A DNA stretch of 64,000 nt from Mauremys mutica. Its lineage: Eukaryota > Chordata > Testudines > Geoemydidae. Positions 1-64,000 of the stretch are shown one piece after another. The translations under genes were made by a program, and so were the position numbers. How positions within the stretch are numbered: position 1 is the first letter of the stretch; each line of letters opens with the position of its first letter. The notes below the pieces were generated by a model, which saw nothing but the letters and a program-made list of their open reading frames with translations, did no database searches and had not been told where the DNA came from. The stretch is taken from NCBI RefSeq assembly GCF_020497125.1, contig NC_059080.1, positions 74,940,618 to 75,004,617 of the forward strand, written 5' to 3'.

Positions 1-3000
1 ATCAAGACAAAACCAAGAACTTTTGAAGTTGACCATCAGGCTACTGGCTATTCTGGGGTGGTTCTCAGTGAATACATCCTGTTGGAGCTGTTCCACTTTG
101 TGTAAATAAGTAAATTATTTATTTTGGGGGTGGGAGTGACTGGTTGGATCACTTACCCGGGAGACCCAAGCCCGAGTCCCTGCTATGTCATTCTGCCACA
201 TCTCAATTGAGCAAACTAACAACCACACCATGGTCTATTCTGGAGTGAGTGTCTCCCATGCTCGTTTTGTTTTGTATTGTATTGTACGTACTTACTTACC
301 AGAAATTCCATCCTGGAGCTGTGAATTATTCCTCAGTGAAAGTTTTGTCAAAGCTGGTATGTTCCCAGGGAAGATTTCACATTCAACAAACTGGCATTTT
401 TTGACACACAACCATTTTGTTAGAAAATTTCCATCCAGCTCCACTGGGAAGTACTGGTACTAAAAGAGGGATTTGCCTTCTGTAGAGGACAGCTGAACTA
501 TTAAATCTGGTTGTGGCTCCATAGGCTGCCCTTGAGAGTTGCTGAATAAGTGCATTGCCAGGTCCAACCCTTCCCAGACTACTTTGGGGCTGCATGAGCT
601 AAATCCATAATACCAGCCAGGGCAAGAGTTGCCAGTGGCTTGCACTGCTCTGCCTTTTCTCCAGGTTAACTTAAGCCATCCTAAATACTACTTCCTGCTC
701 AACCTGCCTGGTTAGAGCAGCGAGCACCCCAGAGCCACTGGGTGTCTGCTGCCAGTGCTGGTGAAAAATGGGAAGGAATGCCTTAAAAATGGGGGCAGAC
801 GCCCTGGAACTATAGAGGACAGGGTGTCTGGCAGATCTGTTCTGGTGCCTCTCACAGCAGGTGGTCATAGTGAGGAGGGATGGTTAGGCACCCTGGTCAC
901 TGCATATGTGACCTAACACTGGATTGAATTTAAATTCACCAGGATTCCACAGTCTGTTCTTGCCAGTGCAACCCAGGTTGTGAATCTGGTTTCATGTGCT
1001 AGGAATAAGCCTAGCCATTAGATGGCTGCTGAGTACATGTTTCTTTCTGGATATTTATTGATGCAACACAGATGTCTTTATGATTCCATTACATTTTAGT
1101 CACGAGCTAGCTGCAACCTCTCAGGGCTGCTCTCCCCATCTCTATATTAAAATCCTGATTCACAAAGCTTTAAAGCTGATAGATCATTTTCTTTTATGTT
1201 GCATTAAAAGGGTTGTAAGGAACACCCAGTGATAATATAGTCAGAAGACAATTAACATTGGAGTTGATGATGATGATGATACATCTGAGTCGTGATTCAA
1301 CCTGGTAAAATATCTTGCAGCATTAGAAGCACACAGCATTATATTTCTTCTTTAACAATAAAATAAAATGTGTAATGGTTTGCATGAAATCACTTGGGTT
1401 CACATTTTTCCCTAGTCCTTATACTTGATGTCATTCTAAAATTTGACTTCCATTTCATTCATTCACCATTTACTGCTATATTTTACTAGGATTTCTGTTT
1501 CAATGTTAAACCATAATTGTGCAGAATGTCAATGTACCTTGGTCCTTTGTGTCTATTTAGGGGAGTAAAACCCCAATTCTGAGCCTATGAGTGGCAACAT
1601 AGGACCGTCCTAAACTTTGCAGTCAGGTGCAAAGGGGAAAACAAGGGTATGTGCCTGAAACCTCTTCCCCTTCCTCATCCCTCTCCCCAAGTGCTTTTCC
1701 TGGAGTGGTACAGCTACATGCCTCCCCTTAAGGCTGAATGCTTGATCTGCTTCTTTTCGATTGGTTCCACTCTGCATAGTTAATGTACAATTAATGTGTG
1801 AAATGTTCTTTTTTCCATTTATTCTTCCCACACATACTACTATTTTCATCATTCATAGCAGAGGCAGAACTCCTCCTAGGCAGAACTCCACTACTGGGAA
1901 TACAAAATTACAAAATCCAGCAGTAATCAGCAGTATTCCTGTGTGAACCAAAGCCTCTCAATTAACACAAAGCTGCTTCCTTCAGAAATTCTGTCGGATG
2001 CCATCTAAAGGAATTTTTCCCTACTCTGTCTTCACGTTGTCATTTTTCCCCATTGTGTCTGCCTTATAGTCTGGATTATACATATGAAGTTGCTTTTTTA
2101 TTGTTTATTTTAAAGCAAGCTTCTGGAAAGGGTGGTTCCATTAAATACAAAGAATGTATTTTGTTAAGAGCCAATTGCTAGGAAAAAAATGACTACTGAT
2201 TTTTCATTATTATTCAAATGTGTTCTTCATTTATTTTTGCTCTGCATATGTGTCAAGCACAGGCTATTAATTGTGAATGCTCTGTATGGTGTACCTATCG
2301 TGCTTGCTCACTTAGCCTTAAACAAAAGGGAAAGACAAAACCTGTTCTGTTAAATCAGAATAATCTAAATTGCATTATTTATTCTCTACTGTGTATTTCT
2401 GTGGAGCTTTACAGCCTGTAGTCAGAATGATTATGCTATGCAGCCATTATAATATAAACCTTAATCTGATCTTGATTGATGGTTGCATAATCACAGTGAA
2501 GTGTGACAAGAAATATGGTTCACTTTGATTCATTTTCTGGAAGAAGAAAATACATTTAATGTTTCTATAGTTTTGACATTAATGATTTTTTATGAACTTG
2601 GGAGATAAAGGTGAGTACAGTTTTATGACTAGAAGAATCAAGGACCAGATCCACAGCTGCTGTATATTGGTGCTCTGACATTTAAATCTTCTGTTCTCGT
2701 TAGCTAGAGGATCTGCCTCCAAGATTCCTACTATCGTTGAGATTACTTTAAAAAAGGCTACTGTGTGTAAAAGCAGATGTTATACAGTTTGTCTAGGAAA
2801 AGTAATGAGGATTCAAATATGCTTTGAAAATAGCTGTAACTATTAGGTTTACTGACAGTCCTCCTTACCATTTGCAAACAGTGAATGATTGTGTTAAACC
2901 TACACCTGATGTTTTTTCCTTCAGTGCATTGGGGGTGCACCACCAAACTATATTGAGGAGAACATTTTACATAATGTCCATAATATGGCAATTTTCTATT

Positions 3001-4720
3001 TTGTTTTCCTTCAAAGTGACTGTATAACAGGGTTCAAAATACATACACCATCATAATTCTATTTCTCTGTCTAAAAATAGGAATATAGTAAAGAACTGAA
3101 TAGCCTTCTTCCCTATAGACTACATGCCTTAAAGTTTCTTCCATGAGTTCCATTACTCCTCATAAGTGGGGGAAATCCCTTCTTATTGTACTCAGTTGCA
3201 CTCATTTCAGGAGATCTCACTCATTTAGTCCCAAATTTACCTATATTCCACACAAATGTAGGATCTCATCACTTCCAGTGTTTAAAAGTACTCACATCAG
3301 AAATAAAGATTCAGGAAACTGACTGAGGTTACACATAGTTATTTACAGGAAAAGGTTATGGAATTCATTCTTCATGCATAAGTTGTCTCTCATTTTGAGT
3401 CTTTATCACACATTGCATCCCACATCTGGCAGAGCTGACTGAGAAATATTTTTCTCTTGTTGTCACTGAATTTTTTCTAGGAAATGTTTTGGGGTTTTGG
3501 CAATGAAAACTTCCAGAAACAACAAAACCCCTCAATTTTAGTTGCAAAATAAAAATGTGGGGGTTTTGATAAACTGGACATTTTAGACGACTAATATAAT
3601 TTGTTTATTAGTGCCCAGATATGGCCTAGATATGGTTACTTCAATTGAAGAACTTATAAAGGGAAGACAAAATAGACACATGGAATAGAATTTAAAAAAG
3701 CAGATTTCTTTGTCTTAGAAGGGAAAAAAAAAGAAGAAAGTAAAACTGTATCTGCTAGCGTGGGTTTGTTCTTTTGAATCCTTTGCTACCTTCAAAGGAA
3801 AGTATATCATTTCCTCATGTATTTTTGCATGTTTAATGGCTCAGTGCCTCTGGGTATGATCTTCTTGTGCTGGCACTGCTTTTTTGTTTTGTTTTTCCAG
3901 TTTACATCTCAGGGTTTACAGGAAAATGTCCAATATACAACAATAAATGCCCAGATTAATAAAGCAACATAATCCCAAATGTCTACAGAAAGCAGAGGAA
4001 GCTTCCCCCATCTTTATGCATTTAATAAAAATAAGGAAAATTGCAATAGCAAATACTGAAGTAAATAAAATGCTCAAGTTACTTTTTCTATAGCCCATTG
4101 TGTGCTTTCCCCTCTTATAAGATGCAATGTGCACTTTCTTTTTATTCAAGAGGATACTTATCAATTTTATATGACGCAGTGCTGTATTTGTCTTGTTAAA
4201 TACTGTTAACGTTGACAGTCACTGAGGTTGCATTAATATCGTTTCATCTTTTCTTGTGAGATGCTGAATGGGAGTGAGCAAAAGAACCAGTCCTACTGAG
4301 AATCAAGGATGATTTAGTAAACATCTGCAGTACTTCTGTTCCAGAGACACACAATTTATTAAAAATGCTTAATTCACCTCAGACCTACAATGAACATGAA
4401 GATATTTGAGAAAATAATTTAAAATGTGCTGAATGTAATGTTTGAATAAGAAAATATTTTCTTTTGTGTAAGCAACTGTTCATGATTTTTTTTTAAATAT
4501 GTTGTTTATAATTACACAGTTCATTTACAAACCTTCATCAAGTTCCTTATTGCACTACTCTCTTGTTACTGCCTCAGATGCTGGGTACAAAACACTGACA
4601 TTCGATGATGTTACATCATCTCACAGAATGCTCTAGCTGTCTTCAGACTTCAGTTTTTCTGTTTCCAATCTCTGGAAAACACTGTCCCTAGCAGGCTACT
4701 AGGGGAGAGGTAGACTGCCC
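1..4720. other. AT-rich stretch without a recognised gene
   Basis: I see no supported gene here. The open frames are short, have no recognisable domain and look like chance frames. A short GAT triplet run lies near 1266-1280. Some parts may be very old repeats, but I cannot name a family with confidence. Confidence 0.6.
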
Positions 4721-4723
4721 TTA

Positions 4724-5020
4724 TGGTATGTCTGCACTGCAACTAGACAGCCACGGTTGGTCTATGCCAACCGTATATGCAGTGTATATGTTGGTTGGTA
4801 TATGCCAACCAATTGCAGTGTATATGTTCAGGTTAAGGCTCAGGCTGCAGCCGAGCTATGGTACCCTGCAAGGTGGAAAGGTCCCAGATCTCAGGCTGCA
4901 GTCCAAGCCTGAACATCTACACTGCAATTAAACAGCCCCTTATCCCCAGCCCCATGAACCTGAGTCACCTGGCATGGGCCACGCCTAATTGCCACTTCTA
5001 ATTGCAGTTTAGACATACTC
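4724..5020. mobile_element. Harbinger-type MITE with TTA duplication
   Basis: The two ends are inverted copies: the left begins GGTATGTCTGCACTGCAA and the right, read backwards, has GTATGTCTAAACTGCAAT. The trinucleotide TTA flanks both ends (4721-4723 and 5021-5023), as expected for PIF/Harbinger integration. The interior has no open frame of note, so the element is non-autonomous. A related copy lies at 23142-23360. The superfamily is inferred from the 3-bp target duplication and terminal sequence. Confidence 0.7.
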
Positions 5021-5023
5021 TTA

Positions 5024-5753
5024 GAGGCTTAAAGAAAGCCCTGTTATGCACTTCAGTGCATAGCAGCCCTATCAGTAAATGTGATATACTGACAGCTTGC
5101 AGACCTTCCGTTCTCCTTGAATCAGGGGATTCCCCTCCTGGACTGATCTGGTGTCCAGCATAGCTAAACCCAGCAAGGGAAGAGTCCAGGGCCAGGCTCA
5201 GATTCAGCCAAACCTTGCCAGAGCCTTCGGCCTGAATTCTGGGGTAGCTCAGCCTCAGAAATGGGGAAGCAGGGTAGGATCTCCCCTAAGAGCCAAGAAG
5301 TCCTGTAAAGAACCACCACATAGCCCCCAGGGACCCAGCCCCTTTGGGAAAGAGAGGAATGCATGAGGCCCCAGATAAGGTGAGGAGGTAGAGGACAAGT
5401 GCAAGCTCAAGTTTGCCTTGGACAAGGGCTGTCCCCACTGCAAGGTAGCAAAGGCAGACAATAGGTGCATGTTCAGCTTTATACCCCCTAGCTCCTGTAC
5501 ACAATATTGCCCTCAGTGAATAAAAATGGTTTGAAAAAGGCTAGCATATCTCTGTCCTGCCCCCTGTAGACCATATCACTGAAATCAACCAAAGTGCAGG
5601 CGTGGGTAGGTGTTCCCTTCACATTTTTCATTGCATTCTGAATGTTCTATGAGATTTATAATGAAAACATTGGCATAACATTTCAGTCATGTTAACTGCA
5701 CTATTATAGTATTCTAAACATTTTAGAAAGTCACTCAGGTGATGACAATGAGG
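5024..5753. other. No recognised feature
   Basis: This stretch is moderately GC-rich between about 5100 and 5500. It holds only overlapping short frames on both strands with no recognisable domain. It may be an unrecognised repeat, and nothing here can be supported as a gene. Confidence 0.5.
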
Positions 5754-6048
5754 CATACTTGTGGCACCTTAGAGACTAACAAATTTATTTGGGCATAAGC
5801 TTTCGTGGGCTAACACCCACTTCATCAGATGCATGGAGTGGAAAATACAGTAGGATTACCACTACAAAAGTGATTTTCCTCCCGTTGATAATAGCCCACT
5901 TTAACTGAATTGTCTCGTTAGAACTGACCCCCTACTTGGTAAGGCAACTCCCATCTTTTCATGTACTGTGTATATATATCTTCCTACTGTATTTTCCACT
6001 CCTCGTTGTTTTTGCTGATACAGACTAACACGGCTACCACTCTGAAAC
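5754..6048. mobile_element. Penelope-like element (family 1), head-to-head inverted pair
   Basis: The left arm (5754 to about 5857) is a family-1 tail on the minus strand. It includes the hammerhead-like motif and the block ending in GGTGCCACAAGTA. The right arm (about 5865-6048) runs on the plus strand and ends in ACAGACTAACACGGCTACC. Both arms carry the CCTACTGTATTTTCCAC block in opposite orientation. In the right arm the hammerhead segment is missing: the sequence jumps from TTTTCCACT straight to the tail. No coding sequence remains. Assignment to Penelope-like elements rests on the hammerhead layout and on family memory. Confidence 0.65.
5793..5832 (-). ncRNA. Hammerhead-ribozyme-like motif, intact core
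   Basis: On the minus strand the order is stem I arm GCAU, core box CUGAUGA (5828-5822), stem II arms GUGGGU and GCCCAC around a GUUA loop, core box GAAA (5804-5801), then GCUU and the second stem I arm AUGC (5796-5793). Stem III is reduced to the palindrome AGCU, so a single molecule cannot form it. Variants of this type in Penelope-like elements are reported to act as dimers. All core nucleotides that I can check are intact. Cleavage would be expected after CUU. Activity is an inference. Confidence 0.6.
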
Positions 6049-6714
6049 TATGGTGATGCTGATCAGCAGGCTTTCATTTGTCAGTTGGTAAACTTCATTT
6101 TCAACCCCAAATATAAATCCATCTGGAAGTATATAATAATCAGTTTAGAATGTAACTACTTTTTCCAATTAACTCATGAAAATTGAAAAATTAAAATCTG
6201 TTCAAAGACAGCAAGTGCTTTACTGGATGTGACTAAGGGTCTAATTCTACCAGGTGCTGAGCATCTCCTGCAATGTGTTATATACCCTCAACTTCTAGTG
6301 TGGCTCTAAGTGACTTTTGAAAGCTTCTGAGCACACCTTGACTCCAAGTGCTGCCAGCGTTCAGTAACCAGTAGGATTGTTTCCCAAGGTCTTAATTCTG
6401 CAAGGTACAGGCAACTCTTGGAGGTTACTCAACTCCCATTGAAGTGAGTGGGAACTGAAGGTGCCCAATGTCAAACCATAAGGCCTCAGTCCAGCAAACA
6501 CTCCAATATGTGTTTGTCTGTAAGCCTGTGAGTCGTCCCTTGCCTTAAGTGGTATCATACTGCCTGAGCAACAGAAGAAGGGCCTGGGTTTTCAGAAGAG
6601 CTCAGCACCCAACAGCTCTCATGCAGGCATCCAAAAAATTGGCCAGTTTTCATAAGAGCTGTTTCCATTTAGACTTCTTTACTGCAGTGGACAGACTTGC
6701 AGGATGGTCACCCA
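6049..6714. other. No recognised gene
   Basis: Only short chance frames are present. The segment around 6575-6665 contains a partly palindromic block with GCTCAGCACC that resembles half of a short foldback repeat. It is too incomplete to name. Confidence 0.45.
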
Positions 6715-6726
6715 CAGTGATGAGCT

Positions 6727-6814
6727 GCCAAATTTTTAACAACCGGTTCCCTCCTCCCTCCAAATTTTTAACAACCGGTTCCCTCCTCCCTCCAAAATTT
6801 TAACTATGGGTTCC
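6727..6814 (+). repeat. Tandem repeat, three units of about 30 bp
   Basis: The block CCAAATTTTTAACAACCGGT followed by TCCCTCCTCCCT occurs three times in a row. The third copy is diverged (AACTATGGG in place of AACAACCGG). It lies just inside the left end of the hAT element. Subterminal repeats of this kind can be transposase-binding sites, but that role is not shown here. Confidence 0.75.
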
Positions 6815-7169
6815 CTCCTTCCCCCCCCTCCGGGGGGGGGGTCGTGCCCCATCCAACCCCTCATGTTCCTTGGCACACACACTCCGAGACCCCTGACCCA
6901 TCCTCCCCTTCCCTGTCCCCTGACTGCCCCTTGCTGCCCCACCCAATCCCTCCTCTCATTCTCAATGGACCCCCAGAACCCCTACCCCATATAACTACCC
7001 CTTCTCTCTGTTCCTGAGTGCCCCCGCCACCTCATCCAACCCTGCTCTTTCCTGACTGCTCCCCGGGACCCTTGCCCCCATTCAATCCCCCTGTTCCCTG
7101 CCCTCTGACCCTCCCACCCCCAAACTCCCCTACCCTCTCTCCAACACCCCCTCCCTGCCCCCTTACCAC

Positions 7170-7880
7170 GCTGCCTGGACGTGGCTGGGCCGGGACAGGA
7201 GTCGCACGGCCGGAGGATGCGGCGGGAGCCCAGCGGTCGGAGCCAGGTGGCTGGCCGGGTGGAGCCAGGGAGGGCTGCGGCCAGAGCTGGAGCCGGGCAG
7301 CCTGCCGGAGCCCGGCCCCCTGGCAAAACAGCAGGGGCGGCTGGAGCCACGGGGCCAGGCCGGGCTGGAGGTGGGGGGCCGTGTCCAGAGCCGAGCATCC
7401 CGGTAGGTGGGGGCACGGCAGGGCCGGGGGGGGGTTGCGGCAGGAGCCGGGCAGCCGGGGAGGGGTTTGGGGGGGGGGTCGGGGACGCGGGGCCGTGCCG
7501 CAGCCGGTGAGGGTCGGGCGGGGACCCGGGGACGGGGGGGCGGGCCCGGGAGGGTCGCGGCAGGGGCCGCGGGGCCGGGAACGCGGGGGGGGGGGCGCGG
7601 CCAGGGAGGGTCAGGCGGGGACCCGGGGAGGGTGCGGCCGGAGCCGGGCGGCCGGGGAGGGGTTCGGGGGGAGTCGGGGACGCGGGGACGGGGAGGGTCG
7701 CGGCCGGGGACGGGGGGCCGTGCCGCAGCCGGTGAGGGTCGTGCGGGGACCCGGGGCCGGGGGGGGCCGGGCAGGGTCGCGGCCGGGAACGCGGGGGGGG
7801 GGACGCGGGGACAGGGGGGGCCGGGGGGCCGGGCAGGGTCGCGGGCGGGGAGGCGGGGACGGGCCGCGCCCCCCCCCTTA
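7170..7880. repeat. CpG-dense GC-rich core with imperfect internal duplication
   Basis: The sequence is almost entirely G and C with many CpGs. Two sets of blocks recur: GAGCCGGGC(A/G)GCCGGGGAGG at 7444 and 7641 (offset 197), and GGCCGTGCCGCAGCCGGTGA at 7491 and 7717 (offset 226). The core therefore grew by local duplication with small indels. It would score as a CpG island, but it lies wholly within the hAT element. Confidence 0.7.
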
Positions 7881-8033
7881 GTTTCCTACCTCAGCGTCGT
7901 CTTCCTGGGCCGGGGAAGCCTGCTTGCTTCTCAGCCCTCCCAGGCTTCCCGCGCGAACAGCTGATTCGCGGGAAGCCGTGGGGGAGGAGAAGCAAGGAGG
8001 AGCTTCATGGCAGGAGGTGGAGGTAGAATTCGC

Positions 8034-8139
8034 AACGGTTCGTGCGAACCGTTTGCTAAAATTAGACGCCGGACAGAGAACTTTAGCATCCGGTTCTCTG
8101 TCCGGCGTCTAATTTCAGCAAACGGTTCGCGTGAACCGT
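8034..8139. repeat. Long hairpin near the right end of the hAT element
   Basis: The left arm (8034-8082) includes TTAGACGCCGGACAGAGAAC. The right arm (8092-8139) carries its complement, with a loop of about ten bases. Each arm also contains a smaller palindrome, for example AACGGTTCGTGCGAACCGTT at 8034-8053. The predicted structure is a stem of nearly 50 bp with a nested cruciform at its base. Confidence 0.8.
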
Positions 8140-8173
8140 CGCAAACCGTCTGCAGCTCACCCCTGGTCACCCA

Positions 8174-9250
8174 ATGTGATTTTCATTGTTGTCCATGGGA
8201 CTGAGCTCTTTCTAAAAATCTTGCCCCAATTCTGGGTGCTAATTTTTTTTTTGATTTTTTTTTTTAAAAATAGCCCAGATCAAAGAAACAGCATCAAGAT
8301 GTTAATCAAGGAGGATCATGGGTAATGACTCGATTCAGCCTAGATAAATTGTCACCAATTTCCCATCAATATATGTGGTGGTTTCTTCTTTAATTGCCAA
8401 CCCCCCAGACTGACCTTGGCATCTGAGAGTTGATCTGGATTCTTTCACTCTAGCTCGTCATCACCATGGGGATGTTCAGATGTTGTTTAGATCATAATCT
8501 GGCCCATAAAAGATCTGGTATGGAAAAGGACCAGCTTGACTGTTAACACTTTGCAGGGATGACACTTAATATCTTTTTAAATTTCAAATAATTTATTTCG
8601 AAGTCAGTGGGATAAAGTGAATGTGGAACCCAATGATATTTTTCAGAGTCATTCACAGGGTAATGTTACACTATAAACAGGAGAAAGATTTAAATAAATC
8701 AAAAGGTCTGATTTTGATTTTGCTGTAATATAACCCCCATCTGGAAGATGTGAAGTAAATACAAAGCAAAGCAAAGTCATGTTGGGGAAAGATCTGTCTC
8801 TGAAGTATCCTTGCTGCAAGTTGAAAACTGGAAAGGAAAGAGTCCAAAATAATTGGCACATACTCCAGCATTCTTCTTCCTGTCTTTCAGGAACAAGAGT
8901 TCAAAACCAAGAGTTCTCAATAATAGTTCAAATCACAGATGGTAGGTATATTGGCAGAGATTTGGAAAATAATGCATTTCTTGGCAATTATACATTATGT
9001 CCCTTATATCAATAGGGTTACATTAGTTTGATCCCATAGACAAGGAGAGTCACTGATCACATAACAATTAGGGATTCTCAATGTCCAGTCTCTAAAAGTG
9101 AAAGGTTACTAACCAACAAGATTTGTGTGTTTGGGACAAAGTAACATTGTGATGATTGCTTCATGCTGTGTGTTGGGGAGGGAAGGGGTGTTGGTTGGTT
9201 TGGGGTTTTTTGCACTTAAAACTGGTTGCTTCAGTTCACAGGAAAGAGGT
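8174..9250. other. No recognised feature
   Basis: This is AT-rich DNA with T and A homopolymer runs near 8232-8268. No domain-bearing frame or family signature was seen. Confidence 0.5.
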
Positions 9251-9382
9251 GTATGTAGTGGTAGTGTAGCTGTGTTGGCCCCAGGATAGTAGAGAGACAA
9301 TGTGGGTGAGGTAATATCTTTCGCTGGACCAACTTCTCTAGGTGAGAGAAATAAGCTTTCGAGCCACATGGAGCTAACTTTG
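9251..9382 (-). mobile_element. Penelope-like fragment (family 2), minus strand
   Basis: Read on the minus strand this has the family-2 order: a decayed stem II region, CUCGAAAGCUU, a CUCUC tract, a block resembling GTTGGTCCA, ACCTCACCCACAT, then a tail resembling CAACACAGCTACACTACC. The CUGANGA box has been lost, so the hammerhead motif is broken. Family 2 also occurs at 11574-11725 and 39210-39470. No coding sequence remains. Confidence 0.6.
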
Positions 9383-11573
9383 GATAAACATAAGACAAAA
9401 TACACAGTGTTTTATAACATTTAAATTGCATTCTTTTAAAGTCAGTTGCACATAGAGCTATTCTAGCTTCACCAGTGCATGCATCCCATTGTTTGTCTGA
9501 AAGTGAAATCTTCCTACATGGTTAATTTCTGTCCAAGGAAAATCTTCTGGACCCTGAGTGTACGTAAGCTGGTTATATTCCTACAGTCCGTTTTGTTAAG
9601 GTTATGTATCCTTGAAAAGTACTAAGCAGTGAAAATGGAATTCATGTCCAATACACCCAACTTTTAAATCAGCAACAAAAATATATTTTGCTCTGTGTTA
9701 ACAAGATGTATTGGCTTAGCTGAATCACTGCAGCAAGTGCTGAATCATTTATGTGGTGAAGCTCCCTGCTCAGCACATAGAGAACTCTGTTTGTGTGGGG
9801 AAAGCTACATATATTGTACAAAATATTCACCTCTGATTCTACCCTGACATGTCTTTCTGGCATAAAAAATAATAGGCTATGAATTGCTTAGCATCAATTA
9901 TGTTTTCAGTCTGTATGATATGGAAAGACTATAACTCTGGATAAAGTCCGATTTATAGCCAGTACAATTATTCTGAGGCCTAGGTATAATAGTTTAAATA
10001 TAGTTCAAGGAGCAGGTTTCTCATAAGTGATTTAGGTGTGCAAGTCATTGACCTTCAATGGGACTTCTGAAAATCTTGTACTCCTAATGGTCTAAGGGAT
10101 TTATGAAAATCCCCCACTTACAGTAACATAATATAATAGTCTGTGTAAGCCAGTATCTGTCTAATTCTTCCATACTAGAAAATTGTATATTATGATTCTA
10201 TTTCAATGCTCAATGGAACCCACTTACTTCAGTGGGTTTTGGATCCAGTCCTATGTGCACAGTGCTGTTTTGGAGTGGTACAGCACCTCTCTGGCCTAGG
10301 AGAACACAAGGAGGCACACGGCCAGTCAATAATAGACACGTGGGAGTTAAATGGAGGACTAGAGACATCAAAGATAGGGACTTTGGTATAAATTAGACTC
10401 AACAGTCGGAGTAGTCACACAACCTATTGTATAGCGCCTGTATAGAGTACCCAAAGACACAGCATCAATGAACTTGACCTTATAGAGAGCCTTTCACAAT
10501 CTGCCTGGTTTTAGGGGAATTCTCCCCTTTAAAAAAAATCCATCTCAAAAGTAGAGGAGTATATTATTTACTTCTTTGTGTTCTAACATGATACTAGGGA
10601 ATATGGAAGAGGAATTTCAGGGTTAATTTCTAAAGGTATATTTACTACAAATTCCTTAAATTTAAGCTATTAATGTGAACTAATATTCAAACACCACTTT
10701 ATACTAGCTTTAGTAAAGACAAAGAATAATATAATAGCAGAGTAATTTGACAAATGGATTTGGTTTATAATGCAATCTAATGAACTAAAGGAATCGGAGA
10801 GCCAAAAAATAATTGATTCTGCTGTGTGAGTTGTGTATTGAAGAGGAATATATAAATTCTTCCAAGGTTAAGTGAAAAATTCTCCAGTAATCTAAAAGAA
10901 CTCATTCTTTCTTCAATTAGGAAATTAATCTTAATGAGAAAACAAAACCTCAAAAGATCAATTGATACAAAGCTGTGAGATAAAATTAATATAGAGTGGA
11001 AATGGTTGAAAAGTTGCCTGTTACATAGGCTTACAGTAATGTTCACAAAATTAATATTGTATGCATTACATTGCAATTTGGGTGAGCAGACACCCAAAAT
11101 CAGTTGCACAATCAGTTAGTCTGAGTGCAGAATATGTCATGAACTGACAGTGCCTTGGTTTGCCTTAGTAAACTTTTTGGTTTGGGATGTTCAGTTACTG
11201 CATGGTTGAAAAGGGGGGAGGGAGGGTGGAAATCATAGTTATAAAGATATTTTCTATTAAAACATTTTTCACAAGAGATTCCACTTTAAACTATCTGCAG
11301 TCTCAGCCCAGAACTTGGGCCATATTCACGCTTTTGCGAAACTCTCCAAAAGTTGGAAAATTCTGCTGGAAATCTTCATGGAGTTACTTGGTAAGTGGGA
11401 CAGTTTGTGCCCTCCCCCAGAGAATGGGCACCATATCCTGCCCTCTATCCCTACGGATCTGTGTAGACCCACTACCATATACCTCCCCAAGGCCAGTTGA
11501 ATCACAGCTCCCTCAGGAGCCGCCACTGATTGATGGATACCTCAAAAACTCAGAGTCATGAATTTAAGCTTCA
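9383..11573. other. No recognised gene
   Basis: This is AT-rich DNA with short chance frames on both strands. A small palindromic block around 10206-10260 (CCCACTTACTTCAGTGGGTT) resembles the short foldback repeats found elsewhere in the window. Nothing else can be supported. Confidence 0.5.
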
Positions 11574-11725
11574 GTTCCCAGACCTTTCCCAGATCTAAAA
11601 AAGAGCTCTGTGTGGCTCAAGAACTTGTCTCTCTCACCAACCGAAGTTGATCCAATAAAATATATTCCCTCACCCACCTTGTGTCTCTAATATCCTGGGA
11701 CTAACACAGCTACACCACCACTCCA
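11574..11725 (+). mobile_element. Penelope-like fragment (family 2), plus strand
   Basis: The order is CCCAGACCTTT, a degraded hammerhead region with AGAGCTCTGTGTGGCTC, the GTCTCTCTCACCAAC block, GTTGATCCAATAAAATAT, CCTCACCCACCTTGTGTCTC and the tail GGGACTAACACAGCTACACC. The CUGAAGA core is changed to CUAAAAA and GAAA to AAGA, so this copy should not self-cleave. It is a solo tail with no coding region. Confidence 0.6.
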
Positions 11726-12959
11726 TATAACATGTTTTTGTGTAAGTATGGACACAAGGAAAAATTCTTCATCTCTGGACTGTTTGGATTCTAACAGGGC
11801 AGAATAACTGAACAAGAACACGGAGATCCCCAGAGTTATTCTGGGTAGCCCTGAGAAATTTTGGGAAGCTAGACTGTTACTCATCTGTACATGCATTTTT
11901 ACCTGCTTTAACCTTTCAATAACTCTCATTCCTTTTTCTTAGCTAATAAATCTTTAGTTAGTTTACTAGAGAATTGGCTACCATCATTGTCTTTGGTTTG
12001 AGATCTAGGATGCAAACTGACCTGAATGGCTGGTCTCTTGGGACTGGGTGTAACCTGGAATATTTTCTGATTTTTGTGTGTGTGTGTAAGTGACCATTTA
12101 CCACACAGTTGAGCTGGCCTGGGTAGCAAGATAGACTGGAGTGTTTCTGAGGGGACCGTCTGTGACTCCATTAGAAGACTATAGTAGTGCTTTAGGAGTT
12201 CACATATTATTTGAATTAGTGAAATCTAATTATGGAACATACCACCAGTTTTGGTTGTCTGCCCTGCTTTTGACAGTCTGCCCTGAAGTAGGCACTCACG
12301 GTTGAACCATTCCAGGCAGCATGACGGGGAATCCCTGCAGACAACAGCCATTCTCCTAGCAGCAATTTCTAAAAGGAACTTAAGGCAGGGTAATTTTGTA
12401 GAGTACGTGTAATGAGTAGAGACAAAGCACTTCAGACGTAGATAGTGGAGTAAAATATTGTAAATGTATTTCAGCAAATATTGGATGACTACGTGGAATA
12501 TAATAAGTTAAAGGGTATTATTTGATTTTGTTCTTGGAAATAGTTGGGCGATCTTTAAGGGTCAGATAAATATGATTTCGGGGTTTCCCCCCAAATGATT
12601 TTTTTCTTGGGCAAGTTTTGTCAGCCATTGATTCAAAAGGTATATTTTTAAAATATATATGTATCTATGTATGATGAGAGACTACAGGTGAATAAAACAA
12701 ACAAATGGGAGAAGTTGAATAAATAGCAATGATTGGTATAAGTAATCTCAGCACACTAGCAGCTTACATATCCTGTTGTTTCAAGGCTGCAAATAGGAAG
12801 TACTGAGGTGTGCATAAACCTCTGTTTTATTTGCATCTCAACCAAATATGATTGTGATGCTCTACACAGAAGTCAATAGGTGGGCTGTGTTTGGAGATGG
12901 GATTTGCCGAAATAAAGAGCATGGACAAAACTAGGACAGGGACCGTTTTAAAATGTGGC
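11726..12959. other. No recognised feature
   Basis: This is AT-rich DNA with only short, featureless frames. A short TG run lies near 12076-12088. Confidence 0.5.
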
Positions 12960-13445
12960 TGATTTTCTAAGCAAGGGTCCCAGACCACTGGCACAGGGAA
13001 GACGACCAGGCCAAGGTGACAGAATGGGTTGTTGGCCTAAGGAGGCTCACTAGACCTGAGGTGCAGAGAAGGGGTGAGAATCAGACTAGGGAGCAGGCCC
13101 ACTGACGGGGTGGGGGAGGGAGAAAGGAGGCTTCCTGCCCATCCTTGCTCTGCATCACTGCCAGAAGTGGCTGGCACATACCTGTGGCCCTGTGCGCTGC
13201 TGCCCTGCCCCTGCCCTAAATGCCGACTCCGCAGCTCCCAGTGGCTGGGAACTGTGGCCAATAGGAGCTGCGGGGGCGGTGCCTGTGGGCAGCGGTGTGT
13301 GGAGACACCCTGAGCCCCCCCGCCACTGCCAGAAGGTGCAGCACTGCCCAAATGTCAGGTGGACTGCGTCCGCGGCTTGTGCATGCTTGGGGGCCCATTG
13401 ACTGTTCTGCCCTGGGGCCCAAAATTGCTGTCAGCAGGCCTGCTC
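12960..13445. repeat. GC-rich interspersed repeat, class uncertain
   Basis: An abrupt GC-rich block lies between AT-rich flanks. It contains CpGs, the palindromic GCAGCTCC(C)AGTGGCTGGGAA region and an ending resembling GGGCCCAAAATTGCTGTCAG. The texture resembles the interiors of the short hAT elements in this window, but I could not find matching ends or a target duplication. Frames inside are compositional. Confidence 0.4.
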
Positions 13446-13659
13446 AGGAGATGGAGAGAGAGAGCTTGCACTGAGGACTTTTTGATATGTTTTCAGATAT
13501 GTAACTCTCTCTAATGTGTTTAAGAATAAAATGCTCATAGTTAAGAAATTCCTTTGCTAAGCTTATGTTACTTGCTTCCCTACCACACTGTCCCTGAAGG
13601 GATTAACTAAAAAATCAGAGCTCCCACAGTCCAGAGAGCTCTGAGGGAACGTGTCTGGT

Positions 13660-14140
13660 AAAGCTGAGCTTAAGAATAACCATACTGGGCCAGACCAGTG
13701 GCCTATCTAATTCAGTATCATGTCTTCCAACAGTAACCAATGCCAGATGCTTTAGAGGGAATGAAAAAGACAAAGCAATTTTGAATGTATCCCCTATCAT
13801 CCAGCCCTAGTTTCTGGCAGTTGGAGGTTTAGGGACACCCTGAGTATGGAGTTGCATCCCTGGCCATTTTGGCTAATAGCCATTGATAGATCTATCCTCC
13901 TTGAACTTACCTAATTCTTTTTTGAGCCCAATTATACTTTTGGCCTTTACAAAACCCCTGGCAATGAGTTCTACACACTACGCACAGTCATCCTGTGAAA
14001 GTTTTCCTTTTGTTTGTTTGAAGCCTACTGCCTATTAATTTCATTAGGGTGACCCTAGTTCTTGTGTTCTGTGAAGGGGAAAATAACACTTCCCTTTTCA
14101 TTTTCTGCACACCAATCATGATTGTATAGACCTCTATTTG
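13660..14140 (-). mobile_element. CR1 LINE 3' fragment, minus strand
   Basis: Read on the minus strand this resembles the CR1 ORF2 C-terminus and 3' UTR. It contains the region for a Phe-Trp-Asn-Ser-Leu-Pro-like end, then TGGCTATTAGCCAAAATGGC, and ends close to CCCAGTATGGTTATTCTTA, a tail typical of sauropsid CR1. It is truncated at its 5' end and decayed, with no usable frame. Its subfamily differs from the copy at 17860-19482. Confidence 0.65.
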
Positions 14141-17100
14141 AATAACTGATTTTTTGGTTCAGTGGCCCAACTGGAGGGGAGAGGGAAGGCGAGAGGGATT
14201 TTTTTTTGTTATGAACTGAAACTGAATTTTGTTTTGCCTATCAGAAGGAAAAAAACAAATAACAAAAATATTTGGGTCAAACAAAATATTTTGAATGTCA
14301 CTGTGAAAATGTCCGTTTGAAATAACACAGTTCATTTCAAAATAAAAGTTTCTTTATATTCGTTTGGCCAAAATTAGTTGCTGAATTCAACTCAAGTTTG
14401 TGAATAGTGTTAGCCAGTGAATTTATTATATAACCAAAACATTTCCCAGATCTAGTTTCTAAGTGACCAGGGGCAGGAGAGGGCTATGGTACTAGTTCCA
14501 GGATATAAATTGGCACGCCTGGGGGGTCCCAGTGGCCAAAGAATGCAGTGGCATAGGTTTAAAAAAAAGAAATGGGTAAACTAACCTAAACTAAACTCCA
14601 TATTCCCCAAATGGGAAGTAGGTAAACTCATTTTACCCTCAACTACACTAAAGAAAGAAGGTGTTGGACATGGGGGCTGCACCTGAGAGTGTGCCTGAGA
14701 CCCAGAACTAGGAACGGTGACCCATCTCTATCCACTCCCAGGGGACTTAGCACCATGTTGGGTCGAGCCCGTGGGTGCACTCACAACAGACTGGTGTCAG
14801 TCCAGAGAGTGGGACTGGGAAAAGTTATGATAACTGGACCTGATTCCTCCTTTTTTTCCCCTTTTAGAAAAAGTTATCATTGTTATAGAAATCCCAGAAA
14901 AAACATTCTGACATGAAATGTATTTGTTGAATATAATATTCTTTACTGTTCTCACTAGATATGAACAGCCTTGGTTCAATGTATAAAAATTAAAATGAAG
15001 AGGGGTGTAATTCTTACCAAAAAACCTCATGACTAAATACATGACAATGTACAGAATATTTGTGAACTCACTAAAACGTAAAAAACCCAAAAACTTTCGA
15101 TTAAATCTCATATCACTTCAAATGGGGGAGAACTAGAGTACTCCAAGCCTTTGAGAATAATACAAAGAGCTAATGATAATTGCTTTGGATAAAAAATTAG
15201 CAGTGTTCACTATCAAATCACAAGCACAAGTTTGTATTGTGGAAAACAATTACTTTATTCCCTTTTGTTTTATAGTATAAAATAAAATATATATATTTTA
15301 CAATTCTAGAAGTCTCCCAAAATATCTGTCTCCCACTGTAATGAATCTGATAAGAAGATGGAGAATGACGTGTTAAAAATAAATAAATCAACTTCATTCT
15401 CCCGTCAGACCATTAGTTTGCAAGCTGTAGGGGAATGGCTTTGAATTTCCTATCTTGGTAATGATTCAGAGTAGTGCTATGTTTCCTTTGTGCTTCGACA
15501 CTTAGAAGGCACATATTTTGTAAGAAATCTTTTTTTCAGATTTCTTACCAGACCATAATCTTCTTTCTTTCGCATTCTAGTCCTCATGTACGGGAGCTTA
15601 AAAACGTCCCATGGGCATTTTTCATTAAGGTCTGTACATACACATGGGAAGTGCAGAATCTCTCAATTTCTGACAGATTAGGAATCTAGTCGGATGAAAT
15701 TAGAAAGCAGAGTAATAATAAACTATTTAATGTCAAATCCTTTGATTCTCTTTTGATACCGATCATCCTGAAATTCAGTCTCTAGTTCCTATTTTGTGCA
15801 GTTTAATTTTCTTGAAATAAGGATATTTTTCTTGTCACTGCAAGGCAGATACCAAGAAGTAGAATATAACTTGTTTATCTTTCTCTGAGCTTCAGGAGGC
15901 TATTAGGGGTTTGTTTGTTTGTTGGTTAGTTGGTTTGTTTTAAGAAGTTTGGAATCTGTAATTTCTCAAAGGCATTTATTTTTTTAACCGAATCTGCTCC
16001 ATTTCTAATTTCCATTATTATTTCCCATAGGTGATTCTTCTACAGACTTGGAACTGGAGAGAATTGAAGGAAAGAAACTGCCAAAAATGTAGCTAAGGAA
16101 GACCTTTGAGGTCTTTAGAAAAATAAGCAATTGAAAAAACTTGTGCTTAGATATTTTATAAAAAGTTTAAACTCATTTGAGAGTAAAAACAAGCTGATTA
16201 AGTCTCAAATATAAGATTTTCAGACTCTATTGGAAGCAGTCTATGCAGATATGCCCAGTTCTCTATCATAGGTTATTTAATAAACTGTGAGGTTAGGGGT
16301 ATGAGGTGACTCTATGATGCTTATATTGTCCTGTCATCACTGAAAACTTAGGTTGAAAACGTTTACAAGCAAAGCATGTGTAGATGGTCCTTTCTTATCT
16401 CAAGTGAACATTTATTAATGACAAAAACTCACTACGGATTGTAGCTTGATGTGCCCTCTCTGTACAAGAATGTTCCAGGACTGAAATTGGAGAGACGCAG
16501 ATTTCAGTACAAAGTTACAGTCACAGTTGGCATGTGGGATAATTTATTTTTATTTTTATTTTTATTTTTTGTATTATGCTTGGTTCTAGGCTTGATCTAA
16601 CCCTTTTGATTTATTATTCCTCCTACCATGACTGTTTAAGAATCTACAATATCCAAGGTTTAATCTTAAGCAAAAAAGAAAAGGTTCCTAGTCTTCTGGT
16701 TGGGTGGTAACCTTTGGAATCCAAAAGGCATGAAGATCCTGCCCATGCTCTTAAATGGTGATCTTTTTTTTTACCTGTTTAAGGCGCAAGGCTTTCCAAA
16801 TGTTGTAAATAAATAACACAGCTCAAATGGTGTCAACACAATAGCTTTTCTGCCATCTCAATCTCCTTTGTGCCTTTGTACTTACCATACTGCCTGACCA
16901 TGTTTCTGTCAGTTCATTATGGGGAAAAACTGAACAGCTATCCCCTAGTGCCTTACCAGGGAATAAAGTTCGGAGGACATACGCAGTAACAAAAAGCAAA
17001 TAGTCAAAGTGAAGTGTTTGTAAACAACCCATAGTCTAAAACTTTTTCAGCAAGAAATTCAGGGTCAGTTCTCAGACAACTTGATGGGGCACGGTCCTTC

Positions 17101-17859
17101 CTGGCATGTATCATAATTGAGCCAGTGCCTAGATGTCACAATTTTGCCTAGAGCAATAGAATATGAGCTTGTGCAATTCACCCAAACTCTTTTAAACATA
17201 TCTGCCAGTTATAGATCATCATCTATTCCTGGTTCTGCAAGAAACGTAGTATGGGATGATTACAGTTTCTGGTGGCTCCCACTGTTTAAATTACAGTGCC
17301 ATGGCTTTTCCTCTCCTTTCCTCACTGTTCTCCATAGCTACATACGTATTTTTCTCTTGGTATAAGTTACCTCTTCTATGCAGTAGGATTCTGTTAAGGT
17401 GGTTGTTAGTTGCTGTGGGAGAAATTCACTCCTGTCCAGAAGGCCAGCACAAAGCTTATGCAGAAATTAAGCTACATTTTGATGGTTTGAGCACTTAATA
17501 CCACTTGAGTCAAAAAAGTAGGGCTTAATTGTGGCTGGCGTGGTGCATAGTTCTTGTGCTGCTCTTCTGCACAAGAGTGAATTTCACCCTATATTATTTT
17601 ATTTTTACATGCTTGATTGAAAGTTTGCTTTTTCCAATATCCATGGAGCAATGTAACATCTTCTGAATACACTCCATTGGATTTAGAGATAGATTTATAT
17701 TTTATATATGGTCCAAACTGCTGCCTCAGTTCACCAGTCCCCATTCTTTACAGACCTTTAAAATGGTGGGGGGAGATTGGGAAGGAGTACTAGTTTTTTA
17801 ATGGTGTGTTCCTAATTCCCATAGAGGGAAATATATCTCACTTGTAAAAATATATATAT
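14141..17859. other. AT-rich DNA, no recognised gene
   Basis: Frames here are short and lack recognisable domains. A weakly self-complementary AT-rich segment (about 14205-14370) is rich in TTTCA/TGAAA blocks. Nothing supports a gene. Confidence 0.5.
16541..16574. repeat. (ATTTTT)n simple repeat
   Basis: Four to five tandem ATTTTT units are visible. This is an ordinary short microsatellite. Confidence 0.8.
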
Positions 17860-19482
17860 TTTAAAGGTAACTTGGCCAAGGCTACATGATGAGTGAATTA
17901 ACATATTGCCAAACCAACCTGATCTCCTTCTTTGAGAAGGTAACAGATTTTTTAGACAAAGGAAATGCAGTGGATCTAATTTACCCTGATTTCAGTAAGG
18001 CATTTGATACGGTTCCACATGGGGAATTATTAGCTAAATTGGAAAAGATGGGGATCAATATGAAAATTGAAAGGTGGATAAGGACTTGTTTAAAGGGGAG
18101 ACTACAATGGGTTGTACTGAAAGGTGAACTGTCAGGCTGGAGGGAGGTTACTAATGGAGTACTAATGGGGATCGGTTTTGGGACCAATCTTTTTATTACT
18201 GACCTTGGCACAAAAAGTGGGAATGTGCTAATAAAGTTTATGGATGACACGAAGCAGGAAGGTATTGCCAATACAGAGAAGGACCGGGATATCATACAGG
18301 AAGATCTGGATGACCTTGTAAACAGGAGTATTAGTAATAGTATGAAATTTAATAGTGAAAAGTGCAAGGTCATGCATTTAGAGATTAATAACAAGAATTA
18401 TTGTTATAAGCTGGGGATGCATCAGTTGGAAGTAACAGAGGAGAAGAAGGACCTCGGAGTATTGGTTGATCACAGGATGACTATGGTCTGCCAATGTTAT
18501 ATGGCCATGAAAAAAGCTAATGCAGTCTTGGGATGCATCAGGCGAGGTATTTCCAGTAGAGATAAGGCGGTGTTAGTACCATTATACAAAGCACTGGTGA
18601 GACTTCATCTGGAATACTGTGTGCAGTTCTGGTCTCCCATGTTTAAGAAGGATGAATTCAAACTGGAACAGGTATAGAGAAGGGCTACTAGGATGATCCA
18701 AGGAATGGAAAACCTGTCTTATGAAAGAAGACTCAAAGAGCTTGGCTTGTTTAGCCTAACTAAAAGAAGGCTGAGGGGAGATATGATTGCCCTCTATAAA
18801 TATATCAGAGGAATAAATATGAGGGAGGGAGAGGAATTATTTAAGCTCAGTACCAATGTGGACACAAGAACAAATGGATATAAACTGACCATCAGGAAGT
18901 TTAGACTTGAAATTAGACTAAGGTTTCTAACCATCAGAGGAGTGAAGTTCTGGAACAGTCTTCCAAGGGTAGTAGTGGAGGCAAAAGACATATCTGGCTT
19001 CAAGACTAAGCTTGATAAGTTTATGGAGGAGATGGTATGATGGGATAGCCTAAATTTTGCAATTGGTCCTTGACTATTAGCGGTAAATATGCCCAATGGC
19101 TTGTGATGGGATGTTAGATGGGGTGGGATCTGAGTTACTACAGAGAATTCTTTTCTGGGTGTCTGGCTGGTGAGTCTTGCTGACATGATCAGGGTTTAGC
19201 TGATCACCATCTTTGGGGTCGGGAAGGAATTTTCCTCCAGGGCAGATTGGCAGAGGCCCTGGGGGTTTTTTTTTTGCCTTCTTCTGCAGCGTGGGGCATG
19301 GGTGATTTGATGGAAGATTGTCTGCATCTTGAAGTCTTTAAACCATGATTTGAGGACTTCAATGGCTCAGACACAGGTTTGATACAGGAGTGTGTGGGTG
19401 AGATTCTGTGGCCTGCGTTGTGCAGGAGGTCAGACTAGATGATCATAATGGTCCCTTCTGACCTTAAAGTCTATGATTCTAT
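17860..19482 (+). mobile_element. CR1 LINE, 5'-truncated
   Basis: The copy enters within the reverse transcriptase domain, runs through the end of ORF2 (19040) and a 3' UTR of about 440 bp, and ends with GGTCCCTTCTGACC followed by TCTATGATTCTATATC, the characteristic CR1 3' terminus. CR1 elements move by target-primed reverse transcription and are usually 5'-truncated, as here. A (G)n(T)n run interrupts the 3' UTR near 19260-19275. Confidence 0.9.
17886..19040 (+). pseudogene. CR1 ORF2 reverse transcriptase, C-terminal part, inactive
   Basis: This frame encodes the palm, thumb and C-terminal parts of a CR1 reverse transcriptase, the enzyme that copies LINE RNA at a nicked target. Visible motifs are DFSKAFDT (residues 35-42, motif A), FMDDTK (118-123, the catalytic Asp pair, usually FADDTK) and a C-terminal FWNSLPR block. 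The usual PQGS segment before LGP is lost (residues 91-107 read GVLMGIGFG). One in-frame TAG at 18675-18677 interrupts an otherwise continuous frame, which resumes unchanged to 19040. The endonuclease and ORF1 are absent through 5' truncation. It is clearly a dead copy, though only moderately decayed. Confidence 0.88.
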
Positions 19483-20699
19483 ATCTTTAAAAGTCACACA
19501 AAAGGGTTAGAACCAGCTGTTCAATAAATGCAAGATTTCATTTTAGGTAAATTCAATGATCTGTAAGGGTTTTTTATGTCTAATTTTGCTTTTGTAGGTT
19601 TTTCACATTATTTCCTAGGCCATTAAAAATAGAGGGGGGGGATGAGGCTGACTTTGATGCGTTTAATAATTAAATTCCAGTGACATCAATGTAATTATTA
19701 TATCCAGACACTTCTATTGCCCAGGTTAGGATATGGAGAATTGGTGCCATGTCTCTGCCTACTGCCCCTCTCACACTGCACCCCATTTTGTCCACTTATT
19801 CACAGGGAGGGGAAGAAACAGCAGCCACAGAAACTTTCTGTTCCACACATGAGTCCTTGCTCTTGCCTACTTCTCTGTACAGTCACTGGAGTGTCCCAAG
19901 CCCTTAACTGCTGTTCACACTCATATGCCTGTGTAGTTCTTGGATCTGGTCAGGACAGGAAGCAAAATTGACAATACCAGTTCCCACATGTATTGTTACA
20001 AAACTGATCTGAAAAGCATAAGAGAACCAGGTGGTTCAAATAGTTTGGCCAGGGTTGAGCTAAGCATCCAAACTTCTGGGTGCATATCAAAACTTGAATG
20101 CTGAACCTTCTGGGATTTATCCATCATTAGTTTTTTCTAGTTCCTTGTTAATAGTACAAACTGTTTTTTGTTATGGTTTTTAAAGGCCCAGAAATTCAGA
20201 ATGGGATTATCCTGAAGGGTCTGGAGTGACCATTCCCAGAGGAATTTTCACATGGGCTCCTCTGTGAAAGTAGCAGAGTCCAAGCAAACATCACCATGCC
20301 TCCTTTCACTCAATGCATTATATGACACCATTGTAACCAGGAAAAAATAATTGGACCTTTTACTTTGGGAAAATTGTAAGGTATACGCTCAATTTATTTA
20401 CAATTCTCCAGGTATTGGGTATATTTTCTGTTGGCTCATCAGCCATTGTTTTTGCTTACTTGCTTGTTGCCTAGTCAGTTGCCATTCCCTTGCTAGCAAG
20501 CAAAAGGATTTTTTTGCATTTATTTCATTACTCGAAGAGCAAAGTCCAAGCACAGCTTCTAAAGGAAAATGGAGCTTGAGAAATTTCTTAAAAGAAAACA
20601 AGAGGCTCCACAACAGAATTCAAAAGAGCTACATGTGTGTTAAAGCCTCATACTGGTGTGGTTGGACGGTTGCATATAGCACAGCCATGGGAACTATCA
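19483..20699. other. No recognised gene
   Basis: The longest frame, 20351-20794, has no recognisable domain and overlaps the start of a Penelope-like repeat, so it is not taken as a gene. The rest is AT-rich unique-looking DNA. Confidence 0.5.
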
Positions 20700-20978
20700 A
20701 GAGAACACCACCCTTTTGCTGGAAATGGGCCATTTTCAGTACCACTATAAACAGTTCTTTTTCTCTCCTGCTGATAATAGCTCACCTTAACTGATCACTC
20801 TCCTTATAGTGTGTATGGTAACACCCATTGTTTCATGTTCTCTGTGTGTGTATATATATATCTTCCTACTGTATTTTCCACTGTATGCATCCGATGAAGT
20901 GGGCTGTAGCCCACGAAAGCTTATGCTCAAATAAATTTGTTATTCTCTAAGGTGCCACAAGTACTCCTGTTCTTTTTG
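20700..20978 (+). mobile_element. Penelope-like element tail (family 1), plus strand
   Basis: The block resembles the right arm of the copy at 5754-6048: GATAATAGCTCACCTTAACTG, a TATATATATCTTCC run, CTGTATTTTCCACTG, the hammerhead-like motif, AATAAATTTGTTATTCTCTA, and GGTGCCACAAGTACTCCTGT with TCTTTTTG. No reverse transcriptase or GIY-YIG coding sequence is present. A TG/TA microsatellite lies within it near 20842-20862. Confidence 0.65.
20887..20926 (+). ncRNA. Hammerhead-ribozyme-like motif, core mutated
   Basis: The order is stem I arm GCAU (20887-20890), core box CCGAUGA (20891-20897), stem II GUGGGCU/AGCCCAC with seven possible pairs, GAAA (20915-20918), GCUU and stem I arm AUGC (20923-20926). 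The core U of CUGAUGA has changed to C, which should abolish or strongly reduce cleavage. Compared with the intact copy at 5793-5832, stem II is better paired here. Confidence 0.55.
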
Positions 20979-23141
20979 CACCCTTTTTTGATACACTTGT
21001 AATTAGTGCTGTGAGAAACAGGAAATAATCATGTTGCCACACTAAGTGAGATTACTTCTGGGCATGAGTAAAATGTTGTTTTTTTTAGTCATGCACAACC
21101 TCAGTAGAGCATAAGTATGCCCCTTTAACATTCCAGAGAATATTTCAGAGAATGTTGCTCAGATTAAATTCTGGTGTTTATGTGATATTTTTTAATTGGC
21201 CAAGAGTTTTGGTTACTAACAAATCGGAGAAGAAGATTTTTTGCGCTTGACTGTTCAGGGATAAAGCCTTTTTAAGTAAACCAAACCTATTTTAAAATCC
21301 ATTCTGGCATTTACTACATCTGTTTTTTGTATGAGGAAACAATAACAGTTGCTTACATTTTAATAATAACTGGCTGAATAACTTTATATACAATGAAGAC
21401 AAACCTTTCAACTTAACTTTATTTACACATTTGACCAGATTCATTTTTAAATGTCTGCCATTCATAACTTGTACTCATTCTAATTAAGATATAAATTGTC
21501 AGCTCTCCTGGTTTCTAGCATATTCCTCTCCAGTGAAGAGAGAGTGACTGTTTTATAACTTTCAAAGACTAAGCCTTTGACAGATTATCAGGAAAGTCAT
21601 CAAATGTAGGATATTTTATACTGAAGGGAAAATGTGATTTTTCCTTTCTTATTCCAAAAAGACAGATGAAATGTGTTGAAATTAAGAATCTTACATTATG
21701 CTATGTTGCAATATTCATGGAGAGAAAAGGGGGAAAGTTCCTTCTTTATTAAAATATCAGAAAAACCATTTATCTCATAGCAAATTATTACTCTCGTCTC
21801 TCAAGTACTGATAAATATTTAAAGAAGGAAAAGTAATTTCATTATGTTACTTTTACTTTGTGTCCTGATATATTCTTAATTTTGTGTCAGTTCTGTCACT
21901 CGTGTAAGAAGAATATTATTAAACTATAAAAATGACTACTTATTGAAATAGTACATTGCACACTGATTGGCAAATTCTACTGTCACACCAAAGTGAATCT
22001 GAAATAGCTCTCTTTATTTCAGTAATGGTACTCTGAATTTACCAGTGTAAGTGAGAACAGAATTTTGGCCACTCTCAAGGAATTTCCCCCCTCAAATAAT
22101 ATTAGAGATGAAATACAACTGTGAAATTTGGATTCAGGATTGGACCTGATCTTCCCCCTCCCCGCCCCCCCCCAACCCAAGTTATGGGGTTTTGGAGAGG
22201 AGCCATGAAGTTTAGATCCAGATTTGACCTTACTCAAAATTTCTGATAAAGTGGTTTGGATTTAGGTTTCCAGTTCAAGATTATCTCTAATAAGGCACTA
22301 TGTATAATAATTGATTTTTTGTTTAAACAAATAGGTAGAAATGGGGCCTCTTTCACTAAAAGCTTTGTGGATGGCATGAATCCATTTGGTAACTATCCGA
22401 TAGCAAATAGTTGCTGCACTGGTTGCCATTATAATGTTAACATGAAGTTGCCATGCAGTGGCTTCTGAAATACCAGTTTGCTCCCTATATTTGAAATAAG
22501 AGGTTGTTATTGTGGTAACTCGAATCCTGTGTCTGTTGGCAAATGCTGACTTTTTATTAATGATGATTGCTGCATCAGCATTTGTTGCATACTGAATACA
22601 ACTGTAAATAATGTCCTGTGAACGCTGTGCACAGCACAGTGTCAGTGAGGTTTGGAGTCAGCTAGAGAAATCCATTAGTAAATAGGGCTGTTAGAGAATG
22701 GAATCAGTTTATAACCTGTGCACATGTCTATGGCATGCAGGACAGCTTGTAGTTGATGAAAATGGAGACTTAGTGTTTGATTCTCCACAGCTTTTCAGTC
22801 TTTTACAGCTGTGTAAGGGGGTTGTAAGATGCTATCAAATCAGAATGATAGTATTTTTACACCCAACTTTCATTCACTGTGCACAAATGTGAAGGTTAAG
22901 GACAGAGAAGCAGAACCTAAGATTCTGTGGATTCATGGGAAGTTGCAAAACTAGACAAGATGAGTAAAGAAAGGTGAAGTAATTCATCATGACTCTGCTC
23001 ACGTGGAGAAGACTATGTATTCATTGGCTATCACATCCATCTACTGTACTGTTTTTATTTTGGATGTGGATAGGCCTTCCCTATCTAGCTAGCTAGCTAA
23101 TCTCGGACAGGGATTTGTTTTCAAATAAGTTTAAATACAAA
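20979..23141. other. No recognised gene
   Basis: This is AT-rich, unique-looking DNA with short chance frames. Minor items are a C-rich run near 22155-22175 and four CTAG units near 23083-23098. Confidence 0.5.
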
Positions 23142-23360
23142 GGGTATGTCTACACTGTAATTAAACACCCATGACTGGCCCATGTCAGGGCTCAGGCTGT
23201 GGGGCTATTTAATTGCTCTTGGAGTCCCAGAGCTCGGGCTCCAGCCTGGGCCCAAACATCTGCACCACAATTAAACAGCCCTGTAGCCTGAGCCCTGTGA
23301 GCCTCAGTCAGCTAACATGGGCCAGCTGCAGGTGTTTAATGATAGAGTAGAAATATCCCC
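23142..23360. mobile_element. Harbinger-type MITE, degraded right end
   Basis: The left end GGGTATGTCTACACTGTAAT is clear. The right end, read backwards, is a mutated version (GGGGATATTTCTACTCT). Internal blocks such as CATCTGCACCACAATTAAAC match the element at 4724-5020, so these are the same family. The target duplication is not clear. Confidence 0.55.
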
Positions 23361-23471
23361 AAAAGTGCCCTGGTTTAACTAACATTGTTTTCTTTGTAGA
23401 TTAGTTTATGGGGTCAGTTATCAAATCAAATTGAATCTATATAAACCAGTTGTAAATCAGCAGAAATGTGT

Positions 23472-23598
<127 letters not shown>

Positions 23599-23639
23599 AT
23601 TGAATGTATTGAACTAAATCGATTTAAAAGCCAATAGTG

Positions 23640-24307
23640 ATTAAACTGGGGTTGCCTAAATTCGCCTTGTGATTAGTCTCCTGCCTGTATCATTTTATTT
23701 TATACTGTGCCAAATTCTGTAGTACAGACAAAACTCAATGGTAAGTTGTTGTTGTTTTTAGTAAGTGTTGACAGCTTGTTCCTTCAGTATTTTCTACAAC
23801 AGCAACATTTCAAACAGCAATGTATATTACCAAAACTATAATACAGAATTTCATTTTAATTTCAGTGCTACTGTATTTTCCAGTACAGTGAATCAAATGA
23901 CACATTTTAAATCAGATGCTCAGTACCTATCCAGTAAAGTATTTGATCTGTTAATTACAAAAGGAAAATTAAAATGAGAAAAATGCATTCATTTTGAAAT
24001 GTTGAATGTAGAAAAGAAAAATGAAAGTTCCCTTTCAGTTAATATCCTAGATAATTTAATTCCTTCCAGATGGTTATCTATGATGAACATGTCATCTTCA
24101 ATATGGAATAATCTTAGAGTCCAGTTTGTTTATTATTTGAATGTAATAATATTCACAACCGTGGTAGCAGCACTAAATATATAACTTAATCATCTGAGAT
24201 TAGAGAGAACTTGAAATAGACCACGATTCATAGTGTTTCTAAATTTAATTTTAGAAATTTAACTGTTAGCATGTTCAATGAATTCATTGGTGGAAATGCT
24301 GAGTAAT
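23640..24307. other. No recognised feature
   Basis: This is AT-rich DNA with short chance frames and no family signature. Confidence 0.5.
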
Positions 24308-24315
24308 AGGGTATT

Positions 24316-24577
24316 CAGGGGCGGCTCTAGGTATTTTGCCGCCCCAAGCACGGCAGGCAGGCTGCCTTCAGCGGCTTGCCTGTGGGAGGTCCCCGGTTCT
24401 GCGGATTCGGCGGTATGACTGCGGGAGGTCTGCCAAAGTCGCGGGACCAGCGGACCCTCTGCAGGCACACCGCCAAAGGCAGCCTGCTTGCCGCCCTCGT
24501 GGCGACCAGCAGAGCGCCCCCTGTGGCTTGCCGCCCCAGGCACGCGCTTGGCGTGCTGGTGCCTGGAGCCGCCCCTG
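24316..24577. mobile_element. hAT-type MITE with perfect 8-bp duplication
   Basis: The ends CAGGGGCGGCTCTAGG and, inverted, CAGGGGCGGCTCCAGG match at 15 of 16 positions. The 8-bp AGGGTATT is present on both sides (24308-24315 and 24578-24585). The 262-bp interior is GC-rich and self-complementary in parts. It encodes nothing credible; the overlapping frames on both strands are compositional. Confidence 0.9.
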
Positions 24578-24589
24578 AGGGTATTGTTT

Positions 24590-27500
24590 GAGTTCCAAAA
24601 CCTAAAAATAGCAATTGTAGGAGATATGATCATCTGGATTTTGGCCTTGTACTGAGTGAACTTCTAAGGGGGAAGGGCCTTTCAGCTGTGCTGATCTCCC
24701 TTTCCGGTAGTAATGATATTCAAATTGGCTCAGGTAATAAGAAAAATAGACTTAAGCTTTAATCCCTAGGCTCTCCTAGGAGTCTTAAAAAGAGAACACT
24801 CTCCCCCCTGTAGTCAAAGAAACAGTTTCATGTACCACAAACTGTGGTTCTTGATGCAAAATGCCATGCGTTTCCTATTGGCTGCTGAGTGCCCTCAGTT
24901 CCCATTCAGCACCTTACAAGTATGGGATGCTACCTGTTGTTATTGAATGTGACCTTCAGTAAATGGAAGACTTAAATCATGACAGATCTTCTAGGGAACT
25001 TTGATCCCAATGGCATGCCCATTTAAATTCACTTCTCTTATTTTGAACTGCCATTGCAACTGTATGCTACATTTCTCCTGGGCCATTCAGAAGGTGAATT
25101 TCATAACTTTCTTAAAGACAATGAAAATATTAATCTGTTAGGATTGTGGATTTATATTGAATAAAAAATATTTTGCAGAAGAAGTGTAATGTTGCCAAAA
25201 CTCATTCAAATACAATTAAGTTTACTCATATATTGATAAGAAAACACCACAAGCCTTTAGTTCTCCCAAATTATAGTGTTTTCTATAGCACAAAGCTAAT
25301 TTAACATGTGGAACTATATATGTAATAGTTTAAGCATAAAAAAGAAGGATCATACCTATCTTCAACTAACTCATCCTGCAATCAATGGCCATGTTTATAG
25401 CTTTCTTCAGCAATGAACCTGCTTTCATAAAAACAGACATTTCAGATATCAATATAGTCAAGTAGTAGGTAGAAGCCGGAGGAAATGAAAGATAGTAACA
25501 GAAATTGGAAATTTGTCAAGTGATGATCCTGCATTTGACATTTGACAGATCTTCCTCATGATCTTGCTTTTGACATTTGCATCTTTGTTTTATTAATAAA
25601 GTGTGCTTGTACGGCACTTCTATCTTGATACTAAGCCAGATAACATTAACCCAGTGCAATTAGAATATTTGGTTTTTATTCTCTGTTCACTGAAACAACT
25701 GATCTATTGTGTTGCTGCAGGCACTTAAAGATAGATACTTTCTTCACAACATACAAAAAACCTGCTACCATAATAATTTTATATTTATATACCTTCCATA
25801 ATTAAAGACATTTAACCGTGGGCTAAAATCTTCTCATTTACAGCAGAAGGGCCACTGAAATCTCTAGAATACAGTCAATGAAGGTTGTAACTGAGGGTTT
25901 ATTTTGACCTTGTATCTGATCACCCACACATCATTTCACCAACCAGTGACAAGCAGCCAAAGCTTTTGCAGAGCAAGGGAATTGTTAAACAATTTAAAAT
26001 AATGCAATGGAACAGTTTAGCTCTGAGCATTGAAACTGAAGGAGAAATGTAGGTAAGCAGAATAACCAACACCGGATTTTGGCTAGGATATCCTGGTTAA
26101 CAATGTGCCTCTCCCTACTTGTCTTTTATTGCATTTTCCTCCAACCTTCTCCATTTTATAAAGCCGCTGCTGCCCACACAGCCCCTATCACCATGCTAGG
26201 GTACTGGTTTCATATAATGAATTTCCAACAACACTTTTTAAAATATCCTGGGCTTTCCTTAGAGGTTTCCTGTCAAAGTATTGCCTCTCTCTGACTCTGC
26301 TTTATTCATGAAATAAATAACACTCAAAGGCAACGTGTATGCAGGCCCCAGCCATAGAAAGATGGTAGCAGCCTCAGCATGTTGTCCTTTGCTGCTACTG
26401 CATGTACAGTACTTAAACTGCAGATTGGTAAGGTTTCCAAGCCAATAATTGTTAATGAATATAAATATGCAAATAAGGGCATCTTAAAAAGTAGTCACTG
26501 TTGGGTGACTGAATTAAATCTGTGAAATTATATTTCGAGTAGAGATTTCTCAGAGGCCAGTGAAGCAAATGCAGGCATGTGTAAAACCAATGCAGCTTAC
26601 AAGAAAAATGTGCTTGAGAAGAACATACAAATTGCAAGTCATCAAAAAGGTTAATAGAATCTGGAAAATAGCTATTTAAGATAACAAAAGGTAACAGGAA
26701 ACAAGGAAATCACATACATTTCCTTTCCAGTTGTCATTGTTAAATCTGTAGAAAATGATAAATGATGATTTTTAGGGAGATAAGTTTTTAAAAAATCAGA
26801 ATTGTCATTTCATACTCTACAGTTTTCAACAGATCACCACATAAAGCACATTGTCTGTCACTGATGTGCAGAATAGCCTACCTCAATTTTAGATGCTGCA
26901 CCTGTGCCCCACATCCTCCTAGAAAAATGGCTAACAGCAAAATAAATGTATTCTTTAAAATTCAGAGATGAATCTGCTGCTACATAAAGAAAAATAAACA
27001 CTTGAAAGCGAATTAAACAATTGACTCTACAATGGCAGCTCTGGCAAGTGTGTTAATTGGATACTTCAGTATAAACAAACTTATCCTGATTGTTGCTCTT
27101 TTTATTTTAAATAAAGCAAAAGGATTAAAGTCAAATGTCAAAGGATGCCATAATTATTAACAACAAATATATTAACGCAGGTAGGGTTATTCTAAAAGTA
27201 AATGAGATCAACTCTAAATTAAGGGAAGAGAAGTGAAAGAAATGTCAAAATGTAGGTAAGTATTTTGCTAACATCAAATCTTATTGCAGAAGGCAGTTTT
27301 ATACAGCACAGTGTCAGAAAGTGTGCCATATTCTGAACACAACTCTGTGAATGAAAAATATTCACATCAAGGATGCAACTTTTGTCATGTATTTTATTAG
27401 ATTAGCAGTTCAAATGGAGAAATGCTTTAGGTGGATTAAAGACCCCTGGAGATACTATATGAAGCTAGAATCTTTGCTACAGCCTTTTATCCTTTTTATC

Positions 27501-27899
27501 TCTTACATATTTTCTCCATGTGCATAACAAGTCAGGCTATAATGCTTTCACCTGCCATCAATACCCTTTGGACTCTACTGTACTAAGTTGACTGAGGACA
27601 GCTTTTCTTGGTAGCATTTGTGTTCTTCTTAAATACCTTAGTTTCCTTTCAAATTCCCAGGAAAGCTGGATTTTCAGTAGCACTGAGGATTTGTAACAAG
27701 TTGTGTCTGCTTCATGTCATATTATAATAAATAAGTAGTCTCTTTTATCTGGATTAGTAAATTACATTTCCAGGTAATAGATAGGCTTATCTTTTATAGA
27801 CTATTATATTTAGATTTGTCTACATTTTGTCCTATTATAATATTCCATTTGTACAAATTAAATATCAGTGGCCAAGAATTTAACTGATGAATATGATTG
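24590..27899. other. AT-rich DNA, no recognised gene
   Basis: This is the longest stretch in the window without a repeat that I can name. Frames are short and lack domains. It is a reasonable place to look for conserved noncoding elements or unrecognised exons by comparison, but the sequence alone supports nothing. Confidence 0.5.
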
Positions 27900-28990
27900 C
27901 AACCAGGAACCAATTACTGCCAACCGGCAAGGGGCACAGAGCGGGTGCCTAGAGGTAACGGGATCCCCAGAGTCTGGCATTTACATTCTAGCTCACCAAA
28001 AGAATGTCTCGTGAGGTCTCTGATGAAAGCCTGTGTTGCTCTGGTCTTCGATGTCATTGTCACATGAATGTGCATATACTATGTAAGGAATTACGTACAT
28101 ATACTGAAAATATGTTCTGAAAGTCTGTCTTGGGACAGGTCAGCAGCAAAGAGGAAAAACAGGTTTTCTGTCAGACAAGAAATGGTTACTTATCTGGCTG
28201 TTTAAATGTAAAATACATATTGCATAGTTCACAGTGGGTCGCCACTCACCAGCCTGAACCAAATACAAATGAAGTACTATGAGAACTTCAAAGAAATAAT
28301 CTAACAGCAAGTGGCTGGTTGGGAAGAGAACCATATCTTGAGGTGCATATCAAAGGTTTCCTCTACTATGTTCAGGGGACAAAGACGACACCCTACCACT
28401 CTTCGCTAATGAAGTAAATGGACTGTGAGTCTGCTTCATGTAAAAGGGGTCTCAATCAAGGTTGGCTGAAAACTGTGGTGAAAGAACTTTGGGTGGGATA
28501 ACCTCCTTTAGACAGGAACTAATTCATTAGTTAGCTTAGTCTCTATAAAAGTGTGTGTTATAATTTTGTTTTACATGTAACCATTTGTTTCCAATATTCT
28601 TACTATCACTTGAATCTCTTCTTTGAAAATAAATGTATCTTTGTTTTCACTATAAATATTTCTGAGCACTGTGGTGTTAAGCAAAGTGGGGACAGAGTTG
28701 ACTCTTACAAGCTGGTGGGAACAGCAGGCCTAGTAATTCAGTGAATGTTCAGTGGTGAGGGTCTGGACACTATAGGAAATGTTCTGAGGACTCAGGGGTT
28801 ACTGTGAGCCTATTGCTACCTGTAAAGAGAGAGCCTGCAAGGGTCTGGATGGCATCAGGGAGTTGACTCACAGCAGGCAGAGACAAGACTTCCTCACACT
28901 ATGGGCAGGAGGTGGGGAGGCACCTCTCAATCCTGTGTAGCCCTGGGGAGACTATAAGCCTTAATCTGCTACATCCATAATTAAACTGGG
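27900..28990 (+). mobile_element. Probable LTR of an old endogenous retrovirus
   Basis: A TATA box (CTATAAAAG, TATAAA at 28544-28549) lies 84 bp upstream of an AATAAA signal (28628-28633). The signal is followed by a G/T-rich stretch, TTTGTTTTCACTATAAATAT and GCACTGTGGTGTTAAG. This spacing is typical of the U3-R-U5 layout of a retroviral LTR, and the post-signal block resembles turtle ERV LTRs that I remember. Exact ends and target duplication were not found. The alternative is a coincidental promoter-like arrangement. Confidence 0.45.
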
Positions 28991-29961
28991 TAAACAACAT
29001 TTATGCAGAATTTGTCTTTCTTGCAGTTCAATTTTGGGGGGCCCTTCTACAGGAATACTCACTGTGAGTGACAGAGTAAGAATTCTCTATAAGTGAAGAT
29101 TTATCTTTCATTGTTCTATCAGGTGAAAGGAATTTTCCCCTCCTGAAATCCTAGGACCTTCAGGAGGCCAAGAACATCACCATGCAGACCCTGTGCCTCT
29201 GCACAACCTCTGGATTTTTGGTGTCTTATCCTACCCTGGCTGACACTGAGCAAAGAGTGGGAAATTCTAAAGCAAACTTCCATTCAGTTCATGGCCCTTT
29301 TGTGCTTGCCTTACACGCACTTCGAGCACTCAAGCTTTACCGGCATGACTGGTCATTTAAAGGGAAGGTTAAACTCAAATGCTTGAATAATCACTGAAAG
29401 CTAATTCTGAATTGTGTATCCAATTGTAAAAATTGCAAATGCTTTGAATGGTTACATAAGTCACTCAGGTAATAGAAGCAATGCCATGTAGCTTTACCAG
29501 CACAGAGTAAATTGTGACCATTACTAACAGCTATGAAACCTGAAAGTCTCTCTGTGAGAGTTAGGTACATAGTAGACACATATTACAGATATGACATTTT
29601 TCTGTTCCCGGCATGGATAACTCTCATAACTAAACAATGCAGCCCAGATTACTGACTCTGATATATAGTGTTGACTAGTTTATATAAACCATCAGTTCTG
29701 CCCAGTGAACAGGGTGAGCATTTACGAAGACTTTAAATGCTGAAGAGGTGTCCATAATGTTTTTTTTTTTTTTACTTATTGACTAATTCCCTTTTCCAAG
29801 ATTTTCATAGTCCTCTGATTCTACCTCTTTGCATATCTTCCTGTCTTCTGAAAATCTTTTCACCAGTAGAAGGAATAGATTCTCTCGAGTAGCAGAATTA
29901 TTTATAAACACCTCTATGATCAGAACAAACCAACTCCTGCTCAGAAGCAAGGATATTTTGG
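28991..29961. other. No recognised feature
   Basis: Short frames only. A poly-T run lies near 29760-29773. Confidence 0.45.
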
Positions 29962-30045
29962 GTCCAAATTCTGCCCTCAGGTGGGTATGTTTGGCATTAG
30001 CATTTCTATGAGACTCGCATACCTTTGTGAGAGCAGAATTTGATC
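29962..30045. repeat. Short palindromic MITE-like repeat
   Basis: The left arm TCCAAATTCTGCCCTCAG and the right arm TGAGAGCAGAATTTGATC are inverted, imperfect copies around a roughly 47-bp spacer. The arms match the ends of the foldback at 58614-58725. No coding content. Confidence 0.6.
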
Positions 30046-30784
30046 TAATATGTCCTACTTTACCATGCACATTTTGCTGCACAAGAAAAAACATAGAATC
30101 TTGAAGTAATTTAAAGAATATTGAATGTGTCCTTTTCTTTTCATCTTTACTGAAGAAAATATTGTCAGAAGAAGAAAATTCCAGATTTTTTTAAGCAACT
30201 GAGGGTGGAGTGAAAGAGGAAGATGTTTCAGCTAACAAAACCCAACTGATTTTAAATTGTATCCCATACATTAAGTAGTATGTACCCCTTACAAATGCTG
30301 AAGTCTAGCAAATTCAAAATATCAGTAGAGGTCATTTTATATAGATTAGTTTTATCAGCTAGTTAGAATTCTTTATCAGCTAGCTTATAATTGCTTAGAT
30401 GAAACATAGGTTGTCACTTGATAAGAGCTAATTTAGTACAATTTATTATGGTTCTGATTACATCTGGTAATTTCAGGATACTAATAAAATAAAGCAATAA
30501 CAAAATGATGATAAATTGCACTTTCCAAGCGATCTGATTAGCAGGAATGAGTCACTGTTTATCTGAATAGCCATGCAAGTACCTTTGCTCAAATAGCCTC
30601 TAAATCCTGAAGATAATGTTGCATCTCTAGGGCTAAGTCTACATAACAGAATTGTTATTATATGAGCGAGTGAGATAGCAACAACATAAATAGCATGCAG
30701 TGTAATGTGTCCAAAACAGGCAGTGCAGTGCATCCAAACTAGGCATCCTCTTTCAGGTAGAGTTGCCCTCTGCATTTAACTGTA

Positions 30785-32270
30785 CTCTACCTGCCCTCTG
30801 GGTGCCTAGCCTACAATTCCAGCCACAGTTCCTGGAGACAGTGAGATTTGCAAAGGCTTTCTGAGAGCCCCAAGGAATTATGGAAGTTTAATCTCTTATC
30901 CCATAATTTGTGGGGAAACTCATGTAAACCCCCAGGTACCAGTATAATTTCCTAGGCATTTTCTCAGCACAGATGCTCTTGCTCCTTGTGCTCACAGTTT
31001 AGCCAATTAAAAGGGCAGAAACTACCTGGGGCTATAAAGAGCCAGGCTGTCAGTAAGGAAATAGTTGCTCAGGGAATAGCAGTAGGAAGTTCACTGGGAG
31101 TGGAGACAGTAGAAACCTGGTAGGGCTTATGATAGGGTAGTTTGCCCTTTAAAACCAGTACTGCCTACCGGGCCATCTTTCCTGTCATGTAACATGGCCT
31201 TTAAGAGTTTGGGGTGGTCTGATACACAAGGCCTGAGGGGATATAGGAGGAGATTAAAGTACTAGCATTTAGAATGAATTATGTTACTATATGTTTAAGG
31301 GCCTGAGTGGGTTCTGGAGTCTTGCAGAGGGTGGGGTAGGGCTCCCTTCTCATCCAGCCAGTAAGGAATGAGCTGGGAGAAGATCCCAGCATAAATGCTG
31401 CCTTCTGATTGATAATAGGGCAGATGCCTGTAGATACTATAGAGAGCAAGAAGGCTCCTGTAGGGACCTTAATTAGCAGGGGGAAGGTCTGCCTGCTGAA
31501 CTCTCCTAGCCATTCATGACTGGTAAAAGGGCCTAGCTAGAGGATACTTTAGCTAAAGCCCTGCAGCTGGCTTGAACCGCAGCCCATTTCCACAGAGAAG
31601 AGGTGTGTGAAAATCCTGCCTTAATGAGGGAAACTATAAGGGCCTTGTATATAAACTATAAGACAGCATGCAGTGGTGGATTAGCCACTGGACCAATGTG
31701 CCCTTACCCTGTTCCCCAGCAGGATCACTGGGTGTGGTACAGGACTGCGAGCAAAGGGGGGGGGGCACTTGCTCTGGCCCAGGACCCCACAAAACCATAA
31801 TCTGCCTCTGATAGCCTGGTATGTGCTGAGAAGCTCAGGGAGAGGCTTATTTGTGTAATGTTCTGCCTTTGGGAGTGAATGAACTAGATCTCTGAAGGGG
31901 TGCTGTTCAATATTCAAGCTTCATGGGACTTACTACACCCCTGACTCAGAGAAACTGAGGCAGAGATGCAGTGGTGGTGCACTATGCCTCCAGGGGAGTG
32001 CTTTGGGGATAGGGACCTCCACTACAGGCCTACAGGGAGAAAGCCCTTGGCAGTGGTGCTCAGTTAAAAGCGCATGGAAGAATCCTGTGCCCTGAAGCAG
32101 GAGGGACTGAGGAGAGAAAAAAAAACCCCTGGGAGCTGTAGCCCAGGGTGGCCTGAGGAACTGTTTGTGTTTGTTTACCTATGTAAGGCAAATAAACCTG
32201 TGCCTGGAAAGAGCTTCTGGGTGTGGCAGCGAGTACTTTGTGAGCTGGGGACAAACCAGTACTTTACACT
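30785..32270 (+). other. Possible LTR-like or ERV-derived segment
   Basis: A GGCTATAAAGAGCC block (TATA at about 31033) and a later GGCAAATAAACCTGTG block (AATAAA near 32191-32196) suggest retroelement regulatory sequence on the plus strand. The spacing is too large for one R region and no terminal repeats were found. The segment is interrupted by a hAT MITE at 31671-31810. This is a weak call. Confidence 0.25.
31671..31810. mobile_element. hAT-type MITE, aged
   Basis: The left end CAGTGGTGGATTAG and the inverted right end CAGAGGCAGATTAT agree at most positions. The flanking 8-mers ACAGCATG (31663-31670) and ATAGCCTG (31811-31818) match at 6 of 8, consistent with an old target duplication. 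The 140-bp interior contains a G run. Confidence 0.55.
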
Positions 32271-32639
32271 TGTCTACAAATGTTTCTGCTGCAGATTTGG
32301 AAAAGAAGTCATGAGACACCTGAAGCAAAATGACAGCGGGTGCTCCAGAACCATGACGAAAGCCAGCAGTGGAACAAACAGCTGACAAAGTTTTGTGCCA
32401 GCATTCATCCACCTGTCCCAGCCATCTCTATAAGGTGCTTGAAGCTACGGTTCCCCAAGTGGAATGCTGCTTTTGGATCTGGATCATTTCTAGCTTTTAA
32501 TTGCTCTCAAGATCTGGATTGAGCAGCAATTGCTTCATAACTTCAGAATGAGCAAGGAGAGTTACTGTACCATTTTCCTCCCCCAGTGAGGTCCCTTCCA
32601 GCCCTGTGTTTCTATTATTATGGTGAGAGAGCCTAAACA

Positions 32640-32890
32640 TAGCCGTACTGGCTCATGAAGGGGACTGCAATCTTCATGTGGAAAAGTACAGACAACTGCC
32701 AACAATCTACCCCAGAAGTTACTGGTGAGTTAGAATGCCATTTGGGGGCTGTGGATGATGATGTCATAGAGGTTTTCAGGCCAATACATAATGTGTTGCA
32801 GTGGTCTGTGATCAAAGTGATCAATATCCCAAAGATCCCTGAGGAATTTTAACAACTGGGTTTCCTCAACTATACAGGAAGTATTAATGC
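32640..32890 (+). pseudogene. Harbinger-like transposase fragment, upstream half
   Basis: Translation in the frame of 32655-32852 gives a stretch starting KGTAIFMW and ending PKIPEEF, followed by a stop. After the stop a GFLNYTGSINA-like segment fits the region before the first catalytic Asp of Harbinger (HARBI1-like) DDE nucleases, usually close to GAIDGTHI. Here the Asp is replaced by Asn. The LTR element at 32896-38440 is inserted immediately after this segment, and the homology resumes at 38446. Family assignment is from memory of the motif order, not from a search. Confidence 0.5.
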
Positions 32891-32895
32891 AGCCC
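32891..32895. repeat. Target site duplication AGCCC (left copy)
   Basis: AGCCC directly precedes the left LTR and recurs directly after the right LTR at 38441-38445. A 5-bp duplication is typical of LTR-retroelement integrases. Confidence 0.9.
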
Positions 32896-33977
32896 TGTGA
32901 CGGTGCTGCCCGTGGGAGCCAGCTGAGGTCACTCAATTAGGGTGAACTGCAAACCAAACAGGGCAGACAAACCCCAAATGCTGGTGGTTATTCCAATACT
33001 TAGATTTACCAACCAGCACAAAACAGCTTCTACAGTACCTTACTGGTCACTTAGAGTCCAAACCATGCAGTTCCCTTAAAGTGCCCAGCCTCAGGCCTCC
33101 GTCCAGACACACCTGTCAGATATGATGATGATTCCTAAGAATCTTACTTCATCATATAAAAGAAAAGGTTCTTCCAATCCCAAAGGATCAGCCACATACC
33201 CAGGTCCAATTATAACTTAGATCTTACCCAAAATACACGCTAGAGCCAATTCTTATTAACTAAGCTAAAATTTATTAAAAAAGAAAAGAGAGAGAGTGTT
33301 GGTTAAAAGATTAATCTACAGACAGACTTGAATTCAATTCTTGAGATTCAGATACACAGCAGAGATAAGCTTGTAGTTGCCAAAAGTTCTTTTAGAAATA
33401 GTCCATAGGTTATAGTCCAATTTCCATATTCAGGGTGGCTCCAGTCAATGACTGTGGATCTCAATCCTTATGGCTTAAGGTTTCCCCCTCTTGAAACCCA
33501 AAGCAGATCTGAGATGAAGAAGGATCGTGTCCCAGGGTTCTTATACATTTCCAGCAGCCTTTCGGCCTGAGAAAACAATAGGCTTAATTCCTTCTCCCAA
33601 ACATCCTGGCAATTAGCAGAGTAATGTATCCATTAAACAGTTCAGATACAGGTTAGCACAACCTTCAAAGAGATACATAGACAATAATACTATTTCACTC
33701 AAGTATCATTATAAATGTTAATATTCCCTTTTTTGATCTTTGAATTAAAACGATAGCAATAGACAAGACTTGTTTGCTGACATCCCAAGACCTGAGCAAA
33801 CATCTCCCCTTCTACCTCTAACAATGCAGACTTGCATTTCAAAGCTCTGTTCATTTACATATCTTCCTAACCCGTCCTCAAGGTTCACCCATGGGTCAGG
33901 TCAGTCTGTGAGTTAATTAACTCTTTCTGGCCCTGTCATCTTTCAATGAGATATTATATCACAGTCATAACGTCACA
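32896..33977 (-). repeat. 3' LTR of the minus-strand element
   Basis: This is a 1,082-bp LTR with 7-bp inverted tips (TGTGACG/CGTCACA). It is identical to 37360-38440 by line-by-line reading except for one extra G. It holds an AATAAA signal on the minus strand and a TATA-like box (TATAAG) about 265 bp upstream of it. The last eight codons of the internal frame, including its stop, lie inside this LTR. Confidence 0.95.
33271..33276 (-). terminator. Polyadenylation signal AATAAA in the 3' LTR
   Basis: On the minus strand the LTR contains TTTTTTAATAAATTTTAG. In the 3' LTR this would end the element's transcript. The same signal is at 37735-37740 in the 5' LTR. Confidence 0.6.
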
Positions 33978-36900
33978 CCCCCAACGCAAAATTGATGCAG
34001 GAAGGGATGACACAAACATCACTGACTGCATCCCAAAAGCTCCCCATCCTGGGTTTTGTTTTATTACAGCTTGTATTGGGTTAGAAGCCATGTTACTGTA
34101 TAACAGAAATGGTTTACCCAACTCATGTTCAATAACATGATTGAATCTTTTTATGAACTTAAGGTAAAACTTGGTTAGAACAATAGTGGATTGGATCTGC
34201 TCTTGCAGCAGGGTTCCTGTATGTTTCATGTGATCTTGCCAAGAGCTAAAGAAACTAGCTATTTTATTTATACAAGCTTTGGCAAATGCCTGGATCCCAA
34301 TTAACATTAAACCAATGTAGATATTAATGTTGTTCATTGTACAGGAATCTTGGCATTTAGCCATGCAAGCAATATGGTAGTGTGCCTCAGTTTCCCTTTT
34401 AACACAGCACATTAGGTCTGGAATGTCTTTTCTCCTATGAAAAGTTCCAAGACTGTTTATAGGCACTAACAGTGAAACATTAGTATAACAAGGCCTTTTA
34501 ACATAAAGTGGGTTCTTATGCATTGCTTTTAACATGTTCAAGGGATTTACCATAAGATTAGGCACATTGTACATTTTTACATTTCTTGGTAATAGCAACA
34601 CATTAGTTATAAACATTACCATCAGCAATAACAACAAATTTATTGCAGGTGTCCATCTACCATCACGTTTGCTATGCCACACCTTTGGCTCAATACCATT
34701 GGGGTTTGGGCCTTTTAGGGTTACCCTGTGGCTTTCCTTTGCAAAATTAAGTTTTTTCTTTTCTCCTTGTCCTGAAGGATTAAACCCTGATTTCTTTTGT
34801 TTAACAGAATTCACTGGCTGATGGGGTGGGCTCTGTTTGCTAACAGCTATTAGCAAGTCTTTCTTCTCCCTGCCAGCCAAGTAATTTGCATCAACACAGA
34901 CACTAGCTTTTAGATTTTTAGCTGCTACCCATTCCAAGGCTGGACTTTGTTTTACAGAGATATCACACAATTCCAAATAGTTTGAGGGTGAGAGTTCACT
35001 TGCTTTCCCCTGCATCCTCAAGCATTCAGCCATAAAACTGTTTTGCTTTGAAACACCAGTAACCAAATTTCTTTTTAAATCCTGAAGCACAGACTGGTTA
35101 CTTACAGAATCAGCATGGAGACAGTCCTGTCCCAACACCATGGTCTTTCCAACAGGCTGGCCACACACAGCCACCTGGTTATATGGCTGCTTAACTTTCT
35201 TAACAGCTTCTACTTCATCTGAGACCTTCTCTAAGCTACCCACACTGGATCTCTCAAAAGGAAAGTCAGTGGATCCATTCACAACAGAAAATTTCTGGCT
35301 GTTAGGAAATGAAACCTTTTTGATTAAATTACTTTTACACCCTTCAGTCGCAGTAAACTGCTTGCACAGATTACCAGGAGGATTTCTTTCCTTAGCAGCT
35401 TCTCTAAGCAACAATTTACCTTTCACAGAAATTCTGCTCTTACCCTCTTCACCCAGGGCTTGCTCTAAAGGAACACTTTCCTGAGCCACAACAGACTCTT
35501 TCTGGGTTTTACTTACATTCATGATCACCTTTGGCCCTTCAGGCAGATTTCTAGACAATTTCCTTTTAGGCAAACCTACAGACTTTCTAAATAACAGGTT
35601 AGAAGCAATCTCCTTCCCTTGGCCATGAACTAGTTCAGGAATCTTTTCCTTCTTGCTACAAGTTGTTAAACTGTCAGTAGGTAACACACTTAAATCACCT
35701 TCATGCTCTCCTTGTGCCCTGGCTAGGGTATCACCCTGATCAGACAGCGTTGCTGCACCCTTTTCCAACCACACATTAGCAACTGGCAAACTATAAGCAC
35801 CAGAATTGTCTGGTCTCTGGGATTTTGCTAAGACACTAACTGGATGCAACCTAGTTACAGTGCCATTCTCCCCAGCAGACACAAACTTAGGACCGTTCCC
35901 TTCCTGGGCTTTAGCTGTATCCACAACCAACTCTGAGACAACTGCACTATTCTCAACCATCACAGGCTGACAGGCACCTTCTGTCTGCTCCACAGACAAA
36001 GAAAAGCTGGAGACACATTCTCCTCCACTAGACACACAGCTTGGAATGTTACTTCCCTGGTCCCAGCACACAGGGCTGTTCACAGACAACTGCTTGGAGA
36101 CCGAGGTAGCTCCCTCCATAGGCAAGTCAATACCCCTGACAGACACAGGCACATTCCCTTCACTGTCACATTTCTCCACACAGGACACAGGTAAGGGATA
36201 GGGACACTCATCTTCCACTATCCCTCCCTTCCCAAACTGCTGACTGGACAAAGCCATCAGCTCACAAGGCTGCCTAGGCTTATCCAGACTTTCCCTGCCA
36301 GGCACATTGCCACTCCCAACAGATAAACTGCTGCTCTTTTCACTACACTGAGCTACTTCCAGCAAATCACAGTTACCCATTTTAGGTTCACTTTTACAAG
36401 CTGTACTAGCCACCAATCCATCACCCATCACAGATCTACCCTTTCCTTCCTCAGTTAGGGCTTTCACCTGACCATCTACTTTAATCTGCTTCTGAGAAAT
36501 ATTCTCCTCACCAATGAGATTTTTTTGCTCCTGATCTAATTCCAGATTTACTTCTGAGACATTAGACAGACATTCAGAAACTTCATTCACAGACAAACAG
36601 CTATTTCCCACCAGGTTAGAATCCCCCTCTGCATAGCCATAGCAAAACTGGTTAAACACAGAAAACTGCCCAGAGTAATACCACATATCCACACAGTTAT
36701 AAACTGGATTTTCAAGAGGATACAGTTTCTGCTGTTCTTCCATTGCTTTTTTGACTTGGAGCTGGAGTCTAGCAGTTTCTTGTTGCATCTTCTGGGTCTC
36801 CTGTTTCAGCTCCTGTTGCCTCTGTAGAGCTTTCTCCTCAGCAGCCAGTAATTCCAGACGCCCCTTACGAGCTTTTTCTTCTCTCTCATCAGCCTCCTTC

Positions 36901-37241
36901 TTTCTTTTAGCAGCTTCTTTCTCTCTTTCAGCAGCTTCTTTCTCTCTTTCAGCAGCTTCTCTTTCGAATTCAGCTATTTTTTGCCTTTCCAGCAATCGAA
37001 GATCTGCTAGTTTCTGTTCATGCTCCAGTTGCAGTTTATTTGCTGCCTTATTTATTCTAATTGTTTCTGCATTTTCTGTAGCATCAGGTAAGGGCCGTGC
37101 TCCTGCCTCCTGATCACTGGCCGTTAACAGATCTCTCATTTCTTGATTTGTAGCTTTCTTTCTAAAGCTTATCCCCTTTCCTGAACACAAATCTTCCAGG
37201 GCTTTTTTGTCAAGACCCTCATATGCTCTTTGCTCATCCAT
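33954..37241 (-). CDS. Gag-like/membrane fusion protein of the LTR element, 1,095 aa
   Basis: The start ATG (37239-37241) lies about 107 nt after the primer site in a good context (G at -3, G at +4). Residues 5-42 resemble a SAP-type helix-extended loop-helix. Residues 60-172 form a highly charged coiled coil with repeated AAEREKE heptads. Residues 180-205 are aromatic and rich in Tyr and Cys. Residues 210-860 are Ser/Val/Lys-rich with scattered Cys and no domain I recognise. Residues 867-885 are a strong membrane segment (INLLLLLMVMF...), followed by a Cys-rich part with an N-glycosylation site (TNVS) and a second hydrophobic segment at about 973-992. Capsid, zinc knuckle, protease and pol are not visible. 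The N-terminus fits Gag; the C-terminus could come from an envelope-like or accessory reading frame. The frame is completely open, implying recent selection or very recent formation. Function unknown. Confidence 0.75.
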   Translation of the reverse strand: MDEQRAYEGLDKKALEDLCSGKGISFRKKATNQEMRDLLTASDQEAGARPLPDATENAETIRINKAANKLQLEHEQKLADLRLLERQKIAEFEREAAEREKEAAEREKEAAKRKKEADEREEKARKGRLELLAAEEKALQRQQELKQETQKMQQETARLQLQVKKAMEEQQKLYPLENPVYNCVDMWYYSGQFSVFNQFCYGYAEGDSNLVGNSCLSVNEVSECLSNVSEVNLELDQEQKNLIGEENISQKQIKVDGQVKALTEEGKGRSVMGDGLVASTACKSEPKMGNCDLLEVAQCSEKSSSLSVGSGNVPGRESLDKPRQPCELMALSSQQFGKGGIVEDECPYPLPVSCVEKCDSEGNVPVSVRGIDLPMEGATSVSKQLSVNSPVCWDQGSNIPSCVSSGGECVSSFSLSVEQTEGACQPVMVENSAVVSELVVDTAKAQEGNGPKFVSAGENGTVTRLHPVSVLAKSQRPDNSGAYSLPVANVWLEKGAATLSDQGDTLARAQGEHEGDLSVLPTDSLTTCSKKEKIPELVHGQGKEIASNLLFRKSVGLPKRKLSRNLPEGPKVIMNVSKTQKESVVAQESVPLEQALGEEGKSRISVKGKLLLREAAKERNPPGNLCKQFTATEGCKSNLIKKVSFPNSQKFSVVNGSTDFPFERSSVGSLEKVSDEVEAVKKVKQPYNQVAVCGQPVGKTMVLGQDCLHADSVSNQSVLQDLKRNLVTGVSKQNSFMAECLRMQGKASELSPSNYLELCDISVKQSPALEWVAAKNLKASVCVDANYLAGREKKDLLIAVSKQSPPHQPVNSVKQKKSGFNPSGQGEKKKLNFAKESHRVTLKGPNPNGIEPKVWHSKRDGRWTPAINLLLLLMVMFITNVLLLPRNVKMYNVPNLMVNPLNMLKAMHKNPLYVKRPCYTNVSLLVPINSLGTFHRRKDIPDLMCCVKRETEAHYHIACMAKCQDSCTMNNINIYIGLMLIGIQAFAKACINKIASFFSSWQDHMKHTGTLLQEQIQSTIVLTKFYLKFIKRFNHVIEHELGKPFLLYSNMASNPIQAVIKQNPGWGAFGMQSVMFVSSLPASILRWGCDVMTVI
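33978..33984 (-). promoter_or_regulatory. Candidate polypurine tract next to the 3' LTR
   Basis: On the minus strand GTTGGGGG directly abuts the LTR start TGTGACG. It is short for a plus-strand primer site, but it is in the required position. Confidence 0.5.
36903..36967 (-). repeat. 21-bp coding minisatellite in the coiled coil
   Basis: About three tandem 21-bp units encode the heptad AAEREKE and variants on the minus strand. Copy-number change here would lengthen or shorten the coiled coil by one heptad without breaking the frame. Confidence 0.7.
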
Positions 37242-37347
37242 TGCAACTGCTCCTTAACCAACCAAACTCTCAATACCAAAATTCCAATTTGGATAGCGTG
37301 GGGTTCTGACCCAAAGCTTAATTGACCTGGTTCTGTGGATCCTAGCA

Positions 37348-37358
37348 CGACTACGCCA
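37348..37358 (-). promoter_or_regulatory. Primer-binding site, tRNA-Ser type
   Basis: One base after the 5' LTR the minus strand reads TGGCGTAGTCG. This complements the 3' end CGACTACG-CCA found in vertebrate tRNA-Ser (AGA-type) acceptors. The match extends with small differences into the T-arm (ATCCT). The primer assignment is from memory of tRNA sequences. Confidence 0.65.
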
Positions 37359-37359
37359 C

Positions 37360-38440
37360 TGTGACGGTGCTGCCCGTGGGAGCCAGCTGAGGTCACTCAA
37401 TTAGGGTGAACTGCAAACCAAACAGGGCAGACAAACCCCAAATGCTGGTGGTTATTCCAATACTTAGATTTACCAACCAGCACAAAACAGCTTCTACAGT
37501 ACCTTACTGGTCACTTAGAGTCCAAACCATGCAGTTCCCTTAAAGTGCCCAGCCTCAGGCCTCCGTCCAGACACACCTGTCAGATATGATGATGATTCCT
37601 AAGAATCTTACTTCATCATATAAAAGAAAAGGTTCTTCCAATCCCAAAGGATCAGCCACATACCCAGGTCCAATTATAACTTAGATCTTACCCAAAATAC
37701 ACGCTAGAGCCAATTCTTATTAACTAAGCTAAAATTTATTAAAAAAGAAAAGAGAGAGAGTGTTGGTTAAAAGATTAATCTACAGACAGACTTGAATTCA
37801 ATTCTTGAGATTCAGATACACAGCAGAGATAAGCTTGTAGTTGCCAAAAGTTCTTTTAGAAATAGTCCATAGGTTATAGTCCAATTTCCATATTCAGGGT
37901 GGCTCCAGTCAATGACTGTGGATCTCAATCCTTATGGCTTAAGGTTTCCCCCTCTTGAAACCCAAAGCAGATCTGAGATGAAGAAGGATCGTGTCCCAGG
38001 TTCTTATACATTTCCAGCAGCCTTTCGGCCTGAGAAAACAATAGGCTTAATTCCTTCTCCCAAACATCCTGGCAATTAGCAGAGTAATGTATCCATTAAA
38101 CAGTTCAGATACAGGTTAGCACAACCTTCAAAGAGATACATAGACAATAATACTATTTCACTCAAGTATCATTATAAATGTTAATATTCCCTTTTTTGAT
38201 CTTTGAATTAAAACGATAGCAATAGACAAGACTTGTTTGCTGACATCCCAAGACCTGAGCAAACATCTCCCCTTCTACCTCTAACAATGCAGACTTGCAT
38301 TTCAAAGCTCTGTTCATTTACATATCTTCCTAACCCGTCCTCAAGGTTCACCCATGGGTCAGGTCAGTCTGTGAGTTAATTAACTCTTTCTGGCCCTGTC
38401 ATCTTTCAATGAGATATTATATCACAGTCATAACGTCACA
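37360..38440 (-). repeat. 5' LTR of the minus-strand element
   Basis: This is a 1,081-bp LTR and would drive transcription of the element. It is flanked outside by AGCCC (38441-38445). It begins TGTGACG and ends CGTCACA on either strand. It matches the 3' LTR except for one missing G near 38000. Confidence 0.95.
38003..38008 (-). promoter_or_regulatory. TATA-like box in the 5' LTR
   Basis: The minus strand reads TGTATAAGAACC. If it is the core promoter, transcription would start about 30 bp downstream, and the AATAAA at 37735-37740 would give an R region of about 250 bp. This is positional inference only. Confidence 0.4.
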
Positions 38441-38445
38441 AGCCC

Positions 38446-38800
38446 ATATACCCATTCTGATGCCTTCCCAAAAAGCTCAGGAGTATGTAATATAGAAAGC
38501 GGTACTGTTCAGTGGTGGTTCAATGCTTAGTGGATTATCATAGTAGATTCCTGAACACTTACATAAGGTGGCCAAGCAAAGTGAATGATACAAGAGTGGG
38601 CCCAAGACCATTCTATTCCCACCAAATAATGTTAACAATAACGGTAACTTCATTCCCATGTGATTCTTGGTGACCATTCATACCATTTTTACCATGGTTA
38701 ACAAAAGTCATTCTTGGATTACACCAGCCTGGAGGGAGACTGATTCTAATTCCCACTGCAAAGGAGTGGGATAGTGGTGAACAGCACTTCTGAAAGGAGG
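38446..38800 (+). pseudogene. Harbinger-like transposase fragment, downstream half
   Basis: Starting right after the target duplication, one frame reads HIPILMPSQKAQEYV and then hits a stop. Shifted frames carry segments resembling the conserved GRF-like and VND(T)RV-like stretches and the later PFxPWL-type block of Harbinger nucleases. Several frameshifts and stops are present, so the gene is dead. It continues the homology interrupted at 32890 and shows that the LTR element landed inside an already decayed transposase. Confidence 0.5.
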
Positions 38801-39209
38801 GGGGCGGGGGGAGAAAATTTTCTGCTGACCTGCAAGACTGTTCAGCTATTCGTGTCATGACTATATTACCTTCCTGTGGCATTCTGCATGGTATAATGTG
38901 TGGAAATGGCCTGTGAATGAAGTGAGATCTAAAAGGATTTACTGCTACCAGTGTGCAGCCAGACAAACAAGCTTTTGCACCTGAGGCTGCTGCCTAAATT
39001 AAAACACACCCCCTGACAATCAGCATGCTGTCATAATTAGAGGTACTTTTACCCACACTTTCAAACCAAGTGTGGTGAATGAGGGATGGCTCATCCAGAT
39101 AAATTGTATTTTGGTTTTGTATTATTAGTTATTTACATGTGTGCTATGTTCTGTGGTGGCAGATTTTCCTTTATGCTTGACATATATTCTTGAATTATTC
39201 TATGCAATG

Positions 39210-39470
39210 TTGTAGCAGTGCTGGTCCCAGGATATTAGTGAGATACAATGGGTGAGGTAAACTCTTCTTATTGGACCAATTTCTGTTGGTGAAGGAGAGA
39301 TGCTTTCAGGTTTACACAGAGCTGCTCTTCTTCAGGGCTGGGAAATGTAGCTGTGACACTCTGAGTACATTTCCCAGACCTGAAGAATAGCTCTGTGTAA
39401 GCCTGAAAGCGGGTCTCTCTCACCAACAGAAGTTGGTGCACTAAAAGATGTTACCTCACCCACCTTCACT
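39210..39470. mobile_element. Penelope-like element (family 2), inverted pair
   Basis: The left arm (39210-39341) is a family-2 tail on the minus strand, and the right arm (about 39362-39470) is the same segment on the plus strand. They meet around the centre CTGGGAAATG...CATTTCCCAG. Both arms contain the CTTCTTCAGG/CCTGAAGAA block, the GTTGGTG region and the ACCTCACCCA block. Neither arm has coding sequence. Confidence 0.7.
39376..39416 (+). ncRNA. Hammerhead-ribozyme-like motif (family 2), partly decayed
   Basis: The order is stem I arm AGAC (39376-39379), core box CUGAAGA (39380-39386), a stem II region with AGCUCUGUGUAAGCC, GAAA (39405-39408), GCGG in place of GCUU, and stem I arm GUCU (39413-39416). 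The stem I arms are perfectly complementary and both core boxes are intact. The changed GCGG and weakened stem II make activity unlikely in this copy. Confidence 0.5.
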
Positions 39471-39479
39471 GGCAAATGG

Positions 39480-42400
39480 ACAAAGATTACAGAAATCATC
39501 TCAGTTTCTATGGTAAGAAATTTGATGATGCAAAGAAAGTAATTATTAGCAGTTGCTATTTTGAAGTCCTTTTTATGGTGGGAGCATACTCCAGGGGTTA
39601 ATCACTTCCTTTTTTTATACTTTATGAATAACTTGTATTAATCTTGTAGAAGGTGTTTGTAGAGAAATGAACTGATACTGTAGTGATAAAGAATCTCGTG
39701 TTTTGATGTGAGAATAACAACCTCTTCTCAAGAAACTATATTCTTAAAAAAGCATTTGCAGGCCAGATGCAATGTGAAAACAAAGTAGCATGTGCATGCT
39801 GCAATAGACAGAACTTCTTATAAATCCATAAAATGCTGCTTGTTGGAATTATAATTTTCACAGGCTTGTAAGGAACAGAATGCCTGGGCAGTGAATCTAA
39901 AGGTTGGAGAGGAGAGAGACAGTCCAAACAATTAGTGTTGTACTGATTTACATTTTTGTATTGGACTGGCGGTGTAGGGGTAAGATGTCATTGGAAGTCT
40001 GTCTTCCATTCTCTCTCATTCTGGAAATGATTCTGCATCATTTCCCAATATTCCTGCCTGACCTGTCCTGAGTTCTTCAAACTGGTACATTCTGTCTGAG
40101 TTCTTATGAATAGCTCTGTTCATGTTCAGGAAAAGGTTTTTCCCTTCTTTGACCTGAAGTTTGTCAGGTGTCCCAGAACTGTGAATCTGGATAACAACCC
40201 CCTCCCGCTGTCTGTGAGAAGTTACAGTTAGGTATTGCTGCGGCAATATATACCTAGCCATCCTTTGAACTACTACTTTAGTGATCTAAAAGGAGCACTT
40301 TCAGTCAGGCTTTGAATTCTGATACCTCTTGCAAGGAATTTTCTCCAGACTAGAGATAATGAGGCACAATTAAAATTCACACAAAACTTACAAGAATATG
40401 GATGGTTTAGGATGCTAAATTAGTGCCAAAATAAATGGTATATAATCTTCACTTTAACTGGATTTAAAAAGTTGCCTACTGTGGGCATCTGCCACAGTCG
40501 TGCCCAACTCTCTTTTAAATGAACAATTGAGATTGAAAGAAAATCCCATGTTTTTACAGCATCGCTGGAGTTCTCATTTTAGTTATACCCAAATATTGAT
40601 TTAGGGCTGGATTGTGACCCATTCCTATATGGTTGAGCAGGATAATTAGGTGGTGTAATACCCCAACCCCTTTCATAGCTGTGTGTACCTCTCTTTGTTG
40701 CTTCTGGCATGCTAGGTAGATAAGGAGTTTTATGTTCCAATGCACAGATGTAAATGAGGTGGTAATCGGGACCACAAATTCTTATTTCAGATGGCTATGC
40801 ACAAACTATAAACAATCCACTTTGATTCTCAGATTAAAGGTTGAATATATAGGGCTGGCAGTGGGGGATCTTTATACATGAAAATTTAGTGTTTGAAATG
40901 CAGATGATTGAGGCATAGAACCCCCTCAGCTTTTGCCACTTTTGCAGAATCACAGATCTGACTATGGTGGTGTCTGGAAAGTTACCTAGCTGGTCAGTTA
41001 GTGCTGATCTTTTAATACTTCAGAGTCATTTTTTCAATATTCTCTGAAAATGCGGTTGCAAAATTTGCAATTGCACTCATTTAAATGCATACAACCTGGC
41101 ATTTGGGATAGCAATTGTATATTTACACATACATACATCTGCATGTAGATTCTCTTGTCCATGCAAATATATGATTTTGCACATTCAAATGTTCAGACAC
41201 ATTAAGACAATGTGCCGTGTCTGAGGTTTGCTGGAAGGCAACTGGAAAAAAATATTAAGAATTTATTTATTTACTTGAGTGACTAGTAGAGACAGTAGGC
41301 CAGATGTGTTGTATATGGAGCCCTTGCAACAGATCTGAATTTTTTTCCAGAATGATATAGTGTATTCTTTGTACTCGTCAAAAAACAAACAAATTATCAT
41401 TTGCTTAGGAAAGCAAGACTGGGAAAGAACACCTTAGTGTATCATGAAGTTCATGACACTTATTATTTGTACTTCTAATCACTAAAAGAGTAATTACAAA
41501 CTCACCTATATTTTTACTACATTCTCCATCATTTAAATGGAAACCAAATTATAAAATGTATTAGGTTGGTGCTTCCAATCTTGTAAAACAGTTTTTCTGT
41601 TACCTAGGTGAATGAACATGCTCAAGCAACATGTTCAGATTTTATACCAGCAAGGATTTCAGAATTCTGATTATACAACCAAGCAAAATTTAATCATCTG
41701 CCTCCCAAAGTTATGTACCTCTTCTGTATCATATCTACACTCTTTCTGCTGTGGCTGGAGTCATATATGACCAATGGGGAAAAGGACATAATCTACTCCT
41801 AAGTCCTAGTTGTACCAAATATGTACTACAAATATTCAGTGCTACACAACTGTTCTACCACCAGAGCTGAAAATCATTTGAAAAAAAATAACCTACATAA
41901 TTTTTAAAGCAAAGCACAAAAGTACTTCATGTTGTGTGAACCTATTCAGTACCACATGTCATCAAATCTTCAGTGAGAGAAAACTATGCAATAACATCTC
42001 TGTGGTTCATAAGGGCTTCCCACATGGAAGAACTTACATCAATCAATGTGTTCTCCCAAGACTGCCAAAGTCTCAAAACATTTCAGGTCAGTAAACAGTG
42101 GTAGGTCTTTATTTATAGAAGGGAAACCATTAATTCCTACCATTAATACTGAAGATGATTTTCTTTCTTTCCTTTTCTATAATAAAAGGGTGGTTTTGTC
42201 CTAACCTGCATGCAGACAATTTAATATAGGTGAAAAATGTTAGAAAAGAACCAGAAAACAGTGATTATATTGTCCTTGATTCCAAGTGGATGTCACAGCT
42301 TCCAAGTAACTATGGAAGATCTGAGGTTACTGTATTTCCTTGTTGTGTGTGGTTTTTTTTTAATTGTATATAGAGGATACTGTATGGTATAATTTACATA

Positions 42401-42555
42401 CAATTGGCACTTCACAATTACAAATTTAAACATTTCCATTCTGAAGTTCAGATTACAAATGCAGAGGAGCACAGTAGCACAACACTTTGACAGTTTCAGG
42501 GGATAGCTGTGAGAAAACCTTATGCTAGTGCTGCTTCTTGATGTAGGACTCTGTC
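39480..42555. other. AT-rich DNA, no recognised gene
   Basis: Only short frames without domains are present. No repeat end or family signature was recognised in this 3-kb stretch. Confidence 0.5.
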
Positions 42556-42563
42556 GCCTAGGT

Positions 42564-42893
42564 CAGTGCTTCTCAAAGTTGGTCCACTGCTTGTTCAGGG
42601 AAAGCCCTTGGCAGGCCGGGCCGGTTTGTTTACCGGCTGCGCCGCAGGTTCAGTCGATCACAGCTCCCACTGGCCACGGTTCACCACTCCAGGCCAATGG
42701 GGGCAGCAGGAAGGGTGGCCAGTACATCCCTCGGCCCACGCCGCTTCCCGCAGCCCCCATTGGCCTGAGCGGCGAACTGCAGCCAGTGGGAGCCACGATC
42801 TGCCAGACCTGCGGACACGGCAGGTAAACAAACCAGCCCGGACCACCAGGGGCTTTCCCTGAACAAGTGGTGGACCGGCTTTGAGAAGCACTG
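42564..42893. mobile_element. hAT-type MITE, 330 bp
   Basis: The ends CAGTGCTTCTCAAAG are perfect inverted repeats. The flanking 8-mers GCCTAGGT (42556-42563) and GTCTAGGT (42894-42901) match at 7 of 8. The GC-rich interior is largely self-complementary, with GGAAAGCCC(T)TGG and GGGGCTTTCCCTG blocks near opposite ends. It shares GGCCGGTTTGTTTACC-type blocks with the MITE at 45119-45289. The frames inside are shadows of the palindrome. Confidence 0.92.
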
Positions 42894-42901
42894 GTCTAGG
42901 T

Positions 42902-43250
42902 TATAGCTTTAAGCCACTATAGGAAGGAGGGAAAGGTCTTTGCATGGGTAGCACAAGGCTTGGAAAGGAGATAGCTGCTGCTTTTTCACACAGTGCAATG
43001 TGGGCTCCACTAGCCAGGACACAATGGAGTTCAGGCTTCTCTCCTTAGCTTCTCCATTTGAGGTTTCCAGTAATGTTGTTGGTGTTAGAGACCTGGTCTC
43101 TTGCAAGCATACGGGGTTTGAAGACCAAGATAAGGCCTGGTCCCTGAACAGGGCACAAAGTCATCTTCTCCTCCACTTCTGCCTATCTACATACCCATTG
43201 GCCCCCATCATCCTAAATAGCAATTAAGAACGTATCCTTGCAACATGCCT
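42902..43250. other. No recognised feature
   Basis: Short chance frames only. Confidence 0.45.
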
Positions 43251-43261
43251 GTGGGATAGAG

Positions 43262-43385
43262 AAGTGTTGTCACCATTTTGCAAATGGGGAAATTGAGGCA
43301 CAGAGATTAAATGATTTGTTGAAGGCTACTCAGGGAGTCTGTAGCAGAGTCCAGTCTTTAATCCAGGACACTTCACTCCAAGGGC
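43262..43385 (-). repeat. MIR-like CORE-SINE relic
   Basis: The plus strand reads CATTTTGCAAATGGGGAAAT, TGAGGCACAGAGATTAAATG, then a diverged CAAGGTCAC-like region and GCAGAGTCCAG. This is the reverse complement of the MIR 3' half. The copy is old and diverged. Confidence 0.7.
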
Positions 43386-43399
43386 TTTACTGTAAACAT

Positions 43400-44870
43400 T
43401 TTTCTTCTTGTCCACAAGGGTAGGCAAAATTTAACCCCGTGTCATTTAGTTTTCCCCAAGCCAGGTCTCAACTTGGAAATAAAAGCTGATCCATCTTCCC
43501 CCCAACTCCTGAGCTGCTGGCATATTCCAGCATTCTCTTAACTTTGTTTCCATTTTAGGATCTCCCCCTTTTCAGCCAGCAGCAGTGAGAGTGGGTTACT
43601 ACATCAACCAGTTGTTCCCTCCAATCACATTAAATCTCGTGTGTGTCTGCGTTGGCTGTCACTCAGAATCAAACCCCTTTTTAACTCCCCTTGTCCAATG
43701 GTTTAATGCCAATCAAAACTTCCTTTTTTAGAGAATGCCTGGCTTTCACTAGACAAAAGGGACTCACTTGCTGCTCAAAATCATGCCCACTTATCTTTTG
43801 CATTTCAGTGGATGCTGTTAACTCCTTTCCAATGTGCTTAGCAGGCAATGTGCTAATTATCTAAATTACCCATTTCAATGACTGCTGATGCTACTGGACT
43901 GGTGTGTCCTCCTTTGATGATTTTTAGATCAATCCTACAGTTGTCTTCCTGAAAATGCAATACCTCTTTACAGAAACAAATGCACTTTTTATATCTTTTG
44001 CTACCACATAAGATGTGTAAAAAGGAGCAGCACTTTCTGATGTTTTTCAAATATTTTATCTAAAAAGTGTGTCCTGGGTGAAGCTACATTTGCTTTTTAA
44101 TTGGTTACTATTACAATGAATTCTGGGTTGGCATACTGTTAAGATTCTGAGGCAGCATGGTTTCCATTCTACTGCACCCAAAAAAAAGAGAGACCTCTGG
44201 TCCTCTACAGTGTGAAATTTACCAGGGAAAGTTAATGATCAAGCTTTTGTACACAGCTGACAGAGTCAGCAAAAATTAATCTGGGCAGCTGAAAGTACAA
44301 TATCTAGAAAAGAGTGAAGTTTGTGCTTTCACCCTTGTAATAATCAGGCAAGGATCCAGAAAAATGATAGATCCATGAAGGATATAATTTGTGAGCTTTC
44401 ATTTTCTGCAGAGTTAAACTCTGCAACTGAATCAATTTGGTATTCAAAATATTTGGTTCCCCTCTCAAGTGAACTAATGGCAGCATGTGGATTATCTGAA
44501 AGATCTAATGTATTCAGAATGTAATTCAGTATCATGGTATAGAAATTGGTCACCCAGGTCACTAGTGGTTCAAATGCACATTCATTGACCAAATCCTGCA
44601 GATTAGTTTCAAAGCTTCATGACTGCTAACCAAATTAAATAGGGTCTAATCAGAAACCTAATATTGTCAAAATAGTCACATTTCCACCACCACCACCGTA
44701 GTTGTTCAGTATTAGGTAACGATTCAATTTTATACCTTTATTAAGGCATTTTCCTTATTTCTCATTGCTCTCAATGGCCCAAATGCTGATGGGTACAAAA
44801 GTCACTAACTTCTGTGTAGGGGGAGCTCTGTGCCAATCTGGAAATCCTCAGGACCTCCAGGCATCCACAA
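43400..44870. other. No recognised gene
   Basis: This is AT-rich DNA with short frames. Nothing could be assigned. Confidence 0.45.
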
Positions 44871-44881
44871 TAGATGGAGAG

Positions 44882-45698
44882 CAGAGTCGTCTTTAGGATT
44901 TATGGGGTCCTATACAGTATTATTAAACTGGTGCCCCTATGGCCAACTGCAGCCCAGGCTCACGTGTATTTTAGATAAGGGAGATCTTTTGAAGTATTTA
45001 TTTTAAAAACTGTATGTCTGAAGATCCAAGCATTGAAGGCTAAAGATGAATACTCAGACTGTGTATTTAAAAATCTATGCAAGGATATTTTTAGAGATGT
45101 GATTTTTATAATCTTCAGCAGTGTTTCCCAAATTTGGGATGCCACTTGTGTAAGGCAAGCCCCTGGCGGGCCGGTTTGTTTACCTGCCACATCTGCAGGG
45201 CCAGCCGATCACGGCTCCCACGGGCCGTGGATCGCTACTCCAGGCCAATGGGAGCTGCAGGAAGGACGTCCCAAGTTTGGGGAACACTGATCTTCAGCAA
45301 CACACTAATGAAATATTTTTAAAGCAAATTTTAAACTAACATGTTCCGAGTAAATATTATAGTAATGCTGTTTACTGTTTTTGTCAGTAAATTCAGAAAC
45401 TGATAGTATATACCTGGGAATTGGCACATGCCTGTTAAATGGCTTCTTTATCACTTGAATGGCTCTTTAACAGTTTCAGTGTTGCCATAGATCTGGCAGG
45501 CTGGAAGCTTTTTCACTTTTAAGTACTAGATCCCCTCTGAAGGAAGACTCACCAGGTTGCAGCAGCCAGCTGTGGTGGGAGCCTGCAGAAAAGGTCAGAA
45601 CAGGGATATGAAGAGGCTGGAGTGAGGATACTAAGACCCAGGTGTGCCCCAAATTTTTGGGTGTCCTACACAGCTGCATATGCCTAAGGACAGCCCTG
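44882..45698. mobile_element. hAT-type element, interrupted by a younger hAT MITE
   Basis: The left end CAGAGTCGTCTTTAGG and the inverted right end CAGGGCTGTCCTTAGG agree at 12 of 16. The flanking 8-mers ATGGAGAG (44874-44881) and ATTGAGAG (45699-45706) match at 7 of 8. The interior is AT-rich with no transposase. A 171-bp hAT MITE at 45119-45289 is nested inside, so this element is the older of the two. Confidence 0.75.
45119..45289. mobile_element. Nested hAT-type MITE with perfect 8-bp duplication
   Basis: The left end CAGTGTTTCCCAAATTTGGGA and the inverted right end CAGTGTTCCCCAAACTTGGGA are near-identical. ATCTTCAG occurs exactly on both sides (45111-45118 and 45290-45297). The internal GGCCGGTTTGTTTACCTGCC block links it to the MITE at 42564-42893. 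Confidence 0.92.
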
Positions 45699-45706
45699 AT
45701 TGAGAG

Positions 45707-46420
45707 TTTGGTCAGTCTAGCTGTAGTCAGGTCCCATTCAGTTTCACTGGGATGTGGGTAATGGGGGAGCAGGCTTTGTGGGAACTTTGCCAACCCTGCC
45801 ATCTCCAATTGTCTTGGTATGGAGACATTGTTGGCCTCACTGGGTCTCACCCAACTGCTGACCCATCAGCTGACTCTGGTACTTGGAGGGGCACCCTCAG
45901 TTTCTTCACTGTCCCCCTTCCTGTCACTCAGCTGAGAGGACCTCCCACATCAGCAACGCATGCAGAGACATCAGGAAGCTTGCCCTTGCTATGCTCCCTT
46001 TATGCCTGCAGTGCCATATATATTTTCCAAGACAGGGAGCAGAGATGGGTGGCTGCAAAAACTGCTTATGGCCACTACTACGCTGAGGGATCTTTGAGTT
46101 CTTTCTGTATCCAAGTAACTCACCAAAGGCTTGGTTATGTAGCTAGTCAGCAGAGCAAAACTGGATCTGTTGCTTGTATATTTTATAGGAGAGGTTGAAA
46201 TTTATTGACATGAAATGACCATTGGTGGATTTGTTGAAGTTTCTTCTTACTACTCTCTTCTCTAACCCAAACAAGAATGGGTTATAAGGTCAAGAACTAG
46301 CAAAATGCTTACTGCATATTCTATGTAGGCTTGGAGGGATTAGATTTTTATCTGTAAAGGTTGATTTCACCATACATACACATAATGACACAAAATATTT
46401 CCATCAATAATAGAAATGTA
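45707..46420. other. No recognised gene
   Basis: A 148-codon frame (45752-46198) crosses this region. It has no recognisable domain and an overlapping frame of similar length on the other strand, so it is not called as a gene. Confidence 0.4.
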
Positions 46421-46424
46421 CAGA

Positions 46425-47900
46425 TAGGCCTAATAGCCAGTATTTCCGAGGCAAATCTACCTGAAAGTCAATATGGTTTTCGACCTAGCCGGAGCACAGT
46501 CGACATGGTGTTTGCTGTCAGACAAATACAAGAGAAGTGCATTGAACAGAACATGCACCTGTATGCTGTCTTCATAGATCTGACAAAGGCATTTGATACC
46601 ATCAACAGGGAAGCCCTTTGGACTATTCTAACACGACTTGGCTGCCCAAGAAAATTTGTCCAGATTATACGCCTTTTTCATGACAGCATGACAGGCGAAG
46701 TATTGTCTGATGGAGCCACATCTGCCCCCTTCAGCATCACCAATGGCATAAAACAAGGATGTGTTCTTGCTCCTGTCTTATTTAACCTGTTCTTTGCATG
46801 CGTCCTCAACCATGCAATGAAAGATCTGGATCAAGGTATATATTTGAATTACCGGCACGATGGTTCACTTTTTGACCTCCGTCGCCTGAATGCAAAGACT
46901 AAGACAGTGCAGAAACTCCTTCTTGAGGCACTCTTTGCCAATGACTGTGCCCTCATGGCTCACACTGAAAATGATCTTCAGCACATTGTCAACAAGTTTG
47001 CTGGGGCCTCGCAACTCTTCGGACTAACTATCAGCCTTGGAAAGACAGAAGTTCTCCATCAACCTGTACCTGGATCACATGCTTCTGTCCCAAGTATCTC
47101 CATTGATGGCACTCAGCTTAAAGTAGTGGAGAACTTTAAATACCTGGGTAGTGTCATATACAGTGATGGATCACTGGATAATGAGATCAACGCACGAATA
47201 TCCAAAGCAAGCCAGGCACTGTCAAAGTTTTAAAGTTTTAAACCACCACAACATCTGGATGTCAACAAAACTGCATGTGTACAGAGCTGCTGCTGTTTCA
47301 TCTCTTTTGTACAGATTTGAAACATGGACACTATATATATATATATATAGGCGTCACATAAAGCAGCTCGAAGCATTCCACATGTGTTGCCTCCACAACA
47401 TCATGAAGATCCGCTGGCAAGACAAAGTGCCCAATCTTGAGGTCCTCGAGAGAGCCCAGATGACAAGCATCGAAATGATGATCATGAAGTCACAGCTACA
47501 TTGGACCAGTCATGTCAGCCGCATGGATGCCAACAGAATCCCCCGCCAGCTTCTCTATGGTGAGCTCTCCCAGGGCATCTGGCATATAGGTCGTCCACGA
47601 AAACGTTACAAGGACACCATCAAAGCCAATCTGCAGTATAGCAGTATCAAACCCAGGGACCTTGAGGACGCCGCCAGCGACAGAACACAGTGGCATGCAA
47701 CTGTCAGAAATACATGCATCGCCTTTGAGGAAGACCACTGCCGGTGTCTACAAGAGGCACGCGAACGACGTCACAGAGCACCAGCAACGCACAACCCACT
47801 GACTGCGAACTTCCCATGCACCATCTGCAGCTAAATGTGCACCTCTAGAACTGGCTTGTATAGCGATCAGAGGGCACACCATGAGACCAACAATAGATGA
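46425..47900 (+). pseudogene. LINE reverse transcriptase with catalytic Asp lost and a frameshift
   Basis: The first frame (46361-47233, LINE homology from about 46425) carries motif A FIDLTKAFDT, the GIKQGCVLAPVLFNLFF block and the catalytic box as FAND instead of FADD (first Asp replaced by Asn, codon 46940-46942). An 8-bp tandem duplication (AAAGTTTT at 47224-47239) shifts the frame. The protein continues in the second frame (ending 47834) with QDKVPNLEVLERA and GRPRKRYKD blocks. A TA microsatellite inside the gene (47332-47349) adds YIYIY. A TAA at 47832-47834 cuts a C-terminal CTIC...H-H zinc-finger-like motif, which is still readable in frame to the TGA at 47898-47900. It is dead by several independent lesions. 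Confidence 0.85.
47332..47349. repeat. (TA)9 tract inside the LINE pseudogene
   Basis: A short perfect TA run sits within the former coding sequence. It is likely an expansion after the element died. Confidence 0.85.
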
Positions 47901-48072
47901 TTTGCTCAGATTTGTCATCATCGGATCAACGGACTACCAAGAAGAAGGACAGATAGGCAAAGTATGAAAAATACTGCTTAATAACTTGAGTTGATTTAAA
48001 GATATTTACTTTGTGTTTTTCAACATATGGTGTTGACAGTTTGTAACATTTATAAAGTTTTAACTTTTTGAG

Positions 48073-48380
48073 TCTCAGCATCTATAATCACTAAACAGTT
48101 ATTGTCTGGCTCCCTGTTATTTCCTGAAACTGCGAAATAAAAAATGCTTAGAAATAAACATCAATATCATCCATCAATAAGGCTACAGTTTAGTCATGGG
48201 TATTTTTAGTATAAGTCATGAATAGGTCACAGGCCGTGAATTTTTATTTATTGTCCGTGACCTGTCCGTTTCTTATTTCTAAGCATTTTTTATTTTTATC
48301 AATTTAAACTTTTGCAGTTTCAGGAAATTACGGGGGGGGGGGGGCAGACAATAACTGTTTAGTGATGATAGATGCTGAGA
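48073..48380. repeat. Imperfect inverted repeat straddling a transposon end
   Basis: The left arm (48073-48159) includes CACTAAACAGTTATTGTCTG, TTTCCTGAAACTGC and AAAAAATGCTTAGAAATAA. The right arm (about 48268-48380) carries the reverse complements in the same relative order, with a G-run of 14 in place of a short block and an extra AT-rich insertion of about 20 bp. The left arm lies outside the hAT-like element at 48179-48764 and the right arm lies inside it. The arrangement can fold into a long stem. Confidence 0.75.
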
Positions 48381-48764
48381 GAAATTCCCCCGACTAAATC
48401 TTAAGGGGGTTCCTCTAGCTAAATCTTAGGGGGGCTGCACCCTGGGAGACCACTGCTTAGGCAGTCCCTAGGGCCAGCTGCATCAGCCACTACTTGAGCG
48501 TTCCCTATGGCCAGCCACACCGGCCACTGCTCGGGTGGTCTTTGGGGCCAGCTGCCTGTGGCCACCTAAGCACATGGGGGGCTGCGGGGCTGCTCAAGGG
48601 GCTGGCTGCAGGGCCGTTCCAGGGGCAGCTGGTGTGGCTGTCCCTGGGACCAGCTGTGTGGGCCGCCCTGGGTCAACCACACTGGCTGCCGCAGAAGTCA
48701 CGGAGGTCACGGAAAGTCATGGAATCCATGACTTACGCAACCTCCGTGACAAATATGGAGCCCT
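48179..48764. mobile_element. hAT-like non-autonomous element
   Basis: The ends AAGGCTACAGTTTAGTCATGG and, inverted, AGGGCTCCATATTTGTCACGG match at about two-thirds of positions. The flanking 10-mers ATCCATCAAT (48169-48178) and ATCTATCAAT (48765-48774) match at 9 of 10. The interior has a GC-rich patch of short degenerate tandem GGCCAGC units (about 48425-48690) and GTCACGGAGGTCACGG repeats near the right end. No transposase is present. Confidence 0.65.
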
Positions 48765-48774
48765 ATCTATCAAT

Positions 48775-50079
48775 TATGAAATAGAAATATTTTACCAAGC
48801 CTTTCTCTACTGTACATGTTCAATGTATGAAGTTATTAAGACTAAGTGTTTTAAAGTACAAATAATGAGAAATCCTGCACAGAAGCATCACACAAACTAG
48901 ACCCACCCATGGCTCGATGAAATAAAAAGGGCACTTCAATTCATGCATTTCCACTTTGACTTTGCTGTCTGTCTTTGGTGCTTTCAGTCAGGGAACAGGA
49001 TTCAACTGGGCAACGTATACTTAGGTGCACACTGGCTGTCTTTCCAACGTAACCAACAGTCTGTCCAAACATGTATTTGGTGCTGAATAGAAAGTTACCT
49101 CTTCATATGTTCCCCCTTCCATTCAGCTAGCTAGAACTCAAACTTCCATGTTCATGGTTTATATTTTCCTATGACCCTGAGTTTGTGATGCGTTCATAAT
49201 TGGCTCTTGCTGCCTTTAATGTTGCTCTTTTCCAGTTTCACACACTACTGTAGGGACTAAGCAAGAAGGAAGCCTAGAGGAATGTGTGGGAGAAGGTGGG
49301 AGGAAATGTGAGAACAGTGATGTTTCTTCATCTTTGCAAAGTTAACTCTGTACTTTTCCCCCATGAAGAAGAATGTACCGGAGCCTTCTGCAGTACAGTT
49401 GAAAGCTCTGACTGCTATTGCCAATACAATCTCAAGGCCTCGTCAAAACGTGTAACCTCATAATAGACATTTTATTGAGGAGTAATTTCGAAGAGCAAAT
49501 GTATGACAATAATTTAATAGATGACAGACCAAATTACTGAACACCAGGGATATACTACTAAGAGTGTGTTAGTGAGGGAAACTCGTAAAGAATTAATCAT
49601 AAAAATTCAGAACCCATTTAATTTCTTCAGAAATAGTTGATAAATCAATAGGCATACTTTTAATTTATGCTAAAACAATAGATTTGGGGGAGGGGGAATT
49701 GGGAATACCTACTGAATTAGTTAAAAGATTGAAAGGAGGCTGTTTTTTCCATGCCTGGGAACCACACATGCATTTTTTTCTGATCTGGGACAACTCAGTG
49801 GCTCTCTTTATGAGGAATGTGTGTTAGCGTATAGTCTAAACCAGCTGGCCAGGCCTTGGCAAACCCAGTGGCCAAGTTAGTCCATGAACTGGCCTACAGG
49901 AGCAAGAAGTGGAGGACAGTAGGAAATGTGCTTGTAGGAATGGGAGTATAGTGGAGGATAGTAATGAGTGGGAAAATAATGCTTTTGTGGAAATTTCATA
50001 GGAAAATATGTTTGCAGGTTCATTCCAAAATTAAGGGAAGCTTCCTTTTAAAACAAAAACAAACCATACACTCATTCTT
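48775..50079. other. No recognised gene
   Basis: This is AT-rich, unique-looking DNA with short frames and no family signature. Confidence 0.5.
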
Positions 50080-50084
50080 TGCTG

Positions 50085-50462
50085 TATTGTAGAGCCTAGA
50101 GGCCCCAGCTGAGGTGAGGGCCCCTGGTGCTTTGCACTGTACAGAGTCAGAGATGCACTTTGCCCTGAAGAGCTCACAAACTTAATAGACAAGACGGAAA
50201 ACGGGTGGAAGAAAGGAAGTGGTGGTGGTGTTCCCATCTTACAGATAGGGAACTCAAGCACAGAGGGCCCGATTCAGCAAACCATCTGTAATCAAGGCAG
50301 CATTTAAGCCTGTGCTGATGAGACTTAAGCATATGTCTAACTGCTTTGCCAGACTGGGCCACAGAGTTTAAATGAGTTGCCCAGGTTCACACAGGAAGTC
50401 TGTGGTACTGCTTGGAACTCAGTCCAGATGTCCTGAGTTCCACTCCAGAGCCTTAACCATCT
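50085..50462 (-). repeat. MIR-like relic split by a foldback element
   Basis: The plus strand has CCCATCTTACAGATAGGGAA, then CACAGAG, and after the insertion continues TTTAAATGAGTTGCCCAGGT with CACACAGG and GTCCAGA. This is the reverse complement of a MIR/CORE-SINE. The upstream part (CTTTGCACTGTACAGAGTCA and onward) belongs to an ancient repeat often seen next to it in reptiles, from memory. Confidence 0.55.
50266..50359. mobile_element. Short foldback MITE inserted in a MIR
   Basis: The ends GGCCCGATTCAGCAAA and, inverted, GCCCAGTCTGGCAAA are imperfect inverted repeats. CACAGAG is present on both sides (50259-50265 and 50360-50366). The element interrupts the MIR homology exactly between these repeats. 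Confidence 0.7.
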
Positions 50463-50469
50463 TATCTAG

Positions 50470-51305
50470 TTTTAATCAAAATTTGATGTTTCAAGACAAA
50501 ATTGCAAAATTTCACAGAATGTTCAGTGAAACTATATAAAATAAACTGAAACAAAGAATATATTCAAACCCTCAAATGTTGTGAGCTTTCATTTTGTTGT
50601 ACATATTTCACTCACCCCAATAATCAGCAACTCTTCTATTTTTGGAAGGCAACATCCCTTTTTGGTAGCTCTAATAGTTGAAGAGTTTAAATGACATACA
50701 TAATTATAATTAAGTCACCAAGTTCATAATGTCAAAGGACCAAAAGAGGAGGCTGTCTCCTGAAAACAATAAAATGGGTTTCCAATCAACTAAAGAAAAA
50801 GCACGTGGGGGTGGGGGGAGAAAAGCTAATGCAAGCCATTTATGTTTCTTCTAACTTCCATGAGACTAATTTTAAAACATAATTTATATATGCCATTGTA
50901 GCTGTAGCTAAATAGGTCATTTAAAAAAAATTTGGTGGCTAAATTTAGGCATCTAAATCAATATTTAGGCATCTAAATAAATTGCCTGGGTTTTTTTTTT
51001 CCAGCTTCCATTGAAGTAACTGAAACTTCAGGCATGGAAGTTTGATCATTTTTGTCATGCTGTTTAAATGAGAACAAACTATGACAATTGATCATTTGTC
51101 ATTTTATGCTGTAGAATAACTTTTCTACAGCCCAGGGTCACATTCTACAGTTCTTACCTTACCAAGTTCTTATTCAGGTAAAATAAGAATCCATCCCATG
51201 CTCTGATGTGCAAAATAATGTTAATGTCAGTAAGTTCTGTCTGAGTAAGGATTATGGTGTAAGTGTGCACAACCAAAGTGAATGGAGCTGCATCTATTTA
51301 CATCC
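50470..51305. other. No recognised feature
   Basis: This is AT-rich DNA. A tandem ATTTAGGCATCTAAAT(C) block occurs twice near 50943-50985. Confidence 0.45.
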
Positions 51306-51309
51306 GCTC

Positions 51310-51475
51310 AGGATCTAACCCTGTGTTCCTATTCCTGGCTGTGCTACAGATTTTCTGACTAACCTTGGTCAAGTGGCTTAACCTTTCAAGGGTGCCCAGA
51401 GGATGAATTAATTTTGTTAGTAAAGCACATTGAGATCCCTGCATATAATATGATATGGAAGGTATATGTATTACT
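51310..51475 (+). repeat. MIR-like relic with a reptile-type tail
   Basis: The sequence TTCCTGGCTGTGCTACAGAT, then ACCTTGGTCAAGTGGCTTAA and CCTTTC, fits the MIR core. It is followed by AAAGCACATTGAGATCCC and TATGATATGGAAGG, a tail seen on such copies in reptiles. The copy is old and diverged. Confidence 0.6.
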
Positions 51476-51479
51476 TTAA

Positions 51480-52240
51480 ATAAAATTATCTAGGCTGCTA
51501 ATGGTAAACAGTGTATTGCCCCATGAACTTCTAGTCTTGTCTGTCAGAAAAGAGAGATTTTTCTAGTGGGTCATCATATACCAAAGCATGAACTCTGAGA
51601 AAAGCACATCTTTAATTTAAATGAAGACTAACCTAGTTATAATTTCATTACTATTTTATCACTGTATGACTTCTGCTATTTGTAAATGTCAAGTAGGGAA
51701 AAGTGTTTCAGTTTAAGCTTCATTGTCATAAAATAAAAGCTTAATTTCCAGTGCGTTTAAGGAAGTGGTTCATGTCTCAGAAGTAAATTATAATAGACTT
51801 AACTGAGTGGAAAATCATTTTGATGTTAACAAGAAGGGAAAACTGGCATTTCTCACGTAAAGCTAATTTCACATACAAAGTTTCTAGCTGAGCTTAATCA
51901 AGATACACTTCAAACATCCTATAGCCTTATTTTCTGTCTATTCATCTCCTCACTGTTTTTCTTCTTTAGATTATAAACTGCACGTTGCATGAATTGCATA
52001 AAGTTATAATGAAGAATGTACAATGCAGATATGTTAATACTCAGCTAGAAACATTTTCTTTTCCGATCATTCCAACCATTTAAGGTCATTATATAACTCT
52101 TCATAATTCTTAGAATATTACAAATAACTAGAAATAATGTTAAGCTCAGAAAATTGTGCATAAACTGCCCTATTCTCTACTAAAGTATATGAAACCAAGT
52201 GGCAAAGAGTGTGCATAATTTGTTTTGGTGGGCAATCTGA
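51480..52240. other. No recognised feature
   Basis: AT-rich DNA; nothing can be supported. Confidence 0.45.
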
Positions 52241-52242
52241 GT

Positions 52243-52328
52243 CTGATCCAATGCCCACTAAAGTAAAAACAATAATCACCAAAAAAAACCAAACCAACCC
52301 TCATTGACTTTAGTGGGCTTCAGATCAG
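52243..52328. repeat. Palindromic MITE-like repeat
   Basis: The arms CTGATCCAATGCCCACTAAA (52243-52262) and TTTAGTGGGCTTCAGATCAG (52309-52328) are inverted copies with two mismatches, around an A-rich spacer. No coding content. Confidence 0.75.
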
Positions 52329-52512
52329 GACTTTTTGGAATAGGAGTTTGGATGCAGGAAAGCACTTAATTTGCTTAACAAACTAGCCCATTGACTTCAG
52401 TCAGGCTCTGTGTAGTTGTATGAGTCTGCCTGCATGGAATTCATTGCAGGATATCAACCTGAAACTATTAACACGTTAACAGACTTCCTATTGATGACAA
52501 AGAATAATATAC

Positions 52513-53152
52513 TGTTACAGGGCTTTCCCTTCACCCTCTCCCCCGATTCTTGTCACACAGACAGAAAGCAGAAGACAAGAAGTCGGAAATGTAGACAATG
52601 CAATGTTTATTTAGGTTAGTTTTCAGCAAACGTATTCTATAACTCTGATGCCGCAGAGCCTTCTTTCCCAGTGTCTCATTCCCCCCACTCCCCAGGAGGC
52701 ATAATTATACCTGAAATGCAGTCCCACAGTCCCACCCCTTACAGTTTAGGGTCATGTTCCATTTTGGGTCTGGGGTCTTCATCCCACCTCTTTTGTACCC
52801 CATGGGCAGGGTAAAAAGTGAGGTTGTGCTCTGGTCAGGGATGGGCATTTCTTTGGTCTTTTAGTATTTTATACCTTCCTGCACAAACCCCTTTGCCCCT
52901 CCCGACTGGTTGCTTGATTTTGCCTTAAAGTGTGCTCTGAGTAACACTTTAACTGCTCTTATCTATTCCCATTGTACTAACGAATCTATCTGATTAGGCA
53001 GAAGCAACATCACAGTGCCTTTGTCCTTTGTTTACACATTAGTATAAGAGTATCAAAAAGTCAAACCCAAAATTTTATCCCAGGCTAACAAACAGACCTA
53101 TATACTAACATATATTTCTGTAGATTCAAGGTTGAACCTTATGTGCTCTACA
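52513..53152 (-). mobile_element. Probable solo LTR relic, minus strand
   Basis: The block starts TGTTACAGGGC. On the minus strand it has an AATAAA signal (52606-52611). It contains GAAGACAAGAAGTCGG and CCCACTCCCCAGGAGGC, which I associate with a turtle ERV LTR. The right end is uncertain (a CTCTACA near 53152) and no target duplication was found. The call is tentative. Confidence 0.4.
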
Positions 53153-53748
53153 CCCTTCCGCTCAGAGGCTGTTCAAAGTGTGGTTTAATAGTTAGTACAT
53201 CAGTGCCATACAAAGTCTCCTTTCTGATGATTCACCCACCTCTTCCAAAAATATCACCCAGTTTTTTCTTCTTAATTTGCATTTAAAAAAAACCTCAGTG
53301 ACATCAATAAAAGGAAAATTCTTCAAGAGCACTATAAATCAAAACCCCATTTCAGATTGTCACCCGGTCTGGAGTGGCTCAGGGCAGACTGCCAGGAAAT
53401 AGGGCACAAACTCCAAATTGGTTGTGTTCTATAATTAGATTTCACCAACCAAGTAACAAGTGTGAACTCCACAAGCACAGCAACAGCCTTAAGATGGAGT
53501 CACAGACCATCCTCTTGGACACTCTGGTCTATCTTACCCTCCAGGCAAGCCAAAAAACACAACAATATTCAGGTTCCCCCAGTCCCAAAGAACCAGTCCC
53601 TTAACCCAGGTCAAGTGCACCCTAGATCTCTCACCAAAGACAACTCTTCTTGCCAATCCTATAATAAACAAAAGGGTTAACTAGGTTATTAACTAGGAAA
53701 AGGAATGAATTATTTACAAGGTTAAAGCAAGTAACATACACACCTAAA

Positions 53749-54130
53749 GGATTCAGAGTAGCAGCCATGTTAGTCTGTATCCACAAAAAGAACAGGAGTA
53801 CTTATGGCAAAAGTACTTGTGACAAACTTGTTAGTCTCTAAGGGTAGGTCTATACTTACCCGCCGGGTCGACGTGTAGAGTTCGACTTCTTGGAGTTCGA
53901 ACTATCGCGTCCGAATGCGCTCCCGTCGACTCCGGAACTCCACCACCGCGAACGGTGGTGGCGGAGTCGACGGGGGAGCCACAGACTTCAATCCCGCGGC
54001 GTCTGGACGGGTGAGTAGCTCGAACTAAGGTACTTCAACTTCAGCTACGCTATTCGCGTAGCTGAAGTTGCGTACCTTAGTTTGACCCCCCCCCTTAGTG
54101 TAGACCAGGCCTAAGGTGCCACAAGTACAC
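53749..54130. mobile_element. Penelope-like fragment (family 1), inverted, split by a MITE
   Basis: The left part reads GGATTCAGAGTAGCAGCCAT, then GTTAGTCTGTATCC and AGAACAGGAGTACTTATGGC, a minus-strand family-1 tail. It then turns into the plus-strand version (ACTTGTTAGTCTCTAAGG, resuming after the MITE as GGTGCCACAAGTAC). It is therefore a third inverted arrangement in this window. No hammerhead motif remains. Confidence 0.6.
53842..54111. mobile_element. Harbinger-type MITE with two internal hairpins
   Basis: The left end GGGTAGGTCTATACTT and the inverted right end GGCCTGGTCTACACTAA are terminal inverted repeats. TAA flanks both ends (53839-53841 and 54112-54114). Inside are hairpins at 53924-53972 (CGTCGACTCCG/CGGAGTCGACG arms) and 54025-54080 (CTAAGGTAC/GTACCTTAG outer arms with AACTTCAGCTACGC inside). 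It lies within a Penelope-like tail, which dates it as younger. Confidence 0.85.
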
Positions 54131-54618
54131 CAAAAGGAGTTAGTCTTAGGTTTCAAAAGAGAATAGGAATGTCTATAATAAGCAAACTCTATATGTCCTT
54201 TAAGGCTAGCACAGGCGAAACAGTTGGGGGTCTTTTGCTTATGCTTAGTGATTCTTGCCCCTGTAGAGTCTAAGCAGCAAAAAGAACTAGTTTGATCAAA
54301 AAGTTTGTTAAGTTTCTCTTTGTCAGAGACTTTTATCCCCTTCTTTCCAGAGCCCAAGCTACTGGGATGAGTTCATAGACAAGTCTCCTCCGTCTGGAGT
54401 GGGTGAGGAGTGCATTTAACAAAGTCTTTGTTCTTTTGATGTCTCTCATTGGCTCATTTGTTTTCAAAGGCCTTCTCATTGGGCAGGCCCTAACATCGTC
54501 TGAAGGAAGCCAGCATTTGCATTAGAGAAGCCTTCTCGATTCCTTTTGAATTACAGAGGTTTACAAAGCAAACATTTGCTATTGTTTTGTAATCTGGGGT
54601 ACAGCTAAGTGAGACCAA

Positions 54619-54900
54619 GGCTATGTCTACATTAGCACTTTTGTCAGTATAACTTATGTCACTCAGGGATGTGAAAAAACATCTCTCTGATCGACATAAG
54701 TCGCACTGACAGAAGCGCTGGTGTGGAGAGCGCTTTGTCGGCAGGAGAGCATCTCCTGCCGACATAGCTACCACCGCTTGTTGGAGGTGGTTTAATTATG
54801 CTGACAGGAGAGTTCTCTGCCATCTGCATAGAGCAGCTACACAAGCGATCTTACAGCAGCACAACGGTGCTGCTGTAAACTTGATAGTGTTGACATGACC
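54619..54900. mobile_element. Harbinger-type MITE, second subfamily
   Basis: The left end GGCTATGTCTACATTAGC and the inverted right end GGTCATGTCAACACTATC match at most positions. TAA follows the right end (54901-54903), with CAA at the left (54616-54618), consistent with a mutated TAA duplication. The frames on the minus strand across it are non-coding. Confidence 0.6.
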
Positions 54901-55167
54901 TAAAACATACAGCATGCTACAAGGTATTCATGCGGTCTAAACATCAACACATTCTTACAACTCTAATATCTATCTTAGCAATACTAACATACAGGCGAGC
55001 CACACTGGTTTCCAGCTACGCATTTGTCAGTGTTCAGTGAGGCCTGGTGCCCTGGCATCATCTGGCACCTGATCTGCCAGCATCACAGAGATACTCTATT
55101 TCTTCATGGAATATTCATGGTTAACTTTATGAACAATCAATAATTGTATTGATATTCACTTTGCAAG

Positions 55168-55582
55168 TACAGTAACTCCTCACTTAACGTTGTAGTTATG
55201 TTCCTGAAAAATGCTACTTTAAGCAAAACTATGTGAAGTGAATCCAATTTCCCCATAAGAATTAATGTAAATGGGGGGAGGGGAGATTAGGTTCCAGGGA
55301 AATGTTTTTGCCAGACAAAAGACTATACACACATACACCACACAGAGTATAAGTTTTAAACAACCAATTTAATACTGTACACAGCAATGATGATTGTGAA
55401 GCTTGGTGGAGGTGGTGAAGTCAGTGGGTGGGATATTTCCCAGGGAATGCCTTAGTGCTAAATGATGAACTAGCACTCGGTTGAGCCCTCAAGGGTTAAC
55501 ACGTTGTTAATGTAGCCTCACACTCTACAAGGCAGTACGAATGGAGGGAGGAGACACAGCATGGTAGAGAGAGACAGTGACA

Positions 55583-55615
<33 letters not shown>

Positions 55616-56000
55616 CGGGGGGAGAGAGAAGGAGAGACAGAGACACACACTGTGAGGTGTGTGAGAGAGAAAGAGATGTGCATTGCTCCTTTAAGTATGC
55701 TGACCTCATTCTAAGTACATTGCCTTTTTAAGTAGATCAGCAAATTGAGACAGCAGCTGCTGCCAGCAAGCTCCCTCCCTCCTGACTCCTGTTGTGTTCC
55801 CGCCTTGCTCTATGGAGATGGGGTACAGGAGCGAGGGGAGGGAGACAGCCTGACATTAGCACCCCTCTTCCCTCTCCCCCCCACCCCCCTGCACAGAAAG
55901 CAGGAGGCTCCCAGGAGCAGCTTCAAGGCAGAGGGCAGGAGCAGCACACGGCAGTGTGGGGAGGGACAGAATTCCTCCAGGTACACTTTGGGATACACGA
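55168..56000. mobile_element. Possible Tigger/pogo-like element fragment
   Basis: The block TACAGTAACTCCTCACTTAA and the following GTTATGTTCCTGAAAAATGC resemble one end of a Tc1/mariner-superfamily (pogo/Tigger-like) element, with TA at the junction. The opposite inverted end was not found and no transposase motif is seen, so the right limit is a guess. The interior contains (TG)n and (GA)n repeats and a GC-rich part with artefactual frames. Confidence 0.4.
55583..55690. repeat. (TG)n followed by (GA)-rich tract
   Basis: About 12 TG units (55583-55607) lead into GAGAGA-rich and ACACAC segments. This is a compound microsatellite. Confidence 0.85.
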
Positions 56001-58610
56001 GAACTGTACACAACTCAGAACTGGCTGGGCAGTGGAACTGAACTGAGAAAATGGAAAAGGGCTCCCACTTTATGGAAAAGTGTATATCCCTGCCTAGTGG
56101 CAAGTTCTGTGCTCAGAGGTTCAATATGCTACTCATTCCTGCACCAGTGGGAGGATTCTTTGATGGGAGGCAATGCAGTGGCCTTCAATGGATGCAACAC
56201 AGACTGGGTTCTATGCTGAAGCCAAAGAGTTCAGCAGCAGAACTGAGTGACCTCCAGTGAGGGCCCCTGCTACTGAGCCACTAAAAAAGGCTGAAATCAC
56301 TATAGCTGGGGCTAGATGAGCCTCAGAACAGGACCAGACAACATCTCCCAATTGGATTGGATACAGGCCTGCCTAGGTGCACTTCAGGATTCTGGGGCTA
56401 TGCTACCATTTGACATCAAACCATGAGTGGGATTTACAAGATGGGAAAGTGACATTTGCCTGTTGGATATTCTCACTGGGAGGTCAGAAACCAAATTAAT
56501 GGACTACTGCCAACGTTATCATGGGAGTGTTTTACTTCTATTCATACTGATCTATTATTGCTGTGTTTTCCCAAGTTGTTGCTGCATTCCCTTTTCCTTG
56601 TTTCATTTTTTCAGGTGCAGAAGTATTGCTTATTAAGGGCACCCAGGGAAGGTATTTAGAGATCCCAAAATTTCTGGCCATGAGATCAGGCCAGTTGTGG
56701 TTGTTAGTTTTAAGATGAACACTTGCTGATGCTGGCAACACCTGACAGAAGTATTACATATTGAACTAACTGGTTGAAAATTTTCCGTCGGAAACATTTT
56801 CCACCTGAAATTCATTAAATCAAACCAGAAATTGTGACACCAGTGAAACAAAAATAAAAGAAGAAACTAGCTATGGGGGAAGGGTAGTGTTCCTTTTCAG
56901 TAAATAACAGAAGTTAATTGGTTCTTCTCAATCTGTGGCACCTATTTCAATTTAATTTAAAATGGATTGCTTAGTTTCTACTATTTATGTACTCCAACAT
57001 GATACAGAATTGGCAAAATTGTTCTGTAAAGTCAATCTCAAGCTGTTTAATATTCATCAGCCCTACCTAGTCTGCCACCTCAACTCCAAGCTGAAAATGA
57101 AAACTAGAAATGTCCTGTATAATCAATGTTATTTTTTGAGATTTATTTTTGGAAAGGAAATGAAGAAAACTACTTCAGCACTAGAAAGCTTAACTCCTAT
57201 ATTGGCGTTGTCTGTCTTCAGCAACAAGTGAAGGAGCCTAAAGACTTTTTGTTAGATGTTGAAATGAAATTATGGCGTCAAGGAACATACACAACTTTTT
57301 TTGCCAAAATTTACATATTCATCACAACTCATGCTTACTGAGGCATGTATTGACATTGGAATTTATTGGTGCTATGCTCTTTTAATAGTCTACCAAACTT
57401 TATTACAGAGGAACTGTTATTTATTGTATCTAGCTTTATAATAACTTTCTATCATTGCTTCAAACTATTTTATTGGTTGTGTAAATTAACTTAATTTGTG
57501 GAGGAGGAGATAGTCATGGTATTACCTAGTGGGCAAGAACCTGGCTTCAATCATTTTTTACACAGAATTAAAGAAAATTGCCATTATTTACTCTTCTCAG
57601 AACATTCTCCTTGTTCTATAGGCTGTGGGTATAACATTGGTTCTTTTGCCTATATTACAGCAGTGGTATCCTTTTTTTCCACTTTACATCTCTTGAGGCT
57701 TCATTTGTGAAGCTGATGTTTATGGAGTCATTATACTTTTGTCTCACTATCTCAGATTGCTAGAGGAGGTTCGTCATTTTTGGCATCCGGAATCCAAAAA
57801 GTGGAAAATACTGTCTCGTCTGCTTGCTCAGGGTTTGGTTTTAACAAATCCTTCTATAATACTACTTTCTGCTGAATTAGGAGTCTGTTAATCGGATACT
57901 TTCATAAGTAGTGTTGTTTTGGAACCATGCTGTGTGTGAATTTCTGGCAAGTTGTTTACATACTAAAGTTCTACCCAGGTTTGCATCTAGTTGGAAGAAT
58001 TAATTCTTCAAATTGTATGAGACACATGTACTTTAAATATTATGGTTAGGATAAGCAATTCATAACAGTTGGAGAAAGGTATAAGGCAACTGTTATAGAG
58101 CAGAGCCAAACATAGCAGAAACACTGTGGTTCCAGGGGGCTTTTGGGTCAGCTCACGTACAGGCTCTGCACCTCTGCATAGTGTAGAGATCTATAGGTGT
58201 TCCCAGTACCTCTGCTGCACACTGTAGCCATATAATGATGGGCAAGGGAACAAGGAGAGGATGAGAGGGGTCTCCACTAGTCAGTCACCATCACACACCA
58301 TAGAAGATTATAAACTATGTGCTTTTTCTTTATGAATTTTCATTACAAGTGTGTTCCTGTGTTTGGCAGGAGAGTACCAATTTCCCATGGATCAAATACA
58401 GAGCTATTTTCCAACCTTTTTGTTTTCATGTAAATTGCCAGATAAATGGAATTATGCAAGATGCATATGCAAAGCAGAGAAAATCCTGCTCTTATTGAAG
58501 ACAATGTTAAACTTCCCACTGACTAACTTCAGTGGCAAGAAGAGAAGGCTGGAGGTTCTTAGGGCTGATCCTGCAGTTCTTAAAAATCAGACCTCAAGTT
58601 CTTATTGACC
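56001..58610. other. No recognised gene
   Basis: Several frames of 60-90 codons exist, but none shows a domain, an exon-like pattern or codon constraint that I can recognise. The DNA is otherwise AT-rich and unique-looking. Confidence 0.5.
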
Positions 58611-58613
58611 CAC

Positions 58614-58725
58614 TGGGCCAAATTCTGCTCTCAGTTATCAGTGGTGTGAATCTGGAGTAAATCCAGGAAAGTCAGAGGAGTTACTTAAGGTTTATACTGG
58701 TGTAATTTTAAGTGGAATTAGTCCC
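58614..58725. repeat. Foldback MITE-like repeat
   Basis: The left half (GGGCCAAATTCTGCTCTCAG, then GTGGTGTGAATCTGGAGTAA) and the right half (GTTACTTAAGGTTTATACTGG, TGTAATTTTA) are imperfect inverted copies. It is related to the repeats at 29962-30045 and 63832-63957. Confidence 0.6.
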
Positions 58726-58754
58726 ACTGAGTGCCATGAAACTATTGATGTGAG

Positions 58755-58965
58755 TAAGTGTAACCCACACACCTTCTGGGTGTGGTGTGCTGTCCCATCC
58801 AGTGGCACTAGATCACTTAAGGAGAGAGTTAAATGAGTCTTACTCTACAGCCTTAGCTAACTGCCAGCTGACTTTTAGCTCATATGACTTTTAGCTTGTG
58901 CACTAAGCTCCAGAGATCCCCGGCTCGATCCAGCCTGACGACGACCAGGGTCTATTGGCTTTGCA
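58755..58965 (+). repeat. Possible tRNA-derived SINE relic
   Basis: The segment begins AGTGTAACCCACACACCTTC. Later it contains TTTTAGCTCATATGACTTTTAG and GAGATCCCCGGCTCGATCC, which resemble a degraded A box and B box of a tRNA-type promoter. I recall similar sequences in turtles, but boundaries and target duplication are unclear. Confidence 0.35.
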
Positions 58966-58969
58966 TAAA

Positions 58970-60480
58970 GTTTGCTGGATCTGACCTTCTGGCACTAAAC
59001 CCACATCTTTTCAGTAATTTTATTCTCAAATAGAAGGAATTGATGAAAGCTGCAAAACTAATATATTCGATTTCTTTCTAGATTTTGAAAACAAAGACAC
59101 AGGCCTTGATTCCCACTTAGGCTAAGAGCCTAATTCCCATTTCCAGTAAGGCCCTTCACACTGCTCTGGCAGTGCAAAGGCTCATTAAAATGGAAGTAAA
59201 CTTCGTTTACAGACATCTAAAGATTCCTTTACACTGCCAAAGCAAAATGAAAAGGGGATTTGTTGAAAATGAGAACTAGACTCACTTTACCTATTGTTTT
59301 AAATAATGATCTTTACTTTCTGTAAACATTTTTATAAACAGAATAACTTTCCATTATGTTGCTTTATGTATGTATGCATGCTCAATCCAGGCTATAGGGA
59401 AATGACTTCATGGGTGAAAGGAACCATGTACAAGGTCTAACAGCTTCCCTGTGCAGTTATATTTCTTCTCAGTTTGTCTGATCAAATGGAGAGTAAGAGC
59501 CTAATCCAAAGCCCATCAAAATAAATTTGAATCTTTCTTTTAACTTCCACAAGTTCTGGATCAGGTCCTAGAAACAAATGCAAAGAAAGGAGTTGGAAGC
59601 TACTCTAATGGAAGCAAATGATGAAGTAAAGCCACTTACAGTACTGTACTACTGACACCAATAATTGCTTTCCCAAAGTTTAGTATGCTGCTTTTTAAAG
59701 TGCTATGGGTCTGTACTGCAAATATATATATTCTTCTGAGGATATCCTAGTCAATACTCAAGGCCTTTCCCCTGCTCCACAGGTGTTAAAGGTGCTTTAA
59801 TCTTTAGTGATTCAACATGATCTATTTTCTCTCTGATTATGGATCTTACTTTTGAATATTTTAACAGAAATTATTTCATAAAATGTTTTAATATATTTTT
59901 GAGGAAAGAAAGGCTTAGATGCTATCATCCGTGCCACTTGTTATCAGGTTACCTCAGTAGCTATTATTTCTTATCGAATCAGACAGACATTGGAAGCAAA
60001 CTGAATAAATTTGGCATATTGCCTGCAGAAAAAACATTGCTGTCTAAACCACTCTATTGTATTTATCTTCTTCAATTTATATATAATTTCATGAAAGAAC
60101 TTTACTGCAAGGCGCCTGCTCTACCTTGACTTATTTTAGATGCAAGTAAATAATAATTGCAAGCTTATGAGCTGTCGAACTGAGAGAAATTCAGGTTTGT
60201 TTTCACTTCTGTGTTGAGTATCCTTAAATTTAAGGCCTGATTCTGCAAGGGAGTTTGTCCTTTCCCAGGACAACAGGACTAACACTGAATTTATAAATTG
60301 TAGCTTCATCTGAAACCTTGCAGTGCTATTCTCACTCTTTGCTAGATTATGTTGACAAGGACTTCCATGATCAGTTACCTGCATTTTGCTTACTCACCAG
60401 GATGAATAAAGCTTGCACATGCTAGCCATGATGGAGGAATACCCAAACCAACAAAATGGATACCTCCAAGTAAGAAAATA
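58970..60480. other. No recognised gene
   Basis: AT-rich DNA. The frame 59839-60129 has no recognisable domain. Confidence 0.45.
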
Positions 60481-60594
60481 AGACCTTAATTTAGCCAAGC
60501 ACTTAAGCATGTGAGTAGCTCCTTTGAAGTCAATGGATCTACTCACATGTTTAAAGTTAGCACATGCATAAATCTTTGCAGGATCAAGTCCTAA
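60481..60594. repeat. Foldback MITE-like repeat
   Basis: ACTTAAGCATGTGAGTAG and, in inverse order, CTACTCACATGTTTAAAGT form the arms around GAAGTCAATGG. The outer ends (AAGACCTTAATTT and AGGATCAAGTCCTAA) are weaker. No coding content. Confidence 0.6.
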
Positions 60595-60719
60595 TTTAAG
60601 TTGCTTCCCTAAAAATGTGGGTTAGTGTTTTAACACCTAGACATAATCCATTCTCCTCCTGCCTCTACTTATTTGAAAAGTCTGTCTAAATTCTCACCTA
60701 GGATGATGCAAATAAAATA

Positions 60720-61569
60720 TGTAACCCTTTGGGGTCTAGAGAGCATGGCCCCTTTAAATCTTTTTCCCAAGCGGGAGGGGGAGAGTAAGAAAAAGGAGGG
60801 AAACTCCAGGGGGCAGGGCTGGAGCCGAAGGGAGAGAGAGGAGAAGCAGCATGGCTGGCCCTGGAGAAGGAAGGAGAGAGAACCTGCCTGAGGAGGACAG
60901 GCCCGATCGGGGACAGCCCAGGACAGGAGCCAGGAGGAGCCCTGTGCCGGGGGGAATCACCCGAGAAGGACAGGCTGGAGCTGGACCCAGGATCACGGCT
61001 GCCCAGAGCTGCCTGGGGCTGTGAGTACTGGGGCTTGTGACTCTGCACTGGGAATAAGGAGGGAGGCTGCTAGATAGTTACGGTAAGTGGGGAGGTGGTC
61101 GCTCTGTGCGGCTTTGCAGAGAGCTGCAGAAGAGGGCACCGGAGGGGTTTGCTGGGGAGAGTTCACTGGCGCCGAAGACGACCAGGAGCACCCAAGACTC
61201 ACCACCGGACTGAAACTTTGCTCAGGCCTCCTGAACTCTGTGCGCAGACACACTGCTCGGTGCCTGCCCTTCCAGACTGTGCTATCACTGGGCCCGTGGG
61301 GCCTTGGTTTGAATGCAGCCCTGTTTTACTGCTCCCCCTATATTTCCCCTTGTTGTTTTTCTCCTCCCAGCGCTCTGTAAATAAATATCTCCCTTTGTTA
61401 TATCCATTGTACTTTTCCTGTGGGTGTGTGTGTTCACTCTGGGGGGTTTGGAACAGGTGCCCCTGGGGTGGAAGGGATTTCTCCTGCTGCATTCCTGCGC
61501 GCGCCTTCTCCTGGCCAGAGCTGCCTGCAAAGCAGACTCCATCTTGTCCACGATGGCGCTAAAGTTACA
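60720..61569 (+). mobile_element. Complete solo LTR, 850 bp
   Basis: The block starts TGTAAC and ends GTTACA, perfect 6-bp inverted tips. It has an AATAAA signal (61380-61385) followed by a GT-rich region (GTGGGTGTGTGTG). AATAAAATA lies on both sides (60711-60719 and 61570-61578); because of its internal periodicity the true target duplication may be only 4 bp (AATA). There is no internal region, so it is a solo LTR left by LTR-LTR recombination. The family differs from the element at 32896-38440. The 155-codon frame inside is not considered a gene. Confidence 0.8.
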
Positions 61570-61579
61570 AATAAAATAA

Positions 61580-62045
61580 ACTACTCAAATACTGTCATAA
61601 AACAATTTCTCTTTGGTCCATTTCTGACGTTTTCATTTTTTGTCACCTTTTAAAGTATATTTTAAAAATGTTATGTGTGAGAAATGTTCAAATAATTTAG
61701 CATTGCTCAGTGTTCACCCAAGTACAGAACACTGCTAATCTCAACTGATCTACATCAAAGATGAATCTCCCAGGAGTTGATTGTCTTAAGTATGTATCAA
61801 AATAAATGTGCTATCATATACCAAACCACAAGATGTGTGGGGTATATGTGATATGGGGAGACTGTCACAGTCCTCTTTCCATTCGTAAAGGCTCAGAAGT
61901 AATGTACTGGTGTTTTCCTCAATTTACCACATAAAGGTTAGATGTGTGTGTAGTATAAATAACAGGGAGGGAGCTGGGATTAATTAAAAGAGAATGCTTA
62001 TTGTGAAGGAGTATAGAATGCAAGGCCATAAATGTCTGTTGCAGA
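61580..62045. other. No recognised feature
   Basis: AT-rich DNA; nothing can be supported. Confidence 0.45.
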
Positions 62046-62047
62046 CA

Positions 62048-62230
62048 ATCATAGAATATCAGGGTTGGAAGGGACCTCAGGAGGTCATCTAGTCCACCCC
62101 GCTGCTCAAAGCAGGACTAATCTCCAGATAGATTTTTGCCCCAGATCCCTATATGGCCCCTTCAAGGACTGAACTCACAACCCTGGGTTTAGCAGGCCAA
62201 TGCGCAAACCAGTGAGCTATCCCTAAATCC
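62048..62230 (-). mobile_element. CR1 LINE 3' end, minus strand
   Basis: The plus strand reads AATCATAGAATATCAGGGTT, GGAAGGGACCTCAGGAGGTC and ATCTAGTCCA, the reverse complement of the classic CR1 3' terminus. It continues through CCCCTTCAAGGACTGAACTC and CACAACCCTGGGTTTAGCAG to an AGCTATCCC end. It is a short 5'-truncated copy of about 180 bp with no coding capacity. Confidence 0.88.
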
Positions 62231-62556
62231 TGAAGCAAAGCAGAAGCATTTGATAACAGTAGATGACATGTAGCATGTCTATACTCTGATGCAATGAATG
62301 CTCTATGGCAAGATAAAGAAACTAGGACATAAGTGAAAGAAAAAATATTTTCTTGTTCTGAAAGCTGGATATAGCACTATCAGATTTCCTATTGGTTTCT
62401 GTTTGGAAAATGGTTTGCATGACTAACTGTCTGAAGGTGGATTCAAAATGTTAATGATAACTCAGAAAAGGAAACAGTAGAGATGAAGTGATGGGACTCA
62501 TGTATTTAGGCACTGACATGGTTGTCTACAAAGGAGGGGTGATGACTAAACGCATC

Positions 62557-62620
62557 CGCTGAGGATGGGATTCGAACCCATGCGTGCAGAGCACAATGGA
62601 TGATCTAGGCATCTAGCAGT
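62557..62620 (-). pseudogene. tRNA-Ser(GCT)-like fragment, 3' half
   Basis: On the minus strand ATCCATTGTGCTCTGCACGC is followed by ATGGGTTCGAATCCCATCCT and CAGCG. This matches the variable arm, T arm and acceptor 3' strand of eukaryotic tRNA-Ser(GCT). The T loop GGTTCGAATCC is perfect. Upstream, ACTGCTA (anticodon loop) is separated from ATCCATTG by 12 extra bases (GATGCCTAGATC), and the D arm and 5' acceptor strand are missing. It has no encoded CCA. It is a broken tRNA gene or tRNA-derived piece, not functional. Confidence 0.65.
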
Positions 62621-62639
62621 TTCTTTGGTGGAGAAGGGC

Positions 62640-63830
62640 ATGTAAAGTTATTATTCTTCAGTGAAGAATGTGCACAGTGAGACTATGGTTCACATTAGGC
62701 TTTAGTAAGTCTTCACATTGCGTAATCTCTGTACCTAGGTTCTGCATGTGCAAAATGGATGTGCACTCCTTATCATAAATACAAACATTTGTGTGAACAA
62801 AAGTCATTGTGTAAAATCAGAGACTGAAAACTTTGCTGAGTTTTCACTAAGCTATGGATAGTAAGAAAGTCTGCAGTATATATTCAACCATAATTTTGCA
62901 CTCCCAATCACATTTAATTGCTATTATTCTGTAACCCTGGATTTGCTGGAAAGGTAAAGCTGACATAAGATTTGTCTTGCAATTGACTTCCTGTTGTCTC
63001 TTTAGAATTTTCTTCCCCTTTCTCCTCACAAGGCGAAGGCCAAGTCCAAGTTCAGTGTCATCATCTGCTTCTTTCACTTACCCCAGTTTGACCATACCAT
63101 TGATTTCAATAGTTGTTCCTGCTTGTGTGAGTAAGAAGAGAACCATACCATACAAAATTCTTTTTAAAAGAAATATTTCTCTATAAATACCTCTAGAAAT
63201 CAGATTTTTTTTTCCTGAAAAAGTGCAAACAATTCTTGGCTGTGAGGCATAAAGGATGGGGGTAGGGGAGTGATTAAATATGGGGCTCTTAGTGTGTGGA
63301 GGTAGAGGGGAGATTGAGAACTTCTCATTTCTATATCTCCTGACAGATGTGAGAATCTCACAGTGAGATGTTCATTCTCTACTATTGTTGACTAAGTATG
63401 AGCCTCAAGACAGCCTTTAAGCAGAATGATATTGTTTCCCAAACTGCAGTCTGAATGTGCAGTTCTGCTTAAGAAAGATTCTCTCTCTTCAGAGTCAATT
63501 TATCAGCAGCTAAACTGTCATGTGTAACATATGAAGATTTTGATTATTTTGTGTTTGTTTTTTTCCCCTGTATGTTAAAAATGGCACATTGGGTCTATGC
63601 AGTGACATGGATTTTGGAATGATACCTTCTTGGCCAATTCAGGGCTGTTAGCTTTTGTATCTGTTTGAATGTCAGGAGTATAAGAAAGTGATAGTGGTAT
63701 AATCTTCTTCTTCTTATATGTATGTTTTAAGTTTGCTTGACTATATATGTTATGGGGTGATTCAAATCTATATAGGGTAGTACAAATCTATATGTAGAAA
63801 TTTCCTCTCATTCTTTCTACTTAGTACAGT
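62640..63830. other. No recognised gene
   Basis: AT-rich unique-looking DNA with short frames only. Confidence 0.45.
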
Positions 63831-63831
63831 A

Positions 63832-63957
63832 GGGCCAGTTTTTGAACTGATTTATACTGGAGTAAATCAGGAGTAACTCCACTGACGTTGTTGTTGACTT
63901 CAGTGGAGTGACTCTAGGTTTACAAAGATTTAACTGAGTTCAGAATCTGAACCTTAG
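63832..63957. repeat. Foldback MITE-like repeat
   Basis: The arms GAGTAACTCCACTGA and, inverted, GAGTCACTCCACTGAAGTCA surround a GTTGTTGT spacer. Outer parts (GATTTATACTGGAGTAAATC versus a TAAACCT..AAATCTTTGTAAA pattern) pair weakly. It is the same family as the repeat at 58614-58725. Confidence 0.6.
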
Positions 63958-64000
63958 AGTTACTATCCTATAGTAGACTTGTAGTCTATCTAGTCTCTCT

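What the first reader, a model, noticed from the sequence alone, without database searches (positions are those of the whole stretch)
32896..38440. Very young LTR element with one intact 1,095-codon frame and no visible pol
Seen: two LTRs of about 1.08 kb differing by one base in a G run, TGTGACG/CGTCACA tips, an AGCCC duplication, a primer site, and a frame open from near the primer site into the 3' LTR. Not seen: protease, reverse transcriptase, integrase or a capsid-like region. Inference: a non-autonomous element recently mobilised by a related autonomous one, carrying an open frame that combines a gag-like N-terminus with a membrane C-terminus. A long open frame in a non-autonomous LTR element is unusual and suggests the protein contributes to its own spread, or formed very recently.
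Basis: partly seen in the sequence, partly recalled or inferred. Interest (0 to 1): 0.85.

Follow-up and report, generated by a model that had tools for sequence, protein, structure and literature searches.

The report
Pol-dead retrotransposon that keeps its frame
A young mobile element in what is probably a turtle genome has lost its copying enzymes yet keeps one unbroken reading frame, apparently because being translated, more than the exact protein made, helps its RNA be copied by an intact relative.

Summary
In detail: a 5,545-bp element (32896..38440, minus strand), LTRs identical but for one indel, 5-bp target duplication, 1,095-codon frame. Two corrections. A partner with the same LTR and gag start exists, with SCAN, zinc knuckle, integrase and RT-RNase H, integrase first (Gmr1-like Ty3/gypsy). 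And pol is not absent: the "membrane" C-terminus is a shrunken, altered relic of integrase C-terminus and RT, in frame.

The frame is old: a Chrysemys protein shares the relic C-terminus and still has SCAN. In 13 of 18 other copies every piece read is open, despite swapped starts and large deletions. Of 454 distinct one-base codon variants 1 is a stop; 16-19 were expected. Yet most of the unique region does not reject dN/dS = 1; one segment is borderline.

Best reading: a trans-mobilised parasite selected mainly for translation of its RNA from near the primer site to the 3' LTR (packaging in cis as in mouse IAP IDelta1, or avoidance of RNA decay). Identity firm; mechanism inferred.

The parts
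37360..38440 (-). 5' LTR in element sense (1,081 nt)
   Evidence: within-copy LTR difference 0 substitutions, 1 indel
32896..33977 (-). 3' LTR (1,082 nt)
38441..38445 (.). target-site duplication, copy 1 (AGCCC on +)
32891..32895 (.). target-site duplication, copy 2
37341..37358 (-). primer-binding site, begins TGGCGTAGTCG; complementarity to the 3' end of tRNA-Ser(AGA) is recalled, not tested
   Evidence: sequence
33954..37241 (-). single 1,095-codon frame from about 118 nt after the 5' LTR to base 24 of the 3' LTR
36747..37241 (-). aa 1-165: gag N-terminal coiled coil (recalled label) shared with the partner; ends before the partner's SCAN domain
   Evidence: 549 nt at 99.45% to partner-type copy L037
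34662..36698 (-). aa 182-860: unique middle; aa 566-641 weakly similar (30%, E 9e-5) to the partner's stretch between protease and integrase
   Evidence: omega 0.78-0.91
34308..34610 (-). aa 878-978: relic of the integrase C-terminal region (19% identity, no gaps)
   Evidence: E 2e-4; aa 878-972, E 3.3e-4, probability 38%; 0 of 1000 shuffles
34056..34316 (-). aa 976-1062: relic of RT palm, connection and RNase H start with two in-frame deletions; YIDD reads CINK
   Evidence: E 1e-7; probability 96.9%, E 1.7e-10; 0 of 1000 shuffles
33978..33985 (-). G-rich tract (GTTGGGGG) before the 3' LTR, probable polypurine tract
   Evidence: last 77 nt of internal region shared with partner copies

Best explanation
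This is a young copy of a non-autonomous family derived from Gmr1-like Ty3/gypsy elements. It descends from an element whose gag-pol frame lost protease, integrase and RT function long ago but stayed in frame. A gag-pol partner with the same LTR and gag N-terminus supplies particles, RT and integrase in trans (inferred from shared ends and mosaics). The element's RNA is kept translatable from shortly after the primer site to just inside the 3' LTR. Selection acts mainly on that openness: either translation in cis, with a nascent gag coiled coil, helps the RNA enter the partner's particles (as reported for mouse IAP IDelta1), or a frame reaching the 3' LTR spares the RNA from decay aimed at long 3' UTRs. 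Shown: anatomy, partner, relic pol, frame retention, weak amino-acid constraint. Inferred: trans mobilisation and the reason the frame is kept.
For: Partner: L009, L010 and L011 share LTR (96-97%), most of the first ~450-550 internal nt and the last 77 nt, and carry gag, integrase and RT. Of 99 scored RT matches 19 are >=87% identical and 5 of those lie in open frames of 1,551-1,558 aa; for 3 of these 5 at least part of the 5' LTR was seen at 95-96%, the other 2 were not looked at. Relic pol. Age: P0001, Chrysemys, 67% over 867 aa, with SCAN and zinc knuckle and an altered protease motif. Frame retention: 13 of 18 other copies open in all pieces read; 1 of 454 distinct one-base codon variants is a stop, expected 15.6-18.7, P 1e-7 to 3e-6. 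Indels seen in more than one copy add up to multiples of 3; the 5 frame-breaking ones are each in a single copy. LTRs as non-coding control: in 11 copies 43 of 45 indels against the window are not multiples of 3 (L032 left out by hand). Geometry: ATG 116-170 nt after the 5' LTR and stop ending at base 24 of the 3' LTR in 6 of 9 non-autonomous copies measured; of the rest two are broken and singleton L043 stops 56 nt before the LTR. Weak amino-acid constraint: window vs L062, 286 differences in 871 codons, dN/dS 0.72, neutral simulations 0.63-0.75; omega 0.86, 0.79, 0.87, 1.72 by segment. Mosaics. Precedent: PMC6466679 passage.
Against: Five of 18 young copies are broken (L016, L020, L024, L028, L030), so an open frame is not needed at insertion or they broke soon after. 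L015 lacks the gag start and L043 most of the frame, yet both inserted. Segment aa 441-700 shows borderline purifying selection (omega 0.78, 2dlnL 3.97), so the product may matter there. The partner's own gag residues 1-165 give pairwise ratios 0.53-1.34, so a near-neutral ratio does not by itself show that a sequence is idle. Codon ML on partner gag (0.67, 2dlnL 1.10) and partner SCAN (0.70, 2dlnL 1.63) does not reject 1 either; only its pairwise ratios (0.39-0.43, six comparisons sharing L010) lie below neutral. Recombination among copies violates the single-tree assumption. In the second subfamily 77 of 128 matches lie in frames under 900 aa. No expression or mobilisation data.
Confidence: 0.6

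Rival explanations
1. The fusion protein itself is the selected product: its coiled-coil N-terminus co-assembles with partner Gag and its middle or C-terminus does specific work in cis or trans.
For: The N-terminus is shared with the partner's gag, omega 0.63, 2dlnL 4.3 with partner and old copies included; borderline constraint at aa 441-700, ratio 0.41-0.47 there in two pairwise comparisons; IAP IDelta1 fusion reported to act in cis; even real gag N-termini evolve at near-neutral ratios.
Against: C-terminus omega 1.47-1.72 and aa 182-440 omega 0.86-0.91, none rejecting 1; with non-autonomous copies alone aa 1-165 does not reject 1 either (0.63, 2dlnL 1.29); subfamilies lack about 280 codons of the C-terminal part or start with another N-terminus.
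Confidence: 0.25
2. No selection: copies are so young that the frame has not had time to break.
For: Within-copy LTR substitutions are 0-3 in 15 of 18 non-autonomous copies besides the window.
Against: The window differs from 10 of 12 copies by 3.1-5.5% in the first 2.05 kb of the frame (0.8 and 1.7% for mosaics L033 and L030) and from L062 by 11.6%, while frames stay open; stop deficit P <= 3e-6; the frame is recognisable in Chrysemys.
Confidence: 0.08
3. Captured host gene or envelope: the unique region is a membrane protein picked up from the host.
For: Hydrophobic stretch at aa 866-884; no Pfam domain.
Against: Order and similarity to partner integrase C-terminus and RT; protein-database hits only to element-like or chimaeric turtle models (in one search only the 7,988 candidates sharing most words were scored).
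Confidence: 0.03

Closest known systems
Mouse IAP IDelta1 elements
   Same: Non-autonomous LTR element whose deletion leaves one in-frame gag-pol fusion; partners supply proteins in trans; fusion reported to act in cis (PMC6466679 passage, citing Saito et al. 2008, which is not held)
   Different: IAP is retrovirus-like (recalled); here a Gmr1-like Ty3/gypsy. Pol is anciently decayed as well as deleted; several in-frame subfamilies; amino-acid constraint is weak
Gmr1-like Ty3/gypsy elements
   Same: Partner has integrase upstream of RT (criterion: PMC8220671 passage) and a SCAN gag (found in Gmr elements of frogs: PMC4131045 passages)
   Different: The window element lacks SCAN, zinc knuckle, protease and functional integrase and RT
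MusD/ETn pair of mouse
   Same: Master copies mobilise a non-autonomous partner with shared ends (title in a reference list seen; rest recalled)
   Different: ETn has no long retained frame (recalled)
Bovine ERVK[2-1-LTR] competent/defective system
   Same: Defective elements mobilised in trans, with simulations of high-affinity defective elements (PMC10924933 passages)
   Different: The defective element described in the passage has no full-length frames

Membership tests
LTR retrotransposon | Paired LTRs, target duplication, primer site, G-rich tract | tested here: met
   primer tRNA itself not tested
Gmr1-like Ty3/gypsy (partner) | Integrase encoded upstream of RT | tested here: met
   criterion from PMC8220671
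Gmr1-like Ty3/gypsy (partner) | SCAN-type gag | tested here: met
   SCAN E 7.9e-13 in L010
Gmr1-like Ty3/gypsy (partner) | RT phylogeny places it with Gmr1 | not tested
   no reference RT set was aligned
Autonomous element (window copy) | Functional protease, integrase, RT | tested here: not met
IAP IDelta1-like cis-acting fusion (mechanism) | In-frame gag-pol fusion in amplified non-autonomous copies | tested here: met
IAP IDelta1-like cis-acting fusion (mechanism) | Translation in cis raises transposition | not testable with these tools
   needs bench work
IAP proper | Belongs to the retroviral IAP lineage | tested here: not met
   partner has SCAN gag and integrase before RT; no IAP sequence was compared

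The most novel reading that the evidence does not exclude
A transposon family selected for an open frame as such: RNA survival or packaging depends on ribosomes travelling from near the primer site to the 3' LTR, while most of the encoded protein drifts nearly freely. The 'protein' would be mainly a by-product of keeping the RNA translated, and a large non-autonomous family in turtles would owe its success to this.
Probability: 0.35. Interest if true: 0.78.

Novelty: new variant of a known kind. Interest (0 to 1): 0.6.

Why it matters
Many non-autonomous LTR elements carry no long frame (recalled), and why some keep one is open. Here diverged lineages, swapped starts and in-frame deletions in one genome give a natural experiment separating 'the frame must be open' from 'the protein must be conserved'. 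If confirmed, it makes the role of translation and RNA quality control in trans mobilisation directly testable. It also suggests that turtle gene models such as LOC135982270 are element frames.

Tried and rejected
Pfam on four pieces of the frame: nothing above cut-off. PDB sequence search on two pieces: no relevant match. Hypermutation as origin of the decayed C-terminus: it has less G and more A and T than the partner, but at this divergence direction cannot be told; left open. L043 (gag N-terminus fused in frame to RT-connection/RNase H) looked like another amplified derivative but its junction has 1 match in the genome (up to 2 mismatches), so its frame carries little weight. Protein search for further relatives of the C-terminus: only P0001 itself. 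Not answered, the machine being busy each time: origin of the alternative N-terminus of L017; copy number of the large C-terminal deletion; a DNA search with the middle of the frame. Papers: the listings gave nothing specific; PMC2413153 is not held. My searches on non-autonomous LTR elements with retained frames, decay avoidance and turtle Gmr1/SCAN families listed no title or abstract start describing this family; beyond those I saw passages of PMC6466679, PMC11011659, PMC4131045, PMC10924933 and PMC8220671 and the abstract of PMC5580461, no whole text.

Rows dropped before counts. The 18 copies come from paired LTR hits and the best 5'-end hits, so they favour close relatives of the window. 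Left out: solo LTRs or LTR-only pieces (L019, L021), repeats of the same place (L001-L008, L023, L026, L031, L034, L035, L048), partner-type copies (L009-L011, L037, L038, L040-L042, L045, L047, L049-L052), old or partial copies (L039, L044, L046; L039 has 3 stops in aa 441-700), singleton L043, and places not fetched. L018 was dropped from the aa 861-1088 codon set as a misalignment. In one search the LTR of L032 is truncated and its row is meaningless; I left it out of the tally by hand. In one search L036 was listed but not picked up: 9 sequences with the window, 36 pairs. Rows with stops or under 90% cover were left out of the codon ML sets, which biases them to open pieces; the stop count kept them, but counts only one-base variants, so the stop of L024 at codon 572 (more than one base away from the window) is not among the 454; the one stop counted, at codon 863, occurs in two copies (L020, L028). 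One search aligns blocks, so large deletions are not among its indels.

Full report
The observation. In element sense the element lies on the minus strand: 5' LTR 38440..37360, primer site from 37358, frame 37241..33954, G-rich tract 33985..33978, 3' LTR 33977..32896, 5-bp duplication outside. The two LTRs differ by one indel. The host assembly has 2.48 Gb; the protein-database relatives found are all from turtles, so 'turtle' is likely but was not proved.

The partner. LTR matches elsewhere gave pairs at several spacings (40 of 3,701 candidates scored). Copies L009, L010 and L011 (internal 4.8 kb in L010) share the LTR at 96-97%, most of the first ~450-550 internal nt and the last 77 nt with the window. 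Their frames, each interrupted in these three copies, begin with the same gag start; the pieces tested in Pfam give SCAN and CCHC zinc knuckle, then H2C2 and rve integrase (L010), then RT and RNase H (L009), in that order along the element. A protease is indicated only by a DTG motif, not by Pfam. Integrase before RT is the Gmr1 arrangement (PMC8220671 passage), and SCAN was reported in more than half of Gmr elements of frogs (PMC4131045 passages); SCAN has been proposed to derive from retrotransposon gag (PMC11011659 passage). A search with the RT scored 99 of 18,212 candidates: 19 at 87% identity or more, 5 of these in frames of 1,551-1,558 aa, and 80 at 60-62%. So long open partner frames exist; I single out none.

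The frame. Residues 1-180 match the partner's gag N-terminus (145 of 180 with gaps to L010; 549 nt at 99.45% to partner-type L037, whose 197-nt LTR stretch is 95.4%). The partner's SCAN, zinc knuckle and protease stretch are missing. Residues 878-978 align without gaps to the partner's integrase C-terminal region at 19% and residues 976-1022 to the RT palm at 38%. A profile comparison extends the RT match to residues 975-1062 in three blocks with two deletions (probability 96.9%, E 1.7e-10); for the integrase part it is weaker (E 3.3e-4, probability 38%). None of 1,000 shuffles of the C-terminus reaches either score. The RT motif YIDD reads CINK.

Age of the frame. P0001, an annotated Chrysemys picta bellii protein of 1,430 aa, has the same N-terminus, SCAN and zinc knuckle above cut-off, and the same middle and relic C-terminus (67% identity over 867 aa). 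Its protease motif is DTA where the partner has DTG, and in L062 the motif is lost. Partial relatives are models from Chelonoidis and Chelonia. Whether the NCBI model was corrected for frame could not be checked. The window type therefore looks like a shortened form of an old pol-dead lineage.

How common. A search with the C-terminal 235 aa scored 150 of 1,647 candidates, tallied: 22 at >=87% identity (21 without a stop inside the match, 17 in open frames of >=900 aa, window included) and 128 at 68-78% (112 without a stop; 51 in frames >=900 aa, 49 of them without a stop; 77 in shorter frames). A fetched member of the second group, L062, has a 1,167-aa frame with another N-terminus.

Frame retention. 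I examined 18 other copies chosen by LTR or 5'-end similarity, not by frame. In 13 all pieces read are open: L012 (1,110 aa), L013 (1,052), L014 (746), L015 (556, without the gag start), L017 (1,044), L018 (759), L022 (1,095), and L025, L027, L029, L032, L033, L036 read in two overlapping pieces. L025 and L032 carry a large deletion that stays in frame. L014, L017, L018 and L020 start with a different N-terminal stretch, in frame with the common middle. Five are broken: L016 and L030 by frameshift, L024 and L028 by frameshift and stop, L020 by one stop. Against the window, 454 distinct one-base codon variants comprise 317 non-synonymous, 136 synonymous and 1 stop; 15.6-18.7 stops were expected, P 1e-7 to 3e-6. 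Indels found in more than one copy add up to multiples of three (some as compound replacements); the five frame-breaking indels are each in one copy. In the LTRs of 11 of the same copies 43 of 45 indels against the window are not multiples of three; many of these are shared, since all comparisons use the window. Within-copy LTR substitutions are 0-3 in 15 of 18 copies, while 10 of 12 copies differ from the window by 3.1-5.5% in the first 2.05 kb of the frame, so most divergence predates insertion.

Amino-acid constraint. Codon ML gave omega 0.63 for aa 1-165 (2dlnL 4.3 with partner and old copies; 0.63, 2dlnL 1.3 with 13 non-autonomous rows), and 0.86, 0.79, 0.87 and 1.72 for four unique segments, none rejecting 1. 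With L062 added: 0.91, 0.78 (2dlnL 3.97, borderline) and 0.90; the C-terminus in a wider set 1.47 (2dlnL 2.8). Window against L062: dN/dS 0.72 over 871 codons, neutral simulations averaging 0.63-0.75, about five stops per lineage expected without selection and none seen. The partner's gag residues 166-560 give 0.39-0.43 in six pairwise comparisons with L010, but its residues 1-165 give 0.53-1.34, and ML on partner gag or SCAN (0.67-0.70) does not reject 1. So the contrast with functional gag rests on the pairwise figures, and near-neutral ratios also occur in working gag termini. Pooled pN/pS of nine sequences: 0.34 for aa 1-165, 0.67 for aa 166-700, neutral range 0.65-0.87.

Mosaics. L033 is ~99% like the window in the first two thirds of the frame, 92% in the last third and 96% in the LTR. 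In aa 861-1088 L013, L058 and L060 are closer to L062 in their first 60-nt windows (the first five in L013, the first two in L058 and L060) and closer to the window copy after that, L022 being closer to the window copy throughout. Such switches are what template switching between co-packaged RNAs would give (inference from established retroviral recombination).

Mechanism. In 6 of 9 non-autonomous copies measured the frame starts 116-170 nt after the 5' LTR and the stop ends at base 24 of the 3' LTR, with internal lengths of 1.8-3.4 kb; L016 and L020 are broken and singleton L043 stops 56 nt before the LTR, as partner L010 does. Strict openness with weak sequence constraint points to translation of the RNA as the selected property. 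Two known processes could do this. Mouse IAP IDelta1 elements have an in-frame gag-pol fusion that is reported to act in cis (PMC6466679 passage). And mRNAs with long 3' UTRs are often degraded, against which Rous sarcoma virus has a stability element (PMC5580461 abstract). I cannot separate them here.

Verdict. An ordinary kind of object (a trans-mobilised non-autonomous LTR element) in an unusual, well-sampled evolutionary state. New variant of a known kind.

Noticed in passing
window 17886..18677 (+) and 46361..47834 (+): Open stretches resembling non-LTR (LINE) reverse transcriptase fragments (resemblance recalled, not tested)
   Followed up: no
window 7018..7964 (+): Overlapping long ORFs rich in Gly, Pro and Arg, suggesting a very G+C-rich stretch, with a 43-bp tandem repeat at 7504-7587
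   Followed up: no
window 23473..23596: Perfect (CA)62 microsatellite
   Followed up: no
window 36870..36974: 21/42-bp tandem repeat in the coiled-coil coding part; copies differ near here by 21- and 27-nt in-frame steps
   Followed up: partly
P0003, P0004 (Chelonia mydas): Database gene models fuse an olfactory receptor (P0003) or, by precomputed Pfam, zinc fingers (P0004) to this element's frame; likely annotation chimaeras
   Followed up: no
genome: A second RT family at 60-62% identity (80 of the 99 scored), many in frames above 1,600 aa: a larger relative with long open frames
   Followed up: no
L043 (1616..2632): Singleton with gag N-terminus fused in frame to RT-connection/RNase H (338 aa), stop at the partner's own stop
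   Followed up: yes
L014, L017, L018, L020, L062: Alternative N-terminal stretch before the shared coiled coil; source not found because the search did not complete
   Followed up: partly
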